In this document: positions 1 to 64,000 of the stretch, in pieces
Numbering within the stretch: the stretch's first letter is position 1
Layout of the letters: each line of letters begins with the position of its first letter
Assembly (NCBI GenBank): GCA_013373205.1
Contig: JABXIG010000013.1
Location: 1 to 64,000, forward strand
DNA from: Methylocystaceae bacterium
GTDB taxonomy: Bacteria > Pseudomonadota > Alphaproteobacteria > Rhodospirillales > Terasakiellaceae
Direction: 5' to 3'
Length of the DNA stretch: 64,000 nucleotides
Notes under the pieces: model-generated
What the model was told of the DNA's origin: nothing
What the model saw: the letters and a program-made list of their open reading frames with translations, nothing else
The model's database searches: none
Translations under genes and position numbers: made by a program

Positions 1-108
1 CGATACCTTCACGATGCCAAGGAACATGAGGTTTCCGTGGCAATGAAGGTACCATTATTCACAGATGATGAATTGGGCGTAATGGTCGCGCCCGGTATGG
101 ATGAACTA

Positions 109-122
109 CCGTATCGATACGG
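109..122. repeat. 14-bp perfect palindrome downstream of glmS
   Basis: CCGTATCGATACGG is a perfect palindrome 6 bases beyond the glmS stop codon. It has no loop and no adjacent T-run, so it does not look like an intrinsic terminator. It could be a protein-binding site or chance. The rest of 1-128 contains a plus-strand open frame that continues antisense into glmS, and I do not call it a gene. Confidence 0.4.
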
Positions 123-128
123 AACATT

Positions 129-1952
129 TCACTCAACAGTCACAGACTTCGCTAAATTCCTTGGTTGGTCCACGTCTGTGCCTTTATGGACGGCGACGTG
201 GTAGGCGAGGAGTTGAACGGGGATGGAATAGAGAATCGGGGCGACGAAGGGGTCGACTTTGGGCATGGTGACGCTGGCAAGCGCATGGTCTGCCATTTTG
301 GCCACACCATCTTCATCTGCCATGAAGATCACCCGACCACCACGTGCGACGGTTTCTTGGGTGTTCGATGCTGTTTTTTCGAAATTGCTGTCCGTTGGGG
401 CAATAACGATGATGGGAACAGCTTCGTCGATCAGGGCGATGGGACCGTGTTTCATTTCTCCTGCAGCATAGCCTTCGGCATGGATGTAAGAAATTTCTTT
501 CAGTTTGAGTGCGCCCTCCATGGCGATGGGGAAGCTGGCTCCACGGCCGAGGTAAAGTACGTCCCGGGCTTCAGCCACATTTAGGGCAATTTCGCGCAAT
601 GTGCCATCGTGGTTTAAAACGTCCGCACAGCGTGCGGGGACTTCGGCAATGGCTTTACACAGGCGCGCCTCGCACGTTTCGTCAATGGTGCCTTTGGCCT
701 TTGCAAGGGCAATGGCAAAACAGGCAAGGACGGTTAGCTGTGTGGTAAAGGCCTTGGTTGAAGCCACGCCAATTTCTGGTCCGGCGCGGGTTTGAAGCAC
801 GGCATCGCTTTCGCGTTCCATAGAACTTTCCGGCACATTGACGATGGACAAGATTGATTGGTTCTGATTTTTGGCGTAACGCAGCGCGGCCAGTGTATCG
901 GCCGTTTCCCCGCTTTGGGAGATGAAGAGGGCGAGCCCCCCTTCCGGCATGGGGGCTTCGCGATAGCGAAATTCACTGGCAACATCAATTTCCACCCCAA
1001 CGCGGGCATATTGTTCGATCCAGTATTTTGCAACCAGCCCAGCGTAATATGATGTACCACAGGCCACAATGGTCAGGCGCGGAATATCTTTTAAATTAAA
1101 CGGAAAGTCCGGCATGGAAATTGTTTGACTGGTCGGGTTGAAGAAACCGGAGAGCGTATCCCCAATGACCTGAGGCTGCTCGTAGATTTCTTTCAGCATA
1201 TAGTGGCGATGTTCCCCTTTACCGATTAAGGCGCCAGACATGGCCGTTTCAGTGATAGCGCGTTCAACTACATTATCATTATGATCGTAAAAAACAGCGC
1301 CTTCACGGTTTAAAACCACCCAGTCGCCTTCATCCAGGTAAGCGATTTGTTTGGTCAGGGGGGCCAGTGCCATGGCGTCTGATCCAAGATACATTTCGCC
1401 GTCACCAAAGCCAACAGCCAGCGGGCTGCCTCGACGCGCCCCAATTAACAGATTTTCTTCGCCGCTAAAGATAATCCCTAAGGCAAAGGCGCCATCCAGA
1501 CGTTTCAGGGTCGCATTGACCGCATCTACGGGGGAAAGTCCCTCGTCCAGATAGCGGGTGATTAAGATGGGGACAACTTCGCTATCGGTTTCCGAATAAG
1601 GCCTATAGCCTTTGTCGATTAGTTCTGCGCGCAATTCCTGAAAGTTTTCGATAATCCCGTTATGGACGACAGCTACCTTTTCTGTAGCGTGGGGATGGGC
1701 GTTGGTTTCGTTAGGAATGCCATGGGTGGCCCAACGGGTGTGGCCGATGCCGATGGTGCCTGCTGCGGGAAGGTCGCGCAAAACTTTATCCAGATTTGCG
1801 ATCTTGCCTTCGGCACGACGACGTTTGATCATCCCTTTTGTCAGGGTGGCGATCCCGGCTGAGTCATAGCCGCGATATTCCAGACGTTTCAAGCCTTCTA
1901 CCAGCAAAGGGGCGGCTTCGGTCTTTCCAATAAATCCAACAATTCCACACAT
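129..1952 (-). CDS. glmS: Glutamine--fructose-6-phosphate aminotransferase (isomerising)
   Basis: This cytosolic enzyme makes glucosamine-6-phosphate from fructose-6-phosphate and glutamine, the entry step to UDP-GlcNAc for peptidoglycan and lipid A. The protein has 607 residues, the usual family length. It starts MCGIVGFIG, so Cys2 is the N-terminal nucleophile of the class II glutaminase domain (about residues 2-220). Two SIS sugar-isomerase domains follow (about 285-420 and 455-595), with the SQSGETADT phosphosugar-binding motif in the first. The C-terminus DQPRNLAKSVTVE is the conserved active-site tail with the Schiff-base lysine. It lies 11 nt downstream of glmU on the same strand, so the two UDP-GlcNAc genes form an operon. 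I saw no glmS ribozyme motif in the short gap. Confidence 0.97.
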   Translation of the reverse strand: MCGIVGFIGKTEAAPLLVEGLKRLEYRGYDSAGIATLTKGMIKRRRAEGKIANLDKVLRDLPAAGTIGIGHTRWATHGIPNETNAHPHATEKVAVVHNGIIENFQELRAELIDKGYRPYSETDSEVVPILITRYLDEGLSPVDAVNATLKRLDGAFALGIIFSGEENLLIGARRGSPLAVGFGDGEMYLGSDAMALAPLTKQIAYLDEGDWVVLNREGAVFYDHNDNVVERAITETAMSGALIGKGEHRHYMLKEIYEQPQVIGDTLSGFFNPTSQTISMPDFPFNLKDIPRLTIVACGTSYYAGLVAKYWIEQYARVGVEIDVASEFRYREAPMPEGGLALFISQSGETADTLAALRYAKNQNQSILSIVNVPESSMERESDAVLQTRAGPEIGVASTKAFTTQLTVLACFAIALAKAKGTIDETCEARLCKAIAEVPARCADVLNHDGTLREIALNVAEARDVLYLGRGASFPIAMEGALKLKEISYIHAEGYAAGEMKHGPIALIDEAVPIIVIAPTDSNFEKTASNTQETVARGGRVIFMADEDGVAKMADHALASVTMPKVDPFVAPILYSIPVQLLAYHVAVHKGTDVDQPRNLAKSVTVE

Positions 1953-1963
1953 GGTCTTTTCTC

Positions 1964-3295
1964 TTATTTTTTGGCTTTTTTAGCGGCTTGACTACTTCTG
2001 AACTTTTTAGCCCAGCCGACGAAATTTTTCTGTGGGGCGCGGGTCAGGCTTAAGTCCCCGGCTTCCACATCTTTGGAAATGGTACTGCCTGCCCCCACAT
2101 TGGCGTTATCCCCGATTTTGACAGGGGCGACCAAAGCGGTGTTCGATCCGATGAAGGCACCGGCACCGATATCCGTCTGATATTTGAAGAAACCGTCATA
2201 GTTACAGGTGATGGTGCCTGCACCAATATTGGCTTCTGGGCCGACACGGGCATCACCAATGTAGCTTAGGTGATTAACCTTGGCGCCTTCTTCGATCACG
2301 GCCTTTTTAATTTCAACAAAATTGCCGACTTTGACATTGTCTTTCAGGTCCGCACCGGGACGTAGGCGGGCATAAGGGCCAATGACAACACCTTTACCCA
2401 GGCTGGTGTCTTCCAGATGGGAAAAGGCTTTGATGTGAACGTTATCGCCAACAGTGACGCGCGGGCCGAAAAAGACATTGGGTTCGACCACCACATCCTG
2501 TCCCAATTGGGTGTCATAGCTAAAGTGTGTACTGGCCGGGTCCATTAAAGTGGCCCCGTTGATCATGGCGTTTTCGCGCAGTTGGTCTTGGACCAACTGT
2601 TCCGCTTTGGCCAGTTCAACACGGGAGTTGACGCCTAACAGTTCGTCTTCATTGCCTTCGACTACCGTGCAGCTCAGGCCTTGGGAACGGGCGATGGCAA
2701 CGATATCGGTGAGGTAATATTCACCGGCGGCATTGTCATTATTGATTTTTTCCAACAGGGGAAACAGCTTTGACCCTCGAACGCACATCACACCGGAGTT
2801 ACACAAATTGATGGCGCGTTCTTCATCGCTGGCATCTTTATATTCAACAATGGCTTTCAGCTTGCCCTCTGTGACCACCAGACGACCATAGGCGGCTGGA
2901 TCATGGGGGCGAAAGCCTAAAACAACCACATCTGCGTCCGTGCCTGCGCTTAACAGGCGTGAAAATGTCTCGGGCGAGATCATGGGCGTATCGCCAAAAG
3001 CGATGAGAACCGATCCGTCAAATCCATCCATCACGTCTTTAGCAGCCAATACGGCATGACCTGTTCCTAAACGATCAACCTGCACGGCTGTTTTATGTGG
3101 GGCCACGGCTTTTTCAAGGGCGGGCATGTCAGGGCCGATGACACAAGCGATCTGTTTAACACCTGCTTGTTGCAGGTTTGCAATCACATGATTGACCATA
3201 GGGCGCCCGGCCAAGGGGTGCATCACCTTGGGTAAGGTTGATTTCATGCGGGTGCCGAGGCCGGCGGCAAGAATGATGGCTGCTGAATTAGACAT
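1964..3295 (-). CDS. glmU: Bifunctional UDP-GlcNAc pyrophosphorylase / glucosamine-1-phosphate N-acetyltransferase
   Basis: GlmU acetylates glucosamine-1-phosphate and then uridylylates it to UDP-GlcNAc. The N-terminal nucleotidyltransferase signature LAAGLGTRMKSTLPKVMHPL lies around residues 8-28. The C-terminal half is a left-handed beta-helix of hexapeptide repeats, with the acetyltransferase stretch GNFVEIKKAVIEEGAKVNHLSYIGDA. I place the start at the ATG at 3295 (MSNSAAIILAAG). An in-frame TTG at 3310 and an ATG at 3301 are possible but add residues with no family counterpart. The last residues (QAAKKAKK) are a lysine-rich tail. It is the first gene of the glmU-glmS unit. Confidence 0.96.
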   Translation of the reverse strand: MSNSAAIILAAGLGTRMKSTLPKVMHPLAGRPMVNHVIANLQQAGVKQIACVIGPDMPALEKAVAPHKTAVQVDRLGTGHAVLAAKDVMDGFDGSVLIAFGDTPMISPETFSRLLSAGTDADVVVLGFRPHDPAAYGRLVVTEGKLKAIVEYKDASDEERAINLCNSGVMCVRGSKLFPLLEKINNDNAAGEYYLTDIVAIARSQGLSCTVVEGNEDELLGVNSRVELAKAEQLVQDQLRENAMINGATLMDPASTHFSYDTQLGQDVVVEPNVFFGPRVTVGDNVHIKAFSHLEDTSLGKGVVIGPYARLRPGADLKDNVKVGNFVEIKKAVIEEGAKVNHLSYIGDARVGPEANIGAGTITCNYDGFFKYQTDIGAGAFIGSNTALVAPVKIGDNANVGAGSTISKDVEAGDLSLTRAPQKNFVGWAKKFRSSQAAKKAKK

Positions 3296-3407
3296 TGTCA
3301 TCCGCTGCAAGTTGGAATAGTTAAATCATTAAACACGTGCGTTTGCAGTCTTTTTAAGCTGAAAAGGGGCAAAGCGCAAATTCAAAGATTGTTACGGAAT
3401 GCTACAA

Positions 3408-4085
3408 ATGGCTTTAACCACACTGATTTTCGATCTGGACGGCACTTTAATCGATAGTGCACTGGATTTACGCACCGCTTGTAACAAGCTTTTACAGAGC
3501 AAAGGTCGTCGGGAAATCAGTCTGGTTGAAACCAAGAAATTCGTTGGCAATGGTGCGGCAAAGTTGGTGGAACGTGCCTTTCGTGCAACGGGGGACCCTT
3601 TGTCAGAGGCGGATATCGAACTTCTGACAGATGCATTTCTGGATTTCTATGACGGTCATGAAGCCGACGAAACCGTGACTTACCCCGATGTGATGGAGGT
3701 TTTGGCGGGCTTAAAACAAAAAGGCTACCGCCTTGCGTTATGCACCAATAAACCCCATCAACCGACGATCAATCTGTCTAAAGATTTAAAGTTGGCTGAT
3801 TTTTTTGAAGTGATTATTGGCGGCGATGAGGTTTTATGTAAAAAACCGGATGCAGAAATGTTGTTTCTTGCTTTGGAAAAGATGGGCGTTTCTAAAAATG
3901 AAGCGATCATGATTGGGGATAGTCCCAATGATATTGGGGCTGCGCAAAATGCCGCAATGAAATCTATTGCCGTTTCATATGGTTATTGCAAAATCCCGGT
4001 AGAAGAAATGGGTGCGGATCGGGTGATTGATAAAATGGCTGATTTACCAAACGCGCTTGATCATTTAACGTCGCTTTATGACTGA
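3408..4085 (+). CDS. gph: Phosphoglycolate phosphatase-like HAD hydrolase
   Basis: This is a HAD-superfamily phosphatase of about 225 residues. Motif I is FDLDGTLIDS near the N-terminus with both catalytic Asp residues. Motif II is CTNKPH, a lysine follows in KKPD, and motif IV is GDSPNDIGAA. The helical cap between motifs I and II fits the Gph/CbbZ type, which removes phosphate from 2-phosphoglycolate formed in DNA repair or oxygenase metabolism. I prefer the ATG at 3408, with ACGGA 9 nt upstream; ATG 3399 adds three residues. Its stop overlaps the start of the MFS transporter by 8 nt, which suggests translational coupling. Exact substrate is inferred from family. Confidence 0.88.
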   Translation: MALTTLIFDLDGTLIDSALDLRTACNKLLQSKGRREISLVETKKFVGNGAAKLVERAFRATGDPLSEADIELLTDAFLDFYDGHEADETVTYPDVMEVLAGLKQKGYRLALCTNKPHQPTINLSKDLKLADFFEVIIGGDEVLCKKPDAEMLFLALEKMGVSKNEAIMIGDSPNDIGAAQNAAMKSIAVSYGYCKIPVEEMGADRVIDKMADLPNALDHLTSLYD

Positions 4086-5280
4086 GAAACAAAAATCCAT
4101 TGCGCTTTTGGTTCTGTGCGAGGTTTTGACGCTGGCTTTATGGTTTTCTGCCAGTGCGACCATCCCGGACCTGAAACGTGAATTTGCCATTTCCGATGTG
4201 CAGGCTTCTCTCTTTAGCAGCATGGTGTCTGTTGGTTTTGTGTTCGGGACGCTGTTTAGTGCGGTGTTGGGGTTGGCAGATCGACTAGAACCCCATCGTT
4301 TCTTTATGGGGGCTGCGTCCATTGGGGCGATTTCAAATGCCTTCATTTTGTTTGCAGATCCAACCGAACCTTATGTATTGGTCTTTCGCTTTTTAACCGG
4401 GGCGATTATGGCCGGGGTGTATCCTGTGGGTATGAAAATGGCCGCGAGCTGGGCCCAAAAAGACATGGGCTTGTTGGTCGGGACTTTGGTTGGCGCCTTA
4501 ACGTTGGGCTCGGCCATGCCGCATTTTTTCAATGCGTTGGGTGGTCTGGACTGGCGTGTGACCATCGCGGCGGCCAGCGGGTCGGCAATGGTCGGGGCGA
4601 TCTTGATTAATTTTGTCAAAACGGGGCCGAATTTTGGCAAATCCCCTAAGTTTCAACCTGACTTTATTTTGCATGCCTGGCGGGACAAACCGTTGCGATA
4701 TGCCAATTTTGGCTATTTTGGCCATATGTGGGAACTTTATGCCAAATGGGCCTGGATTGGTGTGTTTTTGCTCGCCTCTTTTGAAGCCTATGGACTGTCG
4801 GGGGCGAAACCTTATGCCAGTGCTGCCACTTTTGCCATTGTGGGGAGCGGGGCAATTGGCTGTCTTGCAGGCGGCTGGATCGCAGATCGGATCGGACGAA
4901 CTTACCTGACAATGGGCGCGATGCTGATTAGTGGAACCTGCGCGTTGTTTGTCGGGCAATTTTTTGGCGGTAATCCGGTCTTGTTGATGGTGGTCTGCGT
5001 CATTTGGGGGATTACGATCATTGCAGATTCTGCACAATTTTCGTCCTGCGTTATGGAACTGTCAGAACGCGATCATATTGGCACGATGGTGACGATCCAG
5101 ACCTGCATCGGCTTTTTATTGACCTTATCCACCATCCATCTAGTGCCTTATTGGGTCGAGCTGATAGGCTGGCAATGGGCTTTTGCGCCACTGGCTATTG
5201 GTCCTTTTTTCGGCGTCTGGGCCATGGGTCGATTGCGTGCCATGCCTGAAGCGGTGAAGATTGCGCATGGGAAACGTTAA
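4078..5280 (+). CDS. MFS transporter
   Basis: This is a 400-residue integral membrane protein with about 12 hydrophobic helices, typical of the major facilitator superfamily. The loop between helices 2 and 3 reads LADRLEPHRFF, and the second half has the matching GGWIADRIGRTYLT, which fits the GxxxDRxGR signature. A helix-5-like stretch (GAIMAGVYPVGMKMAASW) resembles the CynX/nitrate-type branch. The substrate cannot be told from sequence. It overlaps gph and is probably cotranscribed with it. A convergent hairpin pair lies just downstream at 5288-5350. Confidence 0.85.
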   Translation: MTEKQKSIALLVLCEVLTLALWFSASATIPDLKREFAISDVQASLFSSMVSVGFVFGTLFSAVLGLADRLEPHRFFMGAASIGAISNAFILFADPTEPYVLVFRFLTGAIMAGVYPVGMKMAASWAQKDMGLLVGTLVGALTLGSAMPHFFNALGGLDWRVTIAAASGSAMVGAILINFVKTGPNFGKSPKFQPDFILHAWRDKPLRYANFGYFGHMWELYAKWAWIGVFLLASFEAYGLSGAKPYASAATFAIVGSGAIGCLAGGWIADRIGRTYLTMGAMLISGTCALFVGQFFGGNPVLLMVVCVIWGITIIADSAQFSSCVMELSERDHIGTMVTIQTCIGFLLTLSTIHLVPYWVELIGWQWAFAPLAIGPFFGVWAMGRLRAMPEAVKIAHGKR

Positions 5281-5287
5281 CCTTGTA

Positions 5288-5350
5288 TCCCTACGCAGGT
5301 AGGGACCTTTAAACAATTTAAAGTAAAAAAGGTTCCTGCTTTCGCAAGAA
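5288..5350. repeat. Composite palindromic repeat (two hairpins), copy 1
   Basis: Two stem-loops 27 nt apart lie between the convergent MFS and ygiQ genes. The first is TCCCTAC-gcag-GTAGGGA at 5288-5305. The second is TTCCTGC-tttc-GCAAGAA at 5333-5350 with one mismatch. The same two-hairpin layout, with near-identical second hairpin, recurs at 22729-22795, and a single related hairpin lies at 15186-15205. This looks like a REP/BIME-like dispersed element that may also stop transcription from both sides. Confidence 0.6.
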
Positions 5351-5363
5351 AACAGAAGAAGGA

Positions 5364-7466
5364 TTAACGTCGATGTTTGCGTTGGCCGCCTTTTGTGTTT
5401 TTCGGTTTATCGTCAAACCGACGACGGCCCTTGCCTGCATGGGTCGTCACAAATTCCTGCTTTTTATGTTTGCGGCCCAAACGGGCCCCTTCACCGCCTT
5501 TGCCACCTGTGCCTTTGGGTTGCCAGCTCGGAACAAGATGCTTTTTGCCATTACCGATCAGATCAGCACGACCCATGTTTTTCAGGGCTTCGCGCAGGAT
5601 CGGCCAGTTTTCGGCATCATGATAGCGCAAGAAAGCTTTATGCAGGCGGCGTTGTTTTAACCCTTTTGCCGTACTGACCAGTTCCCCGCCATTGCGTTTG
5701 ACAGGCTTGATCGGGTTGCGACCGGAATAATACATGGCAGACGATAAAGACATGGGGGTGGGCGTAAAGGCCTGCACCTGATCGGCGCGATAATTATTGC
5801 GCTTCAGCCAAAGGGCAAGATGCATCATATCTTCATCGGAACAGCCCGGATGCGCGGCGATAAAGTAAGGGATCAGGTAATATTCCTTGCCCGCTTTTTT
5901 CGCTGCATCATCAAACATCTGTTTGAATTTATCGTAAGACCCAATGCCCGGTTTCATCATTTTGGAAAGGGGGGCATCTTCTGTATGTTCCGGGGCAATT
6001 TTCAGATAACCGCCCACATGATGTGTGACCAGTTCTTTTACATATGCCGGGCTTTTGACCGCCAAATCATAGCGCAGGCCCGACTGAATGGAAATTTTCT
6101 TCACACCTTTGACATCGCGGGCTTTGCGATAAAGTTCGATCAGGCTTTCATGGCTGGTGTTCAGGTTTTTACAGATGGTGGGATGCACGCAGGATAAGCG
6201 ACGACAGGTCTGTTCAATCTCCTTTGATTTACAGGCCATACGATACATGTTGGCGGTGGGGCCACCGAGGTCCGAGATTTGCCCGGTAAAGCCTTTGACC
6301 TTGTCGCGCATATCTTCAATTTCAGCCAGCACCGATTCCTGTGAACGGCTTTGAATGATACGCCCTTCATGTTCAGTGATGGAACAGAAAGAACAGCCGC
6401 CAAAACACCCACGCATGATGTTGATGGAAAATTTAATCATATCCCAGGCCGGGATACGCGCGTCCCCATAAGAAGGGTGCGGGTTGCGCGCATAGGGGTG
6501 ACCAAAGACCCAGTCCATTTCTTTGGTGGATAGCGGCACAGGTGGGGGCGTAATCCACACATCGCGATTGCCATGACGTTGCACCAGGGGGCGGGCATTG
6601 CCGGGATTACTTTCCAGATGCAAAACGCGTGAGGCTTGTGCATAGACATCCTGATCATCGCGTACGGTTTCATAGGACGGGATGCGCACGACAACCTTTT
6701 TTTCGCCCTTTATATCGCGTGGGGTGACATCATCGATGGAGGACATATCGACTTCCTGCCAATCATCCAGACTGTCATCGCGCATCAAGGCACAGCCACG
6801 CACATCAAAAAAGGTCTTGGGGTCTTCATCTCTTGCGATACGGTGTGCGACTTCGACCAAAGCCCGTTCAGCGTTGCCGTAAAGCAGAATGTCGGCTTTG
6901 CTATCCAGCAAAATGGAACGGCGTACTTTATCGGACCAGTAATCATAATGGGCGATGCGTCGCAAAGAGGCTTCGATCCCGCCGATGACGATAGGGACGT
7001 CTTTATAGGCCTCGCGACAACGTTGGGAATAAACGATGACGGCACGGTCCGGGCGTTTGCCACCAATATCATCAGGCGTGTAGCTATCGTTGGATCGGAT
7101 GCGACGGTCCGCCGTATAGCGATTGACCATACTGTCCATATTGCCCGATGTCACACCAAAAAACAGATTGGGCCGTCCTAAAGCTTTAAACGGATCGGCA
7201 TCCTGCCAGTCGGGTTGGGCGATGATGCCGACGCGAAAGCCTTGGGCTTCCAGCGTTCGGCCAATGACGGCCATGCCAAAGCTCGGGTGATCCACATAGG
7301 CATCCCCGGTGACAAGAATAATATCGCAACTGTCCCATCCCAGCATGTCCATTTCGTCACGGCTCATAGGCAGGAAAGGCGCCACACCAAAGCGGTGCGC
7401 CCAATATTTGCGATATTTGGTAATATCTTTGGCGTTTTCTGTTTGCATGACGTCTACATAAGGCAT
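5364..7466 (-). CDS. ygiQ: YgiQ family radical SAM protein
   Basis: This is a radical SAM enzyme of about 700 residues. The cluster-binding CxxxCxxC is [10 protein letters not shown] in the middle of the chain, preceded by a large N-terminal domain ([25 protein letters not shown] region) diagnostic of UPF0313/YgiQ. The C-terminal 70 residues are strongly basic and low in complexity (ending KGGQRKHRR), consistent with nucleic-acid contact, but the reaction of this family is unknown to me. The ATG at 7466 is preferred to the TTG at 7475. The gene stands alone on the minus strand, head-on with the MFS gene. Confidence 0.93.
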
Positions 7467-7490
7467 TGTGCCCAAAATAAAAGACTTTAT

Positions 7491-9134
7491 TTATGTATGG
7501 CTATTATTTGGGAGATACGCGGGAAAGTCCAGATAGAAGGTCGTGCCTTTACCTTCTTCGCTCTCAAAGCTAACTGTGCCCCCCATGGCTTCGGTCAGAT
7601 GCTGCACCAAAGAAAGTCCGACACCGGTGCCTTCAATCTCGCTGCTGTGGCGGTCACTCCGAAAAAACGGATCAAAGATATTTTCTTTCTCTTCATCCAA
7701 AATACCATAGCCAGTGTCTGCAATATAAAGGCGGATCTGGTCTTTGCCATGATTTTTGCATCCAAAGACAACATCACCGCCTTCTTTATTGTATTTAATC
7801 GCATTATTGAGCAGGTTTAAAATAATCTGTTGCAGGCGTCGACGGTCAACTTCAACCAGTTTGTCGCTTTCCGGTTTCGCTTTTAGGGTGATGCCTTTTT
7901 CTGCGGCCATTTGTTTGGTGAGTTCACAACAGTTTTTAAAGACCTCCCGGGCCTGCAATTTTTCCATATTCAGGTTGATTCTGCCGCTTTCCACATGCGC
8001 GAGGTCAAGCACATCATTGACGAGGGAAAGAAGAAGTTCACCCGCCGCCTGGATTTGGCTGATCCAATCTTTTTCTTTTTCTGTTAACGTTCTATTTTTA
8101 TCAAGGCGTAACAATTGATTAAAACCAAGAATGCCATTCAATGGTGTTCGGAATTCGTGGCTCATGGAGGATAAAAATACACTTTTGGCGCGGCTTGCTT
8201 CATTTGCTGCTTCGAGTGCAATTGCCAGTTCGTCGGTACGGGCTTTGACCAGTTCATCCATATGTTTGTTAAGCGTCACAACTTCATCATGGGCTTTTTT
8301 ATAATCAAGGGATCGTTTAATGGAAAATAAAGCAAAACCGATCAGTATCAGGGTCATGGCCACAACGGCCACACCATAATTTTCGATGATGGACTGCACG
8401 GGATTATTTGGCCCGCTGATCACAAGATAGGATAAGTCGTTGCCTAAACTATCCTTGATTTCAACCTTTAAACCATTTTCAACGGGGCCTTCCCAAGCCA
8501 GATAGGGGAGGGAAAATTGAGTGGTAAGTTTGTCCCAAAAGACCTGATCCGCCCGTGTCAGGGTCAAAAGCACATAGTTTTCTACCTCTTTTCGGCTTTC
8601 TGACTTTTGTTCGTAAGAGTCTTCATAAGTAAAGGCTCCAGCCCCAACTAAATAAAGATCGTCCTCAATCTTTAGCCAGTACCCTGACCCGCGCGCGGAT
8701 TTTGGGGCAACAGCACGGGCCGTCTGTGCAATTTGTTGCAACTGCTTATTTTCAGCTAATTTATGGGGGATTGGTTGCCCGTCATCCTCACTGACATCGA
8801 AACGGACAAATTTCTCATTTGCGTCAGTCAAAATTAAGGTTGCCGTGTAACCATATGTATCAATCAAATAGCTGCCGATATTTTCATCCATGAACTCCTG
8901 GTCACGTTCAAAAATGACTTTATTAATTGCCTCATCCCACAGGGTGAATTCATGGGCAACAACGCTCACATCAAGGATCTGGTTTTTAAGAACAGCTTGG
9001 AGAAATTGGCTGCGTTCTTGTTCAATGGCAAGATCATGTTTTTTTACAAGGTCCATGACAAAAATGCCCATGAACATCAATGTGAATATAGGGATCAGCA
9101 GAAATCCCAGAGTTTGTTTGGATAAAAAATTCAT
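7491..9134 (-). CDS. CHASE4-domain sensor histidine kinase
   Basis: This is a membrane sensor kinase of about 547 residues. An N-terminal helix (about 8-30) is followed by a periplasmic region. That region carries the CHASE4-like motif HEFTLWDEAINKVI and the segment SYLIDTYGYTATLILTDAN. A second helix (about 255-275) and a coiled-coil linker come next. The HisKA box is SMSHEFRTPLNGILG with the phospho-His. The HATPase_c domain has an N box LLNNAIKYN, a G1 box DTGYGI and a G2 box GTGVGLSLV. There is no receiver domain and no response regulator gene beside it, so it is an orphan kinase. The start is ATG 9134 (MNFLSKQ); an in-frame TTG lies 6 nt upstream. The ligand is unknown. Confidence 0.88.
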   Translation of the reverse strand: MNFLSKQTLGFLLIPIFTLMFMGIFVMDLVKKHDLAIEQERSQFLQAVLKNQILDVSVVAHEFTLWDEAINKVIFERDQEFMDENIGSYLIDTYGYTATLILTDANEKFVRFDVSEDDGQPIPHKLAENKQLQQIAQTARAVAPKSARGSGYWLKIEDDLYLVGAGAFTYEDSYEQKSESRKEVENYVLLTLTRADQVFWDKLTTQFSLPYLAWEGPVENGLKVEIKDSLGNDLSYLVISGPNNPVQSIIENYGVAVVAMTLILIGFALFSIKRSLDYKKAHDEVVTLNKHMDELVKARTDELAIALEAANEASRAKSVFLSSMSHEFRTPLNGILGFNQLLRLDKNRTLTEKEKDWISQIQAAGELLLSLVNDVLDLAHVESGRINLNMEKLQAREVFKNCCELTKQMAAEKGITLKAKPESDKLVEVDRRRLQQIILNLLNNAIKYNKEGGDVVFGCKNHGKDQIRLYIADTGYGILDEEKENIFDPFFRSDRHSSEIEGTGVGLSLVQHLTEAMGGTVSFESEEGKGTTFYLDFPAYLPNNSHT

Positions 9135-9217
9135 CGACAATTAAATCACTAGTGCAGCCTGGTTGATATTATCCTCTTATGATTATATTGTGTCCAAATC
9201 GTTCAACTTGTCAATTA

Positions 9218-9925
9218 TTATACGCCACGCTCATTCCCCCACGCAAGTACATGTAGCTGGGGTAGAACACAGGCCTTATGCCATTTATCCTGAGCCACCT
9301 TGTCGGCCAGCCATTTTAGTTTATCCAGCACGCCGGGGATATCCGCTTTTCCCCCCACTGACGGGTTACCTGTTTGCAGATAAAGCGGTAATTCTGGGAA
9401 AAGCGCGTTGACCGATTGAGCATAATCATAATCATGTTGGTCAAAGATAACGACTTTCAGGCTGAGTTGCGTCGTTTCGCCAACGAGGCTGACACATTCT
9501 TTCAGCTTGTCCCAGTCGGTGTCCATGTCAGAAGACGGCGGTTTGGGGCTGAGCGTGAGCACATCCAGTTTGGAAAACCACTTGCGCGGCAGGCTGCCCT
9601 GTGTTTCCATGGAAAATTGATAGCCTTTGGCGTGGCCCATATCAATTAGATAGGACAGGTCGTACATGGCTGGGTTGCCACCGGATAAGGTCACCATCAT
9701 TGGAGTGTGATCGCTCAGGCGTTCAACCTCTGCCATTATTTCTTCGGCGGTGGCTTTGTACCAGCTGTCACGATGTGTGGTATCAACGGCATAAAGCGTA
9801 TCGCACCAACTGCAGCGATAATCACATCCTGCGGTTCGCACAAACAGGGTGGGTCGGCCGATTTGGGACCCTTCCCCCTGAATGGTTGGGCCGAAAATTT
9901 CTGAGAGTTGAATGACAGTGCTCAT
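9218..9925 (-). CDS. queE: 7-carboxy-7-deazaguanine synthase
   Basis: QueE is the radical SAM enzyme that contracts 6-carboxytetrahydropterin to 7-carboxy-7-deazaguanine in queuosine precursor synthesis. The protein has 235 residues. The cluster motif CxxxCxxC is GCDYRCSWCDT near residue 33, after FGPTIQGEGSQIGRPTLFVR, and the glycine-rich SGGNPAM loop contacts SAM. It is the last gene of queC-queD-queE; its ATG overlaps the queD stop as ATGA, which implies coupled translation. Confidence 0.95.
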   Translation of the reverse strand: MSTVIQLSEIFGPTIQGEGSQIGRPTLFVRTAGCDYRCSWCDTLYAVDTTHRDSWYKATAEEIMAEVERLSDHTPMMVTLSGGNPAMYDLSYLIDMGHAKGYQFSMETQGSLPRKWFSKLDVLTLSPKPPSSDMDTDWDKLKECVSLVGETTQLSLKVVIFDQHDYDYAQSVNALFPELPLYLQTGNPSVGGKADIPGVLDKLKWLADKVAQDKWHKACVLPQLHVLAWGNERGV

Positions 9926-10278
9926 GGTCGATACTCTGCCCAGGTCTTGGGCGTTTCACTGATGCGCACAGCAACGACTTCGGGCCAGCGGGCATGGGAC
10001 CATTGATAAAGATGCTGGGCCATTTTTTCTGCCGTGGTGTTATCTTGGCCCAAGACATCGTTCAAATGGCGATGATCGAGTTCGTTATCGATATAATCTT
10101 TCAGGCCTGAAAGCTCGCGATAATCACGTACAAATCCGGTGCTGTTCAGTTCTGCTGATTGCAGGACAACCTCGGCAATATAGTTATGCCCATGCAGGCG
10201 CGAACAGGGATGGTCGTCGGCCAGACCCTGCAATTGGTGGGAGGCGGAAAAGTGAAACTGTTTTGAGATGGTAAACAT
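9922..10278 (-). CDS. queD: 6-carboxy-5,6,7,8-tetrahydropterin synthase
   Basis: QueD converts dihydroneopterin triphosphate to 6-carboxytetrahydropterin. The start I choose is ATG 10278 (MFTISKQFHFSASHQL), with AAAGG about 10 nt upstream; a longer frame up to 10335 would run back into queC. Zinc ligands are the His of FSASH and the paired His of RLHGHNY, and Cys in HPCSRLHGH is the catalytic cysteine region. At about 118 residues it has the normal size. It sits 4 nt after queC and overlaps queE. Confidence 0.94.
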   Translation of the reverse strand: MFTISKQFHFSASHQLQGLADDHPCSRLHGHNYIAEVVLQSAELNSTGFVRDYRELSGLKDYIDNELDHRHLNDVLGQDNTTAEKMAQHLYQWSHARWPEVVAVRISETPKTWAEYRP

Positions 10279-10282
10279 CAGT

Positions 10283-10990
10283 CTAGCCTTTATTCTTTTG
10301 GTAGTCTTCGCGTGCCTTGATCCAGAAATCAGCATCCAGATACGCAGTTGGGTCTTCTACGCCTGCGAGATAAAAGGCTTCGCGCCGTTCCACACAGGTG
10401 CCACAGCGGCCACAGTGTGTGTCCCCGCCTTTATAGCAAGACCATGTATCCACATAGGGCACGTTCAGTTCTGTGCCTATCCGGACAATTTCATCTTTGG
10501 GGATATGAACAAAAGGGGCGTAAAGTTCAACATTGGCATAGCCATCCAAGGCATGGGCCTGCATTTTATTGAAACTGTCGATAAAGTCGGGACGACAATC
10601 GGGGTAAATAAAATGATCCCCGCCATGAACAGCGGTTGCCACCAGATCACAGTTTTCTGCAGCGGCTGCCCCAAAGGCGATGGTCAGCATAATGGCGTTG
10701 CGGTTGGGCACCACAGTGGTTTTCATGCTGTCTTCGGCATAATGGCCATCGGGGACATCTACATCGTCGGTCAAAGCCGATCCTGTCAGCAAAGCCCCGA
10801 TGGTGGTGATATCGACAACCTTGTGCGGGACGCCTAAACGGTCCGCGCACAGTTGAGCAAAGCCGGTTTCTTTTTTATGGCGTTGACCATAATCAAAAGA
10901 AATCAGACCGTGTAAGTCATGTTCGGCGGCCATTTTATAGGCAAGGGTGACGGAGTCCAATCCGCCGGAGCAAATCACAATTGCTTTCAT
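10283..10990 (-). CDS. queC: 7-cyano-7-deazaguanine (preQ0) synthase
   Basis: QueC uses ATP and ammonia to turn 7-carboxy-7-deazaguanine into preQ0. The N-terminal PP-loop is CSGGLDSVTLAYKM, residues 7-20. The zinc site near the C-terminus uses the four cysteines of SCYKGGDTHCGRCGTCVERR. At 235 residues it matches the family. It is the first gene of the operon, and its leader contains a probable preQ1-I riboswitch whose last bases are the ribosome binding site, so the product pathway likely controls it at translation. Confidence 0.97.
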   Translation of the reverse strand: MKAIVICSGGLDSVTLAYKMAAEHDLHGLISFDYGQRHKKETGFAQLCADRLGVPHKVVDITTIGALLTGSALTDDVDVPDGHYAEDSMKTTVVPNRNAIMLTIAFGAAAAENCDLVATAVHGGDHFIYPDCRPDFIDSFNKMQAHALDGYANVELYAPFVHIPKDEIVRIGTELNVPYVDTWSCYKGGDTHCGRCGTCVERREAFYLAGVEDPTAYLDADFWIKAREDYQKNKG

Positions 10991-11000
10991 CTAGCGTTTA

Positions 11001-11032
11001 TCCTTGTTTTTTCCGGGTAGGCTGCGACCGGG
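11001..11032 (-). promoter_or_regulatory. PreQ1-I riboswitch controlling queC-queD-queE
   Basis: On the minus strand the leader contains CCCGGTCGCAGCCTACCCGG followed by an A-run and CAAGGA. This matches the small class I preQ1 aptamer. P1 is the CCGG/CCGG stem. The L1 loop UCGCAG is identical to that of the structurally characterised Thermoanaerobacter aptamer, and a C sits at the ligand-recognition position before the closing strand. The A-rich L3 and terminal CAAGG form the P2 pseudoknot. AAGGA is also the Shine-Dalgarno sequence, 10 nt before the queC ATG, so ligand binding would hide it. No terminator follows, which fits translational control. P1 is only 4 bp here. Confidence 0.85.
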
Positions 11033-11053
11033 CAGTACTTGAAACAAGTACTG
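11033..11053. promoter_or_regulatory. 9-bp hairpin abutting the riboswitch
   Basis: CAGTACTTG and CAAGTACTG form a perfect 9-bp stem with a 3-nt loop, ending exactly where the aptamer begins. There is no T-run after it on the minus strand, so it is not a standard terminator. It may insulate or stack on the aptamer, stabilise the mRNA 5' end, or be a dimeric operator. A weak promoter match (TTGCTT, 17 nt, CATAAG) lies just upstream at about 11072-11100, placing the hairpin near the transcript 5' end. Confidence 0.55.
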
Positions 11054-11125
11054 GCGCAAAATGTGCGGCGGCTTATGTCATGCCTGCGAAAAAAAAGCAA
11101 GGATTTTGGCGGAAAAGTGAAAAGC

Positions 11126-11485
11126 TTACTTCTTCTTTTTTTTCTTTTTCTTTTTTTCCTTGGGTGCACCAAAGTCGACGATAATGTCATTTTCACTGAC
11201 AAGCCAAAGGTTTAGAAGCGTCTGACTTTTTTTAGCCCAATCAGGAACGGTTGTTTCTAATGCCTTTTCTACCGTATCAATATAATCGGTATCGGGTGTG
11301 CGCTCATCTTCATTGGCATTTTTCATCAGCGTTTTCAGGCTTGCCTTGGCCTCGCCCGGTACCCAGGTTGCCAGCCATTCTTTCCCTTCTGCACGCTTTC
11401 TTTCCATATAACTGGCTTGTGCTGTGGCGTGACGCGCACGCTTTTCTTTGACCGTCGGTTTATTAGATTTTGATGCTTCTGTCAT
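11126..11485 (-). CDS. Small hypothetical protein with poly-lysine C-terminus
   Basis: The protein has about 119 residues from the ATG at 11485, which has a strong GGGAAGGGA ribosome binding site; a longer frame to 11539 lacks one. The N-terminal third is rich in Lys, Arg and Ser. The middle (ATWVPGEAKASLKTLMKNAN) resembles a ribbon-helix-helix strand followed by a helix, a weak match. The last 12 residues are almost all lysine (EKKKKKKKKK), encoded by an A-rich run prone to slippage. I do not recognise the family. A nucleic-acid-binding role is plausible from charge only. Confidence 0.7.
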   Translation of the reverse strand: MTEASKSNKPTVKEKRARHATAQASYMERKRAEGKEWLATWVPGEAKASLKTLMKNANEDERTPDTDYIDTVEKALETTVPDWAKKSQTLLNLWLVSENDIIVDFGAPKEKKKKKKKKK

Positions 11486-11604
11486 GGTTTGTCCCTTCCC
11501 TGATAGAAGAAGGGTAACAATTTGAAAGGGGTTCGTCAAAAAAAAGGGCTGGAGATTTTGTGAAATTTGCCTATTGTGCGCTAAATTTTATTAGGCTTTG
11601 GCAC

Positions 11605-13194
11605 ATGGCAGATTTACAGACAGAAATTCATAAGCGCAGAACCTTTGCGATTATCTCTCACCCGGATGCGGGTAAAACCACCCTGACAGAAAAACTTCTG
11701 TTGTTCGGGGGTGCGATTCAGATGGCCGGGGCCGTTAAGGCAAAGGGGGACCGACGCCGTGCGCGTTCTGACTGGATGAAGGTGGAACAGGAACGCGGGA
11801 TTTCTGTCGCTTCTTCTGTTATGACCTTTGATTATCTGGGCAAGACTTTTAACCTACTGGATACACCGGGCCACGAAGATTTTTCTGAAGATACATACCG
11901 CACACTGACGGCAGTGGATTCGGCTGTCATGGTCCTTGATGCGGCCAAGGGTATTGAGAATCAGACCCGTAAATTGTTTGAAGTCTGCCGTCTGCGAGAT
12001 GTGCCGATTGCGACCTTTGTTAACAAGTTGGACCGTGAAGGCCGTGACCCGTTTGAAATCATTGACGAGGTTGAACAGGAACTGGCGTTGGACGTGGTCC
12101 CTGCCAGCTGGCCCATCGGTATGGGGCGTAATTTCTTAGGCTGTTATGATCTGTTTAATGACAAACTGATCCTTGTCGCCAAAGGTAAAAACGACCAAAT
12201 TTCCGAAGGCATTGAATGTCAGGGGCTGGATGATCCAAAACTGGATGAATTGCTGCCTGAAGATGCGGTTACCAAATTGCGCGAAGAAGTTGAAATGGTG
12301 CGCGGTTTGTGCCCGGAATTTGATCTGGAAAGCTATTTGGCGGGTCACATGACCCCGGTTTATTTTGGGTCTGCGATCAACACATTTGGTGTGCGTGAAT
12401 TGCTGGCCGGACTTGCGGCTATGGCGCCGGCCCCACGCCCACAACCCACCGCCGAGCGTGAGATTGAACCAACAGAGAAAAAGGTTTCAGGCTTCGTCTT
12501 TAAAATTCAGGCTAACATGGACCCGAAACACCGTGACCGTATCGCTTTTGTGCGTCTTTGTTCCGGTCATTTTAAACGTGGCATGAAAATGAAACATGTG
12601 CGTACTGATAAAATGATCAATGTGCACAACCCGACGCTTTTCCTGGCGCAAGACCGTGAATTGGCAGAAGAAGCTTTTGCTGGCGATATTATTGGTTTGC
12701 CCAACCACGGTAACTTACGTATCGGGGATGCCTTGACCGAAGGGGAAAGCCTGCGTTTCACAGGTATTCCAAGCTTTGCCCCTGAAATCCTGCAAAAAGC
12801 CCGCCCCGATGATCCGATGAAAGCGAAACATCTGGGCCGTGCGTTACAGCAGATTGCCGAAGAAGGGGCCGCGCGCGTCTTTAAACCTTTGATCGGGTCT
12901 GACTGGATCGTTGGTGTTGTTGGTGTCCTGCAATTTGAGGTTCTGGCTGATCGGATTCGCACAGAATATAATATTCCTGTGCATTTCGAAGCGACCCAGC
13001 TTTATACGGCGCGTTGGGTAACTTGCGAGGATCACCTGAAGCTGAAAAAGTTTTTGGATGAAAACCGTGGGGCCATTGGCGATGACCATGACGAGGAACC
13101 AGTTTTTCTTGCCAGAAATGCCTGGCACCTTGAAAAAGCAATGGAAGATTATCCTGATCTATCTTTCCATAAAACCAAAGAGCAAGTTACGTAA
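11605..13194 (+). CDS. prfC: Peptide chain release factor 3
   Basis: RF3 is the ribosomal GTPase that recycles RF1/RF2 after termination. The G1 box is SHPDAGKTTL near the N-terminus, the G3 box is DTPGHEDFSEDTYRTL and the G4 box is NKLDRE. The C-terminal part has the RF3-specific QFEVL and FLARN segments. From ATG 11605 (MADLQTEIHKRRTF) the length is 529 residues, the normal size; the frame extends upstream to 11560 without family support. It stands alone, divergent from the poly-lysine gene. Confidence 0.96.
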   Translation: MADLQTEIHKRRTFAIISHPDAGKTTLTEKLLLFGGAIQMAGAVKAKGDRRRARSDWMKVEQERGISVASSVMTFDYLGKTFNLLDTPGHEDFSEDTYRTLTAVDSAVMVLDAAKGIENQTRKLFEVCRLRDVPIATFVNKLDREGRDPFEIIDEVEQELALDVVPASWPIGMGRNFLGCYDLFNDKLILVAKGKNDQISEGIECQGLDDPKLDELLPEDAVTKLREEVEMVRGLCPEFDLESYLAGHMTPVYFGSAINTFGVRELLAGLAAMAPAPRPQPTAEREIEPTEKKVSGFVFKIQANMDPKHRDRIAFVRLCSGHFKRGMKMKHVRTDKMINVHNPTLFLAQDRELAEEAFAGDIIGLPNHGNLRIGDALTEGESLRFTGIPSFAPEILQKARPDDPMKAKHLGRALQQIAEEGAARVFKPLIGSDWIVGVVGVLQFEVLADRIRTEYNIPVHFEATQLYTARWVTCEDHLKLKKFLDENRGAIGDDHDEEPVFLARNAWHLEKAMEDYPDLSFHKTKEQVT

Positions 13195-13310
13195 GACTTT
13201 ATAAAAAATTTTATGAATATTTAGAGTTACCTATCGCAGAAACCGTTGCACCTCAAAGTAAAAGCGCGTAGCTTTATGCCGATGGGTTTTAGCAGCAGGA
13301 AAAAGATTAC

Positions 13311-15170
13311 GTGTCTGTTTTTTCAGGTAAAGGGAACTCAATAGGAGGGAAGCTCAGGCTGGCGTTAATGCCTCCTTTTGTGTTGGCCGCATTGTTTATG
13401 GCCGGACTGTTTTCCTTTTTGACCTATACCGACTTGGATGACGAGCTTGAAAACAAGCAAAAAACGCTGGCTGATATTTATGCGACAGCGCTTTCCGATG
13501 CGGTCTGGAATCTCGATCAATCGGGTGCCGAAGCTATTCTGGCTGCCCTGAGTCTGGACCCCGACGTCGCAGGGGCGGTGGTAAAAGAACAGTTTTCTGG
13601 TATTCTGGCAACTGTTGGCAGTGATATTCCAAAAGACGTGGAATCCCCTTTGCTGGTGCGCCGTGCCATTCGCAGTGATGTAGATGTCGGTGGTGAAACT
13701 ATTGGTGAAGTGGCAATTCTTTTCCATAAAGAACGACTGGAAGTTTTGTTACAGGATTCAGTTGTACAGATTTTTGTTCTGCTGGCTCTTTTAATGCTGG
13801 TGTTGAGTGTAAGTGTGACAGGTGCGATCCGTCGATTTGTATCTGATCCGCTGGAAACCTTGTTGCGTGGTATTCAAAAGACAGAAGAAAAGCATAGCCG
13901 CGAACCCATTGGTTGGGAATCCGATGATGAATTCGGCATCGTGATTGATGCCTATAACGGTATGATCCAACGCCTCAGTGATGAAGAAGCAGCCCTTATT
14001 CAGGCAAAGAATGCAGCGGAAAAAGCCAACAAGGCGAAATCTTCTTTCCTTGCGACCATGTCTCATGAACTGCGCACCCCCTTAAACGGTATCACGGGGA
14101 TGGCACAACTGATGGAAGATACCGGGCTGGATGATCGCCAGCGAAATTATCTGCACAGTCTGCGCAGTTCCGGTGAAGTGTTATTGTCATTGGTGAATGA
14201 TATCCTCGATTTTTCCAAGATCGAAGCCGGGGCACTGGAAATGGATCACCATGCTTTTTCCTTACAAAATGCGGTCAAGACAGTTGAAGAACTTATTCGT
14301 CCGCAGGCGCGTGGGAAGGGCATTAAAACCAATGTGGAACTTGATTTGGGCAGCGAGAATTATTTCTGGGGCGATGGGTCAAAGATCACGCAAGTGTTGA
14401 CCAACCTTGCTGGAAATGCGGTTAAATTCACTGACGAGGGTGAAGTGACTTTAAGTGTCTCGGTGTTAGAAAAAAGCCCGGATGATGCCCTGTTGCGTTT
14501 TTCTGTAAAAGATACCGGTATCGGCATTCCAAAGGCGCAGGTGGAACATCTGTTTTCTGCCTTTACCCAAGTTGATACATCAATCTCGCGTCGCTTTGGC
14601 GGGACCGGGCTAGGTCTTGCCATCTCGTCCGGTCTGGTGGAAACCATGGGCGGAGATCGCATCCATGTGGAAAGTGAAGTCGGCTTCGGGACGACTTTCT
14701 ATTTCGATCTGCGTTTACCCAAAGCCGAAATGCCTGCCCATGCCTGTGCCCCTAGCGCACCCGGTCAGGTCGGACGTGAACTGTCCATTCTGGTGGTTGA
14801 AGACAACAAGATCAATCGCACAGTTGCCAAAGGCCTTTTAGAAAAAATGGGTCATGTGGTGTCATTGGCCAATGATGGTCAGGAAGGGGTAGAGGCCATG
14901 ATCGAAGAAGATTTCGATTTGATCTTGATGGATATTCATATGCCGCGACTGAATGGTCTGGAAGCGACCAAGAAAATCCGTAATCTGTCAGATAAACACA
15001 AAGCCAATATCCCGATTCTAGCTTTGACAGCCGATGTGATGCAGGACAGTATCGAAGAATATTCTCGTCACGGTATGCAAGGCTATGTTGCCAAGCCCGT
15101 GCGGCGCGAAGCCCTGTATGAGGCCCTTGCCCCTTATGCGATGAACAGCGAAATGGGCTCTTATATCTAA
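13311..15170 (+). CDS. Hybrid sensor histidine kinase / response regulator
   Basis: The protein has 619 residues and starts at a GTG (13311) with AGGA about 10 nt before it. A transmembrane helix (about 17-38), a periplasmic segment of roughly 110 residues and a second helix (about 148-170) precede a HAMP linker. The HisKA box is TMSHELRTPLNGITG. HATPase_c carries LTNLAGNAVKFTDEG, DTGIGIP and GTGLGLAIS. A C-terminal receiver (about 490-610) has acidic VVEDN, phospho-Asp in LILMDIHMPRLNG and the lysine of VAKPVRRE. It would need a separate HPt protein for output; one is encoded at 55251-55598, but nothing links them. The input is unknown. Confidence 0.9.
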   Translation: MSVFSGKGNSIGGKLRLALMPPFVLAALFMAGLFSFLTYTDLDDELENKQKTLADIYATALSDAVWNLDQSGAEAILAALSLDPDVAGAVVKEQFSGILATVGSDIPKDVESPLLVRRAIRSDVDVGGETIGEVAILFHKERLEVLLQDSVVQIFVLLALLMLVLSVSVTGAIRRFVSDPLETLLRGIQKTEEKHSREPIGWESDDEFGIVIDAYNGMIQRLSDEEAALIQAKNAAEKANKAKSSFLATMSHELRTPLNGITGMAQLMEDTGLDDRQRNYLHSLRSSGEVLLSLVNDILDFSKIEAGALEMDHHAFSLQNAVKTVEELIRPQARGKGIKTNVELDLGSENYFWGDGSKITQVLTNLAGNAVKFTDEGEVTLSVSVLEKSPDDALLRFSVKDTGIGIPKAQVEHLFSAFTQVDTSISRRFGGTGLGLAISSGLVETMGGDRIHVESEVGFGTTFYFDLRLPKAEMPAHACAPSAPGQVGRELSILVVEDNKINRTVAKGLLEKMGHVVSLANDGQEGVEAMIEEDFDLILMDIHMPRLNGLEATKKIRNLSDKHKANIPILALTADVMQDSIEEYSRHGMQGYVAKPVRREALYEALAPYAMNSEMGSYI

Positions 15171-15185
15171 TCACCGTTCACCTGT

Positions 15186-15205
15186 TCCCCTGCGAATGCA
15201 GGGGA
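15186..15205. repeat. Single palindromic hairpin of the TCCTGC/GCAGGA family
   Basis: TCCCCTGC-gaat-GCAGGGGA is a perfect 8-bp stem with a 4-nt loop, between the convergent hybrid kinase and caspase genes. It resembles the hairpins at 5288-5350 and 22729-22795 in arm sequence, loop size and position at gene ends. It may act as a bidirectional transcription stop. Confidence 0.55.
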
Positions 15206-15218
15206 CTTCTCAAGGCGA

Positions 15219-17027
15219 TTAATTCCTGAAAGGCGGTGGTGGCCTTCTGGGGGCTGGCGGTCTGTTAAAGGGTCGTGGCGGGGGGGCTGGCTTGCGATAA
15301 TCAGTTTTGGCTTCATAAGTTTGGTGCGGTTTAGGGCACAAGTTTTGTAAATTTTTAGCCATCTGAATGAAACGACGACGATCTTGTCTGTCTTTAAAAC
15401 TGTAGGGTCCATATTGATAAAGCGGGATTTCTTTCACCACATCACCCGTTTCATCATGGGCGCGTAAAATTCGTTTTTTACGGTTGAGGTCACGCCAGAA
15501 CATAGCTTCGACTTTGTGGTCGTGGATATTCAGGTTCTTGCCACCGTTTGGGCTGCGATGTTTTAAGCTGATCGATGCGGCAATACTGCATTGGTTGGCA
15601 TCAATTTTGATCCAGTTATAATTGAATTGGGTGCGGTTGAATTTTTTATCCTGATCGTCAATAAAGCTTTGACGCGCCAGTATCGCGCCCATGGTTTTTA
15701 AATTTTTTTCGATCTGCGCGAATAAATCCCTGTCATCAGCGGACTCATAGAGGCGTCTTTCAATAATTTCGGTGGTGTCTTGATCTTTTGGTGGTGCCGG
15801 TAAAATGTCGTTGGTTGAGGCAATACGGGTCTGTTCTTCCAGCTTTTCCAGTCGGGCTTTCAGTTCGCGAATGGCGCGGTTTTCTTCTTCTGTTGCGATT
15901 TCTTTTTCTTCACCCAGCAGGTCTGCAAATACATAACCGATGATGTCATTACCTTTTTCGATCGCATACCACGGACGATCCGTAACTTTGGCAGCTACAT
16001 GGATGGGTTCCCCTTTGGGTAACATATCGACCTTGGCAGACCTGACGGTGGGGGCGGCACGCACATTGGCATTTTTGACGGCAAACATATTTTCTTCGAC
16101 AGGGGTCAAATCAAATTCATCGGTGACCACTTGGATCGCTTCGGCTTCAATTACCGGGCGTTTGGGGAATGTGCCATCGGTTGCTTTGGACAAAACAAGA
16201 TCGGTTCGTCCACGGACCATTGGCGTTTGATCCCGGTTATAGGTGCGTCGGGCTTTATAGCGCATTTCTTCCTGCAAAAAGGCGTTCACTTCAACCAGTT
16301 TGACTTCGCCATCTTCATCGCGGTCCGCTTCACCATAAAGGGCACGCAGAAGGTACTCGGTAAATAAACCGTGCTTGCTTTCTTCATCCCAGCTTGCCAG
16401 CTGGTCTTTGGATGCTGCGGTGAGCACGGTTAAGGTATCATTATTCGGAAGGGGAGATGGAGCATCCACGATTTGCGCGCCGGAAGCCCGGCTGATCAAA
16501 CTACCGCCGTGGCTTTGTCCGCTAAAACAGGCATCTAAAAAGACGGTGACGGATTTAGCTTCCACACGGGAAAGATTTTGATAAAGCGTTTCAATTGCAT
16601 AGCCGTTAATGTCTGCGGTTTCGATATCTGCATCAACAGGCAGAAGGTAGCTTTTATCATCATATCGACCGGGCATGCCATGTCCTGAATAAAAGACATA
16701 CAGATTGGACACATTGGGTTTTACATATTGAAAAGCCTTGCCACGATGATTGCCCGCACGTCCAAAAGCGGATTGCATCTTGGCTTGGGTTGCGTTTTCC
16801 AGATAGATGATATTTTCATCACGAATATGCAGGACTTCCTGGGCGAGTTTTTTAATCGCCTTGGCATCATTTAAGGCAAAGCTGACTTCCGGGATATCCT
16901 GATCATCATAGGCCTTGTTCCCGATGATGATGGCAACGTCATCGCTATAGCTTTGGCTACTTTGTGCCGCAGCCAACGGGCTTGCCCAGAAAAGCGATCC
17001 GGTTATGAGAAGATGCAATGCCTTCAT
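15219..17027 (-). CDS. Secreted caspase-family (C14) protease with SH3 domain
   Basis: The protein has 602 residues and begins with a signal peptide ending PLAAAQ at about residue 22. A peptidase C14 domain follows (about 28-270). The catalytic His is in YVFYSGHGMPG and the Cys in TVFLDACFSGQS. A bacterial SH3 domain (about 320-375) contains NVRAAPTVRSAKVDMLPKGE. A coiled-coil stretch (about 380-410) and an unrecognised C-terminal region follow, ending in a Pro/Arg-rich tail (RPPAPRRPPPPFRN). It should act in the periplasm. It is downstream of the glycine-zipper gene on the same strand and divergent from the 13-gene envelope cluster, whose proteins are candidate partners or substrates. The cleavage specificity is unknown. 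Confidence 0.88.
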   Translation of the reverse strand: MKALHLLITGSLFWASPLAAAQSSQSYSDDVAIIIGNKAYDDQDIPEVSFALNDAKAIKKLAQEVLHIRDENIIYLENATQAKMQSAFGRAGNHRGKAFQYVKPNVSNLYVFYSGHGMPGRYDDKSYLLPVDADIETADINGYAIETLYQNLSRVEAKSVTVFLDACFSGQSHGGSLISRASGAQIVDAPSPLPNNDTLTVLTAASKDQLASWDEESKHGLFTEYLLRALYGEADRDEDGEVKLVEVNAFLQEEMRYKARRTYNRDQTPMVRGRTDLVLSKATDGTFPKRPVIEAEAIQVVTDEFDLTPVEENMFAVKNANVRAAPTVRSAKVDMLPKGEPIHVAAKVTDRPWYAIEKGNDIIGYVFADLLGEEKEIATEEENRAIRELKARLEKLEEQTRIASTNDILPAPPKDQDTTEIIERRLYESADDRDLFAQIEKNLKTMGAILARQSFIDDQDKKFNRTQFNYNWIKIDANQCSIAASISLKHRSPNGGKNLNIHDHKVEAMFWRDLNRKKRILRAHDETGDVVKEIPLYQYGPYSFKDRQDRRRFIQMAKNLQNLCPKPHQTYEAKTDYRKPAPPPRPFNRPPAPRRPPPPFRN

Positions 17028-17076
17028 GATCTATCCAAACATAAATATCTTTTCCCTATAAAATATAGGCTTACTG

Positions 17077-17511
17077 CTACCAATGGCAACGCTTACCTTT
17101 TTTATTACAAATGAGAACATCATCGTCATAAGATCCAACACGGTGCCATTTTTTGTTTTTGCGCGGGCGTTCTTCGACGATCACGACTTTTTTGCGTGGC
17201 GGTGATTTGCGATAAACAACGCGTTCACGTTCATAGTTGTCGTCATAGACACGACGGCGCGGGCGATCATAGTAATCGTCATTGCTTTGACCTTTGGCAA
17301 TTTCATGACCGAGCACAGCCCCGATGACGGTTCCGGCAGCAGTGGCCACGATACGTCCTTTACCTTTTCCCGCTGCGGAGCCTAAAAGCCCGCCTCCGAC
17401 GGCACCGATGATTGTGCCAATGGTCGTGTCATCAGCATGGGCGGTGTGTTGCGGTGTGCCTGAAATGATAAGGGCACCGGCAAGTGCTAAACTCAACATA
17501 AAGCGTTTCAT
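17077..17511 (-). CDS. Glycine-zipper 2TM envelope protein
   Basis: From the ATG at 17511 the protein has about 144 residues. A signal peptide ends near HTAHAD. A glycine zipper (IGTIIGAVGGGLLGSAAGKG) and a second GTVIGAVLGHEIAKG follow, typical of the Rick_17kDa/glycine-zipper outer-membrane-associated family. The C-terminal half is very basic, with RPRRR and KKVVIVEERPRKNKKW, and ends in a small Cys pair (ICNKKGKRCHW). It precedes the caspase gene by 49 nt and is probably cotranscribed with it. Confidence 0.8.
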   Translation of the reverse strand: MKRFMLSLALAGALIISGTPQHTAHADDTTIGTIIGAVGGGLLGSAAGKGKGRIVATAAGTVIGAVLGHEIAKGQSNDDYYDRPRRRVYDDNYERERVVYRKSPPRKKVVIVEERPRKNKKWHRVGSYDDDVLICNKKGKRCHW

Positions 17512-17608
17512 GGGACTGATCCTTTTCACGTTTAAACGGTTTACTTATTCGGGCTATGGGGGAGGCAGAGGTGTTTTTTCTTTTCTTTGTAAAATTTATT
17601 TTATTTTT

Positions 17609-17636
17609 TCAAAAAGGCGCTCTCATCTCTCCATAG
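17609..17636 (+). promoter_or_regulatory. Shared promoter-like element, copy A
   Basis: The 28-nt segment begins TCAAAAAGGCG and ends CTCTCCATAG. A 29-nt segment beginning TCAAAAAAACGC and ending CTCTCCATAG occurs at 22823-22851. Both lie about 35-42 nt before the first start codon of a plus-strand gene run in the same locus, after a T-rich stretch. TTCAAA and CCATAG, 17 nt apart, could be the -35 and -10. The pair suggests coregulation of two transcription units. The sigma factor is not identified. Confidence 0.55.
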
Positions 17637-17677
17637 CCTTGTGCAGATGCAGGAAACCCGCAGAAAGGTTTAGTGAG

Positions 17678-18520
17678 ATGTTTATGAAAAAAGCGATGAT
17701 TGCCCTGATTTGTATTTGTTTATCGTCTCAGGCGCTGGCAGGTGAGCCCCCGCGCGTGCTTTATATGGAAGTGAATCAAGGCCAAGATATGATCAGCCGG
17801 GATAATCCGGCTTTTCGCAGGATTTTTGACCATACTGGAAATTTTCTACAGCATGAAAATATTCGCCTGTTTGAAGAAGGTCGCGACATCGTTGGTGGGC
17901 GTTCTTTTGATGAAGCCATGGATATTGCAAGCCAGGCCAAACGTAAAAAACTGGATGCGGTTGTTTTGGTGTCCGTGGATCAGAAAACAAGACACAGCAA
18001 TGGCAAATTAAAAGACCGTTTGATCGCAAGCGCAAAAATCATTGATGCGCAAACACTGGAACTGGTCGATATCATCCGCGTGAAAAGTCCGGTGGCGATC
18101 TTGTCGGATCGGGAATGTTCAGATGAATGCCGCAATATGATTACGCGCCGTCATGTCCGTGAAATCCTGCCGGAATTTAAAGATAAACTGGCAATCCGTC
18201 TGATTGATTATCGCCCGCGCGTGGCAGAGGTGAAAAAATCCCCAAGCGAGCTGACCTTGACCTTAAAAGGTTTTAAGGAGCGCGAGGTTTATTATCTGGA
18301 AGATCGTATCCAACGTCTGGCAGGCACACGCGATTTAAGTTCCTTGCGTTCCAATCCCTCCAAACCGGCTTACTGGCTGGAACGTCGCCAAGATGCCGAT
18401 AATGTGCGTGATGAACTGGCAGAGGTTTTGGCCAGCCTGAATTTAAAAGCCCGCATTATCCAAACCGAAAGACAGGTCACCCTGATTAAGGTGAACCAAG
18501 ATCTGGCTTATCTGGATTAA
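17678..18520 (+). CDS. Secreted TolB/CsgG-like protein, envelope cluster gene 1
   Basis: I do not recognise the family firmly. From ATG 17678 (AAAGG 8 nt upstream) the protein has 280 residues. A signal peptide ends SSQALAG. The next 120 residues (RVLYMEVNQG, ENIRLFEEGRDIVGG, LDAVVLVSVDQ, SAKIIDAQTLELVDI) have the alternating pattern of the TolB-N/CsgG/FlgT middle fold, in which a small domain computes or binds in the periplasm. The C-terminal region (about 190-280) is charged. The apparent upstream extension to 17324 is antisense to the glycine-zipper gene. It is the first gene of the cluster, 13 nt ahead of the ExbD-like gene. Confidence 0.65.
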   Translation: MFMKKAMIALICICLSSQALAGEPPRVLYMEVNQGQDMISRDNPAFRRIFDHTGNFLQHENIRLFEEGRDIVGGRSFDEAMDIASQAKRKKLDAVVLVSVDQKTRHSNGKLKDRLIASAKIIDAQTLELVDIIRVKSPVAILSDRECSDECRNMITRRHVREILPEFKDKLAIRLIDYRPRVAEVKKSPSELTLTLKGFKEREVYYLEDRIQRLAGTRDLSSLRSNPSKPAYWLERRQDADNVRDELAEVLASLNLKARIIQTERQVTLIKVNQDLAYLD

Positions 18521-18533
18521 GGGGAGCAGGGAC

Positions 18534-18974
18534 ATGAGTGATACGACACAAACCAATGCCATGGCAGAAATTGCACTGGCTCTTGCCATGGGGTTCTTTT
18601 CCATCATGGTGTTGACCATGGTTTCCATGGGCAGCGGCATGGTCAGTCAAGCAGCACAGTCCAGCATCAAGGAAGATCCGATCAATATTGCAAAAACGGC
18701 TGAACAAAGTAAGCGCGCGCCTAAAGAGGGTGAAGCATCAGCCGTGGCACCTGAAAATTTGGTGATTTTTTATCACGGACACTACCTTGATAACCAGCTT
18801 CAGCCTGTTGATCCGTCGGACCTAATGGGGCGTGATAAAGTTGTTCTTGCTGTGTCCCCCGATCTGTCCATGTCTAAAACCATGCAAGCGCGCAAGACAC
18901 TTGCTGTTCAGGATATCACGGTTGTCGTCCTAAACGAAAAATGGCTTATGGCGTTGAAGGAGGCCGCGCTATGA
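18534..18974 (+). CDS. ExbD/MotB-like single-span membrane protein, cluster gene 2
   Basis: The protein has 146 residues: a short cytoplasmic start, one hydrophobic helix (about 13-34, EIALALAMGFFSIMVLTMVS) and a periplasmic region of about 100 residues with strands such as NLVIFYHGHYL, KVVLAVSPDLSM and ITVVVLNE. Length, topology and the small C-terminal alpha/beta domain match ExbD/TolR/ZorB-type stator partners. The usual helix Asp is replaced by Glu at residue 12, if the role is the same. The identity is inference from layout; a MotA/TolQ/ExbB-like partner lies at 24792-25289. It overlaps the transglycosylase start as ATGA. Confidence 0.6.
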   Translation: MSDTTQTNAMAEIALALAMGFFSIMVLTMVSMGSGMVSQAAQSSIKEDPINIAKTAEQSKRAPKEGEASAVAPENLVIFYHGHYLDNQLQPVDPSDLMGRDKVVLAVSPDLSMSKTMQARKTLAVQDITVVVLNEKWLMALKEAAL

Positions 18975-19666
18975 AACACATCACCCTTGTCTGGTTGCTG
19001 GCCTTGTTTATGGCAGCCGCCATTCTTTCAACTGCCGAAGCGGCAAGCCGGTTTGAGATTAAACAAATGGTCATGAGCGAAGCCAGCCGATCTAACGTTC
19101 CGGTTTCTCTTGCCATGGCAGTTGCTAAGGTGGAGTCTGATTTTAATGCCCGTGCGCTGAGTTCGGCCGGGGCACGCGGTGTCATGCAGATTATGCCAGC
19201 AACGGCACAAAAAGAATTTGGTGTTCATCCTGATCGTCTTTGGAACGCTGAAACCAATATTCGCTTGGGGGTGCAGTTTCTCGAACAGCTTTATGACCAA
19301 TATGATGGGCGCTGGGATCTCGTTTTGTCTCATTATAATGGCGGCACGGTGAAAAGCGGGCGTCCGCATGGTTTTACCGTGGCCTATGTCAATAAAGTGC
19401 AGAAATGGCAAAAAATCTACAGTGAGCAGGCAAGCCTATGGGAAGCCATTGATGAATCCCCGATCATAACGGCATCAGATGATTACAAGGTTGCCGACTT
19501 GCAGGAATGGCGCACACGTGATCTGGAAGAACCTTATATCGAAGATGATTTCTATGAAGAAGACCATTATGTCGATGATTGGGCAGAAACCCGCATCATC
19601 ATTGTGGAACGCCGTGATGACTGGGGATGGCGTCACCCGCCACCGCCGCGTGGGCATTTCCGTTGA
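18971..19666 (+). CDS. Lytic transglycosylase (SLT domain), cluster gene 3
   Basis: This is a periplasmic peptidoglycan lytic transglycosylase of 231 residues from ATG 18971. A signal peptide ends STAEAA. The SLT domain carries the catalytic Glu in AKVESDFNARALSSAGARG, then VMQIMPATAQ and the SHYNGG motif. After the domain, about 80 residues are acidic (EEPYIEDDFYEEDHYVDDW) and then change to RIIIVERRDD and a HPPPPRGHFR terminus. This tail is unusual and resembles the VIVEERPR segment of the glycine-zipper protein and the Pro/Arg end of the caspase. It could open the wall for assembly of the cluster's apparatus. Confidence 0.88.
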   Translation: MKHITLVWLLALFMAAAILSTAEAASRFEIKQMVMSEASRSNVPVSLAMAVAKVESDFNARALSSAGARGVMQIMPATAQKEFGVHPDRLWNAETNIRLGVQFLEQLYDQYDGRWDLVLSHYNGGTVKSGRPHGFTVAYVNKVQKWQKIYSEQASLWEAIDESPIITASDDYKVADLQEWRTRDLEEPYIEDDFYEEDHYVDDWAETRIIIVERRDDWGWRHPPPPRGHFR

Positions 19667-19715
19667 TTAGGATGGATGATCGCTATATCCTCACCCTATC
19701 AATGGGGAGATGGAC

Positions 19716-21146
19716 GTGGACAACACAGAATCATTGTTATTGCGCGCAGGGGGAAAAGATCAGCTTTTAGCTGATTTCTGTGCGTTGAAAGAGGCTTTGA
19801 CTCTGGAAGGGTTGCCCAAATATGCAGAACGTCCCGTTCTTGAAAATTTAGCAAAGTTCCTTACGGCCCAAAGCGGTGGCCCGCACAAAGATATCGCCCT
19901 TTATGAATTGGCCCATCTCGTTTATGGCGTGGCCGATCATTTGGGAAAAGACAGGGTGACGGATTTTTTCCTCAGTCCTGATAAAGCGAGCCCTAATCGT
20001 TATCAGTCCCTTTTTGCAGATAGTTGTGATGAACAGGGTCTCAAGCTGATTTATGATGATGGGGTTTTTGTCATTCGTTATGGTCGCATGGGGTTTCTTT
20101 GTGCGCTTTATGAATTTTTGTGTTCGATGGATGGCTTTAGCCATTTTGCAGATATTACCGCTACTTTCGAGAAATTGACGAATGGTCCCCTAACGGGTTC
20201 TTCTTTAAGAACATGTGCCAATACCTTGGGATCAATCTTGCGCAAATACCGTATGGCTTATCTGACAAGCGCCGCCGGGGATGGTAAATTCACACAGGTT
20301 TATAAGTTTTTGCATGAAAATTCCCACGATGGGCAGATTATTTTAAAGGACGATTCGGTTTTGGACTTCTGGTGCCTCCATAACAAAGGCAAAGAGTACA
20401 AAGGATACCGAACCGTGTTTGATTTATTTTCTGACTTCGCCCACGCTTTTGAAGAAAGCCAACGCGGGCAGAACGCCCATCGCGCCGCCCCGCTTGGTCT
20501 GGATCATGAGGCAGGTGAGATCGATCTTGCCCATGATGATGTAGAAACCGCGATGTTGGAAGAGTGGTCTTCTCCCTTCGATATTTTTGATGAAGATGAC
20601 TTTAGCGATATTCGCTTTTTCAAAAAGAAATCGGAACGTGGACCTATTGAAAATCTGATGGCTTATGGACCCGATGCGTTGCGCTTGCCTGTGGCATTTG
20701 TGCGCTATGAAGTTTTTGGACAAGTGCAATCGGGCATCACCAATGATTTACAGGTGGGTCGTGGTAAGGCATCCGTTGAACAACGCATGAGCTGTGACGC
20801 GGCTGTGAGCTATGAAGATCGGGTTAAAGAATGCATTGCGATCCGCAGCCATATTAAAGCCTTGCAAGCTTCCAGCCTGCATGTGTTAGCTCAGGATCAG
20901 GATGAAAAGGTGGTGTCGTTCACGCAAAAAGCCTTTAGCAAAATGACCCGCAAAGGCTTTGATGATCAGGCACTGGGAAAATCCGATGTGTTTGCCAAGG
21001 CGGCCGATGCGCTTGTCGTCATGGAACGTCAGTTGGATCGTTATATCGAGAACTTGGAAGCACAAAACTTAAAAACTCTGTTTGATCAGGACCGTGCGAC
21101 CTTTCAAAATGAATTTAGCCAACTTTATAAGGAGGCCGTGACATGA
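19716..21146 (+). CDS. Unrecognised soluble protein, cluster gene 4
   Basis: The family is not recognised. The protein has about 476 residues, no signal peptide and no membrane helix, so it is probably cytoplasmic. I prefer the GTG at 19716, which has GGGGAG six bases before it; the ATG at 19710 sits directly against that sequence. Mostly helical by appearance, it has an acidic middle (residues 270-305, with EEWSSPFDIFDEDDFSD) and a C-terminal heptad-like helix (VMERQLDRYIENLEAQNLKTL). It overlaps the next gene as ATGA. It may be a cytoplasmic scaffold or regulator of the apparatus. Confidence 0.7.
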   Translation: MDNTESLLLRAGGKDQLLADFCALKEALTLEGLPKYAERPVLENLAKFLTAQSGGPHKDIALYELAHLVYGVADHLGKDRVTDFFLSPDKASPNRYQSLFADSCDEQGLKLIYDDGVFVIRYGRMGFLCALYEFLCSMDGFSHFADITATFEKLTNGPLTGSSLRTCANTLGSILRKYRMAYLTSAAGDGKFTQVYKFLHENSHDGQIILKDDSVLDFWCLHNKGKEYKGYRTVFDLFSDFAHAFEESQRGQNAHRAAPLGLDHEAGEIDLAHDDVETAMLEEWSSPFDIFDEDDFSDIRFFKKKSERGPIENLMAYGPDALRLPVAFVRYEVFGQVQSGITNDLQVGRGKASVEQRMSCDAAVSYEDRVKECIAIRSHIKALQASSLHVLAQDQDEKVVSFTQKAFSKMTRKGFDDQALGKSDVFAKAADALVVMERQLDRYIENLEAQNLKTLFDQDRATFQNEFSQLYKEAVT

Positions 21147-21670
21147 ACAAATATGTGATTGACCTTGCCTTAAAAGAGGTGGCACAAGCTCATTTCGTAG
21201 ATCAAGATAACGCGCGTTCTTTAATGAATAGCCATGCAGAAGGTTCTTTGGCGGCAAGCCGGATTTATCGCTATGTCATGGGTGGGCAGGATGACACTGT
21301 GGCAAAAGCGGTGCGTGAAAATTTATCCGTGCGTCGGATATATCGTGAGCTTTTGGCGAAAACATCTGCCTTTTATATCCCCGAAGCTTTGGCCGCCAGC
21401 ACAGAAGAGTATCCGGAACGTCATGGCGAAGGCTGTCTGGTCCGACTTCAGGATTCACGCGCGCAGGCGGATCAGGTTTATCTGATTATTGAAGTGAAAG
21501 ATCAGCGCCGGGACTTACCTAAAAGCCTGACGCTCTTTGGGGTCGAGGATAAGATGGTAAGCCTTGACTTGCCCGCCGGACGCAATGGTGTGGTGCAAAC
21601 CATCATTGACCGGTCATCCCTTGCAGCCGTGCTACTGGCCGACCCAAAGACGGAGATTTTCCTCAGGTGA
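21143..21670 (+). CDS. Unrecognised small soluble protein, cluster gene 5
   Basis: The protein has 175 residues with no signal peptide or membrane segment. The N-terminal half is helical (KEVAQAHFVDQDNARSLMNSH, AKAVRENLSVRRIYREL) and the C-terminal half looks like a small beta domain (VYLIIEVKDQR, KMVSLDLPAGRNGVVQTIID). I do not recognise it. It overlaps both neighbours (ATGA upstream, GTGA downstream), so all three are translationally coupled and probably needed in balanced amounts. Confidence 0.7.
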   Translation: MNKYVIDLALKEVAQAHFVDQDNARSLMNSHAEGSLAASRIYRYVMGGQDDTVAKAVRENLSVRRIYRELLAKTSAFYIPEALAASTEEYPERHGEGCLVRLQDSRAQADQVYLIIEVKDQRRDLPKSLTLFGVEDKMVSLDLPAGRNGVVQTIIDRSSLAAVLLADPKTEIFLR

Positions 21671-22725
21671 GACGTATCGCCATATTGATTGCCACAACGG
21701 GTGGGCCTGTCCTTGTGGACCGGATCACGCCGGAGCCGGCCCCGCAATCCATGGTCTGTTTAAGACGGCAATCCGATGTGTTGCCGATTAGTGCAGACTA
21801 TGATGATTTTGTGCGTCCCGGCAGCGGGGTCATCATGCGCGAATTTGGCCCCTATGAAGAAGGTGCCTTCCGTCTGGATGTGAGCGATGTGATCGGCACG
21901 GGGTTAAGCTGGCAACTGGGCGTCTTTGCTGCCCATGCGATCTTTGAATCTGATGAACATGTTCTGTCTGATCTGGAAACGGCCGATCAGATTATCTGGC
22001 TGACAGGCACAGTTGATTATGATCTGAATGTTGGGGATGTGGACCATATGGCTGAAAAGGTCGAAAGTTCGGCCCTCATGCTGTCTGAATATATTACAAA
22101 AGGCACCCCGATTATTTTTGCAGCCGGACAGGAAAATGCCAAGTTTCTGGAAGACCATCAACCGCCACAAGGGATCACGGTTGTTTCACTTGAAAATACC
22201 AATGATCTTTTAAAAGTTTTGGGCCTTGTCAAAGAAGTCCCTGCCCAGGCCCCTAGCCGCAATACAAGTTTTTGGCCCATGGCGGTGCTGGCGCTTTTGG
22301 CTGTTGGCGCTGTTTTTGCCTATAGCCAACAAGAAACGGTGTCTGAAAAAACTGAAGAGGTTGCTTTAGAAATTGATGTGACCTCGGACCGTGGTGAAAA
22401 TCCGATTTTCTTTTATGGGGATTATCTGAACCTGTGGGTTGAGGTGACGCAGGAAGCCTGGGTCAGCTGTTTTTATAAACAGGTCGATGGCACCATTTTC
22501 CAACTCTATCCCAATGATAAGGTGGTTGAGGTCCAAAGCTTTTCCCCCAAGCACAAACACGTCCTTTCAGGCGGGAACAATGCCACGTTCGCCATTCAGT
22601 TCGGCCCACCGGCAGGCAAGGAAGAAGTGCGCTGTTACGCAAGCCCCAATCAGATTGACATCGACCCTGAAAATCCACCGCATGATGTGGCGGTTGATGT
22701 GTTGCGTTTTGATTTGAAACCTTAA
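21667..22725 (+). CDS. Single-span membrane protein with periplasmic DUF4384 domain, cluster gene 6
   Basis: The protein has 352 residues and starts at a GTG that overlaps the previous stop. Residues 1-195 form a globular, probably cytoplasmic domain (starting RRIAILIATTGGPVLVDR). A single helix lies at about 202-219 (FWPMAVLALLAVGAVFAYS). The rest is a DUF4384-type domain, recognised by GDYLNLWVEVTQEAWVSCFY followed by VDGTIFQLYPN. DUF4384 is often found with secreted or caspase-containing systems. The topology would connect cytoplasm and periplasm. It ends the first transcription unit; a two-hairpin repeat lies 3 nt beyond its stop. Confidence 0.75.
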   Translation: MRRIAILIATTGGPVLVDRITPEPAPQSMVCLRRQSDVLPISADYDDFVRPGSGVIMREFGPYEEGAFRLDVSDVIGTGLSWQLGVFAAHAIFESDEHVLSDLETADQIIWLTGTVDYDLNVGDVDHMAEKVESSALMLSEYITKGTPIIFAAGQENAKFLEDHQPPQGITVVSLENTNDLLKVLGLVKEVPAQAPSRNTSFWPMAVLALLAVGAVFAYSQQETVSEKTEEVALEIDVTSDRGENPIFFYGDYLNLWVEVTQEAWVSCFYKQVDGTIFQLYPNDKVVEVQSFSPKHKHVLSGGNNATFAIQFGPPAGKEEVRCYASPNQIDIDPENPPHDVAVDVLRFDLKP

Positions 22726-22728
22726 TGT

Positions 22729-22795
22729 GCTCCTGTGAAGACAGGAGCCTTTCTATGATGGGCTTGATCTTTAAAGATTCCTGCCTTCGCAGGAA
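22729..22795. repeat. Composite palindromic repeat (two hairpins), copy 2
   Basis: GCTCCTGT-gaag-ACAGGAGC (22729-22748) and TTCCTGC-cttc-GCAGGAA (22778-22795) are perfect stems 29 nt apart, just after the DUF4384 gene. The arrangement and second hairpin match copy 1 at 5288-5350. The first hairpin is followed by CTTTCT, so it may also terminate the upstream transcription unit. Confidence 0.65.
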
Positions 22796-22822
22796 AACAA
22801 AATAAACTTTTGTTATTTTTCC

Positions 22823-22851
22823 TCAAAAAAACGCCTCTGTTCTCTCCATAG
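22823..22851 (+). promoter_or_regulatory. Shared promoter-like element, copy B
   Basis: This is the second copy of the TCAAAAA...CTCTCCATAG element also present at 17609-17636, here 36 nt before the lipoprotein start at 22888. Between the two copies the A-run, the CGC core and the CTCTCCATAG end are conserved. It probably starts the second transcription unit of the envelope cluster. Confidence 0.55.
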
Positions 22852-22887
22852 ACCTGTTAACAGGATTAACTTGATGGAGTGAGGAGC

Positions 22888-23457
22888 ATGTTTGCTTTTT
22901 CGAAATTCACTAAAAAACGAGCCGTGACAGGCTTAAGTTTCGCTCTTGTCGGGGTGGCTTTGTCGGCTTGTGTGACGCAACCGCCATCCTTTGGGGAGGG
23001 CATTGATTTTCGCGAAGCACGCTATAATGAAATTTCAGCGATGCGTGAATATCGCGATTGCCGCGATCATGCTTTGGAGCTGGATCGTGAAGCTCAGACC
23101 AATCACGATGGCGCCAAATATCTGGCAAGTGCGCGCATGATCGAAAAATGCGAGGCCAAGCTCGGTCCTGATGTGGCTGATATTGCTGTGGATGAACGGA
23201 TGCGCGCGTATGCATTGACCATCCAGAATCATTTAAAAGGCGGTGATGTTGAACAGGCTCGCGTCAATTTGGATAAGTTCAGCAGTAACTTTGATGGTCG
23301 TGATCTCTATTTCGCCGATGGATCATCCTTCATTCAAACCATGGAAGTGTTGCTTGGTAAACGCGGGGCTGCCTCTTTGGGGCGTTACAGTGATGCCAAT
23401 GTGAACAAGGGTCTGAAAAGTGAATTACGTCGTGTTCGTTATTGGGAACGCAACTAG
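22888..23457 (+). CDS. Lipoprotein, cluster gene 7
   Basis: The protein has 189 residues from ATG 22888, which has GAGGAG just before it. A basic N-terminus and hydrophobic stretch lead to the lipobox ALSAC, so the Cys should be lipidated. The mature part is helical with TPR-like spacing (AMREYRDCRDHALELDREAQ, AKYLASARMIEKCEAKLG, GGDVEQARVNLDKFSSNF). The function is not recognised. As first gene of the second unit it could anchor the apparatus to a membrane. Confidence 0.7.
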   Translation: MFAFSKFTKKRAVTGLSFALVGVALSACVTQPPSFGEGIDFREARYNEISAMREYRDCRDHALELDREAQTNHDGAKYLASARMIEKCEAKLGPDVADIAVDERMRAYALTIQNHLKGGDVEQARVNLDKFSSNFDGRDLYFADGSSFIQTMEVLLGKRGAASLGRYSDANVNKGLKSELRRVRYWERN

Positions 23458-23473
23458 GGTTTAGGAGGTCATC

Positions 23474-24382
23474 ATGTCAGAATTTCCCTTAATGATACAA
23501 CAGACAAGCCCTTCAAGATTGGCAACTGTGCTGGGGGCTGTGTTTTTGGGTGGTGTGATCCTTGTTGGTTCGGCTTCGGTGGCTTTATCATCGCCGAAAT
23601 GGACACCGCAAAGTTCAGAACGTTTGGTGAAGCTGCCGCCCAGTTATTTACAAAAATCCATCGATCATGATTTTGCGAATTCCGAACTGGGCACCGCAAT
23701 TCAGGAAAAAGAAGAAAACCTGTCTTTGAAAGGCAGCACACTTGGTGATTTGCAACAAGCCATCGAAACAGCAGACGGTGATGTTCGTGCCGATTTGCGC
23801 CATCAGTTTCTGGCTGAAAAGCGCAACTACCTTGCTATGATGTCGGAACGTAACGAACTGCGCCGCAAACATCTGATGACCAAACGTCGCCTGTTTGACG
23901 ATATGTTAAGCCGCTTGTCTGCCGAAGAAGGTGAAATGACGCCGGAAAAAGAAGAATTACTGGCCTTACAAGATGCGGCAGCAGAACGGTTTGAAAGTTC
24001 GCTGGCAAAAGTCGATCAACGTTTATTTGAAGCGCCTGATTTGGAAGAAAGCAAATATTCTAAACAATATGCGCAGAATAAAACGGCGATTGAACAATTG
24101 GTTGCCCGTATCGATACCCACAAGATGAATGAAATGCCTATGGCTGAAAATGGTGTGATTATGACCCGCGAAGAACATGTGCGACGCATGGTGGCTGATG
24201 TGCAGACCGAACTGGCTGTGCTGGATCAGGAAGAAACCATTCTGGGCTATATGGCCAAACTGGTTGCGCTGGATGCCATGGCATTGGCCGAAGACGGTCT
24301 GGATGAGGAATTAATCGATAGTGACGTCGCCCAAAATTCTTTAACCCCGGCTAAAAACGTTTCGTTCTTTTTAAATAATTAA
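23474..24382 (+). CDS. Membrane-anchored periplasmic coiled-coil protein, cluster gene 8
   Basis: The protein has 302 residues with an excellent AGGAGGT site before ATG 23474. One hydrophobic helix (about 15-36, LATVLGAVFLGGVILVGSAS) is followed by a long charged, helical region rich in Glu, Leu and Arg (for example DLQQAIETADGDVRADLRHQ and LSRLSAEEGEMTPEKEELLA), consistent with a periplasmic coiled coil. The family is not recognised. It may span or brace the periplasm beside the TonB-like proteins. Confidence 0.68.
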   Translation: MSEFPLMIQQTSPSRLATVLGAVFLGGVILVGSASVALSSPKWTPQSSERLVKLPPSYLQKSIDHDFANSELGTAIQEKEENLSLKGSTLGDLQQAIETADGDVRADLRHQFLAEKRNYLAMMSERNELRRKHLMTKRRLFDDMLSRLSAEEGEMTPEKEELLALQDAAAERFESSLAKVDQRLFEAPDLEESKYSKQYAQNKTAIEQLVARIDTHKMNEMPMAENGVIMTREEHVRRMVADVQTELAVLDQEETILGYMAKLVALDAMALAEDGLDEELIDSDVAQNSLTPAKNVSFFLNN

Positions 24383-24406
24383 GTCCTTGATGAAGGAGAT
24401 GATCTT

Positions 24407-24790
24407 ATGAAAACCAAGTTTTTAATTCTCGCTGGTGCAGCCTTTATGGCTTTTGCAACGGCTGCTCAAGCTGGCACCCTTGAAAATCTGGAACGCGAAC
24501 GTTCCATGACCGTTAATACTTTCCTTGATTCAAGCCTGAGTGTGGATGAACGACAAGCCAAGCTGGATAGTCAACGCCGCCGTCTGGTCGATCTGGAACG
24601 GATTGTCATGCGTGACAAATCCTTGCGTGGTCAAAATACTAAAACCGTGCGGATTGCGTTTCAAAATTATGACGTAACGTTCCTTGGTCATGCCTCGGCT
24701 GAAAAGGGCCATACGATGGTGGATCACTGGTTGACCCAGTTTGGTGTCTCTACTGATAGCTTAATGTCCACCCGTGTCGGGAGCCGATAA
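24407..24790 (+). CDS. Small secreted protein, cluster gene 9
   Basis: The protein has 127 residues. A clear signal peptide ends ATAAQAG near residue 23. The mature part begins with a helical charged segment (ENLERERSMTVNTFLDSSL) and ends in a short mixed region (FQNYDVTFLGHASAEKGHTM). The ribosome binding site AAGGAGA is strong. I do not recognise the family; it should be a soluble periplasmic component. Its stop is separated by one base from the next start. Confidence 0.68.
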   Translation: MKTKFLILAGAAFMAFATAAQAGTLENLERERSMTVNTFLDSSLSVDERQAKLDSQRRRLVDLERIVMRDKSLRGQNTKTVRIAFQNYDVTFLGHASAEKGHTMVDHWLTQFGVSTDSLMSTRVGSR

Positions 24791-24791
24791 A

Positions 24792-25289
24792 ATGAAACAG
24801 GCCCTTCACATGGCAGACAGCGGCTCACGTGCCTTAAGCTACCTGTTGGGGGCTTTATGTATCGGGTTGGCCGCAGCCGTTTATGCTACATCACAAGCCC
24901 CGGGCGCGATTGCGCAATGGACCCTTGAAGTCTTTGGCGTGTCGTTTGTGGCCCTTTTTTCCCTCCTTGTTTTTGTGTCTCTTTTCAGCTGGGTTCGCAT
25001 GGGGCAAGTCCCCCAAAACCGTGATTTTTGGCTGGAAGTGGGCTTGCATGGTGCCAATGGGGTCTCTACGCTTGCACTGACTTTTACTTTGTTAGGGATC
25101 AGTCTGGGCATTGGCACGTTGGCAGAACAGGAACTGACACCGCAAACCGTACAGTCCATTATTCAGGAACTGACCAAACATTTTTCACTCGCCTTCTTAA
25201 CCACCGTTGTGGGGTTACCGTCTGCGGCTGTGCTGCGCGCGGTGTTGTCCATTACCCATCAACGTCAGCTGACAGGAGATCCCTCATGA
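24792..25289 (+). CDS. MotA/TolQ/ExbB-like proton channel protein, cluster gene 10
   Basis: The protein has 165 residues and four hydrophobic helices (about 14-32, 50-68, 91-111, 129-150). The last two match the core of the MotA/TolQ/ExbB family. Helix 3 is ALTFTLLGISLGIGTLA, where the family has a TLGLLGT-like motif. Helix 4 is FSLAFLTTVVGLPSAAVLRA, where the family has an A..T..GL..A.P pattern. Such proteins form a ring that uses proton flow to move a partner; the likely partner here is the ExbD-like protein at 18534. No large cytoplasmic domain is present. It overlaps the next gene as ATGA. Homology is by eye, so moderately sure. Confidence 0.68.
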   Translation: MKQALHMADSGSRALSYLLGALCIGLAAAVYATSQAPGAIAQWTLEVFGVSFVALFSLLVFVSLFSWVRMGQVPQNRDFWLEVGLHGANGVSTLALTFTLLGISLGIGTLAEQELTPQTVQSIIQELTKHFSLAFLTTVVGLPSAAVLRAVLSITHQRQLTGDPS

Positions 25290-25756
25290 AATATCTTGTC
25301 TTTAATTGTGCTGTTTTTCTTGCACTGGCTTATTTGATCGTCGGTGGGGAAAAGGCTGAACAGGTGACACAAAAGATCACACAATCCTTGGAACCTGCGG
25401 TCGAACAAACCATTTCAAAACCTTTGCCCGCAAAGACGATTATGGAAGAAAAGCCGGAACCTGTTCGACAGGTTGTGAAAAAGGAAGAGGTCAAACCGGT
25501 TGAAAAACCCGTTGTTAAAACAGCACCGCCGCCTATGCCTAAAGCTGTTGAAGTCGCGAAGGTTGAACCCAAGAAAGCGCCGTCACGATTTTCTGAAACT
25601 GCCGTGCCCACGAAACCTGCCCTGGTTTCAAAAACGCCAACTGTTGAAGAAACCGTGGAAGAAACTGAACTGGAAACAGCAAAAGAACGTTCCCGTGATT
25701 TACGCCGGATGGTGGCGGATATGGAACGGATGTTTGCTGAAAAAATGACCCGCTAA
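25286..25756 (+). CDS. TonB-like Pro/Lys/Glu-rich single-span protein 1, cluster gene 11
   Basis: The protein has 156 residues. An N-terminal helix (about 4-21, LVFNCAVFLALAYLIVGG) is followed by an extended region rich in Pro, Lys, Glu and Val (KPEPVRQVVKKEEVKPVEKP, KTAPPPMPKAVEV) and a C-terminal charged helix (KERSRDLRRMVADMERMFAE). The layout is that of TonB/TolA energy transducers, but no TonB C-terminal domain is present. It directly follows and overlaps the ExbB-like gene, as TonB-type genes often do. The start ATG 25286 has AGGAG upstream. Confidence 0.66.
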   Translation: MKYLVFNCAVFLALAYLIVGGEKAEQVTQKITQSLEPAVEQTISKPLPAKTIMEEKPEPVRQVVKKEEVKPVEKPVVKTAPPPMPKAVEVAKVEPKKAPSRFSETAVPTKPALVSKTPTVEETVEETELETAKERSRDLRRMVADMERMFAEKMTR

Positions 25757-25769
25757 CAGGACAAGCCTG

Positions 25770-26717
25770 ATGAAACCAGTGACATCACATACGCTTTCTA
25801 CCGCGGCGGCTGTTCTGTTTGCCCTGTGGGTCGTCGGGTTGTGGCTGGTTCCTGAAAAAGTCGATCATCAGGCCAAGTCTGTGGTGATGGAAAAGCCAAA
25901 GGAAATGGCAGAACCTGTGGTGCAACTTCAAGAGACACCACCGCAAACTCTTATTCTTCCTGCCCCGCCTCAAGTTGCCCCCAAGCCTGCGCTTGTGGTG
26001 GAAAAGGTTGCAGAGGTCAAAGAAGAAATTAAACCGACAGCGGAACCTGTTGTGGTGAATAAACCAGAAGCGAAGCTTGCGCCTAAACCTGCGCCTAAGC
26101 CCGTAGTTCAGGCAAACCCACAGCCGAAACCACAACCCAAACCAGCCCCCAAGCCAGTTGAAAAAATTCATCAGGTCAGTGCCACACAGGCGACAGGGGG
26201 GCGTGCTTTGTTGCGTGTCTTGGAACATGGCAAAGGACCATTGATCGAAATTGCATGGCCGCAACAGGCGCGTGCGCGTGACAGCTTACATGGAGCTTTT
26301 CAAAGCTGTTTCGGAATGGAAAATGCCCTGATGGATACAAGCGGCAATCTGTTTCGCATGGATGAGCCACGCGGTGTGCGCTGGGAAATTAATCTGGATC
26401 GTTTCAGTGGCTTCTTACGTCAGGCCAGTGGTCAATTACCCGCCACAGAAGAACGCATTGCCAGATCCGTTAAGCGCCATCACCGCAACCTTTCGGGGCC
26501 GATCATGGTTCGTATTTTTCCGCGACGGGTTGATGCCTCTTTACTGGCAGGTTTGAAAGCTGTGGTGGGTGAGGGATATATGCAGGCCAAATCCATTCAG
26601 GCGCGTTATGTGCAGGAAGGATCCAGAATATTGGTGCGTGATATCCGTCTGGATGGCCGCACCATTCAAGGGGCAGTTGAATTGTCAAAAGTCAAACGCT
26701 GTTCGGGGAGGGCATGA
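25770..26717 (+). CDS. TonB-like Pro/Lys-rich single-span protein 2 with novel C-terminal domain, cluster gene 12
   Basis: The protein has 315 residues. A single N-terminal helix (about 10-27) precedes a periplasmic Pro/Lys/Val-rich stretch to about residue 132, including APKPAPKPVVQANPQPKPQP and KPAPKPVEK. A globular C-terminal domain of about 175 residues follows (ALLRVLEHGKGPLIEIAW, ARDSLHGAFQSCFGMENAL), which I do not recognise as TonB_C or TolA. The architecture is that of an energy transducer reaching across the periplasm. Its stop overlaps the next start as ATGATG. Confidence 0.68.
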   Translation: MKPVTSHTLSTAAAVLFALWVVGLWLVPEKVDHQAKSVVMEKPKEMAEPVVQLQETPPQTLILPAPPQVAPKPALVVEKVAEVKEEIKPTAEPVVVNKPEAKLAPKPAPKPVVQANPQPKPQPKPAPKPVEKIHQVSATQATGGRALLRVLEHGKGPLIEIAWPQQARARDSLHGAFQSCFGMENALMDTSGNLFRMDEPRGVRWEINLDRFSGFLRQASGQLPATEERIARSVKRHHRNLSGPIMVRIFPRRVDASLLAGLKAVVGEGYMQAKSIQARYVQEGSRILVRDIRLDGRTIQGAVELSKVKRCSGRA

Positions 26718-27355
26718 TGCGAATTTTAAGTCTGATGTTGGTGTTATGTCTGGGAGCCTGTGTCACAGCACCGTCTTATCAAAATGTTCAAAAGACAGAA
26801 GGCGAGATCAACGCCCGCGATGTGAATTATAAAGTCACCGGGTTGTTTTACCGTGATCCACCCGATTGTGTCAGTGTCTTTCCCTCGCTTGCCAAGGATC
26901 GTCCCGCGATGGGTCAGGCTCTGTCTGTGGCGTTCGCGCGTCACTTGGGCGAAAAAGTAGATCGTGTCATTTTCCCAAGAAAACGTAAAACGATAGAGCA
27001 TGAAAATGGCTATGATTTAACTGAAAAACAGGATCGTTTGCGTTATTCCCTAAAGACACAATGTCGTTTTTATGCGCGTGCCCAACTGTATGATCTGGGC
27101 GATGAATATGTTGGGGTTTTTGCTGAAAAGCATCTTGGCGTGCGTCTTGACCTTTATCGCATTGAAGACGACCAACCGATCTGGCAGGCGGCACATACGG
27201 TCTGGCGTGCCGATGGGGGGGTGCCGTCTTCGCCTCTTGGATTGATCGGGGGGATGGCCAGTGCGGCCATGTTCAAGACCGATCAGGAGATTATGCCATC
27301 ACTTATTGATGATGCCATGCGCCGGATGATCCGAACGCTTCCCCCGGGTATATAA
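26714..27355 (+). CDS. Lipoprotein, cluster gene 13
   Basis: The protein has 213 residues with a signal peptide and lipobox CLGAC at about residue 15. The mature part (DCVSVFPSLAKDRPAMGQAL, VAFARHLGEKVDRVIFP, WQAAHTVWRADGGVPSSP, DDAMRRMIRTLP) resembles the general pattern of GNA1162/DUF799-like outer-membrane lipoproteins that accompany CsgG-like proteins, but the match is weak. It is the last gene of the cluster and converges on the flavoprotein gene. Confidence 0.68.
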   Translation: MMRILSLMLVLCLGACVTAPSYQNVQKTEGEINARDVNYKVTGLFYRDPPDCVSVFPSLAKDRPAMGQALSVAFARHLGEKVDRVIFPRKRKTIEHENGYDLTEKQDRLRYSLKTQCRFYARAQLYDLGDEYVGVFAEKHLGVRLDLYRIEDDQPIWQAAHTVWRADGGVPSSPLGLIGGMASAAMFKTDQEIMPSLIDDAMRRMIRTLPPGI

Positions 27356-27366
27356 TCATTTCTGTT

Positions 27367-28572
27367 CTATTGCGCTTTAAGCCAGCTCTCAATGCCAAGG
27401 GCTGCTTGTTTACCCAGGGCAAAACACCCTGTTAAAAGATAGCCTCCCGTCGGTGCATCCCAATTTAACATTTCACCAGCGAGAAAATGACCGGGCAGGT
27501 CTTTTATCATAAGATGGTTGTCCAACAGATTAAAATCCACCCCGCCGGCACAACTGATGGATTCTTTTATGGGGCGGGTGGCATTCAGGGGGAGAGGTAA
27601 GTTTTTGATCGCTGCGGCCAGTTTGCCCATGTCATTGAAGTTGTCCTTGTCCAATAATTCACGCAGCAGTGCAATTTTAACAGGGGGAAGACCAGTTTGG
27701 CGTTTTAAATGGGTGGAAAGTGATTTTGACCCGCGCGGTTTATTGAGCATGGTTTGAATAGTGTTGAGGTCACGATCGGGCAGCAGATCAAGGTAGAGAA
27801 TGGCTGGCCCATGTTCTTCCAACTGTAAGCGCAAAGCGCGGCTTTGTGTATAGATCGCACTGCCTTCTACCCCGTCAGCAGAAATAATAAAATCCCCTTT
27901 GGTCCAGGCTTTATCAACACGCAAGGCTACAGACTTAATCGGTTTACCTGCAAATTTTTCCAAAAACATTTCAGACCAATCGCACAAGAAACCGCAATTG
28001 CTCGGCTTAAAAGGTTTAAGAAGGATGTGCTTGTCAGCAAAAGGATGAATCCATGCCCCGTCTGATCCCAGTTTGGGCCAGCTGATAGCGCCCATGGCAA
28101 AAAGGACGGCGTCGAATTTCTGTGTGATCGTGCCTGTGGGTGTTTCAAAACAGAGCAGTTCATCTTGCCAGCCGGTCCATTTGTGGTGCACATGGGTTTG
28201 AAGGCCATGATTTTTTAGGTGACTAAGCCAACGACGCAGGAGCGGGGCGGCTTTAAAATCTGTGGGAAAGATGCGTCCGGATGATCCAACAAAGGTTTCA
28301 ATCCCTAAGTGATCTGCCCAGTCGCGGATATCTTGTGGGGTGAAGTTTTGAACCGCTAGCCCGACATGGCCATTATCATCGTGATAACGTGTCAGAAACT
28401 GATCCAATGGTTCATTATGGGTCAGGTTCATGCCGCTTTTGCCGGCCATCAGGAATTTGCGCCCGACAGATGGCATGGCGTCAAACAAATGCAGGTCATG
28501 CCCTTTATCAATAAGATGATGGGCGGCCATTAATCCGGCGGGACCGCCGCCTATGATTGCGATTCTTTTCAC
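27367..28572 (-). CDS. TIGR03862/HI0933-family flavoprotein
   Basis: This is an NAD(P)/FAD-dependent oxidoreductase of about 401 residues from a GTG at 28572 (VKRIAIIGGGPAGLMAAHHL). The N-terminal GxGxxG FAD motif, the HNEP segment in GKSGMNLTHNEPL and the C-terminal GEMLNWDAPTGGYLLTGCFA motif fit the HI0933/BaiN-like family. The physiological reaction is not established for this subgroup. A strong terminator hairpin (28585-28624) lies only 13 nt before the start, so expression may need read-through or a promoter in between. Confidence 0.85.
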   Translation of the reverse strand: MKRIAIIGGGPAGLMAAHHLIDKGHDLHLFDAMPSVGRKFLMAGKSGMNLTHNEPLDQFLTRYHDDNGHVGLAVQNFTPQDIRDWADHLGIETFVGSSGRIFPTDFKAAPLLRRWLSHLKNHGLQTHVHHKWTGWQDELLCFETPTGTITQKFDAVLFAMGAISWPKLGSDGAWIHPFADKHILLKPFKPSNCGFLCDWSEMFLEKFAGKPIKSVALRVDKAWTKGDFIISADGVEGSAIYTQSRALRLQLEEHGPAILYLDLLPDRDLNTIQTMLNKPRGSKSLSTHLKRQTGLPPVKIALLRELLDKDNFNDMGKLAAAIKNLPLPLNATRPIKESISCAGGVDFNLLDNHLMIKDLPGHFLAGEMLNWDAPTGGYLLTGCFALGKQAALGIESWLKAQ

Positions 28573-28584
28573 GATAACGCCCAC

Positions 28585-28702
28585 AAAATAAAAGAGAGGA
28601 TGGCTCGGGGGGACCATCCTCTCTATAGGGTCAAATTCCATCGGTGTCTAGGGGTCGAACCGAGGGAATGGGAGGCTTCTCTTAAGGGCAAACAGAGAAG
28701 TT
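28585..28702 (-). ncRNA. Candidate three-hairpin small RNA ending in an intrinsic terminator
   Basis: On the minus strand three stem-loops follow each other. The first is CTTCTCT/AGAGAAG (28676-28700). The second is ATTCC-c-TCGGT / ACCGA-t-GGAAT (28635-28669). The third is an 11-bp stem AGAGAGGATGG/CCATCCTCTCT (28593-28624) followed by TTTTATTTT (28585-28593), a good Rho-independent terminator. Each loop has a run of C (GCCC, ACCCC, CCCCCC) and the first linker is CCTCCCATTCCCTC-like, so all are anti-Shine-Dalgarno in character. That layout is known for trans-acting sRNAs of alphaproteobacteria. A TATCAT -10 candidate lies at 28706-28711. It could instead be a leader attenuator of the flavoprotein gene. 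Confidence 0.6.
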
Positions 28703-28735
28703 AATATGATAATTGCATTTTCTTGTTCGTTTATC

Positions 28736-28751
28736 TGTGAGGTTCTTCACA
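28736..28751. promoter_or_regulatory. Perfect Crp-type operator
   Basis: TGTGAGGTTCTTCACA matches the TGTGA-N6-TCACA consensus at every defined base. It lies 41 bp before the Crp/Fnr gene start at 28793, whose recognition helix keeps the Arg-Glu pair that reads TGTGA in Crp. Its centre is also about 42-45 nt upstream of the expected 5' end of the divergent sRNA candidate, close to a class II activator position. Autoregulation and sRNA control are both plausible. Confidence 0.75.
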
Positions 28752-28792
28752 AACCTGCTATTTTGTAAAAAATTTTCAAAAAGGGTAGAAAA

Positions 28793-29500
28793 ATGGTGCT
28801 TCAGGATAAAAAAGCATTATTGGGAAATAGCGAGCTTTTGGGCGGGTTAGATGATGACATGCTGGATAAGTTGTCTTCTCTGACGGTGACTCGAAAATTA
28901 CAAAAAAATGAAACTTTGTTCGTTAAGGGCGATCCAGGGGATAGTTTCTTTGGTGTGCAGGATGGCAAGATTAAAATTGTCACCACCTCACCCAATGGTA
29001 AAGAAGTCACCCTCAATATCATTGAAAGCGGTCAGTTTTTTGGTGAAATCGCCATGCTGGACGGGATGGACCGTACAGCCGATGCTATTGCTATGGAAAA
29101 AACGGACCTGTTGGTGATCCAAAGACGTGACTTTATCCCTTTTTTGGAAAAGCATCCCAAACTGTGCATTCAGGTCATGCAGCTATTATGTCGCCGGGTA
29201 CGTCTGACCAGCGAAATGGTTGAAGATGCGGCCTTCTTGCCGCTGGATGGTCGCTTAGCCAAACGTTTGTTGAATTTGGCTGACCTTTATGGGGAAGAAC
29301 AGGAAAACGGTTCTGTCCTCATCGGGTTGAACCTGCCGCAACAGGAACTGGCCCGCATGATGGGCACTTCGCGCGAAAGTGTGAACAAGCAGCTTCAGGT
29401 CTGGCGAAATGAAGGCTGGATAGAATTGGCGCGGGGCAAAGTGACCATTTGTGATCCCGATGCCCTGCAAAATGTGCTGGATGCGGCGGAGTTTGATTAG
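28793..29500 (+). CDS. Crp/Fnr family transcriptional regulator
   Basis: The protein has 235 residues. The cyclic-nucleotide-binding beta-barrel (about 15-135) has GDPGDSFFGVQDGKIKIV and the phosphate-cassette motif FGEIAMLDGMDRTADAIA with the Arg that contacts phosphate, so cAMP or another nucleotide could bind. There are no Fnr-type clustered cysteines. The C-terminal winged helix has LPQQELARMMGTSRESVNKQ. Compared with E. coli Crp, the recognition-helix Arg and Glu are kept and the second Arg is Lys, which fits the TGTGA operator found just upstream. It is monocistronic, convergent with the LOG gene. Confidence 0.92.
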   Translation: MVLQDKKALLGNSELLGGLDDDMLDKLSSLTVTRKLQKNETLFVKGDPGDSFFGVQDGKIKIVTTSPNGKEVTLNIIESGQFFGEIAMLDGMDRTADAIAMEKTDLLVIQRRDFIPFLEKHPKLCIQVMQLLCRRVRLTSEMVEDAAFLPLDGRLAKRLLNLADLYGEEQENGSVLIGLNLPQQELARMMGTSRESVNKQLQVWRNEGWIELARGKVTICDPDALQNVLDAAEFD

Positions 29501-29507
29501 GCTGGGC

Positions 29508-30335
29508 CTAAGGCGCCTTGGCTTGGCTGCGTGCCATTTCATCCATGGCGTGGGCTTCCAGTTGGCTGGTAATATAGTCGTAAGCCTCATCCACACTGTC
29601 GGTGAACATAAAGAAGTCAAGGTCTTCCGGGCTGATGGTGCCGTATTTGACCATGGCATCAAGGTTCATGACTTCGTTCCAAAAGCCTTTGCCAAATAAG
29701 ACCATGGGTAATTTTTTACTGACTTTTCCGGTTTGGATCAGGGTCAGGCTTTCAAAAAATTCATCCATGGTGCCATAGCCACCGGGGAAGGTGACAATCG
29801 CTTTTGCCAGATACATGAACCAGAATTTACGCATAAAGAAATAGCGAAACTCAAAGGATAGCTGGCGGGTGACATAGGGGTTTTGATGCTGTTCGAACGG
29901 TAGCGTGATATTAAACCCCATGTTCAGCCCCTTGGCTTCAGAAGCGCCGCGGTTGCCCGCTTCCATAATACCGGGGCCACCACCTGTGCACATGACAAAA
30001 CGTTTCTTGCCACCATCTAGGTTCTTGGACCATTCTGTAAGACGGCGCGCAAGGCAGCGGGCATCTTCGTAATATCGCGACATTTCAAGGTCAATTTCGC
30101 AGCGACGCACATCGCCATTATCTTTTTTGGCTTCAGCCAGCTTGGCTTCGGCCACATCTTTGGGCAACAGGCGCGCCGACCCTAAAAAGACAATGGTATC
30201 TTCCACATGCTGGGATTCAAAGCGGGCATCGGGTTCAAGATATTCGGATAAAATACGCAAAGGCCGACCTTCGCGTTCTTCGATGAAGGCTTGGTTCAGA
30301 TATGCCTGTGTGGGAGGGAAAGGAGAATCGACCAT
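29508..30335 (-). CDS. LOG family protein (cytokinin riboside 5'-monophosphate phosphoribohydrolase-like)
   Basis: The protein has 275 residues. The family signature is FPGGYGTMDEFFE, with the upstream CTGGGPGIMEAGNRGASEAKG motif that binds the nucleotide. It belongs to the lysine-decarboxylase-like/LOG fold that hydrolyses nucleoside 5'-monophosphates to base and ribose-5-phosphate. The 100-residue N-terminal extension is like that of type II LOGs. The start ATG 30335 has GAGG 8 nt upstream. It is convergent with the Crp/Fnr gene and 116 nt from a divergent gene. Confidence 0.9.
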   Translation of the reverse strand: MVDSPFPPTQAYLNQAFIEEREGRPLRILSEYLEPDARFESQHVEDTIVFLGSARLLPKDVAEAKLAEAKKDNGDVRRCEIDLEMSRYYEDARCLARRLTEWSKNLDGGKKRFVMCTGGGPGIMEAGNRGASEAKGLNMGFNITLPFEQHQNPYVTRQLSFEFRYFFMRKFWFMYLAKAIVTFPGGYGTMDEFFESLTLIQTGKVSKKLPMVLFGKGFWNEVMNLDAMVKYGTISPEDLDFFMFTDSVDEAYDYITSQLEAHAMDEMARSQAKAP

Positions 30336-30451
30336 TGTATGCCTCGCAATTGTTATTATTTTATAGTATATTGTATTTATTCAGGAAAATAACAAGTCTG
30401 AAGTACGTTCAGCAAGCTTGAAACCGAAAACAAAGCTTAAAGGTCTCTTAA

Positions 30452-31303
30452 GTGAGAGGATTATCTATCCATTTCATCGCACTATGTTCGTTTATGTTGC
30501 CTGTGACAGGATGGGCGACCGACAAAGTGGTATGGCATGTATCGCATTTTCCCCCTGTAAATATTTTATCAGGGGAATTTGCGGGTCAGGGATATGTTGA
30601 TAAAACGCGAAAATTTTTTCAGGACCGTTTATCCGATTATCATCATGAAACGAAAATAGCGGGCTATGGGGCAAGTATGGTTGCCGCTCAAGCAGGTACT
30701 CCTTTCTGCCGGGCAGATTTACTTAAGACGGCGGAGCGTGAAAAAATATTTTACTATTCCAACCCGAGCTATTTCATGAGTGGGCGTCGTTTGATTATCG
30801 CAAATGAGGTATTTCCTAAGGTACGTGATTTTGTCAATAAGAATGGAAGTGTACGTTTTGAGGATGTTCTGCAACAACCTTGGGCGAAATTCGCTTTTGT
30901 CAAAGGAAGAGCTTATTTTCTAAAGGAAAAGCAAGAGCTTGTGGAGTATGGCAAGGCACATCCGGATCTAGGGACAGAAACCAGTAAACAGGCGTATGAC
31001 CTATTTTATGAGAAGAAGGCCAATCTTCTAATTCTATATCCGTTTGAATATTATTATTACCTTCGGACCGAAAAACAAAACACTAAAAGCAGGTCTCTAG
31101 GGGTTATGGATATGGAAGAGTTTGCGTATGGCTATTTTGCCTGCAGCAAAACGTCAGTCGGAAAAAAAGTAATTGATAAAATCAATCGTGTGATTGATGA
31201 AGAAACCGGAATGTACCAGTGGCTTGATTTTTATAAAGAATGGGTGTCTGAAGATGAATGGCGCAGGGTCAATCGTTCTTATAAGAAAGCTTTTCCAAAA
31301 TAG
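30452..31303 (+). CDS. Periplasmic substrate-binding-like protein
   Basis: The protein has 283 residues from a GTG at 30452. A signal peptide ends VTGWAT. The mature protein has the look of a family 3 solute-binding/TIGR02285-type protein (HFPPVNILSGEFAGQGYVD near the start, a KTAEREKIFYYSNPSYFMSG ligand-loop region). No ABC permease genes adjoin it, so it could be an orphan sensor or receptor protein. Base composition looks slightly AT-richer than its neighbours. The ligand is unknown. Confidence 0.7.
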   Translation: MRGLSIHFIALCSFMLPVTGWATDKVVWHVSHFPPVNILSGEFAGQGYVDKTRKFFQDRLSDYHHETKIAGYGASMVAAQAGTPFCRADLLKTAEREKIFYYSNPSYFMSGRRLIIANEVFPKVRDFVNKNGSVRFEDVLQQPWAKFAFVKGRAYFLKEKQELVEYGKAHPDLGTETSKQAYDLFYEKKANLLILYPFEYYYYLRTEKQNTKSRSLGVMDMEEFAYGYFACSKTSVGKKVIDKINRVIDEETGMYQWLDFYKEWVSEDEWRRVNRSYKKAFPK

Positions 31304-31306
31304 GCA

Positions 31307-31771
31307 TTAACGGTTCCATTTGGAAGCGGCGTCTTCATCGGCTTCGCGGGCATCAACCCAGTTACCAGCCCCGTTGTCATCTTCTTCCAGCTTCCAGAAT
31401 GGGGCCTTTGTTTTTAAAAAATCCATCAGAAATTCAGCAGATTCAAAAGCGGCTTTGCGGTGCGCTGAGGCGGTGACTACCAAAACGATATTTTCGCCCG
31501 GCTCCATCCGCCCATATCGATGGATGATAAGGACATCTTCCAAGGGCCAGCGATCTCTGGCAATGGCTTCAATTTCTTCCAGTTTTTTTTCCGTCATACC
31601 GGGGTAATGTTCCAGCGTCATGGCAGACACGCGTGTTTCATCTTCTTTAGTATGTTGGAAATCACGCACCAACCCCACAAAGGAACAAATGCCGCCGATG
31701 GCTGTATTGCCGTGGGATAAGGCATTGATTTCAGCACCGACATCAAAATTTTCAGCCTGCACACGGATCAT
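31307..31771 (-). CDS. moaE: Molybdopterin synthase catalytic subunit
   Basis: MoaE transfers sulfur from MoaD thiocarboxylate onto cyclic pyranopterin monophosphate. The protein has 154 residues. Conserved landmarks are GAICxFVG-like GGICSFVGLVR, HYPGMTEKKL, IIHRYGRMEPGE and the catalytic-lysine motif LKTKAPFWKLE. It follows moaD by 4 nt at the end of a long minus-strand operon and is a subunit of the MoaD2E2 enzyme in the cytosol. Confidence 0.95.
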   Translation of the reverse strand: MIRVQAENFDVGAEINALSHGNTAIGGICSFVGLVRDFQHTKEDETRVSAMTLEHYPGMTEKKLEEIEAIARDRWPLEDVLIIHRYGRMEPGENIVLVVTASAHRKAAFESAEFLMDFLKTKAPFWKLEEDDNGAGNWVDAREADEDAASKWNR

Positions 31772-31775
31772 CTGT

Positions 31776-32027
31776 TTATCCTCCGGTCACAGGGGGAAAG
31801 ATGGCAAATTCATCATTATTACTAACTGGTGCATCGTCTTGCACATAATCCTGATTTAGGGCAACACGGATCACTTTATCTTCACCCAAAGCCTGTTCAT
31901 ATACGCCGCCTTTACTTCGCAAATGGTTCAGCACCTCTTTGACGCATGTGACGTTATCGGGCAGGGTGATTTCTTCTTCCGTGCAGCCGATTGTGGTGCG
32001 CAGCCATGCAAAATAGAGAATTTTCAT
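31776..32027 (-). CDS. moaD: Molybdopterin synthase sulfur carrier subunit
   Basis: This small ubiquitin-like protein has 83 residues and ends in the required double glycine (FPPVTGG), which is adenylated and thiocarboxylated. The start MKILYFAWLRTTIG is typical. Its ATG overlaps the moeA stop by one base, and moaE follows after 4 nt. It works with MoaE. Confidence 0.94.
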   Translation of the reverse strand: MKILYFAWLRTTIGCTEEEITLPDNVTCVKEVLNHLRSKGGVYEQALGEDKVIRVALNQDYVQDDAPVSNNDEFAIFPPVTGG

Positions 32028-33286
32028 TATTGGCTTACCTCGCTATAGGGGATGAAGTCGACCATGTCGCCTTGCTTGATATTATGGGCGTGGTCCGGGA
32101 TTTCAACCAGACCATCGGTTTGGACCATTGATGTCAAAATGCCAGAGCCAGTCGTATGGAACAATTCGACGACAGGGCCTTTGTCTGTCTCTTTTAAAAA
32201 GGCACGCTGCCATTCATATCGCCCGCCTTTATGTTTATAATCAAAGGCGGCAGGCACTTTGTAAGACCGGGTTGAAATGTCACTGCGCCCGCAAAAGCCA
32301 CAAATCATGGGACGCGCAATGGTCATGAAAGTGACCAATGTGGCAACTGGATTACCCGGCAAACCGATGAAGGGCTTGCCTTTGACTTCGCCCAGAGCAA
32401 TGGGACGGCCCGGTTTGATGGCAATGCGCCAGAAATTAATTTTACCAAGGGCGGCGACCGCAGATTTGACATGGTCTTCTTCCCCTAACGACACCCCGCC
32501 GGAGGTAAAAAGAAGGTCATGGGAATTGGCGGCGTCTTCCAGTGAGTTTGTAATTTTTGCGAGGTCGTCAGGCAGAATACCAAGATCGCTGACGATACAA
32601 CCAAGACTTTCCAGCATGGACAGAACGGTATAGCGGTTGATGTCATAAACGCAGCCGGGGTCCAAGGGGTCCCCGGCATCCTTGATTTCATCCCCTGTTG
32701 AAAAGACAGCGACTTTAAGGGGGCTATAGACGGGTAGGGTTGTTAAACCGATGGAGGCACAGACCCCGACATCAGCAGCACGAAGTTTGCGCCCCTGTTT
32801 TAAGACCACATCCCCGATTTTGATATCTTCACCCCGTTCTCGAAAGTTTGCCCCTTTCTTGGGGGCGGCACCGGCTGGAAAAGTGACATGATCATTTTCT
32901 TCGGATGCATTTTCCTGCATCACGACGGTATCGCAGCCTTCTGGAATAGGGGCCCCTGTGAAAATGCGCAAAGCTTCACCGGGGTTGGCGGGCCTATCCA
33001 AAGGATGGCCTGCGGCAATGCGTGCCGTGATGGGGAGTTTGGTTTCTGAATCCAGTTTTAAATCACCAAAACGAATGGCATAGCCATCCATTGCAGAATT
33101 GTTATACGGGGGGACATCTTGTTTTGCGATGATATCTTCGGCGAGAATTTTACCCATTGCATCGCGTAAGGAAACCGTGGTTGTGCCAGCCAATGGTTTG
33201 ATGGTTTCTTTTAATAGGGCGCGTGCATCATCCAGAGGCATCATTTTGCCCTGTGTGGCAAAGCAACTGTCAAAAACACCTGTCAT
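32027..33286 (-). CDS. moeA: Molybdopterin molybdenumtransferase
   Basis: MoeA inserts molybdate into adenylated molybdopterin. The protein has about 419 residues. The N-terminal segment LPAMDGYA-like NNSAMDGYAIRFGD, the MoCF-binding TSGGVSLGEEDHVK and the GLPGNPVATLVTF motif are all present. I choose ATG 33286, which has GGAGGT six bases upstream; ATG 33301 lies inside the end of mobB. It overlaps moaD by one base. Confidence 0.95.
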   Translation of the reverse strand: MTGVFDSCFATQGKMMPLDDARALLKETIKPLAGTTTVSLRDAMGKILAEDIIAKQDVPPYNNSAMDGYAIRFGDLKLDSETKLPITARIAAGHPLDRPANPGEALRIFTGAPIPEGCDTVVMQENASEENDHVTFPAGAAPKKGANFRERGEDIKIGDVVLKQGRKLRAADVGVCASIGLTTLPVYSPLKVAVFSTGDEIKDAGDPLDPGCVYDINRYTVLSMLESLGCIVSDLGILPDDLAKITNSLEDAANSHDLLFTSGGVSLGEEDHVKSAVAALGKINFWRIAIKPGRPIALGEVKGKPFIGLPGNPVATLVTFMTIARPMICGFCGRSDISTRSYKVPAAFDYKHKGGRYEWQRAFLKETDKGPVVELFHTTGSGILTSMVQTDGLVEIPDHAHNIKQGDMVDFIPYSEVSQ

Positions 33287-33288
33287 GA

Positions 33289-33792
33289 TCAGACCTCCCA
33301 TTCAAAATGATCAAAAATAAAATTGGCGATTGCACTAACGTCATTAAGATCAATCAAGTCATGGCTGTCGAGATTGCTTATTTCATCACTAGCAACAGCG
33401 AGAATGGTTTCATCATGGGGCCATAGCGGGTCACGGCCATTTGCGGGACGATAAATCTCGATTTTTGGGTGGGCATGTTTTTTAAAACCTTCAACCAGCA
33501 CCAGATCAACCGGGCTCATATGTTTGAGAAGATCTTCTATTTCCGGTTCATCCTGTTCGCGGATTTCATGAAGCAAGGCCCAGCGATGGCGTGAGGCTAG
33601 CATGACTTCTTCTGCCCCGGCTTCGCGCTGACGATAGGAATCTTTGCCCGGTTTATCAACGTCAAACTGATGATGGGTATGTTTGATCGTGGATATGCTT
33701 AAACCCCGTTCACGCAGGATCGGAATGATTTGTTCTAACAGTGTGGTTTTACCGCTGCCGCTTGTACCGACGATACCGAATATTTTCATCAT
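33289..33792 (-). CDS. mobB: Molybdopterin-guanine dinucleotide biosynthesis protein B
   Basis: This GTP-binding accessory protein for MGD synthesis has 167 residues. The Walker A motif is GTSGSGKTTLLEQ near the N-terminus; HTHHQFDVDKPGKDSYRQRE follows, and LVLVEGFKKHAHPKIEIYR is the typical Walker B region. It lies between pgsA and moeA in the same operon. No mobA is visible in the window. Confidence 0.92.
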   Translation of the reverse strand: MMKIFGIVGTSGSGKTTLLEQIIPILRERGLSISTIKHTHHQFDVDKPGKDSYRQREAGAEEVMLASRHRWALLHEIREQDEPEIEDLLKHMSPVDLVLVEGFKKHAHPKIEIYRPANGRDPLWPHDETILAVASDEISNLDSHDLIDLNDVSAIANFIFDHFEWEV

Positions 33793-33802
33793 ACAGTAGA
33801 GT

Positions 33803-34363
33803 TTAATCTACCATATGTTTAAGTCCAGTACGTAAATAGTCGTATCCGGTTAAAAGCGTCAGAAGGGCGGCTATCCACAAGCCGACATAGCCAACAGTGA
33901 CGGTTTCTGCCACCCAGAGATAAGGTCCGGCATCACCGACGATCAAAAAACCCAGTGCGAGCATCTGGATCGTTGTTTTCCATTTCGCAAGTAGGGTCAC
34001 TGGAACGCTGATTTTTGTTTCCGCCAGAAATTCGCGCAAGCCCGATACCAGCAGTTCACGCACCAGAATGACGCCTGCAGCTAAAACATGGATGCCTTCA
34101 ATAGGGCCAAAACCGATCAGCATGACAATCAGGGTTGCGATTAGCAATTTATCTGCAATCGGGTCCATAAATTTACCCAAAGCAGACTGCAAATCCATTT
34201 TACGCGCCAGCCAGCCGTCAAAAAAATCTGTGATACAGGCATAAACATATAATGAAAAAGACATCCAATTTCCTTCCGGGGCACCGACCATATAAAGGCC
34301 GACTAAAATCGGAATGATCAAAATACGCGAGGCGGTCAGGATATTTGGGACGTTCCACAACAT
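33803..34363 (-). CDS. pgsA: CDP-diacylglycerol--glycerol-3-phosphate 3-phosphatidyltransferase
   Basis: This inner-membrane enzyme makes phosphatidylglycerophosphate. The protein has 186 residues with about five to six hydrophobic segments. The CDP-alcohol phosphotransferase signature DG-x2-AR-x8-G-x3-D-x3-D is seen in DGWLARKMDLQSALGKFMDP followed by IADK. The N-terminus NVPNILTASRILIIP is typical. It precedes mobB by 10 nt. In many bacteria it sits beside uvrC, but here uvrC is about 16 kb away. Confidence 0.94.
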   Translation of the reverse strand: MLWNVPNILTASRILIIPILVGLYMVGAPEGNWMSFSLYVYACITDFFDGWLARKMDLQSALGKFMDPIADKLLIATLIVMLIGFGPIEGIHVLAAGVILVRELLVSGLREFLAETKISVPVTLLAKWKTTIQMLALGFLIVGDAGPYLWVAETVTVGYVGLWIAALLTLLTGYDYLRTGLKHMVD

Positions 34364-34372
34364 GAGACGGAT

Positions 34373-35008
34373 TTAGCTTTCTTGTTCGGCAAATGCAAGC
34401 AAGGTTGCGAAAATGAGGAACATTCCGCCTGTTGCATGATTGATTTTGCGCTGTAACGCTTCGGTAAAATTGCGGGTACCGACAAAATGTCCGGCAACCC
34501 CATAAAGCCAGGCTGAAATGACTTCGGTCAGCAAAAACGTCAGGCTGATGATCAGAAATTGCTGAAAATAATCACCCTCGGTGCTGATAAATTGGGGCAA
34601 GACAGCCGTCATGATCAAAATAGCTTTGGGGTTCGCCGCAGCCAATGTAAATTCTTTACGGATCAGCGGGAAGGAGCTTTGATAGCCTGTATTTTCTGTC
34701 TTTTGTGTAAGGCTAGGGTCTGTTTTGCTGAAAAACATTTTTAGACCCAGGTAGGCAAGATAGATCACCCCGGCCCATTTGATGATTTCAAAGGCGGTTT
34801 TGGAACTGGCGAGCAGAAGGCCAAGACCCGTAGCGGTCAGCAGGAGCATCACGGAAAAGACCACCACGCGGCCAATGCTGGCTTTGGCGGCCATGGCGGG
34901 ACCATATCGCATGCCGTTTAGTACGCTTGTAAAATTATTAGGCCCAAAGGTTAGGGACAACAATAATGATGCAGGCAAAAACAATAACCAATCCATGAAA
35001 GTCAGCAT
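34373..35008 (-). CDS. LysE family transporter
   Basis: This is an amino-acid exporter-type membrane protein of 211 residues with about six helices. FGPNNFTSVLNGMRYGPAMA near the N-terminus matches the LysE/RhtB entry motif, and IKWAGVIYLAYLGLKMFFS and KEFTLAAANPKAILIM are family landmarks. The exported substrate is unknown. It is in the minus-strand operon, 9 nt before pgsA and 5 nt after the family 9 glycosyltransferase. Confidence 0.88.
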   Translation of the reverse strand: MLTFMDWLLFLPASLLLSLTFGPNNFTSVLNGMRYGPAMAAKASIGRVVVFSVMLLLTATGLGLLLASSKTAFEIIKWAGVIYLAYLGLKMFFSKTDPSLTQKTENTGYQSSFPLIRKEFTLAAANPKAILIMTAVLPQFISTEGDYFQQFLIISLTFLLTEVISAWLYGVAGHFVGTRNFTEALQRKINHATGGMFLIFATLLAFAEQES

Positions 35009-35013
35009 CGAAT

Positions 35014-35943
35014 TTACTCTATCGCTTGAATGACGGTATCGACGTCTAAATCATTTAGACTGTCTTTTCGTACTATCGTAACATTGGGGCCCCGTTGTCC
35101 ACATAATTCTGGATCCGATGCCTTGGAATATAAGACAACCGATTTGCATCCGGCCAGAGAGATCATATGCATGGGGCCGGTATCATTACCAATGGCGACA
35201 CGCGCTTTTTTGGCAAGTGCAATGATTTCAAGGAAATCGGTCTGACTGGATAGATCATATACATCCGGGCAGCGGTCAATAATTTCATCCAGCACTTCGC
35301 CTTCTTTGGCGGTGCCTAACAGGACGGGCTGGATGTTGCGTTCCAGCAAACCATGAGCCAGGGCTGCATATTTATCCGCAGGCCAGCGTTTGTCCGGGCG
35401 GTGTGGTGCCCCACCGGGTACCAGCAGGGCAAAATGGCTATCCAGATCAAAACGCGATAGATCTGCGTCGGCCCAGGACAAATCCGGCATGGGGGTTTTG
35501 AAAATACCCGCCATTTCTAATTGTTCGGCTTGGCGATCCAGCGTGTGCATGAAATCACGTTTCAGGTTGGCATGGGGATGGGAACAACCGCGTGCAATTC
35601 CAGACCATTTAACCTTGCCGCCCATTAGTTTGAAATAACTGGATGATCGATCGGAAGTCTGAAGGTCGTAAACCCGGTCAAAATTCCCGCTTTTGAGTTG
35701 TTGACGTAGCTTTAAGGTGCGTTTGACCTGCCATGCTTTAGGTTTGATATCCTGCCAGATGGCATCAAAATAACCGCAGGCCTTGCCTAATGGAACATAA
35801 GGTTTGGTCGTCAATAACGTGATATGGGCATCGCGGTGATGATCGCGAATGGCTTTCATCGGGCCCAAGGCTTGCACGAAATCACCAAGCGCACTCAGCT
35901 TGATGACGAGAATACGTTCTGTCTTTTCTGGCGAATTTGGCAT
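35014..35943 (-). CDS. Glycosyltransferase family 9 (heptosyltransferase-like)
   Basis: The protein has 309 residues. The start ERILVIKLSALGDFVQALGP is the GT9 signature, and LVPGGAPHRPDKRWPADKYA and AIGNDTGPMHMISLAG are the ADP-heptose-binding motifs. It probably adds a heptose or similar sugar to the lipopolysaccharide core at the inner membrane. Its ATG overlaps the stop of the upstream family 4 glycosyltransferase, so the two likely act on the same glycan. Confidence 0.88.
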   Translation of the reverse strand: MPNSPEKTERILVIKLSALGDFVQALGPMKAIRDHHRDAHITLLTTKPYVPLGKACGYFDAIWQDIKPKAWQVKRTLKLRQQLKSGNFDRVYDLQTSDRSSSYFKLMGGKVKWSGIARGCSHPHANLKRDFMHTLDRQAEQLEMAGIFKTPMPDLSWADADLSRFDLDSHFALLVPGGAPHRPDKRWPADKYAALAHGLLERNIQPVLLGTAKEGEVLDEIIDRCPDVYDLSSQTDFLEIIALAKKARVAIGNDTGPMHMISLAGCKSVVLYSKASDPELCGQRGPNVTIVRKDSLNDLDVDTVIQAIE

Positions 35944-37130
35944 CAGGACCCGATGGTTAGGACTTCGTTATAGACTTCGAGGGTTTTGGTGCACATGGCC
36001 TCTTTGGAAAACTCTTTTTCGATATGGGCCTTGGCTGCCTGTGCCATTTTTTCACGCTTTTGGCTGCTCAGGGACAGGCCTTTTTCAAGAGCTTTGGCCA
36101 TGGAGTCTGCATCACCAGGTTTGCAAAGCCATCCGGTTTCATCTTCAATAACCGTTTCGCGCGCCCCGCCGTGATCGGTAGCAACAACAGGTCGGCCCAT
36201 CGCTTGTGCTTCACAGACGACACGGCCGAAAGCTTCCGGGTCAGTGGAAGCTGAAACCACAAGGTCGGTCAGCATATAGGCTGTCGGCATATCATTGCAT
36301 TGGTCCACAATGGTGATGACACCTTCCAGATCATTTTCCTTGATCTTGCGTTCCAGAAGTTTGCGATATTCAACGCGCCCCTGATCAGACCCGATTAAAA
36401 GACAGCAGATATCCTTACGCCCCAGTTTCGCAACCGCCTCGATAAAGACCAGTTGACCTTTCCAGCGGGTCAGGCGACCAGGCAGGGCGATGACGGGCAC
36501 ACCGTCGGGGATGTTCCATTGGGTGGTCAGTTTGACCAAGCGTTCTGCAGTGACCTTTTCCGGATCAAAACGAAACAGGTCGACACCGCGATGGATCAAG
36601 CGAATGAGATCCCGGCGCACCCCATAGATTTTGCGCATATGGCCTGCGATAAAACTGGAAATGGCAATGACCCGGTCCCCTTTGGTCATGACCGAATTAT
36701 ACCAGCGTTTAAAAGGATTGCCGTGGCTGTAGGTGCCATGGAAGGTAGTGATGAAAGGCGTGTTGGTGCGTTTGGACGCCCAATAGGCACTCCAGGCGGG
36801 GGCACGTGATCTGGCATGGATCAGGTCCACGCTTTCTTTTTTAATGATGTGGCACAGGCGGGTGGCGTTTTTTCGCATGATGAAAAAATTCTTCGAATCC
36901 ACTGGAAGCTCAATATGTTCCGCACCTACACGGGTCAGTTCATGGACCATAGGCCCACCTGCTGACACAACAAGGGCACGTCCGCCCGCATTGACAATGG
37001 CTTCGGCCATTTCCACTGTTCCACGTTCCACGCCCCCTGTAACCATTGCAGGCAGGATTTGCAGGACCGTTGCGCGGCGACTTGGTGAATCAGATGTTTG
37101 CGGCTCTGATGGATTGATGGTATCACTCAT
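35943..37130 (-). CDS. Glycosyltransferase family 4
   Basis: The protein has 395 residues with the two-domain GT-B layout. TGGVERGTVEMAEAI lies in the first domain. LPGRLTRWKGQLVFIEAVA begins the nucleotide-sugar domain, and the EAFGRVVCEAQAMGRPVVAT motif is the family 4 donor site. It probably takes part in lipopolysaccharide or surface glycan synthesis with the adjacent GT9 enzyme. It is the first gene of the long minus-strand operon that runs to moaE. Confidence 0.88.
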   Translation of the reverse strand: MSDTINPSEPQTSDSPSRRATVLQILPAMVTGGVERGTVEMAEAIVNAGGRALVVSAGGPMVHELTRVGAEHIELPVDSKNFFIMRKNATRLCHIIKKESVDLIHARSRAPAWSAYWASKRTNTPFITTFHGTYSHGNPFKRWYNSVMTKGDRVIAISSFIAGHMRKIYGVRRDLIRLIHRGVDLFRFDPEKVTAERLVKLTTQWNIPDGVPVIALPGRLTRWKGQLVFIEAVAKLGRKDICCLLIGSDQGRVEYRKLLERKIKENDLEGVITIVDQCNDMPTAYMLTDLVVSASTDPEAFGRVVCEAQAMGRPVVATDHGGARETVIEDETGWLCKPGDADSMAKALEKGLSLSSQKREKMAQAAKAHIEKEFSKEAMCTKTLEVYNEVLTIGS

Positions 37131-37176
37131 GCGTTTAATGTCTTTATTATAGCTTGTTATTTGGTGGTTCTAACTT

Positions 37177-37959
37177 ATGACAACCGATCTTCCTACAGGA
37201 AATAGCGCACCATCCTTCTTAATACAAGAGAATGGTGATCGAATTGCGTATCACTATAGCGCAGGGTCAACACCGGGGGTAGTTTTTCTTCACGGTTTAA
37301 TGTCGGATATGGATGGCGGTAAAGCTTTGGCGCTGGAAGAATTCTGTAAAAAGCGCGGAAATTCCTTCTTACGCTTTGATTGTCAGGGCCATGGAAAATC
37401 AGACGGCGATTTTAAAGACGGCACCATTGAACGCTGGTCTAATGATACGGTGGAAGTTTTGGATAAGCTTACCGAAGGCCCGCAAATTCTGGTGGGATCA
37501 AGCATGGGTGGCTGGAATATGCTGCTTTCGGCGCTGAAGCGCCCTGAAAGAATCGCCGGGTTGGTCGGAATCGCAGCAGCCCCCGATTTTACCGAAGATT
37601 TGATGATGGATGATTTAACGCCAGCCCAGCACCACACAATCCAAGAACAAGGCTATGTAGAAATCCCGTCCGATTATGGGGATGAACCATATGTCATTTC
37701 AAAAAAATTGCTGGATAATGGCCGGGAAAATCTGGTCTTGAGAAAACCCATTGCGTTGAACGTCCCGGTACGTTTGCTTCATGGGAAGAAAGATGTGGAT
37801 GTGCCCTGGCAAACTGCTTTGCGCATTGAACAGATGATCACATCCGATGATGTGGAAACCACGTTCATTAAAAATGGCGATCATCGTCTGAGCGAAGATC
37901 ATGATCTGGATCGTTTGTGTCGTACGTTAGATGCGTTGTTGCGTCAGGTGGAAAGCTGA
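37177..37959 (+). CDS. Alpha/beta hydrolase (ABHD10-like)
   Basis: The protein has 260 residues. The oxyanion HG is in GVVFLHGLMSDMDGG, the nucleophile elbow is VGSSMGGWNML, and the terminal acid/His pair is in LLHGKKDVDVPW and KNGDHRLSEDHDL. The overall pattern (FDCQGHGKSDGDF, AAAPDFTEDLM) resembles ABHD10-type thioesterase/esterases. The substrate is unknown. It is divergent from the glycosyltransferase operon, 46 nt away. Confidence 0.85.
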   Translation: MTTDLPTGNSAPSFLIQENGDRIAYHYSAGSTPGVVFLHGLMSDMDGGKALALEEFCKKRGNSFLRFDCQGHGKSDGDFKDGTIERWSNDTVEVLDKLTEGPQILVGSSMGGWNMLLSALKRPERIAGLVGIAAAPDFTEDLMMDDLTPAQHHTIQEQGYVEIPSDYGDEPYVISKKLLDNGRENLVLRKPIALNVPVRLLHGKKDVDVPWQTALRIEQMITSDDVETTFIKNGDHRLSEDHDLDRLCRTLDALLRQVES

Positions 37960-37983
37960 CGCCTCGGTTAAATGCGACCTATT

Positions 37984-38154
37984 TCACGTGTGGTTTTTGC
38001 GTTGTAACTGCTGAATATAGATCAGGGTGCCGAGCCATTGGTTTTCGTAACACTCGCGAACCGCATCATCAAAACCAATGGCATTCACAAGGCGTTTGGC
38101 GAAATCGGATTGACCATCCGTATTTCGATAAGGCCGTCTTTCTGAAGGTATCAT
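37984..38154 (-). CDS. 56-residue small protein
   Basis: A short frame, below the usual size cut-off, begins MIPSERRPYRNTDGQSDFA and ends QLQRKNHT. A strong AAAGGAGAT ribosome binding site lies 9 nt before the ATG. The composition is ordinary and protein-like (FAKRLVNAIGFDDAVREC, NQWLGTLIYIQQL) with amphipathic helices, no signal peptide and one cysteine. I do not recognise the family. It fills the gap between the hydrolase and ahcY, convergent with the hydrolase. Its upstream region is shared with the divergent ahcY promoter. Confidence 0.65.
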   Translation of the reverse strand: MIPSERRPYRNTDGQSDFAKRLVNAIGFDDAVRECYENQWLGTLIYIQQLQRKNHT

Positions 38155-38255
38155 AGCTAAATCTCCTTTTTTACTAGTATAGCTAAACGGGCATTACTAT
38201 TTAGTTAAGCAGATGCTATGCCGAGAAATATTTTAGCAGAATACGAAAATACTAC

Positions 38256-38285
38256 TTGATAAACATATAAAGATTTCTTTATATT
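38256..38285 (+). promoter_or_regulatory. ahcY promoter with ArsR/SahR-like operator
   Basis: ATATAAAGATTTCTTTATAT (38265-38284) is a perfect 20-bp palindrome. It lies between a -35-like TTGATA (38256-38261) and a -10-like TATATT (38280-38285) with 18 nt spacing, so a bound dimer would block the promoter. AT-rich palindromes with ATATAAAG arms before methionine-cycle genes suggest an ArsR-family regulator of the SahR type, which responds to S-adenosylhomocysteine, the ahcY substrate. The regulator gene is not in this window. Confidence 0.65.
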
Positions 38286-38303
38286 GACCTTAACGTTATG
38301 GAG

Positions 38304-38340
38304 AGCACGTTGACGAAAGTCAGCCTGCTTGATTTTTTTT
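38304..38340 (+). terminator. Attenuator-like hairpin in the ahcY leader
   Basis: AGCA / TGCT and TTGAC-gaaa-GTCAG form a stem with a GNRA tetraloop and a 2x2 internal mismatch. It is followed at 38333-38340 by eight T. It lies between the ahcY promoter and its start codon at 38364, so premature termination is possible. No known SAH or SAM riboswitch aptamer was recognised around it. Confidence 0.5.
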
Positions 38341-38363
38341 GAATAAAATCTGGAGAACTCATT

Positions 38364-39770
38364 ATGGGTGAATTTACCGATTATCAGGTTGCCGATATCA
38401 GCCTTGCTGAATGGGGCCGTAAAGAACTGGACCTTGCCGAAGCTGAAATGCCGGGCCTGATGGCACTGCGTGAAGAATTTGGCGCGTCACAACCGCTTAA
38501 AGGTGCGAAAATTGCAGGTTCCTTGCACATGACCATCCAAACAGCCGTGTTGATTGAAACATTGGTTGCGCTTGGTGCGGAAGTTCGTTGGGTTTCCTGT
38601 AACATTTTCTCTACCCAAGATCACGCTGCGGCGGCGATTGCAGCAGCAGGCATTCCGGTTTTCGCTCATAAAGGTGAAACACTGGAAGAATATTGGGATT
38701 TCACACACCGCTTGTTCGCATGGCATGACGGTTCTACACCAAACATGATTTTGGATGATGGTGGTGATGCGACATTGTTGCTGCACTTGGGTAAAGATGC
38801 AGAAAAAGATCTTTCTGTTTTGGACAACCCGGGTTCTGAAGAAGAAGAAGTGCTGTTCGCAGCTATCAAAAAGCATATCGCAGAAGACCCGCAATGGTAT
38901 TCTAAAGCGGCGGCTGACATCATGGGCGTGACAGAAGAAACAACAACAGGCGTTCACCGTCTGATCGAAATGGCTCGCAAAGAAACATTGTTATTCCCCG
39001 CAATCAATGTGAATGATTCTGTGACCAAGTCCAAGTTTGACAACAAATATGGCTGTCGTGAATCGCTTGTGGACGGTATCCGTCGTGCAACAGACGTGAT
39101 GATGGCCGGTAAAGTGGCTGTTGTTGCGGGTTACGGTGACGTGGGTAAAGGGTCTGCTGAATCCCTGCGTTCTTGTGGATGTCGTGTGCTGGTGACCGAA
39201 ATCGATCCGATCTGCGCCCTGCAAGCGGCGATGGAAGGGTTCGAAGTTGTCACAATGGAAGACGCCCTGCCAGAAGGTGATATTTACGTCACCACAACAG
39301 GTAACTTCGATATCATCCGTAAAGAACATATGGATGGCATGAAAGACGGTGCCATCGTTTGTAACATCGGCCACTTCGATAATGAAATCCAAGTTGCTTC
39401 TATGAAGAACTACAAATGGACCAATATCAAGCCGCAAGTTGACCAAATTGAAAAGCCGGATGGTAAGAAAATCATTTTGCTGGCAGAAGGTCGTCTGGTG
39501 AACCTTGGTTGTGCAACAGGCCACCCGTCATTCGTGATGTCTGCCTCTTTCACCAACCAGGTTCTGGCGCAGATCGAACTTTATAAAAACAACACAGATG
39601 GCAAATACGAAAAGCAAGTTTATGTTCTGCCGAAACATCTGGACGAAAAAGTCGCTGCTCTGCACCTTGAAAAACTGGGTGTGAAACTGACCACTTTGTC
39701 GCAAGAACAAGCTGATTATATCGGCGTTCCGGTCAACGGTCCGTTCAAGCCGGAAGCTTATCGTTACTAA
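38364..39770 (+). CDS. ahcY: Adenosylhomocysteinase
   Basis: This NAD-dependent cytosolic enzyme splits S-adenosylhomocysteine into homocysteine and adenosine and keeps methylation running. The protein has 468 residues, the long bacterial form. [16 protein letters not shown] is at the start. The NAD-binding loop is [20 protein letters not shown], and the C-terminus is [10 protein letters not shown] with the conserved Lys-x-x-x-Tyr-Arg-Tyr pattern. GGAGA precedes the ATG. It is monocistronic: a perfect terminator follows at 39792-39829, and a palindromic operator and leader hairpin lie upstream. Confidence 0.98.
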
Positions 39771-39791
39771 GCTTTAATCGGTTTCTAAGAC

Positions 39792-39829
39792 AAAAAAGCC
39801 TCCAACCTGTTTGGTTGGGGGCTTTTTTT
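39792..39829 (+). terminator. Intrinsic terminator after ahcY
   Basis: AAAAAAGCCTCCAACC and GGTTGGGGGCTTTTTT form a 16-position stem with one G-T type mismatch region and a 5-nt loop, with A- and T-runs at both ends. It can act from both sides and also serves the convergent yaaA gene. Confidence 0.9.
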
Positions 39830-39860
39830 ATCTGTTTTGCAGAAATTTACATGAGACGCT

Positions 39861-40625
39861 TTATTCACGTTCTGCCGTGAAGACCCAGTCGTTACCTTTG
39901 GACAAATCTTCGCGGTAGACATAACCATTTTCGCTGAAGTCTTTAATGGCTTCTACATCTTCAATACGGTTTTGGATGATGTAGCGTGCCATCATGCCAC
40001 GCGCGCGTTTTGCCATCAATCCGATGGTTTTGGCCACACCCGATTTGATTTCCTTAAAGACCGGGGTGACGACGGTGCCTTCCAAGGCTTTTTTATCCAC
40101 GGCCTTAAAATATTCGTTCGAGGCACAATTGACCAGCATGCCATTTCCGTTCAACTCATTGATCCGCTCAGCGATTTGGCTGCCCCAGAAATCATAAAGA
40201 TTGGTCCCGCGCGGGTTTTGCAGGCGGGTGCCCATTTCAAGGCGATAGGGTTGCATTAGATCAAGCGGGCGCAACAGACCATAAAAGCCGGATAGAATAC
40301 CAAAATGGTCTTGAGCAAAGGCAAAGTCGTCATCGCTTAGGCTTGCGGCATCCAGCCCTACATAGGTGTCGCCGCTAAAGGCGAGGGCTGCCGGTTTGGC
40401 ATTTGAGCTATTAAAAGGGGTTTCAAAGCTTTGAAAGCGTGCATAGTTCAAATCTGCTAGCGTGTCGCTGATTTTCATCAGACGGGACAAATCAGCACGG
40501 CTTAACTTCTTGGTTGTCTCGGATAGTTCAATTGTATCATCCAGAAAAACGGGCTGGGTGGAATCAAACTCCGGTGCCGGGGTGTCGTAGTCGAGTTTTT
40601 TAGCAGGCGAGACAACGCAAAACAT
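39861..40625 (-). CDS. yaaA: Peroxide stress protein YaaA (UPF0246)
   Basis: The protein has 254 residues and starts MFCVVSPAKKLDYD, the family hallmark. Others are LSGFYGLLRPLDLMQPYRLEM, LVNCASNEYFKAV and KRARGMMARYI. YaaA binds DNA and limits iron-driven damage under peroxide stress in E. coli; here the role is inferred. It lies convergent with ahcY and downstream of an NTF2-like gene, 25 nt away. Confidence 0.93.
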   Translation of the reverse strand: MFCVVSPAKKLDYDTPAPEFDSTQPVFLDDTIELSETTKKLSRADLSRLMKISDTLADLNYARFQSFETPFNSSNAKPAALAFSGDTYVGLDAASLSDDDFAFAQDHFGILSGFYGLLRPLDLMQPYRLEMGTRLQNPRGTNLYDFWGSQIAERINELNGNGMLVNCASNEYFKAVDKKALEGTVVTPVFKEIKSGVAKTIGLMAKRARGMMARYIIQNRIEDVEAIKDFSENGYVYREDLSKGNDWVFTAERE

Positions 40626-40650
40626 ATGAAATCCTAATTTAGAAAGATGC

Positions 40651-41289
40651 TTATTCTTTCCCTAAGGTATCGCTTTTAGCTATTTTTGCAAGGGCCAGGT
40701 CTTCTTCCAGCTGTTTCTGTTTGCGTTGTGCTTCTTTCAGCCGTTCAAGTTTACCCAACAAGGCTTGGGTTGGTCCTTCTTCTTCAAAGCGTTTCTTCAG
40801 TTTACGTGCTTTTTCGGCCAGCCCTTTTCTGCGTTCTGCCAATTCTTCGTCAGTAATTTCTGCATTCTGTTGATGAAGTTCCATAATTTTTTCGTGGTGC
40901 AAGGGTTCTGTTGGACGTGCTTTTTTTAACATATCCTTGGTCATGACGATGGAGATGTTGGAAATTTTACCATTGGCTTTGACATCCAGAATACCCACAC
41001 TAAAACGTTCACCATCCAGAATGCCCAGCATACAGGGGTGAGCTTTGGTATCTTTAAAATCGATGATCGCATTGACCATATGGAGCTGGTGACCTTGGCG
41101 TTCCAGTCGGGCAAATGTGTTTTCCAGACGGTGCATGATGGGGCGGACACCAACAATAGTCGGTTGGCTTTGACGAACAAAACAAACGTCTTCCGATGAT
41201 AACATTGCCTCAATCGCCGACATGTCGCGTTTATTAAAGGCAACAATATAAGCTTTAGTAACGTCGAGTGTTTTAACCCGATTCAGCAT
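40651..41289 (-). CDS. NTF2-like domain protein with C-terminal coiled coil
   Basis: The protein has 212 residues. The first 120 residues look like an NTF2/SnoaL fold (AYIVAFNKRDMSAIEAMLSS, IVGVRPIMHRLENTFARL, HMVNAIIDFKD). The rest is a highly charged helix (ELAERRKGLAEKARKLKKRF, LKEAQRKQKQLEEDLALAK) likely to form a coiled coil. No signal peptide is seen. The family is not identified and no catalytic residues can be assigned. Probably cotranscribed with yaaA. Confidence 0.65.
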   Translation of the reverse strand: MLNRVKTLDVTKAYIVAFNKRDMSAIEAMLSSEDVCFVRQSQPTIVGVRPIMHRLENTFARLERQGHQLHMVNAIIDFKDTKAHPCMLGILDGERFSVGILDVKANGKISNISIVMTKDMLKKARPTEPLHHEKIMELHQQNAEITDEELAERRKGLAEKARKLKKRFEEEGPTQALLGKLERLKEAQRKQKQLEEDLALAKIAKSDTLGKE

Positions 41290-41380
41290 TGGCGGACTCT
41301 TTTACTACGTAATTCTCCTTATGATAGTTACAGATTTGCGATGGGATTGCAAGCGACTGTAAATTCGCCTTATCTCATAA

Positions 41381-41416
41381 AAAAAGCGCCCGGCATATTC
41401 ATGCAGGGCGCTTTTT
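41381..41416 (-). terminator. Intrinsic terminator after pckA
   Basis: AGCGCCC and GGGCGCT flank a GCAT-attc-ATGC inner stem, with A- and T-runs outside, about 20 nt beyond the pckA stop. It terminates pckA and can also function from the other side. Confidence 0.88.
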
Positions 41417-41435
41417 ATAAAATCTGGAGGCTGAC

Positions 41436-43070
41436 TTAAAGAGCCGGACCGGCAGCAACCAGGGCTTTACCTTCTTCGTTGTCTGTGAAACGTGCGAAGT
41501 TTTCAACAAACATAGAAGCCAGTTTATTTGCTTTTTCTTCCCATTCAGCCACAGACGCGTATGTGTCTTGCGGGTTCAGAATGTTTGGATCACAATCGTG
41601 CAATGCTTGCGGCACAGCCAGATTAAACAGCGGCAATGTCTTGAATTCAGCATCATCAATAGAGCCATCCAAAATGGCATCAATGATCGCACGTGTATCT
41701 TTAATGGAGATACGTTTGCCAGTGCCGTTCCAACCTGTGTTGACCAGATAGGCTTGCGCACCAGATACTTCCATACGATCATTCAAAACTTTTGCATAAG
41801 TTGTCGGGTGAAGCGACAGGAAGGCCGCGCCGAAGCAAGAGCTGAAAGTCGGTGTCGGTTCTGTAATGCCACGCTCAGTCCCGGCAAGTTTCGCAGTGAA
41901 ACCAGACAGGAAGTAATACTGGGTTTGCTCTGGTGTCAGTTTGGAAACCGGTGGCAGCACACCAAACGCATCAGCGGTCAGGAAGATCACTTTTTTGGCG
42001 TGACCTGCTTTGGATACCGGCTTGACGATATTATCAATGTGGTAGATCGGATAAGAAACACGTGTGTTTTCTGTTTTGGAATTATCGTCAAAGTCGATTT
42101 TACCATCTTCAGTTACACTAACGTTTTCCAGCAATGCATCACGACGGATCGCGTTGTAGATATCCGGTTCGTTTTCTTTGGAGAGGTTGATTGTTTTTGC
42201 ATAACAACCGCCTTCAAAGTTAAAGACACCGTTGTCGTCCCAACCATGTTCGTCATCGCCGATCAACTCGCGTTTTGGATCTGCGGACAAAGTGGTTTTA
42301 CCTGTACCAGAAAGGCCGAAGAAGATCGCTGTGTCACCGTCTTTACCCACGTTGGCAGAGCAGTGCATGGAGGCAATGCCTTTCAGCGGCAGCAGGTAGT
42401 TCATCATAGAGAACATACCTTTTTTCATCTCGCCACCGTACCAGGTGCCACCGATGAGCTGCATTTTTTCAGTGAGGTTGAAGGCGACGAAGTTTTCTGA
42501 GTTCAGACCATGATCTTCCCATTTCGGGTTTGTTGTCTTCGCACCGTTCAGGACGATAAAGTCAGGCTCGTATGTTGCCAATTCTTCGTCAGTTGGACGG
42601 ATGAACATGTTTTTCACAAAGTGGGCTTGCCAAGCTACTTCGGTGATGAAGCGTACTTTCAAGCGGGTATCTTCGTTGGCGCCACAGAATGTATCAACAA
42701 CAAACAAACGTTTGCCGGACAGCTGTTCTGTCACCAGACCTTTAAGGTCAACCCAGACGTCTTGGGAAATGGCCTTGTTATCGTTTTTACCTTGATCGGC
42801 CCACCAGACGGTGTCTTTGGTGGTGTCGTCTTTCACGATATATTTGTCTTTGGGGGAGCGACCTGTGAAAATGCCAGTGTCTACGGAAACGGCACCCAGT
42901 TCAGTGACGATTCCTTTTTCAAAGCCTTCTAGGCCAGCTTTGGTTTCTTCTTCGAACAACAAGTCGTAAGAAGGGTTGTAGACAATTTCTTGGACGTTTT
43001 CGATACCGTATTCGGAAAGGTCGATATTCGTATGGGTCGGGCTACTTTGAACAGCTCCAGCGTTTTGCAC
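41436..43070 (-). CDS. pckA: Phosphoenolpyruvate carboxykinase (ATP)
   Basis: This gluconeogenic enzyme turns oxaloacetate and ATP into phosphoenolpyruvate. The protein has 544 residues from a GTG at 43070, which has AGGAG seven bases upstream; a longer frame to 43115 lacks such a site. Motifs are the ATP-type P-loop [24 protein letters not shown] region, the metal-site [10 protein letters not shown], and the kinase [10 protein letters not shown] near the N-terminus. It ends in a strong terminator. In many alphaproteobacteria pckA adjoins chvI-chvG, as here, where one gene intervenes. Confidence 0.97.
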
Positions 43071-43274
43071 CGTCGTTCTCCTAGTGGGGCTCGCACAGAC
43101 TCTATCGTAAGGCAAGCTGATTTATGATCCGGCTAATAAATACTTCACTCGACAGAAAAGTTGCTCAAAAAGCAAGCACCCCCTGCCTTAAAGTGGGGCG
43201 GAGAATAACCCCTGAGCGCATTTGAAACAACCGCCTCTTTGCATTTTTATTTCGTTTTTTTTGCAACTAAGAGA

Positions 43275-44000
43275 TCATTCTTGTAATTTTTTTAAGAAAT
43301 CAGCCATTTCTTGTGATGTTTTAAGCTGTTTTTCAAAAGGATAGCGCACAATTCGCGAAGCCCCTTTTAAATCAATCCCATCACTATCAACGCGCAACAG
43401 TTGCCAATTTTTACCCCGGTGTTTGAGTAATTTTGTTGCGCAAAATTGGGCAAAATCCGGGAAATCCGTATTCAAATGTTGGATTAGCTCGTGTTGTGAA
43501 TTGGAAAAATTCAAGGATGCTGCGGAGTCGGGCGCATAGTCTTGAGATGTGAGCCAAATTGCGCGACCAAAACCGCCAACATAATGTGCTTTTTCCACAT
43601 CCATTTTATAAAAATTAAAATCACCAAAATCTGCATATTTTTTAGCCGACGGATGTCGCTGCAAAAAAAATGTGCAATCCTGAGTTTTGTTAATTTTGTG
43701 TATCCGTCCGGTCAGGCTAACACGGGGGCCGGCTTGTGGGTTCCCCAGATGGGAAGCTTGTTCACATAAAAATGAAATACGATTATTAACGGCAATATTC
43801 TGCGTATGGTCGGCAAGGTTGGATAACAAAAAGATAGGGTTTGCAGAAAAATCTACACCATGGGCACATAGGGACACATAGGGGGTGCCATCGTTTCTGT
43901 CCAATGTTCCTATGGTTCCGCAAGGCCGTGTGCGCACAATCGTACGGGCATGATGGGCTATTGTTGCCATGTCCGGCTGATCTGGATTTCTTTTTTTCAT
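43275..44000 (-). CDS. HugZ/pyridoxamine 5'-phosphate oxidase-like protein
   Basis: The protein has 241 residues. The split-barrel N-terminal part (RPCGTIGTLDRNDGTPYVSL, FLLSNLADHTQNIAVNNRIS, GPRVSLTGRIHKINK) fits the PPOX/HugZ fold. The segment DFNFYKMDVEKAHYVGGFGRA is like that of HugZ-type heme-utilisation proteins. The C-terminal 80 residues resemble DUF2470. It may bind flavin or heme; which is unknown. It stands between pckA and chvI, divergent from chvI. Confidence 0.78.
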   Translation of the reverse strand: MKKRNPDQPDMATIAHHARTIVRTRPCGTIGTLDRNDGTPYVSLCAHGVDFSANPIFLLSNLADHTQNIAVNNRISFLCEQASHLGNPQAGPRVSLTGRIHKINKTQDCTFFLQRHPSAKKYADFGDFNFYKMDVEKAHYVGGFGRAIWLTSQDYAPDSAASLNFSNSQHELIQHLNTDFPDFAQFCATKLLKHRGKNWQLLRVDSDGIDLKGASRIVRYPFEKQLKTSQEMADFLKKLQE

Positions 44001-44108
44001 GTGCCGATCTTCCTTTTAATTTTAGCATCTGGAACTTGAACCAAATACTTAGCAATGCTATCGCTAAAAGACTATATCTTAGAAAGCTTAAAACTTAGGA
44101 CTTTTCTC

Positions 44109-44822
44109 GTGGCCCATACCATTGCCCTTGTGGATGATGATCGCAATATCATCACATCTGTTTCGATCCTGCTGGAATCAGAAGGTTATAAAGTGCGGAC
44201 TTATCGTGATGGCGAAGAAGGTCTGGCTGGGATTATGAATAATCCGCCGGATCTGGTTGTGCTTGATATCAAGATGCCGCGTATGGATGGGATGGAAATG
44301 TTGGGCCAACTGCGCAAAGACAGTCAGGTTCCAGTGATCTTTCTGACCTCCAAGGATGATGAGATCGATGAATTGCTCGGCCTGCGCATGGGAGCTGATG
44401 ATTTTATTCGCAAACCTTTTTCACAACGTCTGTTGTTAGAACGTATCCGCGTGTTGATCCGTCGTCAGGATGCCATGCGTCAGCAAAACGGGTCAAAAGA
44501 GAATAGTGATGATGTGATGCAGCGTGGCCCGCTGTTGCTGGATGCGGGGCGTCATCTTTGTGCGTGGAAAAAAGAACACGTCAATTTGACGGTGACGGAA
44601 TTTTTGATCGTTGAATCGCTTGCACGGCACCCCGGGCATGTCAAAAGCCGCGATCAATTGATTGATGCGGCTTATGGGGAACATATCTATGTAGATGATC
44701 GCACCATCGACAGTCATATCAAGCGGGTTCGCAAAAAATTCAAGCTGGTGGATAAAGATTTCAATCAGATCGAAACCCTTTATGGCGTCGGCTATCGCTA
44801 TAAGGAAGCAGTTGAGTCTTAA
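44109..44822 (+). CDS. chvI: Response regulator ChvI
   Basis: This OmpR-type response regulator has 237 residues from a GTG at 44109. The receiver has [10 protein letters not shown], the phospho-Asp in [14 protein letters not shown] and the Lys in FIRKPFS. The DNA-binding winged helix ends [16 protein letters not shown]-like, with [17 protein letters not shown]. ChvI with ChvG senses envelope or acid stress in alphaproteobacteria. It precedes chvG by 5 nt and leads the run through the PTS genes. Confidence 0.93.
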
Positions 44823-44827
44823 AAGAG

Positions 44828-46447
44828 ATGCGTTTTCCTTTCCCTAGCACCGTGGTTAAACGTCGCGATCGCATTTTATCCCCCATTACATTGCGTATTC
44901 TTGCGGTCAATATGTTGGCCCTTGGTATTTTGGTGATCGGTATTTTGTATTTGGGGGAATATCGTCGTGGCCTCATCCTATCCGAAGTCTCGGGTCTAGA
45001 AATTCAAGGTGAGATGTTCGCCGCTGCACTTGGGGAGGGGGCTTCCATCGATCATGTGGATGAAAATCGAACCCTTGTTTTTAGTGCGGCACGCCAAATG
45101 GTTAAACGGCTGGTCCAAAAAGGGACACGCGCTCGTCTGTTTGCTCTGGACGGGTCGTTAATGGCCGATAGCGGACAATTGATCGAGCTTGTTGACAAAA
45201 AAACCCTTTATGCCAACGAGACAATTATTGAAAAAAGCATGCGTCTGGCACAGGAATTCAGTTCGCGGGTCATTTTTGGCGAAGAAGATCTGCCGCTATA
45301 TATAGAACCACCTTTCCAACGGGCCAATCACTTTCCCGAAGCGATGATGGCGCTTCAAGGGCAATATGGCGGCATGATCCGCGAAACGGTTAATGGTGGG
45401 ATTATGACCAGCGTTGCCGTCCCCGTCACCCGTGAAGATGAATTGCTCGGCGCCTTGTTGTTATCCAAAGGTTCACAGGATATCGAAGCGGCTTTGTTTG
45501 AAGTCCGCATTCATATCTTTAAAGTCTTCTTAATCTCCTTTGCCGTCACGATTTTATTATCGCTTTATTTTGCAGGCACCATCGCACGGCCGTTGCGCAA
45601 ACTTGCCAAAGCCGCTCATACCCTGCGTAAAGGGATGAACCAACGTGATGAAATCCCCGATATGACCAATCGAAAGGATGAGATTGGGGATCTGTCTTTG
45701 GCGATGCGTCAAATGACCACGGCCTTGTGGCAACGAATGGATGCCATCGAAAGCTTTGCCGCCGATGTGTCTCATGAATTAAAAAACCCGCTGACCTCGT
45801 TACGTAGTGCGGTTGAAACGGCGGCACGCGTTGATAATCCGGATGCGCAAAAACGTTTGATGGAGATTATCCAGCATGATGTGTCCCGGCTGGATCGTCT
45901 GATTAGCGATATTTCCGAAGCCTCGCGCGTGGATGCGGAAATGTCACGTGCCAAAACGGAAATAGTTGATCTTCAGGCTATGTTGGAAACATTGGTGAAT
46001 ATTCATCAGGCTCTGCTGGAAGCCGATGATCAAAAAGTCATAGCGCCAACATTGGTCCTGCATGCAGATCCAAGCGGATCATACAAAATTGCAGGGATGG
46101 AAAGTCGTTTGGTGCAGGTCTTTCGCAATCTGATTGGTAATGCGCTGACGTTTTCCCCTGTAAACGGACAGATTACGCTGTCTTTAAAAGAAGGTGGCGG
46201 CCAAGTTATCGCCTGTGTTGAGGACCAAGGGCCGGGGATCCCGCCGGGGAATGAAGAAAAAATATTCAAACGCTTTTATACGGAACGTCCCGAAGGTGAT
46301 GAATTTGGCAATCATTCCGGTTTGGGTCTTGCGATTTCGAAACAAATTGTCGAAGCCCATGGGGGACAGATCATGGCCGAAAATATCACCGATCCTGAGA
46401 ACATGATAAAAGGGGCACGCTTTCGCGTTGCTTTACCCATCTTATGA
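44828..46447 (+). CDS. chvG: Sensor histidine kinase ChvG
   Basis: The protein has 539 residues. Two transmembrane helices (about 20-45 and 230-250) flank a periplasmic domain of about 180 residues. HAMP and HisKA (FAADVSHELKNPLTSLRSAV, phospho-His) follow, then HATPase_c (NLIGNALTFSPVNG, DQGPGIPPGN, HSGLGLAISKQIVEAHGG). The kind of sensor and gene order match ChvG/ExoS. Its stop overlaps hprK (ATGA). It pairs with ChvI. Confidence 0.93.
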   Translation: MRFPFPSTVVKRRDRILSPITLRILAVNMLALGILVIGILYLGEYRRGLILSEVSGLEIQGEMFAAALGEGASIDHVDENRTLVFSAARQMVKRLVQKGTRARLFALDGSLMADSGQLIELVDKKTLYANETIIEKSMRLAQEFSSRVIFGEEDLPLYIEPPFQRANHFPEAMMALQGQYGGMIRETVNGGIMTSVAVPVTREDELLGALLLSKGSQDIEAALFEVRIHIFKVFLISFAVTILLSLYFAGTIARPLRKLAKAAHTLRKGMNQRDEIPDMTNRKDEIGDLSLAMRQMTTALWQRMDAIESFAADVSHELKNPLTSLRSAVETAARVDNPDAQKRLMEIIQHDVSRLDRLISDISEASRVDAEMSRAKTEIVDLQAMLETLVNIHQALLEADDQKVIAPTLVLHADPSGSYKIAGMESRLVQVFRNLIGNALTFSPVNGQITLSLKEGGGQVIACVEDQGPGIPPGNEEKIFKRFYTERPEGDEFGNHSGLGLAISKQIVEAHGGQIMAENITDPENMIKGARFRVALPIL

Positions 46448-46878
46448 GCCAACTTCACGCCACAGCCATTGCCATTGATGAACAAGGTATTCTCCTGCGC
46501 GGTCCCAGCGGGGCAGGTAAGTCAGATCTTGCTTTGCGTTTGATCGAACAAGGGGCGCAATTGATTAGTGATGACCGGGTTGAAATTCTTAAAAAAGGAA
46601 CAGATGTGATTGCATTTGCACCGGATACCATCAAAGGCCTGTTTGAAGTGCGCAATCTTGGTATCATTAAATTGCAACATCTGGATGCCACTGTGATCAA
46701 GCTGGTGGTGGACTTAACCTCGCCTGAAGAATTGGAACGCATGCCAGAAGATGAAACCTGTGTCATCGAAGGTATTGAATTGCCGTTACTGCGCCTTGAC
46801 CCTTTTGAAGCCAGTGCCCCGGCAAAACTATCTTTGGGCCTTGCAGTGAAACTGGGACATATCGAACGGGTGGAATAA
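46444..46878 (+). CDS. hprK: HPr kinase/phosphorylase (short alphaproteobacterial form)
   Basis: The protein has 144 residues and contains only the catalytic core found in alphaproteobacteria, without the N-terminal domain of Firmicute HprK. Walker A is RGPSGAGKSDLAL and the DDRVEI segment follows. It phosphorylates HPr on Ser. It overlaps chvG and rapZ by one to four bases. Confidence 0.92.
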   Translation: MSQLHATAIAIDEQGILLRGPSGAGKSDLALRLIEQGAQLISDDRVEILKKGTDVIAFAPDTIKGLFEVRNLGIIKLQHLDATVIKLVVDLTSPEELERMPEDETCVIEGIELPLLRLDPFEASAPAKLSLGLAVKLGHIERVE

Positions 46879-47726
46879 TGCAAAAAATATTGATTGTCAC
46901 CGGATTGTCCGGTGCCGGGATGACGACCAGTCTGAAAATTTTAGAAGATATGGGCTATGAAACCATCGATGGGGTGCCGTTGTCTTTGCTGCCCCAGCTC
47001 GTCGGGCGTGCCGAACCGATGGCGATTGGTGTTGATATTCGTACCCGTGGATTTGGCGTTGCACCTTTGCTGGAAGAATTGGATCAGATCAAGGAAGACC
47101 AGAAACTTGATCTCAGTCTGGTCTTTTTAGACTGTGAAGATGAAATTATTGAACGACGATATGTGGAAACCCGTCATCGCCATCCGCTGGCTGATGAACG
47201 CCCGGTGGCAGATGGCATTCGCCATGAACGACAAATCCTTGCTCCCTTGCAGAATCGGGCAGATTTAGTGATTAACACCACCGATATGGCGATTAAGGAC
47301 TGCAAACGTATCTTGCAGGGTCATTTTGCTTTAAGTGATAAAAAGCCATTAAGTATTTTTGTTACCTCATTTTCCTTTAAAAAAGGCATCCCACGCGAAG
47401 CTGATCTGGTATTTGACGTGCGTTTTTTACGAAACCCTTATTATGATCCGTCCTTACGCAGTCTGACAGGCAAGGATGAAGCCGTTGGTGCTTATATTCG
47501 TGAAGATGAGGGGTTTGATGATTTCTTCAATAACCTGAAAACACTGATAGCACCCCTTTTGCCACGTTATAGTGCGGAAGGAAAAAGTTATCTGACCATT
47601 GCGATTGGCTGTACAGGCGGGCAGCATCGATCTGTTTATCTGGCGCGTTTGTTAAATGATTGGTTGTCGGATAATGGGGAAAATACACAATTGCAACATC
47701 GTGAGTTGACGAATAGCTCACACTGA
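46878..47726 (+). CDS. rapZ: RapZ/YvcJ-type nucleotide-binding protein
   Basis: The protein has 282 residues. The N-terminal P-loop domain is followed by the C-terminal domain with KKGIPREADLVFDVRFLRNP and the family end AIGCTGGQHRSVYLA. RapZ binds small RNAs or signals amino-sugar levels in enterobacteria; in alphaproteobacteria it sits with hprK and PTS genes. The Walker A reads GLSGAGMTTSL, so the invariant Lys is Met, which would weaken nucleotide phosphate binding. It may therefore not hydrolyse ATP. Confidence 0.9.
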   Translation: MQKILIVTGLSGAGMTTSLKILEDMGYETIDGVPLSLLPQLVGRAEPMAIGVDIRTRGFGVAPLLEELDQIKEDQKLDLSLVFLDCEDEIIERRYVETRHRHPLADERPVADGIRHERQILAPLQNRADLVINTTDMAIKDCKRILQGHFALSDKKPLSIFVTSFSFKKGIPREADLVFDVRFLRNPYYDPSLRSLTGKDEAVGAYIREDEGFDDFFNNLKTLIAPLLPRYSAEGKSYLTIAIGCTGGQHRSVYLARLLNDWLSDNGENTQLQHRELTNSSH

Positions 47727-47779
47727 ACCAAGATAGCCAGCTTACAAATTTATGACGACCTTTGAGGGGAAGAGAACGA

Positions 47780-48181
47780 ATGATCGGTATGGTGCTTGTA
47801 ACGCACGGACGTTTGGCAGATGAACTGATTGCCGCGTTGGAACATGTTGTCGGCCCGCAGGAAAATGTTGCCTCTGTCTGTATCGGGCCAGATGATGATA
47901 TGGAACAACGCCGCAGCGATATTCTGGAACAAGTCTCCAGCTGCGACAACGGTGATGGCGTAATTCTTCTGACCGATATGTTTGGCGGTACACCTTCCAA
48001 TTTGGCGATTTCCATCATGGATAAAGCCAATGTTGAGGTCATTGCCGGGGTTAATCTGCCGATGCTGGTCAAACTTGCTAGTGTGCGCAAAAATGAAAAT
48101 CTTGCTGAAACGGCCGCGCAAGGTCAGGATGCCGGACGTAAATATATCAACATCGCCTCTCATCTGTTAGGCCAAGACTAA
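47780..48181 (+). CDS. PTS EIIA component (mannose family)
   Basis: The protein has 133 residues from ATG 47780. The phosphorylated His is in LVTHGRLADELI, and GVILLTDMFGGTPSNLAIS is the EIIA-Man signature. No EIIB or EIIC gene is near, so it is a regulatory rather than transport EIIA, as in other alphaproteobacteria. It is followed after 9 nt by HPr. Confidence 0.92.
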   Translation: MIGMVLVTHGRLADELIAALEHVVGPQENVASVCIGPDDDMEQRRSDILEQVSSCDNGDGVILLTDMFGGTPSNLAISIMDKANVEVIAGVNLPMLVKLASVRKNENLAETAAQGQDAGRKYINIASHLLGQD

Positions 48182-48190
48182 GAAAATAAA

Positions 48191-48469
48191 ATGAGCGACG
48201 CATTCACCCAAACACTGGAAATTAAAAATCAACGTGGACTTCATGCTCGTGCGGCTGCGAAATTCGTTAAGACAGCAGCTGAATACGACGGAACCACCAT
48301 TCTTGTTACCAAAGGCGGGCAGGAAGTGTCCGGCAATTCCATCATGGGATTGCTGATGTTGGCCGCGTCCATCGGGACGTCGATTGACGTCAAAACTGAC
48401 GGACCACGGGCTCAGGAAGCTATGGATGCCATTGCAACACTGGTAAATGATAAGTTCGGTGAAGACTAA
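48191..48469 (+). CDS. ptsH: Phosphocarrier protein HPr
   Basis: The protein has 92 residues. The active His is in NQRGLHARAAAKFV, and the Ser target of HprK lies in GNSIMGLLMLA. It carries phosphate from Enzyme I to EIIA. Its end overlaps the possible ptsI start region at 48447-48469. Confidence 0.94.
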   Translation: MSDAFTQTLEIKNQRGLHARAAAKFVKTAAEYDGTTILVTKGGQEVSGNSIMGLLMLAASIGTSIDVKTDGPRAQEAMDAIATLVNDKFGED

Positions 48470-50204
48470 AGCACAACAGATTTTTGAAGGTCTGGGGGTT
48501 GCACCCGGTATCGGTTTTGGCCACGCCCATATCCGGGATCATGGCGCGCTTGAAATTGTGGAATATTTTGTTCCCGATGACAAAATCAAAGACGAAATCC
48601 AACGTTTTGAAGATGCGTTGGCCCTGTCTATCCAGCAACTAGAACAGCTAAAATCAAAATCAAAAGAATTGCCGGATGCAGCGGCCGAAGAACTTGGCTT
48701 TATGCTGGATGCCAATATTCACATGCTAAGAGGATCCCGTCTGGTGCGCGGGGTGGAAACCTATATTCAGAACCATGCGCTGAATGCAGAGGCCAGCGTT
48801 CAAAATGTGCTGAATGAGATTGTCGATGGGTTTAAAGCACTGAAGGATACTTATATTGCCTCGCGGCAATCCGATATTCAGCAAGTCGCCCAACGAATTT
48901 TACGAAACTTGAACAATACAGCTCCGCCTAGTTTGAATGATCTGGATCAAAACACTGTTGTTATTGCGGACGAATTGACCCCGGCTGATACCGCCTTGAT
49001 GCATCCAGACAAAGTCTGCGGCTTTTGCACAACACTGGGTGGGCCGGAAAGTCATACGGCGATTATGGCACGTGCTTTAGGTATTCCAGCCGTGTTGGGC
49101 ATTAATCATATTTTGGGTGAGATTTCAAACGGGGACCCGCTGATCATTGATGGCGATGAGGGTAAAGTCATCGTCAATCCCAGTCCGAAAACCCGAGAGA
49201 TCTTCGAAGAACGTGCCCAAAGCAATAAAGCCACTTTGGCAGAACTGCATCATTTACGTGATCGTCAGGCCATCACAAAAGACGGGGTAAAAGTCAATCT
49301 TCAAGCCAATGTCGAATTGCCAATCGAAGTTGATCTGGTCAATAAAAACGGCGGGGAAGGTATCGGTCTGTTACGCAGCGAATTCATGTATATGAACCGC
49401 GATGATTTGCCGACTGAAGAAGATCAGTGTCAGGTTTTCACCAACATGGTCAAAGCCATGAACGGCCGCCCTATCACCATTCGCACACTGGATATTGGTG
49501 GGGAAAAAACTGCCAAATCCTTAATTGAAGATTTTGGCGATAGCATCTGTTCCCCGCTTGGTATGCGCGGTATTCGTTTGTCGCTTAATCGTCCAGATAT
49601 ATTGGAAACGCAATATCGCGCGATCTTGCGCGCTTCTGCTCATGGTCCGATACGAATTTTATTACCCATGGTCACCAGTGTGGATGATATCCGTCAGGCC
49701 CGACGTATCTTGCATAGTGTCGCAACCCGCATGCGCAAAGATGGGATTGAACTACCTGACTACCTCCCCCCCTTGGGCGCGATGATCGAGGTGCCGGGTG
49801 CTGCGCTGGCCGCAGATAGTCTGGCCCAAGTCTGTGAATTTTTTGCGATCGGGTCAAACGATCTGACCATGTATACGCTGGCAACCGATCGGGCTGATGA
49901 AGCCGTGGCCCATTTGTATGAACCCTTGCATCCCGCAGTGTTGCGCCTGATCCAGTTTACCACGCAAGCAGCGCGTAAAAATAATATCCCGGTCAGTATT
50001 TGTGGAGAAATTGCGGGCAACCCGAAATATACCGGGCTGCTGGTTGGTTTGGGGTTGCGCGATCTGTCCATGGGGGCATCGTCTATTCCATGGATCAAAG
50101 ATCGCATTTTGAACATGTCCGAAGGTGTGGAGCAAAAACGCGCGGATACGATTATGGAAGAAAGTGATAATTCACGCATAGAAATGCATTTGAAGACACC
50201 TTAA
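48447..50204 (+). CDS. ptsI: PTS Enzyme I (phosphoenolpyruvate-protein phosphotransferase)
   Basis: The protein has 585 residues from ATG 48447; a GTG at 48459 is an alternative start that still overlaps ptsH. The swivel-domain His is in GGPESHTAIMARALGIPAVLG. The PEP-binding barrel has GIGLLRSEFMYMNRDDLPTE and GSNDLTMYTLATDR, and CGEIAGNPKY holds the C-terminal Cys. It lacks the N-terminal GAF domain of EI-Ntr. It ends the ChvI-to-EI run and is convergent with uvrC. Confidence 0.94.
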   Translation: MISSVKTKAQQIFEGLGVAPGIGFGHAHIRDHGALEIVEYFVPDDKIKDEIQRFEDALALSIQQLEQLKSKSKELPDAAAEELGFMLDANIHMLRGSRLVRGVETYIQNHALNAEASVQNVLNEIVDGFKALKDTYIASRQSDIQQVAQRILRNLNNTAPPSLNDLDQNTVVIADELTPADTALMHPDKVCGFCTTLGGPESHTAIMARALGIPAVLGINHILGEISNGDPLIIDGDEGKVIVNPSPKTREIFEERAQSNKATLAELHHLRDRQAITKDGVKVNLQANVELPIEVDLVNKNGGEGIGLLRSEFMYMNRDDLPTEEDQCQVFTNMVKAMNGRPITIRTLDIGGEKTAKSLIEDFGDSICSPLGMRGIRLSLNRPDILETQYRAILRASAHGPIRILLPMVTSVDDIRQARRILHSVATRMRKDGIELPDYLPPLGAMIEVPGAALAADSLAQVCEFFAIGSNDLTMYTLATDRADEAVAHLYEPLHPAVLRLIQFTTQAARKNNIPVSICGEIAGNPKYTGLLVGLGLRDLSMGASSIPWIKDRILNMSEGVEQKRADTIMEESDNSRIEMHLKTP

Positions 50205-50218
50205 CGATTGAATATTCA

Positions 50219-52135
50219 TCACTCATGGAAATGATCGTAGATGGTTTTGGCAATGGCTTTGCTGATCCCGTCGATACTTTCCAAATCCGTTAGACCCGCT
50301 TGGGCCACGGCTTTGGCAGAACCAAAGTGATGCAGCAGGGCTTTTTTCCGTTTTGCGCCAATACCTGGTACATTATCCAAAATCGATTGTTTCACGGTTT
50401 TACCGCGTTTGGCACGATGGGTTCCAATGGCGAAACGGTGGGCTTCGTCACGCAGGCGTTGAATGAAGTGATTGACCGGATCGGTATGGCCCAGCTGGAA
50501 CGGGTCTTTGCCCGGGATAACGATTTTATCAAACCCGGCATTACGGTCCGGTCCCTTGGCGATCCCGGCCAAGACAACATCATCAATGCCCAATTCCTCA
50601 AAGACCGAAATGGCGATATTTAACTGGCCCATGCCACCATCGACAATAATCACATCGGGCCATTGACCTTTTTCTTTATCCGGGTCTTCTTTTAACGCGC
50701 GGGTGAAACGACGGGTCAGAACCTCGCGCATCATGGCGTAGTCATCATCGCTTTGGGCGGTTTTGATGTTGAATTTGCGATAGGCATTTTTGATGAAACC
50801 TTCAGGGCCAGCAGCAATCATCGCCCCGACGGAATTGGTCCCTTGCGTGTGGGAATTATCATAGACTTCGACCCGTTCGGGCATATTTTCCATCTGTAAA
50901 ACGCGGGCCAGTTCTTTCAACAATTTTCGTTGCGAGGCACTTTCAGCCATGCGCCGGCTTAAAGCTTCACGCGCATTGTTAAGCGCATGAGAAATCAGCT
51001 TGGTCTTTTCCCCGCGTTTGGGGCATTGGATGTCTACTTTACGTTCTGCCTTGACCGATAAGGCTTCCTGTAGGATGGCATGACCGGGAAGATCATGGCT
51101 GACCAGAATATATTTAGGTGGGAATTTGTCAGCGTAAAACTGCCCCATGAAGGCTTCAATAATATCGGGCAGTTCTTCCTTCGATCCGTGACTTGGGTAA
51201 TAGGCCCGGTTACCAAAATTGGCTCCGGCGCGAAAGAAAAAGACCTGCACACAGGTTTGGCCACCTTCCTGATAGCCTGCGATCACATCGGCTTCTTCCA
51301 GCCCCGCGACATTGATATCCTGCTTTTGCTGAATGCGGGCCATGGCATTAATACGGTCGCGATAGATGGCGGCTTCTTCAAATTCCAGTTCTTCACTGGC
51401 TTTTGCCATTTTTCCGGCGAGTTCAGCCTGCAAGGCTTTGCTTTCCCCACGTAAAAAACGTGCAGCCTGATCGACCAGTCGGCCATAATCTTTTTGTGAA
51501 ATTCGCTCTACACAGGGCGCACTGCACCGTTTGATTTGATATTGCAGGCAGGGTCGGGTGCGTGCCGCAAAGATACTGTCTGAACATGGCCGCAGCAAAA
51601 AAGCGCGTTGTAAGGTGTTTAAGGTTTCATTCACCGCCCAAGCCGAGGCAAAGGGGCCGAAATAGGTGCCTTTTCGGCTTTTTGCTCCACGATGTTTCAC
51701 CACTTGTGGGAAATCATGATCCCCTGTGACCAAAATCATCGGAAAAGATTTGTCGTCACGCAGTAAAATATTAAAGCGCGGCTTTAGTTTCTTGATTAGA
51801 TTGGCTTCCAGCAACAAGGCTTCGGCTTCGGTATGGGTCGTAATAAATTCCATGGAATAGGTTTCAGACACCATGCGTTGAATGCGAATGGTCAGGCGCT
51901 GCGGTGTGGTGTAGTTCGCTACCCGTTTATTGAGGTATTTTGCTTTTCCCACATAAAGCACATCGCCTTTATCATTGAGCATCCGATACACACCGGGCTT
52001 GCTTTCCAGTGTTTTCAGATAGCCCTTAATGACATCCATCCCGCGCTTTAGTGACCCTAAGGGGGCACTCGTTGGGACTTCAAGGCCGCTTTTTTGTTCA
52101 TGTCTGATTTCATTCATGAAGAAGATGTGGAACAT
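50219..52135 (-). CDS. uvrC: Excinuclease ABC subunit C
   Basis: UvrC makes the two incisions in nucleotide excision repair. The protein has 638 residues. The GIY-YIG domain starts KPGVYRMLNDKGDVLYVGKA, the UVR domain lies at KMAKASEELEFEEAAIYRDR, the RNase-H-like endonuclease domain includes VEVYDNSHTQGTNSVGAMI with its catalytic acids, and the C-terminal helix-hairpin-helix is VPGIGAKRKKALLHHFGSAK. The first 30 residues are an extension beyond the family core. Confidence 0.95.
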   Translation of the reverse strand: MFHIFFMNEIRHEQKSGLEVPTSAPLGSLKRGMDVIKGYLKTLESKPGVYRMLNDKGDVLYVGKAKYLNKRVANYTTPQRLTIRIQRMVSETYSMEFITTHTEAEALLLEANLIKKLKPRFNILLRDDKSFPMILVTGDHDFPQVVKHRGAKSRKGTYFGPFASAWAVNETLNTLQRAFLLRPCSDSIFAARTRPCLQYQIKRCSAPCVERISQKDYGRLVDQAARFLRGESKALQAELAGKMAKASEELEFEEAAIYRDRINAMARIQQKQDINVAGLEEADVIAGYQEGGQTCVQVFFFRAGANFGNRAYYPSHGSKEELPDIIEAFMGQFYADKFPPKYILVSHDLPGHAILQEALSVKAERKVDIQCPKRGEKTKLISHALNNAREALSRRMAESASQRKLLKELARVLQMENMPERVEVYDNSHTQGTNSVGAMIAAGPEGFIKNAYRKFNIKTAQSDDDYAMMREVLTRRFTRALKEDPDKEKGQWPDVIIVDGGMGQLNIAISVFEELGIDDVVLAGIAKGPDRNAGFDKIVIPGKDPFQLGHTDPVNHFIQRLRDEAHRFAIGTHRAKRGKTVKQSILDNVPGIGAKRKKALLHHFGSAKAVAQAGLTDLESIDGISKAIAKTIYDHFHE

Positions 52136-52221
52136 CTATTTAAATTCGTCAACCAATGTTCGTTGGCGAATGGTAAATTCTCGGTTATAACTGCCTGTAA
52201 AATCCGATCACTTTATAGAAA

Positions 52222-53322
52222 ATGCAGGACATGGCGCGCGTCCCACACCCTACCAAACCCCACCCCGCAATGACCTATAAGGAACCGGCTTCTGTTCGTT
52301 TCATGCGCTATGGCATGACAGCCTTTTGGGTGATGCTGGTTTTGGCACTTCTCTATGTGGGAGCTTGGTTTGTAACCTCCATGAGCCTTCGAAGTGGGGT
52401 GCAGGACTGGTTTGCCGCGCGTCAAGCAGAAGGCTATATCGCCAAGTATGATGATAAAAGAGCGCGGATCAGTGGATTTCCGTTCAGTGTTAAAGCGACC
52501 ATCAAGGATGTCACTTTAGCCCCGCCTGTGGGTCCATCGGGGGAGCGCCCCTGGGTGTGGGCACCCAAACATGTAACCTTTAGCATCACGCCACTGCCTT
52601 GGAGTGTCAGCACGCTTACGGTTGACCTGAGTGCAAGACAAGTCTTGACAGTGAACCGATCGACTTACAGTGGAAAAGCTAAGACCTTCGCCCTGACATT
52701 GGATTGGATGTCAGACGGATTACCCGCAGATCTAAGGCTTTTGATTGAAGGCTTATCCCTAAACGCGCAGAAGCAAGGGGCGCCAGTCAGTATTGATAAA
52801 CTGACCCTGCAGGCAAGTCGTCTTTCAAACGGAGATTATGACTTTGATCTGAATACCACACGAGCCAGTTTACCGAGCGGGCTTGCGGGGATGGGACGCC
52901 GGGTGGATGAGATCATTATACGGGGTTTATTCAATCAGAATTTTGCACAAAATAGCTTGGATCGTGTGCAGTTAGGTCAATGGCGCGATGCTGGTGGTAC
53001 AGTGGAAATCAACCGTATTCAAGTGGCTTATGGCCCTTTGCTGGTTCAGGGAAATGGCACGCTGGCATTGGACGGGGGCTTGCAACCGGTTGGGGCGTTT
53101 AGTGCCCGCATACAAGGTTTTTTTGAAACATTGGAAGCCTTGCGCCGTGCCCGTGTTGTGCGCGGACCTGATGCCAGCATGGCAAAAGTCGTGTTGGGTA
53201 TGTTGCTAAAATATCCCGAAAATGGGGGACAGCCCAGCATCAGTCTGCCAATTTCAATTCAGGATCAGGCTGTGTTTGCTGGTCCGGTGCGATTAATTAA
53301 TATACCAACGCAAAACTGGTAA
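52222..53322 (+). CDS. DUF2125 membrane-anchored protein
   Basis: The protein has 366 residues from ATG 52222 or ATG 52231. One helix (about 30-55, FWVMLVLALLYVGAWFV) anchors a large periplasmic part containing WFAARQAEGYIAKYDDKRAR and FPFSVKATIKDVTLAPP, the usual DUF2125 start. The family is common in alphaproteobacteria; its function is unknown. It resembles AsmA-like or LPS-transport folds only in general. A loose GGGGAAA/TTTCCCC hairpin lies after the gene at 53339-53364. Confidence 0.85.
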   Translation: MQDMARVPHPTKPHPAMTYKEPASVRFMRYGMTAFWVMLVLALLYVGAWFVTSMSLRSGVQDWFAARQAEGYIAKYDDKRARISGFPFSVKATIKDVTLAPPVGPSGERPWVWAPKHVTFSITPLPWSVSTLTVDLSARQVLTVNRSTYSGKAKTFALTLDWMSDGLPADLRLLIEGLSLNAQKQGAPVSIDKLTLQASRLSNGDYDFDLNTTRASLPSGLAGMGRRVDEIIIRGLFNQNFAQNSLDRVQLGQWRDAGGTVEINRIQVAYGPLLVQGNGTLALDGGLQPVGAFSARIQGFFETLEALRRARVVRGPDASMAKVVLGMLLKYPENGGQPSISLPISIQDQAVFAGPVRLINIPTQNW

Positions 53323-53396
53323 CTTTTTATTGCATTCAGGGGAAAGGGAGCCTACCGTTTCCCCAACAAAAATCAATAGTATGGGAAATCCCTGGC

Positions 53397-54758
53397 ATGT
53401 CCTTTAAACCGAATTCTATTTCCGCACTGGATACCACTTACCACTTGCATCCATATACCAATCTGAAAGCTCATGAGGAAAATGGCCCATTGGTCATAAC
53501 CCGTGGCGAGGGCGTGCGGGTTTTTGACGAAAATGGCAAGGACTATATCGAAGGATTGTCCGGGCTGTGGTGCGCATCTCTTGGGTTTAATGAACCGCGT
53601 CTGGTCAAGGCGGCACAAGAGCAGATGGCAAGTCTGCCTTTCTATCACAGTTTTTCCAGTAAAGTGCCTGACGTTACAGCAAAGCTGTCGCAAAAACTGG
53701 TTGAGATTACACCAGATGGCCTGGACCGTGCGCTTTTCTGTAATTCCGGTTCCGAAGCCAATGACACGGCGATCAAACTTGCCTGGTATTATAATAATGC
53801 CCGTGGCAAACCGGAAAAAAAGAAGATTATCGCCCGCGAAAAAGCTTACCACGGGGTCACGATTGCATCTGGCAGCCTGACGGGATTAGCCTATGCCCAA
53901 AACGGGTTTGACCTGCCGGCAAGTGATCGCATCTTACGGGCAGGCTGTCCGCACTTTTACCGCTATGGCATTGACGGCGAAAGTGAAGAAGAATTCGTCA
54001 CTCGCAAAGCCGAAGAACTGGAATCCCTTATTCTTGCGGAAGGCCCGGACACCATTGCCGCCATGTTTGCGGAACCTATTCAGGGGGCTGGCGGGGTTAT
54101 TATTCCACCAAAAGGCTATTTCCCTAAAATTCAGGCGATCCTGAAAAAATATGATATTTTGTTGGTCGCTGATGAGGTTATCTGTGGGTTCGGTCGTACG
54201 GGGGAAATGTTCGGTTCAACTGCTTTTGAGATTGAACCGGATATGATGACACTGGCGAAACAGCTGTCTTCCGGTTATCTGCCTATATCAGCACTGATGG
54301 TATCAGATACCATCTATCAAACGATTAAAGACCGTAGTGCCGAACTAGGTGTCTTTGGTCACGGCTTGACCTATGGTGGACATCCGGTGCCTTGTGCCGT
54401 TGCCCTTGAAGTGCTGAAAATTTATGAAGATCGCGATATTCTGTCACAGGTTAATGCCGTCAGCCCTTATTTCCAAGAACGTTTGAAATCATATGCTGAC
54501 CATCCTATGGTCGGGGAAGTGCGCACCACAGGCTTGATCGGTGCGATTGAACTGAGCGCAGATAAAGACGCAAAAACACCGTTTGACCCGACTCTTGGCA
54601 TTGGCCCAAGCTTGGTCAAAAAGTGTGAAGAACATGGCTTGATCCTGCGGGCGATGCCTGGAGATTGCATTGCCTTTTGTCCGCCATTGATAAGTGAAGA
54701 ACCCGATTTGGAAGAATTGTTTGCTCGTTTTGATAAAGCCATGGGTGAAATGGAGTAA
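53397..54758 (+). CDS. Class III pyridoxal-phosphate aminotransferase
   Basis: The protein has 453 residues. The PLP-binding motif is LLVADEVICGFGRTGEMFGS, with the Schiff-base Lys in AKQLSSGYLPISA. CNSGSEANDTAIKLAW and YHGVTIASGSLTGL are typical. It belongs to the omega-amino-acid/putrescine or taurine-pyruvate type. The amine donor is unknown. It is followed after 2 nt by a cupin gene, which may act on the same substrate. Confidence 0.9.
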   Translation: MSFKPNSISALDTTYHLHPYTNLKAHEENGPLVITRGEGVRVFDENGKDYIEGLSGLWCASLGFNEPRLVKAAQEQMASLPFYHSFSSKVPDVTAKLSQKLVEITPDGLDRALFCNSGSEANDTAIKLAWYYNNARGKPEKKKIIAREKAYHGVTIASGSLTGLAYAQNGFDLPASDRILRAGCPHFYRYGIDGESEEEFVTRKAEELESLILAEGPDTIAAMFAEPIQGAGGVIIPPKGYFPKIQAILKKYDILLVADEVICGFGRTGEMFGSTAFEIEPDMMTLAKQLSSGYLPISALMVSDTIYQTIKDRSAELGVFGHGLTYGGHPVPCAVALEVLKIYEDRDILSQVNAVSPYFQERLKSYADHPMVGEVRTTGLIGAIELSADKDAKTPFDPTLGIGPSLVKKCEEHGLILRAMPGDCIAFCPPLISEEPDLEELFARFDKAMGEME

Positions 54759-54760
54759 CC

Positions 54761-55240
54761 ATGGATAAGTATGTTATTAAAAAACAAGAAATTGATGAGA
54801 TGGAGGGTCTGCCCAAAACTCATTTTCTCAATGATAACGCTAAACGCATCAATAAATCATTGGGTGACCTGACCGGATTGAAAGGGCTTGGGTTTCATAT
54901 CATTGAAATCCAGCCCGGTTTTGAATCCACGGAATATCATGCCCATCATTATGAAGATGAATGCGCCTATGTGCTGGAAGGCACAGGACAGGTGATGGTC
55001 GGCGAGGATGCTCACGATATTGGACCGGGTGATTTTATCGGATACCGAGCAGGCGGTTTGGCCCACACGATGATCAATACGGGGCAGGACGTTTTAAAAT
55101 GCATCGTCGTTGGTCAACGCCTTGCCCATGATGTTGGGGATTATCCCAAGCTTGGCAAACGCATTTATCGCAATCAGGGAATGGCTTGGGATTTAGTCGA
55201 TCATGAAGATATAAACCACCCCAATGCGGGCAAAAAGTAA
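54761..55240 (+). CDS. Cupin domain protein
   Basis: The protein has 159 residues with a single cupin barrel. The metal-ligand motif is EYHAHHYEDECAYVLEGTGQ, with the second His in AGGLAHTMINTG. Sequence and size resemble cupins involved in ectoine or amino-sugar metabolism, but the substrate is not clear. It lies immediately after the aminotransferase. Confidence 0.85.
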   Translation: MDKYVIKKQEIDEMEGLPKTHFLNDNAKRINKSLGDLTGLKGLGFHIIEIQPGFESTEYHAHHYEDECAYVLEGTGQVMVGEDAHDIGPGDFIGYRAGGLAHTMINTGQDVLKCIVVGQRLAHDVGDYPKLGKRIYRNQGMAWDLVDHEDINHPNAGKK

Positions 55241-55250
55241 TTTCTGGAAA

Positions 55251-55598
55251 TTATTTGCTGCTGATCCAGCTTGTGGCTGCACTTAAGCCTTCTTCCAACA
55301 AACCGGGCAGGGTGGGTACGATAGGTTCCACACCCGGGCCTTCGCCTGTGACCAGCTTACGTTCGATCAAACCAGCTTGTTCAGAGATTAATCTAAGTCC
55401 CAGTGTCCCGGTGGAAGATTTCAAGGTGTGGGCTTCTTTGCGCAACTCGTCCATTTGACCATCAGCCAGTAAATCCTGCATGCGATTAACCCGTGGGGTT
55501 GCATCATCTGCCAGATCAACCAATAGCGTTTCAACAAGCTCGCTACCAACTTGTTCAACCAGTTCATTTAGGGTGTCTTCACAAAGAATATCTGACAT
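55251..55598 (-). CDS. Histidine phosphotransfer (HPt) domain protein
   Basis: The protein has 115 residues and is one HPt domain. The phosphorylated His is in KEAHTLKSSTGTLGL. It can pass phosphate between receiver domains of hybrid kinases and response regulators. It lies downstream of the divL-containing run, separated by a 55-nt gap, so cotranscription is uncertain. Confidence 0.88.
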   Translation of the reverse strand: MSDILCEDTLNELVEQVGSELVETLLVDLADDATPRVNRMQDLLADGQMDELRKEAHTLKSSTGTLGLRLISEQAGLIERKLVTGEGPGVEPIVPTLPGLLEEGLSAATSWISSK

Positions 55599-55653
55599 TT
55601 CGCCTGCCTATCGCTTCATTATTGTACACTAATAATATGAAGCATATAGGCCT

Positions 55654-56088
55654 TTAATGCAATGTTGGGTTTTCATTATTTTCTTGGTGACCCGGTGTAC
55701 GATCAAGGGCGGGCATTTTGATCTCAATAAAGGCGGTTGCCTGTTTATCCGGTTCAATATCATCCAGATGCAGGATGATGGCCCGACCAATTTGTAAGGA
55801 TGCAGCGATCGCCCATTCAAGTTGTGCCAAGGCTTTAACGTCACCATGGGCTTGGGCTTCAGGCAGAATACGATGTTGAAGAAACTGTGCGACACCGGCA
55901 AAACCACGCGAGGCAACCTGTGCACGGCTGGCGAGCAGATTAAAACGACTGCTTTCGTCCAATTGTGCAGCGGCTTGGGATAATTCTGCCATCATGGCGG
56001 TGACGGTCACATCACTTTTATCTGTTTTGGCTGCGACAAAGCGCAAGAAGCCTGCATAAAATTTGTAATCTTCAGAAATTTTAGTCAT
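55654..56088 (-). CDS. Unrecognised helical protein downstream of divL
   Basis: From ATG 56088 (MTKISEDYKFYAGF) the protein has 144 residues, with an all-helical look (AELSQAAAQLDESSRF, ALAQLEWAIAASLQIGRAI). Its start overlaps the stop of the preceding gene, so the two are coupled. The family is not recognised. The longer frame to 56148 lies inside the neighbouring gene. It may form a complex with the acidic protein. Confidence 0.72.
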   Translation of the reverse strand: MTKISEDYKFYAGFLRFVAAKTDKSDVTVTAMMAELSQAAAQLDESSRFNLLASRAQVASRGFAGVAQFLQHRILPEAQAHGDVKALAQLEWAIAASLQIGRAIILHLDDIEPDKQATAFIEIKMPALDRTPGHQENNENPTLH

Positions 56089-56479
56089 CGTCAAAATCGT
56101 CTTCTTCTTCTTCAAATTCAGAACCAGGCAACATGTTGGGAAGGTCAAGCCAGTGCCAATGGCGGTAGACCTTATCGCAGGCCTCGTTCAATTGTTCCAG
56201 CAGGTTTTCATCCTCACCGCAAATGATGTAACTGTCGCCTTCATCATTTTCCACGGCACAAGCGAGCAAACTTTCCATGCCCATCGGTCCTTTTTCCACT
56301 TGGATCAGGGTAAATACCTCTTCATCATCGCTATAGCCGCTGCCCTCAATATTGACGATCAAAATGTATTTATCGACTTCAAACTGGTCGGCAACGTCTT
56401 CGCCTTCGCGATCAATAATGATATTACGGATTTCGGCTAGTTTTTCCGCGATTTGGTCGATCTGTTGATTTTTAGTCAT
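56081..56479 (-). CDS. Acidic small protein downstream of divL
   Basis: The protein has 132 residues and is strongly acidic, with a C-terminal tail FEEEEDDFDDD. The middle (KYILIVNIEGSGYSDDEEVF, GMESLLACAVENDEGDS) suggests a small alpha/beta fold. I do not recognise it. It follows divL by 12 nt and overlaps the next gene, so it is likely cotranscribed and may be linked to cell-cycle signalling, an inference only. Confidence 0.7.
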   Translation of the reverse strand: MTKNQQIDQIAEKLAEIRNIIIDREGEDVADQFEVDKYILIVNIEGSGYSDDEEVFTLIQVEKGPMGMESLLACAVENDEGDSYIICGEDENLLEQLNEACDKVYRHWHWLDLPNMLPGSEFEEEEDDFDDD

Positions 56480-56491
56480 GTCTTGTCCTTA

Positions 56492-58783
56492 TCACGTCGA
56501 AACAGGTAAACGACACGTCACCACTGTCCCTTTTTGCGGTATGGAGTCCAGTGTGACTGTTCCGTTGTGCAATTCAATAAAGCGTTTCACCAATGTTAGC
56601 CCCAGTCCGGCCCCGCCTTCACCTGTTCCGTGGGTTTCACCACGTACAAAACTTCCAAAGATGCGATCCTGTTCGGCCCGGTCAATTCCTTTGCCCGTAT
56701 CCCCGACACTCAGGATCAACTGGTCATTTTCACGCAGGGCCGTTACGGTCACACTACCGCCCGGGGGGGTATAGCGAATGGCGTTGCTCAGCAAGTTAAA
56801 CATGACTTGTTTCAAGCGTTTTTCATCTGCAGTGATCCAGCCGATATCCTGTGGACATTCAAATTCCAGTGACAGGCGCCCGCGCTTGGCACTTTCTTTG
56901 ACCAGCCCCATGACACTGACCAGCATGGCCTGAATGTCGATATTATCCAGTTCCAACGTGACTTGTCCGGCTTCAATGGTTGCCAGATCAAGGATATCTG
57001 CAACAAGAGTGCTAAGTTGTTGGGCGCTTTGATGGATGCCTTGGGCATATTCCATCTGGCGTTTGTTGAGCTCGCCAAAATATTGCTCGCACAATAAATC
57101 GGCGAAACCGACCAATGTGGTCAGGGGTGTTCTGATTTCATAAGACACATTGGCGATAAATTCAGATTTTAACAGGTCGGCTTCATGTTGTGCGTCAGAT
57201 CGTTCGCGCAAGGCCTGTTCCACAACCGCACTGTCAGTCACATCCAGATAGGATAAAAGCGATCCGCCATCGGGTAAGGGCACAGAGGCATATTCCAGAA
57301 TGCTGCCGTCACTTCTGACCAGACGTTGGGAATTGGGTTCACGCATCATAATACGGGCGACCAATTGTTCTTTAAAGACAGGCCAGTTTTCCACCCCGTC
57401 ATAAAAATCACGACATTCTTCCACCACATCGGTGATGTGGGGGGAACTCATCAAAAATTCCGGGCTGAGGTGCCAGATATTTGAAAAAGCCGGGTTGGAC
57501 AAGCGCACCTTGCCGTCCGGGCCAAACACCACCACGCCTTCAAACAGGTTGTCCAGTGTTTCACGCTGTACGGCGGATAAGGCTTTGTTGGAACTTTCAA
57601 GAGCTAGCGTGTCGCTGACATCTTCAAAACTCATGACCAGACCGCTGACGGGATGAGGGCTGACAATGGCGCGCAGGGTCGAATTATCCGGCAAATGCAG
57701 GCTATTTTCCTGCGGGTGGCTGAGTTCGACAAACAACGCTAGCTGTTCCTGACGGAAGGCTTTGAAATTGGCATATTCAGGTAATTTACGTGTTTCACGT
57801 AAACGGTCCAGAATTTCTCCATAGGATGGTTTTTGGTCGAGCCAGCTTTTATCCAGCCCCCATAGTCTTGCATATGCCGTGTTGTAAAAACTCAGGCGGG
57901 TATCCCCGCTAAAGATAGCAATGGCAGTAACGAGATTTTCAAGGGCAGCACGCAGCAAAGCCTCGCCGCGTTGGGCATGTTCCACCATGGCTTCTGCGTT
58001 GCTTATATCGTCGGCCAGCCCGATAAACCCTTCCCCGCCGGGCAGTGGAATTTCAGCGACTTCAAACAGACGGGCGGCTTGACCCATCGGCAGGCTCAAA
58101 CGCTCGCGCACTTCGCGTCCTGCTTCCATGGCGCGCACAGCAATCATCTGGGTATGGTCCCCATCGGGGGCTGCTGCGTTTTTATAGACAATATGACCGC
58201 CTGCATCGCGCATCCAGATCGGTAAAGGCAGACTATCCAAAACAGAAATCAGGCGATTGCGTTCATGGGTCATGGCTTGCAGTGACTTTGCCATAGGTCC
58301 ATTGGCAACGACGGCTTCATTGGCCAGACGCATCCATAAAAGATCAACCAATGGCGTGCCATCTTCACTTAAAACCCGTTGCCCCACAGCTTGAACAACC
58401 CGATCATCCCCGCCCTGTAAAGGCAGGATCAGATCAAAGCTTAAGCCTTCGCGATGAAGCTGGCTGACGGCCCCATCCAATGTGCGCCCTGCATCATCGT
58501 CAAAACAGTGCAGGATATCGCCGTAGCGTGATTGCGTCCCCTTAGGCAGATCCAGCATAACGGCCATACGCGCCGAACAGTTTTCCACCCCATTGACCAC
58601 ATTCCAGCGATATAGCCCATCGGGCATACCAACCAGAACTTCCTGTAACTGGATGATCTGCTGGCCCAGTTGGTCCTGTTGATTTTTTAGGGTTTTTTCT
58701 TTTCGCCATTGCCAGATACCCCAAGGCACTGCCAAAAGCGCCATCGCCACCAGCCCCAGAAAAAATGCGCCCACAGATGTCAT
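56492..58783 (-). CDS. divL: DivL-type PAS pseudokinase (Tyr at phospho-acceptor)
   Basis: The protein has 763 residues from ATG 58783 (an in-frame TTG 63 nt upstream is possible). An N-terminal helix (about 3-27) is followed by about four PAS repeats (LPLPIWMRDAGG, TAIAIFSGDTRLSFYN, GVVVFGPDGKVRLSNPAFSN). In the HisKA motif NVSYEIRTPLTTLVGFADLL the normally phosphorylated His is Tyr. Tyr at this position is the hallmark of DivL, the essential regulator that controls CckA and so CtrA. HATPase_c motifs (NLLSNAIRYTPPG, DTGKGID, GAGLGLTLVKRFI) are intact. Length and layout also match DivL. Confidence 0.87.
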   Translation of the reverse strand: MTSVGAFFLGLVAMALLAVPWGIWQWRKEKTLKNQQDQLGQQIIQLQEVLVGMPDGLYRWNVVNGVENCSARMAVMLDLPKGTQSRYGDILHCFDDDAGRTLDGAVSQLHREGLSFDLILPLQGGDDRVVQAVGQRVLSEDGTPLVDLLWMRLANEAVVANGPMAKSLQAMTHERNRLISVLDSLPLPIWMRDAGGHIVYKNAAAPDGDHTQMIAVRAMEAGREVRERLSLPMGQAARLFEVAEIPLPGGEGFIGLADDISNAEAMVEHAQRGEALLRAALENLVTAIAIFSGDTRLSFYNTAYARLWGLDKSWLDQKPSYGEILDRLRETRKLPEYANFKAFRQEQLALFVELSHPQENSLHLPDNSTLRAIVSPHPVSGLVMSFEDVSDTLALESSNKALSAVQRETLDNLFEGVVVFGPDGKVRLSNPAFSNIWHLSPEFLMSSPHITDVVEECRDFYDGVENWPVFKEQLVARIMMREPNSQRLVRSDGSILEYASVPLPDGGSLLSYLDVTDSAVVEQALRERSDAQHEADLLKSEFIANVSYEIRTPLTTLVGFADLLCEQYFGELNKRQMEYAQGIHQSAQQLSTLVADILDLATIEAGQVTLELDNIDIQAMLVSVMGLVKESAKRGRLSLEFECPQDIGWITADEKRLKQVMFNLLSNAIRYTPPGGSVTVTALRENDQLILSVGDTGKGIDRAEQDRIFGSFVRGETHGTGEGGAGLGLTLVKRFIELHNGTVTLDSIPQKGTVVTCRLPVST

Positions 58784-59097
58784 TAAAAACCAATAGAGAA
58801 GAGAGAAAACAAAAACGATTCTACGCAGTTTAGACGTATCGCACAACCGTTAGAATTTAGGCAGCTTTTTTTTCAGAGAAAGGCCTGTTTTAATTTCTTT
58901 TGAAACTATTTTCTTGCGGTTTTGTAGAATGTTTCTAATATAAAATGAACAATGTCATTAAAAGAAAGTCACGCGCGTGTATCTAACCATTGCACAACGT
59001 CTATCCAAAGGTCAAAGGGGGATTGCCGCTGCACCACCTAAATGATCGGTTTTACGTAACATTTTAAAACTGATTATATTTATGTGGAGAACACTAA

Positions 59098-60174
59098 ATG
59101 ACTGACTTATTCGACAATCCGATGGGCTTGGACGGCTTTGAATTCGTGGAATTTGCAAGCCCTGAAAGCAATGTGATTGAACCTGTCTTTGAAATGATGG
59201 GGTTTAGCAAAGTTGCGACACATCGTTCCAAAAATGTGGACCTTTATCGCCAAGGCGATATCAATTTTATCCTAAACAAAGAACCGAAAAGCCATGCCGC
59301 CTATTTTGCAGAAGAACATGGCCCTGCGCCTTGTGGCTTGGCTTTTCGGGTGAAGGATTCTCATAAAGCCTATAACCGGGCCATAGAACTTGGCGCACAA
59401 CCGATTGACATCCCGGCAGGTCCGATGGAATTAAAACTGCCTGCGATCAAGGGGATCGGCGGGGCACCCGTTTACCTGATTGATCGTTATGAAGATGGCA
59501 ATTCGATTTATGACATTGATTTTGAATTTATCGAGGGGGTGGATCGTCATCCCGAAGGATGTGGCTTTTACGTCATCGACCATTTGACTCATAATGTCTA
59601 TCGCGGACGTATGGAATTCTGGGCCAACTATTATGAGAAGCTCTTTAACTTCAAAGAAATTCGTTATTTCGATATCAAGGGTGAATATACCCGATTGAAA
59701 TCCAAAGCCATGACGGCACCAGATGGTAAAATCCGCATTCCTTTGAACGAAGAAGCAACAGGCGGGACAGGCCAGATCGAAGAATATCTCATGGCCTTTA
59801 ACGGGGAAGGTATCCAGCATATCGCCTTATTGTGTGATGACTTGATTGCGTGCTGGGACAAGTTAAAAGAACGTGGTGTTCCTTTTATGACGGCGCCACC
59901 TGATACCTATTATGCCATGTTGGACGAACGTCTGCCCGGCCATGGGGAACCTGTGGAAGAATTAAAAACCCGCGGGATTTTGCTAGATGGGTCTACTGAA
60001 AAAGGCGATCCACGTCTTTTGTTGCAGATTTTTTCCAACACCTTGATGGGGCCTGTCTTTTTTGAATTTATCCAGCGCAAAAAAGACGAAGGTTTTGGCG
60101 AGGGTAATTTTAAGGCTCTGTTTGAATCGATTGAACGTGACCAGCTTGATCGTGGTGTTATCGGGCAAGATTAA
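59098..60174 (+). CDS. hppD: 4-hydroxyphenylpyruvate dioxygenase
   Basis: This iron enzyme makes homogentisate from 4-hydroxyphenylpyruvate in tyrosine breakdown. The protein has 358 residues. Two vicinal-oxygen-chelate domains are seen. The iron ligands are the His in [12 protein letters not shown], the His in [12 protein letters not shown], and the Glu in [19 protein letters not shown], where [12 protein letters not shown] is diagnostic. GGAGA precedes the ATG. No homogentisate dioxygenase gene is in view. The 250 nt upstream holds no other gene I can support. Confidence 0.95.
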
Positions 60175-60235
60175 AGTCAGCGGCGGGGATATATACAAAG
60201 GTGAATTTCCCCGCCACTTGAAATATTTTGATTTA

Positions 60236-61159
60236 TCAGGATGCCTTATCGTTGCGCCCATGTGCTGATGTGAAATCGATATCGGGTCCTACGGGGACGA
60301 TGCCTGTTGGATTGATGGTTTTGTGGCTCGCGTAATAATGGGTTTTGATGTGGTCCATATTGACGGTGTCGGCCACGCCATCGATTTGGTAGAGTTCGCG
60401 CAGATACCCCCAGATATGCGGGTAATCCACAATACGTTTTTTATTGCATTTGAAATGCCCGACATAGACCGCATCAAAACGCACAAGGGTGGTAAATAGA
60501 CGCCAGTCTGCTTCGGTGATTTGCTCTCCTGTGAGGTAACGACTTTTTGATAAAATTTCATCAACTTGGTCAAGGGCATCAAACAGGCTTTTATAAGCCT
60601 CTTCATAGGCTGATTGGGTTGTCGCAAAACCGGTTTTATAGACGCCATTGTTGATGTTCGGATAGACGAAGTCGTTGATCTCATCGATCTTGTCACGCAA
60701 ATGTTTTGGATAATAATCTGTAGCGCGTTCCCCAAAGGCAGAATTGAACATGCGGATAATCTCTGCACTTTCATTACTGACAATTGTCTCTGTCTTTTTA
60801 TCCCATAGGACGGGGACCGTGACGCGGGTTGTAATTTTGTCATCAACCGATTGATAAAGCGTATAAAGGGGTTGTCCATCGGGCAGGATCCAGCCTTTAT
60901 CTGCCATCAGGGGATCAACCACAACCACGTCGATATGATCTTCCAATCCTTTAAGTTTGCGAAAAATCAGGGTACGGTGCGCCCAAGGGCATGCATAGGA
61001 AACATAAAGACGGTAGCGGCCCTTCTCTGGGGGGAACGGGCTGTCTTTGTCATCGGAAATCCAGTTGCGAAACTGACTTTCCTGACGTTTAAACTTTCCA
61101 CCTGTGCTTTTGGTATCATACCATTGATCCGTCCAGACACCATCTACCAGTAATCCCAT
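60236..61159 (-). CDS. Glutathione S-transferase / glutathionyl-hydroquinone reductase-like protein
   Basis: The protein has 307 residues from ATG 61159 (MGLLVDGVWTDQWYDTKST). The redox Cys is in YVSYACPWAHRTLIFRKLK, the hallmark of the GHR/YqjG class, and VPVLWDKKTETIVSNESAEI is the GSH-binding loop. It reduces glutathionyl-hydroquinones and probably repairs quinone adducts. The frame continues upstream to 61513, but that part is antisense to the LysR gene. It is divergent from the LysR regulator, its likely controller. Confidence 0.9.
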   Translation of the reverse strand: MGLLVDGVWTDQWYDTKSTGGKFKRQESQFRNWISDDKDSPFPPEKGRYRLYVSYACPWAHRTLIFRKLKGLEDHIDVVVVDPLMADKGWILPDGQPLYTLYQSVDDKITTRVTVPVLWDKKTETIVSNESAEIIRMFNSAFGERATDYYPKHLRDKIDEINDFVYPNINNGVYKTGFATTQSAYEEAYKSLFDALDQVDEILSKSRYLTGEQITEADWRLFTTLVRFDAVYVGHFKCNKKRIVDYPHIWGYLRELYQIDGVADTVNMDHIKTHYYASHKTINPTGIVPVGPDIDFTSAHGRNDKAS

Positions 61160-61265
61160 GTCATAAGCCTTTCTTTTTTGCAATTTTTCGATGATGAAGG
61201 GTGCACTGTTTTCCTTACAATGATAATATCGCAATACTGAAAATAATTGTTTCGTGAGGCGAACA

Positions 61266-62174
61266 GTGAATAATCTGACAGGGATGATGGTTTTTGCCCA
61301 GGTGGTGCAATCGGGCAGCTTTTCAAAGGCGGCAGATGCGTTGGGGATGTCGAAATCTTCGGTAAGTAAAAAAGTCACCTTTCTTGAAGACCGTTTAGGT
61401 GTTCGTTTGCTAAATCGCACCACCCGAAAACTCAGCCTGACAGAGGTCGGGCAGGTGTTTTTTGAACGGTGCGAACGGATTATGAGCGAGGCCGAAGAAG
61501 CAGAACTTGCCATTACCCGTTTACAGGAAGAACCACGCGGTCATTTAAAAATCAGCGCCCCCATGAGCTTTGGGATCGAACATATGGGCAAACCTTTGGC
61601 GACTTTTATGGCGCAATATGACGAATTGACGGTAGATGTGTCTTTAAATGATCGTTTTGTTGATATCGTCGATGAAGGTTTTGATATGGCGATCCGCATT
61701 GGTCGCCTTGCTGATTCATCCCTGATTGCCAAAAAAATTGGAGCCTCGCGTCATATGACCGTTGCGGCGCCTTCTTATCTGAAGGAAAAAGGCACACCCG
61801 TTCATCCGTTGGAATTGGAAGACCATCAATGTCTGACCTATAGCCTGTCACGGAATGCAGGTTATTGGGCATATCGCGATGAGGGACAGACCATTAATGT
61901 GAAACTACCACATTTCGTTAAGGTTAATAATGGGGATTTGGCGCGCGATATGGCGGTTGCTGGGGCGGGGATCGTGCAATCCCCCGCTTTTATTGTGGGG
62001 TCCGATGTGGCAAAGGGGGATTTGTCTTTAATTTTGGAAGGCTATGAACCTGAACCGATTAATATTTATGCGGTTTATCCCCATAACCGTCATCTGTCTG
62101 CTAAGGTGCGCTTGTTTGTGGATTTCCTGAAAGGCTGGTTTGATAAATGCCCGTCCTGGGATATGAAGTTGTAA
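61266..62174 (+). CDS. LysR family transcriptional regulator
   Basis: The protein has 302 residues. I place the start at the GTG at 61266, which gives the family-typical MNNLTGMMVFAQVVQSGSFS and has GAGG upstream; the GTG at 61254 is an alternative. The helix-turn-helix is SFSKAADALGMSKSSVSKKV. The C-terminal effector-binding domain (from about 90) carries LKISAPMSFGIEHMGKPLAT. It is divergent from the GHR-like gene, 106 nt apart, and probably regulates it with a quinone or disulfide signal. Confidence 0.9.
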   Translation: MNNLTGMMVFAQVVQSGSFSKAADALGMSKSSVSKKVTFLEDRLGVRLLNRTTRKLSLTEVGQVFFERCERIMSEAEEAELAITRLQEEPRGHLKISAPMSFGIEHMGKPLATFMAQYDELTVDVSLNDRFVDIVDEGFDMAIRIGRLADSSLIAKKIGASRHMTVAAPSYLKEKGTPVHPLELEDHQCLTYSLSRNAGYWAYRDEGQTINVKLPHFVKVNNGDLARDMAVAGAGIVQSPAFIVGSDVAKGDLSLILEGYEPEPINIYAVYPHNRHLSAKVRLFVDFLKGWFDKCPSWDMKL

Positions 62175-62175
62175 G

Positions 62176-64000
62176 TTAACGGCTTTCACGCCACCACCCG
62201 AAACACCAGAATGTCAGGGCAAGGATGAAAATAAGCCAGGTGGGCAGCAAGGCAGTTTGTTTGCTGCCTAAGATGGCTTCGGCCTTGTTTTGGGGGAGCC
62301 CGAGCCAGTCTTTACCGGATAAGTTCCCTTTGGCACTTACTCGTTTAATCTGCGGCATTTTATCACTGATCCAGTGAAAGCTGCCGTTCATATCTGTGAT
62401 GATTTTTTCAAGCGGGTCTGAACTGGCGCGCGGATCACGAAATTCCAGCGGATTGGGGCTGCCCAAGGTCATAACGGCGGTTTCATACCCATCATCGGCG
62501 CGATAAATGCCGGGCATGGTAGCGGTGACTTGTTTTTGTGAAATGCCTTTGCCTTTGGGGCTCAGGGTAATGCTTTGGGTGTTGCCATCGGGGTGGGTCA
62601 GGGTCACGGGATCCGTTGTGGGTTTTAGGCTTTGGCGGCGGATTTCCAGCTGACCATTCTCTTTGGCAAGTAATTGGAGCTGTTCTTCTTCCAGATCCGG
62701 TTCTTTCATCAGCCAATGGACCAGATGGCGTACCAATCCTGTGTGCGGTCCACCGCCGTCAAACCCGCGTGCCCATAGCCATAAATGGTCACTTAACAAC
62801 ATGGCAACCCGGCCGTCTTCAACGCGATTAACGATTAATAACGGTTTTTTTTGCTCATTTTCCAAAATTGATTGGCCCTGGACATCCGTCGTTTCCACCA
62901 GCCGGATCCAACGTCCCCAGTCTTTTGAGCCACCCGGCAGTTTTGCAGTAATGGGATGACGTTTGCCATCGCTGCTGCGTTGAATACGATAAGGGGCGTC
63001 TTTTGATATGTGTCCGGTTGGATAGGCTGGTAACAGTTTTGAAAGCGGGGTGTTTGCCAAACTATGTGGTCCTGAAAAATCGGGTCCGGCTGAAATTAGC
63101 AATGCCCCGCCATCGCGCACATACTGGTTGATATTCTGGAAATAGGTTTGGTTTAAAACATTATGTTTATAGTAGCGGTCAAAAATGATTAGATTAAAAT
63201 CATTCAGTTTTTCTTCAAAGAGTTCACGCACCGGAAAGGCGATCAGAGATAATTCGCTTAAAGGCGTGAAATCTTCTTTTTCTGATGGTCGTAGGATCGT
63301 GAAATGCACCAAATCCACCGCCGGGTCAGATTTTAAGATATTGCGCCACGTGCGTTGGCCTTGATGGGGTTGACCGGACACCAACAGGACACGTAAGCGG
63401 TCATGCACGCCATTCACATTGATGGCATAGCTGTTGTTAGACAGGCTGATTTCTTCTGCAAGCGGGTCTGTTTCGACGACCAACAGGTTATCCCCGGCAT
63501 GTTCCGGGGTGAATGTGGCTTCGAAAATGCCGTCGTCTTTTGCCCTAAAAGAAATACGGCTGCCGTCCGGTTTGATCAGTCTTACAGGCGCATCCGGATT
63601 AACACGTCCGTTATCCAATACACGCACCTGAATGGTTAAAGCATGATCAACCAGCCCATATTTTGGGGCGTTGAGAATTTCCAGCCGCCTGTCCTGATCT
63701 TTTTTGTGACCCGTTAACAGCAAATGTAACGGACCTTTGATATTGGTGGCATCTTCCAGATCGTGAATTTGCCCATCGCTGATCAGGATGGTGCCCGCAT
63801 ATCGTTGGGGGTCAATACCGGACAAGGTTTGTTTGAGAATAGAAAACGCCCGTGTGCCTTGCTTGTCTTCTTTCCCATCGGGGTCCAGTGTGACGTAACG
63901 AACATCCAGATCTTTATATAGTCCGGTCTGTTCACGAATATAGGATAGGGCCTGTTCGGTCTGTTCAGGTCTGTCTTTGAGCTGTTGGCTAGTGGAACGA
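62176..64000 (-). CDS. VWA-type large membrane protein, 5' end cut by window
   Basis: The frame is open to the window edge; the N-terminus lies beyond 64000. At least 607 residues are visible. The part nearest the edge (LDVRYVTLDPDGKEDKQ, FSILKQTLSGIDPQRYAGTI, LISDGQIHD) resembles a von Willebrand A strand-helix arrangement. The middle (LRVLLVSGQPHQGQRTWRNI, DFNLIIFDRYYK, GGALLISAGPDFSGP) resembles a class I glutamine amidotransferase-like fold. The C-terminus has one helix (LLPTWLIFILALTFWCFGWW). It matches the DUF4159/large membrane proteins found with BatA genes. It is convergent with the LysR gene, one base apart. Confidence 0.78.
   Translation of the reverse strand, partial: RSTSQQLKDRPEQTEQALSYIREQTGLYKDLDVRYVTLDPDGKEDKQGTRAFSILKQTLSGIDPQRYAGTILISDGQIHDLEDATNIKGPLHLLLTGHKKDQDRRLEILNAPKYGLVDHALTIQVRVLDNGRVNPDAPVRLIKPDGSRISFRAKDDGIFEATFTPEHAGDNLLVVETDPLAEEISLSNNSYAINVNGVHDRLRVLLVSGQPHQGQRTWRNILKSDPAVDLVHFTILRPSEKEDFTPLSELSLIAFPVRELFEEKLNDFNLIIFDRYYKHNVLNQTYFQNINQYVRDGGALLISAGPDFSGPHSLANTPLSKLLPAYPTGHISKDAPYRIQRSSDGKRHPITAKLPGGSKDWGRWIRLVETTDVQGQSILENEQKKPLLIVNRVEDGRVAMLLSDHLWLWARGFDGGGPHTGLVRHLVHWLMKEPDLEEEQLQLLAKENGQLEIRRQSLKPTTDPVTLTHPDGNTQSITLSPKGKGISQKQVTATMPGIYRADDGYETAVMTLGSPNPLEFRDPRASSDPLEKIITDMNGSFHWISDKMPQIKRVSAKGNLSGKDWLGLPQNKAEAILGSKQTALLPTWLIFILALTFWCFGWWRESR

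Follow-up and report, generated by a model that had tools for sequence, protein, structure and literature searches.

A conserved gene cluster of Terasakiella and its relatives for a probable trans-envelope machine of the Tol/Ton type, with an optional Lon-like branch

Which machine is encoded by a run of thirteen genes that brings together a channel-like protein, proline-rich linkers, lipoproteins and a lytic transglycosylase? In the window, the whole stretch of 64,000 nucleotides that was analysed, which comes from a marine bacterium, all thirteen plus-strand ORFs (g1 to g13) and a divergent pair (casp and gz) were found, as the sequence-only reading had described them. The genes were mostly tightly spaced: of the 12 junctions between g1 and g13, five were 4-base overlaps and five were gaps of 13-43 bases, the g9/g10 junction was a 17-base overlap or a separation of 1 base depending on the choice of start codon, and the only wide one was g6-g7, with 153 bases. 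Pfam searches of the window proteins matched SLT in g3 (4.2e-24), DUF4384 in g6 (8e-12), Peptidase_C14 and SH3_3 in casp (4.4e-18 and 4.7e-9) and Rick_17kDa_Anti in gz (2.2e-9), which backed the earlier labels of lytic transglycosylase, DUF4384, caspase-SH3 and glycine zipper; a convincing match was absent for the other ten plus-strand proteins. PDB sequence searches with g1, g2, g4, g8, g10, g12 and the caspase found no meaningful relative. A described system of this composition did not appear among the results listed by our literature searches, in agreement with the earlier statement that none was known.

The locus survey comprised 80 loci, of which 74 were kept for the gene-order counts; six (L069, L072, L074, L084, L100 and L115) were dropped because the non-overlap filter had removed the g10 ORF there. 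The upstream sequence was sufficient in 65 of the 74 loci and the downstream sequence in 65. It was observed that g7-g8-g9-g10 were adjacent in 61 of 65 testable loci, with g7, g8 and g9 each present in 63/65, g12 in 65/65, g11 in 54/65 and g13 in 31/59. These results indicated that g7-g10 together with g12 form a nearly inseparable core. On the other side of the wide gap, g3 directly followed g2 in 45/48 cases and g5 directly followed g4 in 43/46, and three Paraglaciecola genomes retained both g2-g6 and g7-g12 at separate places. Among the Gammaproteobacteria the core was rare (1/274 genomes, the starting genome only). The expected conservation of gene order was borne out: the homologues were not scattered, and the neighbourhood was kept beyond Rhodospirillales. 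An OmpA-type gene lay near the core in 9/80 loci, and the one scanned matched OmpA at 1.7e-15. A plasmid or phage origin of the cluster was not supported, as g10 had no match in 72,556 plasmids and 50,697 phages.

The candidate channel subunit is g10 (24774..25289, plus strand; start likely 24792), a helical protein of 165 residues. The ZorA2 model of the PADLOC defence library was matched by 45/53 g10 homologues (best 1.6e-5), matches that do not establish ZorA as the closest relative because PADLOC is a defence library. With PF01618 (Pfam MotA_ExbB) at E up to 0.1, weak matches were obtained in 2/53 members. Profile comparison of g10 with local TolQ (6), ExbB (4) and MotA (9) sets from related genomes gave no match, and neither did a mixed set; the same local sets detected one another (TolQ-MotA 90%, ExbB-TolQ 99%, ExbB-MotA 93%). 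The predicted model of g10 (pLDDT 94.1) was then compared with known folds. Over model residues of about 36-165, it matched ZorA at Z 9.0 (2.4-2.6 Å), ExbB at Z 10.1 and TolQ at Z 11.2 (3.1 Å, 115 aligned); unrelated helical chains reached Z 8-9.8. All but one of the ten highest-ranking folds were TolQ or ExbB, on a scale where chance Z for helical folds extends up to 13, and the best Foldseek E was 0.27, which is not significant, a designed protein being ranked third. Thr99 and Gly141-Leu-Pro were invariant and Thr137/138 near-invariant in the last two helices.

The putative partner of g10 is g2 (18534..18974, plus strand), an ExbD/TolR-like B subunit candidate with a single membrane helix, in which Glu12 was invariant (45/45 members). 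For known ExbD/TolR-type B subunits, PMC12204202 describes Asp in this role. PF02472 (Pfam ExbD) at E up to 0.1 was matched by none of the 45 g2 members, and no ZorB or OmpA match was found in them; hhalign of g2 against 16 local ExbD sequences gave a weak match (25%) that covered the periplasmic part only. Among 289 genomes, 12 carried both g2 and g10, one g10 alone, two g2 alone and 274 neither (Fisher p 2e-18, relatedness of the genomes being ignored). In addition, all ten genomes (10/10) that lacked g2 in the fetched g10 stretch carried it elsewhere. These results demonstrated that g2 is a near-constant genomic partner of g10. The earlier "ExbD-like" label, one of the weaker ones, drew on the topology, the invariant Glu, the co-occurrence and the weak profile match; Pfam did not bear it out.

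According to sequence matches, g10 is placed in the MotA/TolQ/ExbB superfamily, and its predicted fold may point the same way. The channel homology claimed by the sequence-only reading held on the 45/53 ZorA2 matches, with the TolQ/ExbB fold matches as a possible second sign, although narrowly, given the two weak MotA_ExbB matches, the failed local profiles and a g2 without Pfam ExbD. One could suppose instead that g10 and g2 form no ion channel, g10 being an unrelated helical membrane scaffold in an operon that remodels the wall or signals and has no energy source of its own. Pfam matches that are almost nil, local profile matches that are nil and the readiness of helical folds to match by chance would suit such an operon; the ZorA model matches, the predominance of TolQ/ExbB in the top ten fold rows, and the invariant residues in the last two helices of g10 and acid in the helix of g2 speak against it, and we regard it as unlikely.

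Around this pair, the plus-strand genes encode several envelope proteins. Two lipoproteins had been proposed, and both were supported by lipoboxes read from the sequence: LSAC in g7 (22879..23457), which opens the core module and whose lipobox Cys was invariant in 33/33 aligned homologues, and LGAC in the less constant g13 (26714..27355). Between them lie g8 (23474..24382; start possibly 23492), secreted and coiled-coil-like by eye, and g9 (24407..24790), a small secreted protein. Two single-span proteins follow the channel candidate: the Pro/Lys-rich g11 (25286..25756), with Asn7 of the membrane helix conserved in 65/67 rows, and the Pro-rich g12 (25770..26717), a force-transducer candidate with a C-terminal domain, with Ser10 conserved in 40/52. 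Their architecture was as expected of the "TonB-like" proteins they had been called, but a TonB-family Pfam match was found for neither; in the PDB search, a TonB match of g12 was limited to the N-terminal and Pro-rich part (E 0.6). The lytic transglycosylase of the SLT family is g3 (18971..19666). The secreted protein g1 (17678..18520) had been read as "TolB/CsgG-like", a label that gained no support: a CsgG or TolB family match was absent in all 27 homologues, and the profile similarity to a CsgG-like family was only 5%. At other loci, a CsgG-like protein was seen near the position of g1.

A motor-type core, Pro-rich periplasmic linkers and numerous envelope proteins could also power movement over surfaces, or some other envelope complex that rotates or translocates, comparable to AglRQS-Glt or GldLM, and g12 gave a weak match to GltJ (0.033). 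That match, however, covered a low-complexity Pro-rich stretch only, and gliding or secretion machinery was unmatched in the fifteen window proteins. The relatives are mostly marine bacteria in which gliding is not known. We consider a motility function improbable.

The genes g4 (19710..21146), g5 (21143..21670) and g6 (21667..22725), all on the plus strand, form a further branch. The first encodes a helical cytoplasmic protein, whose AlphaFold2 model (pLDDT 89.9) gave no significant match in the fold comparison, residues before about 212 being barely covered; g5 is small and cytoplasmic and is linked to g4 by gene order. In g6, a cytoplasmic domain is followed by one membrane helix and the DUF4384 domain. 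This N-terminal domain matched Lon in the PDB (E 2.9e-5), and hhalign against eight Lon domains gave 87% (E 4e-6; reversed control 0.2%). Ser81 and Lys131 were invariant (37/37), and Lys131 aligned with the catalytic Lys of Lon, while Ser81 was equated by spacing and by eye because it lies outside the aligned stretch. With Lon protease (S16), g6 has in common the region, the place of the catalytic Lys and an invariant Gly-x-Ser and Lys; unlike Lon, it has no AAA+ match, a Trp after the Ser and a membrane anchor to DUF4384. Taken together, the N-terminal domain is predicted to be Lon-like with a Ser-Lys dyad, and a Lon-like domain and a periplasmic DUF4384 part in one membrane protein did not appear among the results listed by our literature searches. 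For 13 genomes whose fetched locus lacked g4 (L077 left out), g4 was present in four and absent in nine; since 9/13 lacked it, g4-g5-g6 is an optional second module. In the L116 genome, g4 lay just beyond the fetched stretch. A hairpin at 22729-22748 was rejected as a conserved terminator: a stem of this kind directly behind g6 was seen in 0/9 relatives, and the stems of L036 and L037 were different and weaker.

A shared 17-base element was found on the plus strand before g1 (17620..17636, exact) and g7 (22835..22851, exact) and on the minus strand before gz (17554..17570, one mismatch). The first pattern came from g6-g7 gaps; in the window, it then turned up ahead of g1 and of gz as well. All 16/16 exact matches lay at starts of system genes, a figure partly fitted because the refined form was tuned on all sites. 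Among 26 one-mismatch matches, two were away from system genes (L039 and L042); of the 24 near matches, one was 187 bases upstream and four were just inside called ORFs (g7 of L036, L037 and L119, and g1 of L035), because the starts were probably called overlong. Thirty scrambled patterns gave a mean of 0.97 matches and a maximum of 5. The element occurred in Terasakiella and some near relatives: in 90 loci scanned besides the window, with nine loci on contigs duplicated under another id left out, 12 had a match at a system gene and most others none, and these sites are not independent because six genomes belong to one genus. The genome-wide scan included four Terasakiella genomes. In the window's own genome, it gave five matches, three of them at system genes, against two for the backward control; in two other-family genomes, the backward control and the true pattern gave 0 vs 2 and 5 vs 3. 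These results showed that in Terasakiella one element, a putative promoter signal, precedes all three units. Besides this element, the sequence-only reading had overlooked the Lon-like domain, a second cluster and the two-module structure.

On the minus strand, gz (17077..17514) encodes a glycine-zipper protein of the 17 kDa antigen type, and casp (15219..17027, minus strand) encodes a secreted protease that is caspase-like and carries SH3. In Terasakiella, casp comes shortly after gz, the gene that bears the element; in L041, casp has its own copy of the element. The His and Cys motifs of casp were intact (SGHG at 114, DAC at 165). The caspase, given a headline role earlier, was dropped as a core part, its p20 domain occurring in only 6/80 loci (9/80 with a looser full-length profile). 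Probably it is a lineage-specific accessory that shares this control.

The Lon-like domain and the caspase-like protease could also be taken as parts of an anti-phage defence of the Zorya kind, in which a ZorA/ZorB-like motor would be the sensor of envelope damage and would set off the cytoplasmic g4-g6 effectors and the caspase. ZorA models are the best sequence matches of g10 and its only clear family matches, and the fold comparison with ZorA gave a Z of 9.0, but the models come from a defence library. Unlike ZorA, g10 has no long tail (165 aa vs 461-683 for the matched profiles). A wall-binding B subunit, ZorB and OmpA were unmatched in g2, and no ZorC, ZorD or ZorE match was found in the ten window proteins scanned (casp, g1, g2, g4, g5, g6, g8, g10, g12 and g13). 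In addition, g10 was absent from the plasmids and phages searched, and all six (6/6) Terasakiella genomes carried the cluster in the same order, one copy ending at a contig end, an arrangement that is steady for a defence island. Such a defence role seems to us quite doubtful.

We then compared the cluster with further trans-envelope systems. With Tol-Pal it shares the A-subunit superfamily, an acidic single-span B subunit, single-span linkers, lipoproteins and, in some relatives, an OmpA-type gene; it differs in that TolA and TolB domains were unmatched in the fifteen window proteins (Pfam), in a B subunit with Glu where known ones have Asp, and in two linkers, its own lytic transglycosylase and the Lon-like branch. 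With Ton it shares a channel, a single-span partner and a Pro-rich linker, whereas the TonB C-terminal domain was unmatched in g11 and g12 and a receptor gene was absent among the thirteen. In the same genome (G000), PF01618 had eight matches and PF02472 five, none of them g10 or g2, and the PF01618-PF02472 pairs were located elsewhere, outside the cluster. PMC12204202 describes vWA force transducers beside TolQ-like genes as uncharacterised and motor-linked, with further transducer systems of such kind still to be discovered; the present cluster differs from these in composition, and a vWA domain was unmatched in the window proteins.

On balance, we find it rather likely that the cluster is a Tol/Ton-type proton-driven trans-envelope machine with an optional Lon-like branch. 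In such a machine, five g10 would surround two g2, and proton flow via Glu12 would move g2. The membrane helices of g12 (and g11) would bind the motor and transmit force through the wall, which the g3 lytic transglycosylase may open locally. The force would act on a complex of the lipoproteins g7 and g13 with the secreted g8 and g9. We infer an outer-membrane task, such as maintenance or loading of the outer membrane, alongside the genome's ordinary ExbB/TolQ-type motors. The g4-g6 branch would probably sense the envelope via DUF4384 and signal or cleave in the cytoplasm via the Lon-like domain.

More tentatively, the cluster may form a class of its own among trans-envelope proton motors, next to Ton, Tol, Mot, Agl-Glt, Gld and Zor, a possibility we rate at somewhat under even. 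Its marks would be an A subunit of unusually small size with hardly any cytoplasmic domain, a Glu-bearing B subunit, two linkers, a Lon-like protease branch reporting the outer-envelope state inward and, in Terasakiella, one dedicated promoter element. Few machines are known that bring inner-membrane energy to the outer membrane. In g6, a membrane protein whose DUF4384 part is periplasmic also bears a Lon-like domain. The set of motor, linkers, wall-opening enzyme and lipoproteins, with its own regulatory element, is a ready genetic unit in the culturable genus Terasakiella, and it allows asking about further roles of such motors.

All fifteen ORFs listed by the sequence-only reading were present at their claimed positions, comprising thirteen plus-strand genes (g1-g13) and the divergent minus-strand pair encoding a caspase-like protein (casp) and a glycine-zipper protein (gz). 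Except for the g6-g7 junction of 153 bases, all cluster junctions were tight. The Pfam matches comprised caspase, SH3, glycine zipper, SLT and DUF4384 domains. Computation supported the identity of g3 as a lytic transglycosylase; the remaining cluster proteins gave no convincing Pfam match, and NCBIfam and PADLOC scans, each covering ten of the fifteen proteins, returned weak hints only. A perfect 8-pair hairpin was observed directly 3' of g6 (22729-22748), and no such stem was found at the same place in the nine relatives examined. The ORF reading of the window also contained a minus-strand ORF (11126-11539) whose product ends in a long lysine run.

The candidate channel protein g10 spans 165 residues from its likely start. 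At E values of at most 0.1, the PADLOC ZorA2 model matched 45 of 53 homologues, the best at 1.6e-5; further ZorA models ranked next, and unrelated models matched one member each. Pfam MotA_ExbB matched 2/53, weakly, and none of the small local sets of TolQ, ExbB and MotA sequences gave a match in profile comparison. For the AlphaFold2 model (confidence 94.1), the top Foldseek matches were mostly TolQ, MotA and ExbB chains, with E-values that were not significant and a designed protein at rank 3. In the VIA-align comparison, TolQ reached Z 11.2, ExbB Z 10.1 and ZorA Z 9.0, and nine of the first ten rows were TolQ or ExbB; unrelated helical proteins reached Z 9.8, so fold similarity by itself would not be decisive. 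Because the best structure alignment begins at model residue 39, helix 2-33 falls outside it; this additional N-terminal span resembles the four-span layout of MotA. Since the 115 aligned residues cover TolQ 5-201, the cytoplasmic domain is nearly absent from g10. If g10 and its candidate partner g2, an ExbD-like single-span protein, were not an ion channel, the cluster would have no energy source of its own. The Z-scores of unrelated helical proteins leave room for such a reading, the ZorA2 matches speak for a channel, and we consider the former unlikely. Computation supported the identity of g10 as a member of the MotA/TolQ/ExbB superfamily.

In g2, Glu12 was found in 45/45 homologues within a strongly conserved helix, and the periplasmic part gave a weak ExbD match by profile comparison. 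The pairing of g2 with g10 was supported by co-occurrence. Of 289 genomes sampled from the class, 13 carried g10, 14 carried g2 and 12 carried the two together (Fisher p 2e-18, a value that ignores relatedness); the sole g10 without g2 was a fragment at a contig start. Moreover, g2 was found in 10/10 genomes whose retrieved g10 stretch showed none, in a set that also included two genomes with g2 inside the stretch. By coordinates, it lay 0.2-4.2 kb past the retrieved end in five (loci L114, L116, L123, L125 and L129) and on a different contig than g10 in three (L103, L110 and L131); in L118 it was about 29 kb from the g10 locus, and L105 had it on another short contig. In the Paraglaciecola genomes (L103, L110 and L118), g7-g12 occupied a first place and g2-g3-g4-g5-g6 stood together at a second, with g1 in only one of the three second places; g13 was not found in these genomes.

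Module counts were made on 74 usable loci, 65 with sufficient upstream and 65 with sufficient downstream sequence. The genes g7-g8-g9-g10 were contiguous in 61/65 of the former; the linker candidates g12 and g11 were present in 65/65 and 54/65 of the latter, respectively, a divergent family occupied the g11 position in eight loci, and the lipoprotein gene g13 was found in 31 of 59 testable loci. Among 47 loci with 8 kb upstream, g2 was present in 37, g4 in 33 and g1 in 25. g3 came after g2 in 45/48 cases and g5 after g4 in 43/46. Asn7 of g11 was nearly invariant (65/67 rows), and g12 carried Ser10 in 40/52 rows and Ser or Thr at position 14 in 39/52. The SHLS motif that PMC12204202 reports for TolA, TonB and vWA transducers was not conserved in g12, with the position-7 His in 4/52 rows.

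The conserved neighbourhood expected by the sequence-only reading was borne out, as the g2-g13 order was kept in several genomes of other families, whose proteins shared 24-64% identity with those of the window (g4, g10, g2 and g6 aligned). Within Terasakiella, the genus indicated by the nearest named records, the order of gz, casp and g1-g13 was kept in four of five relatives, and a contig end cut the fifth cluster before g3. All six Terasakiella genomes searched, including that of the window, carried g4 (57-61% identity in the relatives) and a second, more distant g4 copy. A scan of named genomes yielded 129 g10 relatives, and the best 80 of 129 were retained; these were from Alphaproteobacteria (Rhodospirillales, Sneathiellales, Kiloniellales and SAR116), plus 18 loci labelled gammaproteobacterial by title. 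In a g8+g10 tree, 16 of these 18 formed one group and the other two fell among alphaproteobacterial rows; placement is uncertain because some branches are long.

The N-terminal part of the DUF4384 protein g6 matched Lon proteases in the PDB search (up to 2.9e-5), and hhalign against eight Lon domains gave 87%, compared with 0.2% for the reversed control. Gly79, Ser81, Trp82 and Lys131 were invariant (37/37), and Lys131 aligned with the catalytic Lys of Lon; Ser81 is outside the aligned stretch, so its equivalence to the Ser of Lon rests on spacing. Judged from sequence, computation supported a putative Lon-like domain at the start of g6. The g4 family gave a confident, nearly all-helical model with five invariant residues in 41 sequences, and structure searches with this model found no known fold. 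In the class sample, g4 occurred in 15 of the 289 genomes. It was absent from 9/13 genomes of the g4-less type, and thus g4-g6 are optional. A second cluster with relatives of g1, g3, g4, g5 and g6 was located on contig C27 of the same genome (L032 7303-16777). It also has a FlgT_N-like protein (0.0099, below the cut-off) and, by eye, a GGDEF-type gene; no channel genes were found in it. Loci L044 and L045 carry similar clusters.

The g6-g7 gaps of several relatives had in common an A run followed by CTCTSNYCYCNCCATAR. An initial form of this pattern, with at most two mismatches allowed, had three occurrences in the window, one each ahead of gz, g1 and g7, where 0.17 would be expected. The later scan with the refined 17-base form covered the window region and 1.36 Mb from 90 further loci. 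All 16 exact matches and 24 of 26 one-mismatch matches lay at starts of system genes, mostly 34-58 bases upstream, and 30 scrambled patterns gave a mean of 0.97 matches. In L041, one copy precedes a relocated caspase. Apart from a few additional loci, the matches came from Terasakiella genomes, and most loci had none. Across the whole genome to which the window belongs there were five matches, three of them in this cluster (backward control, two). Two other Terasakiella genomes carry the element upstream of a cytochrome c gene, at a distance of about 190-200 bases (L268 1501; by eye, L247 about 1501, minus strand); this gene adjoins the second cluster in L032. With a copy of the element before each of them, g1-g6, g7-g13 and gz-casp probably form one regulon in Terasakiella.

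Several other genes were observed near related clusters. Clusters of Colwellia and Glaciecola (L104 5036-7810 and 14573-16978; L125 343-2526) include a protein kinase with an FGE-sulfatase domain; the L104 kinase protein additionally has a PG-binding domain, and an FHA domain is present in the g6-like protein of Colwellia. This combination of kinase and FHA is reminiscent of type VI secretion and its kinase-FHA control. Among the best 80 of 129 loci, a sensor-kinase family was near the cluster in 11 (e.g., L080 2852-5304, adjoined, by eye, by a response regulator and by a secreted, small, PepSY-looking protein whose family was seen in four loci), and an OmpA-type family was near the g7-g12 core module in nine (e.g., L071 4913-5464, OmpA match 1.7e-15). 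Six of the seven OmpA-type positions listed were 2.8-3.3 kb downstream of g10.

The titles and abstract openings of the papers listed for DUF4384 described no such system, nor did those among the matches listed for combinations with MotA, TolQ, ExbB, ZorA, caspase, Lon-like protease and Terasakiella. PMC12505986 mentions relatives whose function is unknown and regards ZorAB as more distant, and PMC12204202 states that such systems still await discovery.

We infer the assembly, proton use and purpose of the g1-g13 system as follows. The cluster probably encodes a proton-driven force transducer of the Tol/Ton type. Its motor would be formed by g10 and g2, and g12 and g11 would act as linkers; g3 would open the wall, g7, g13, g8 and g9 may serve as outer and periplasmic partners, and g4-g6 would provide an optional branch toward the cytoplasm. 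PF01618 and PF02472 genes are kept elsewhere in the same genome, as neighbours on contigs C27, C39 and C59, and thus g1-g13 is an additional system. Possibly, if somewhat doubtfully, it represents a separate class of trans-envelope proton motor with a Lon-like branch and, in Terasakiella, a dedicated promoter element.
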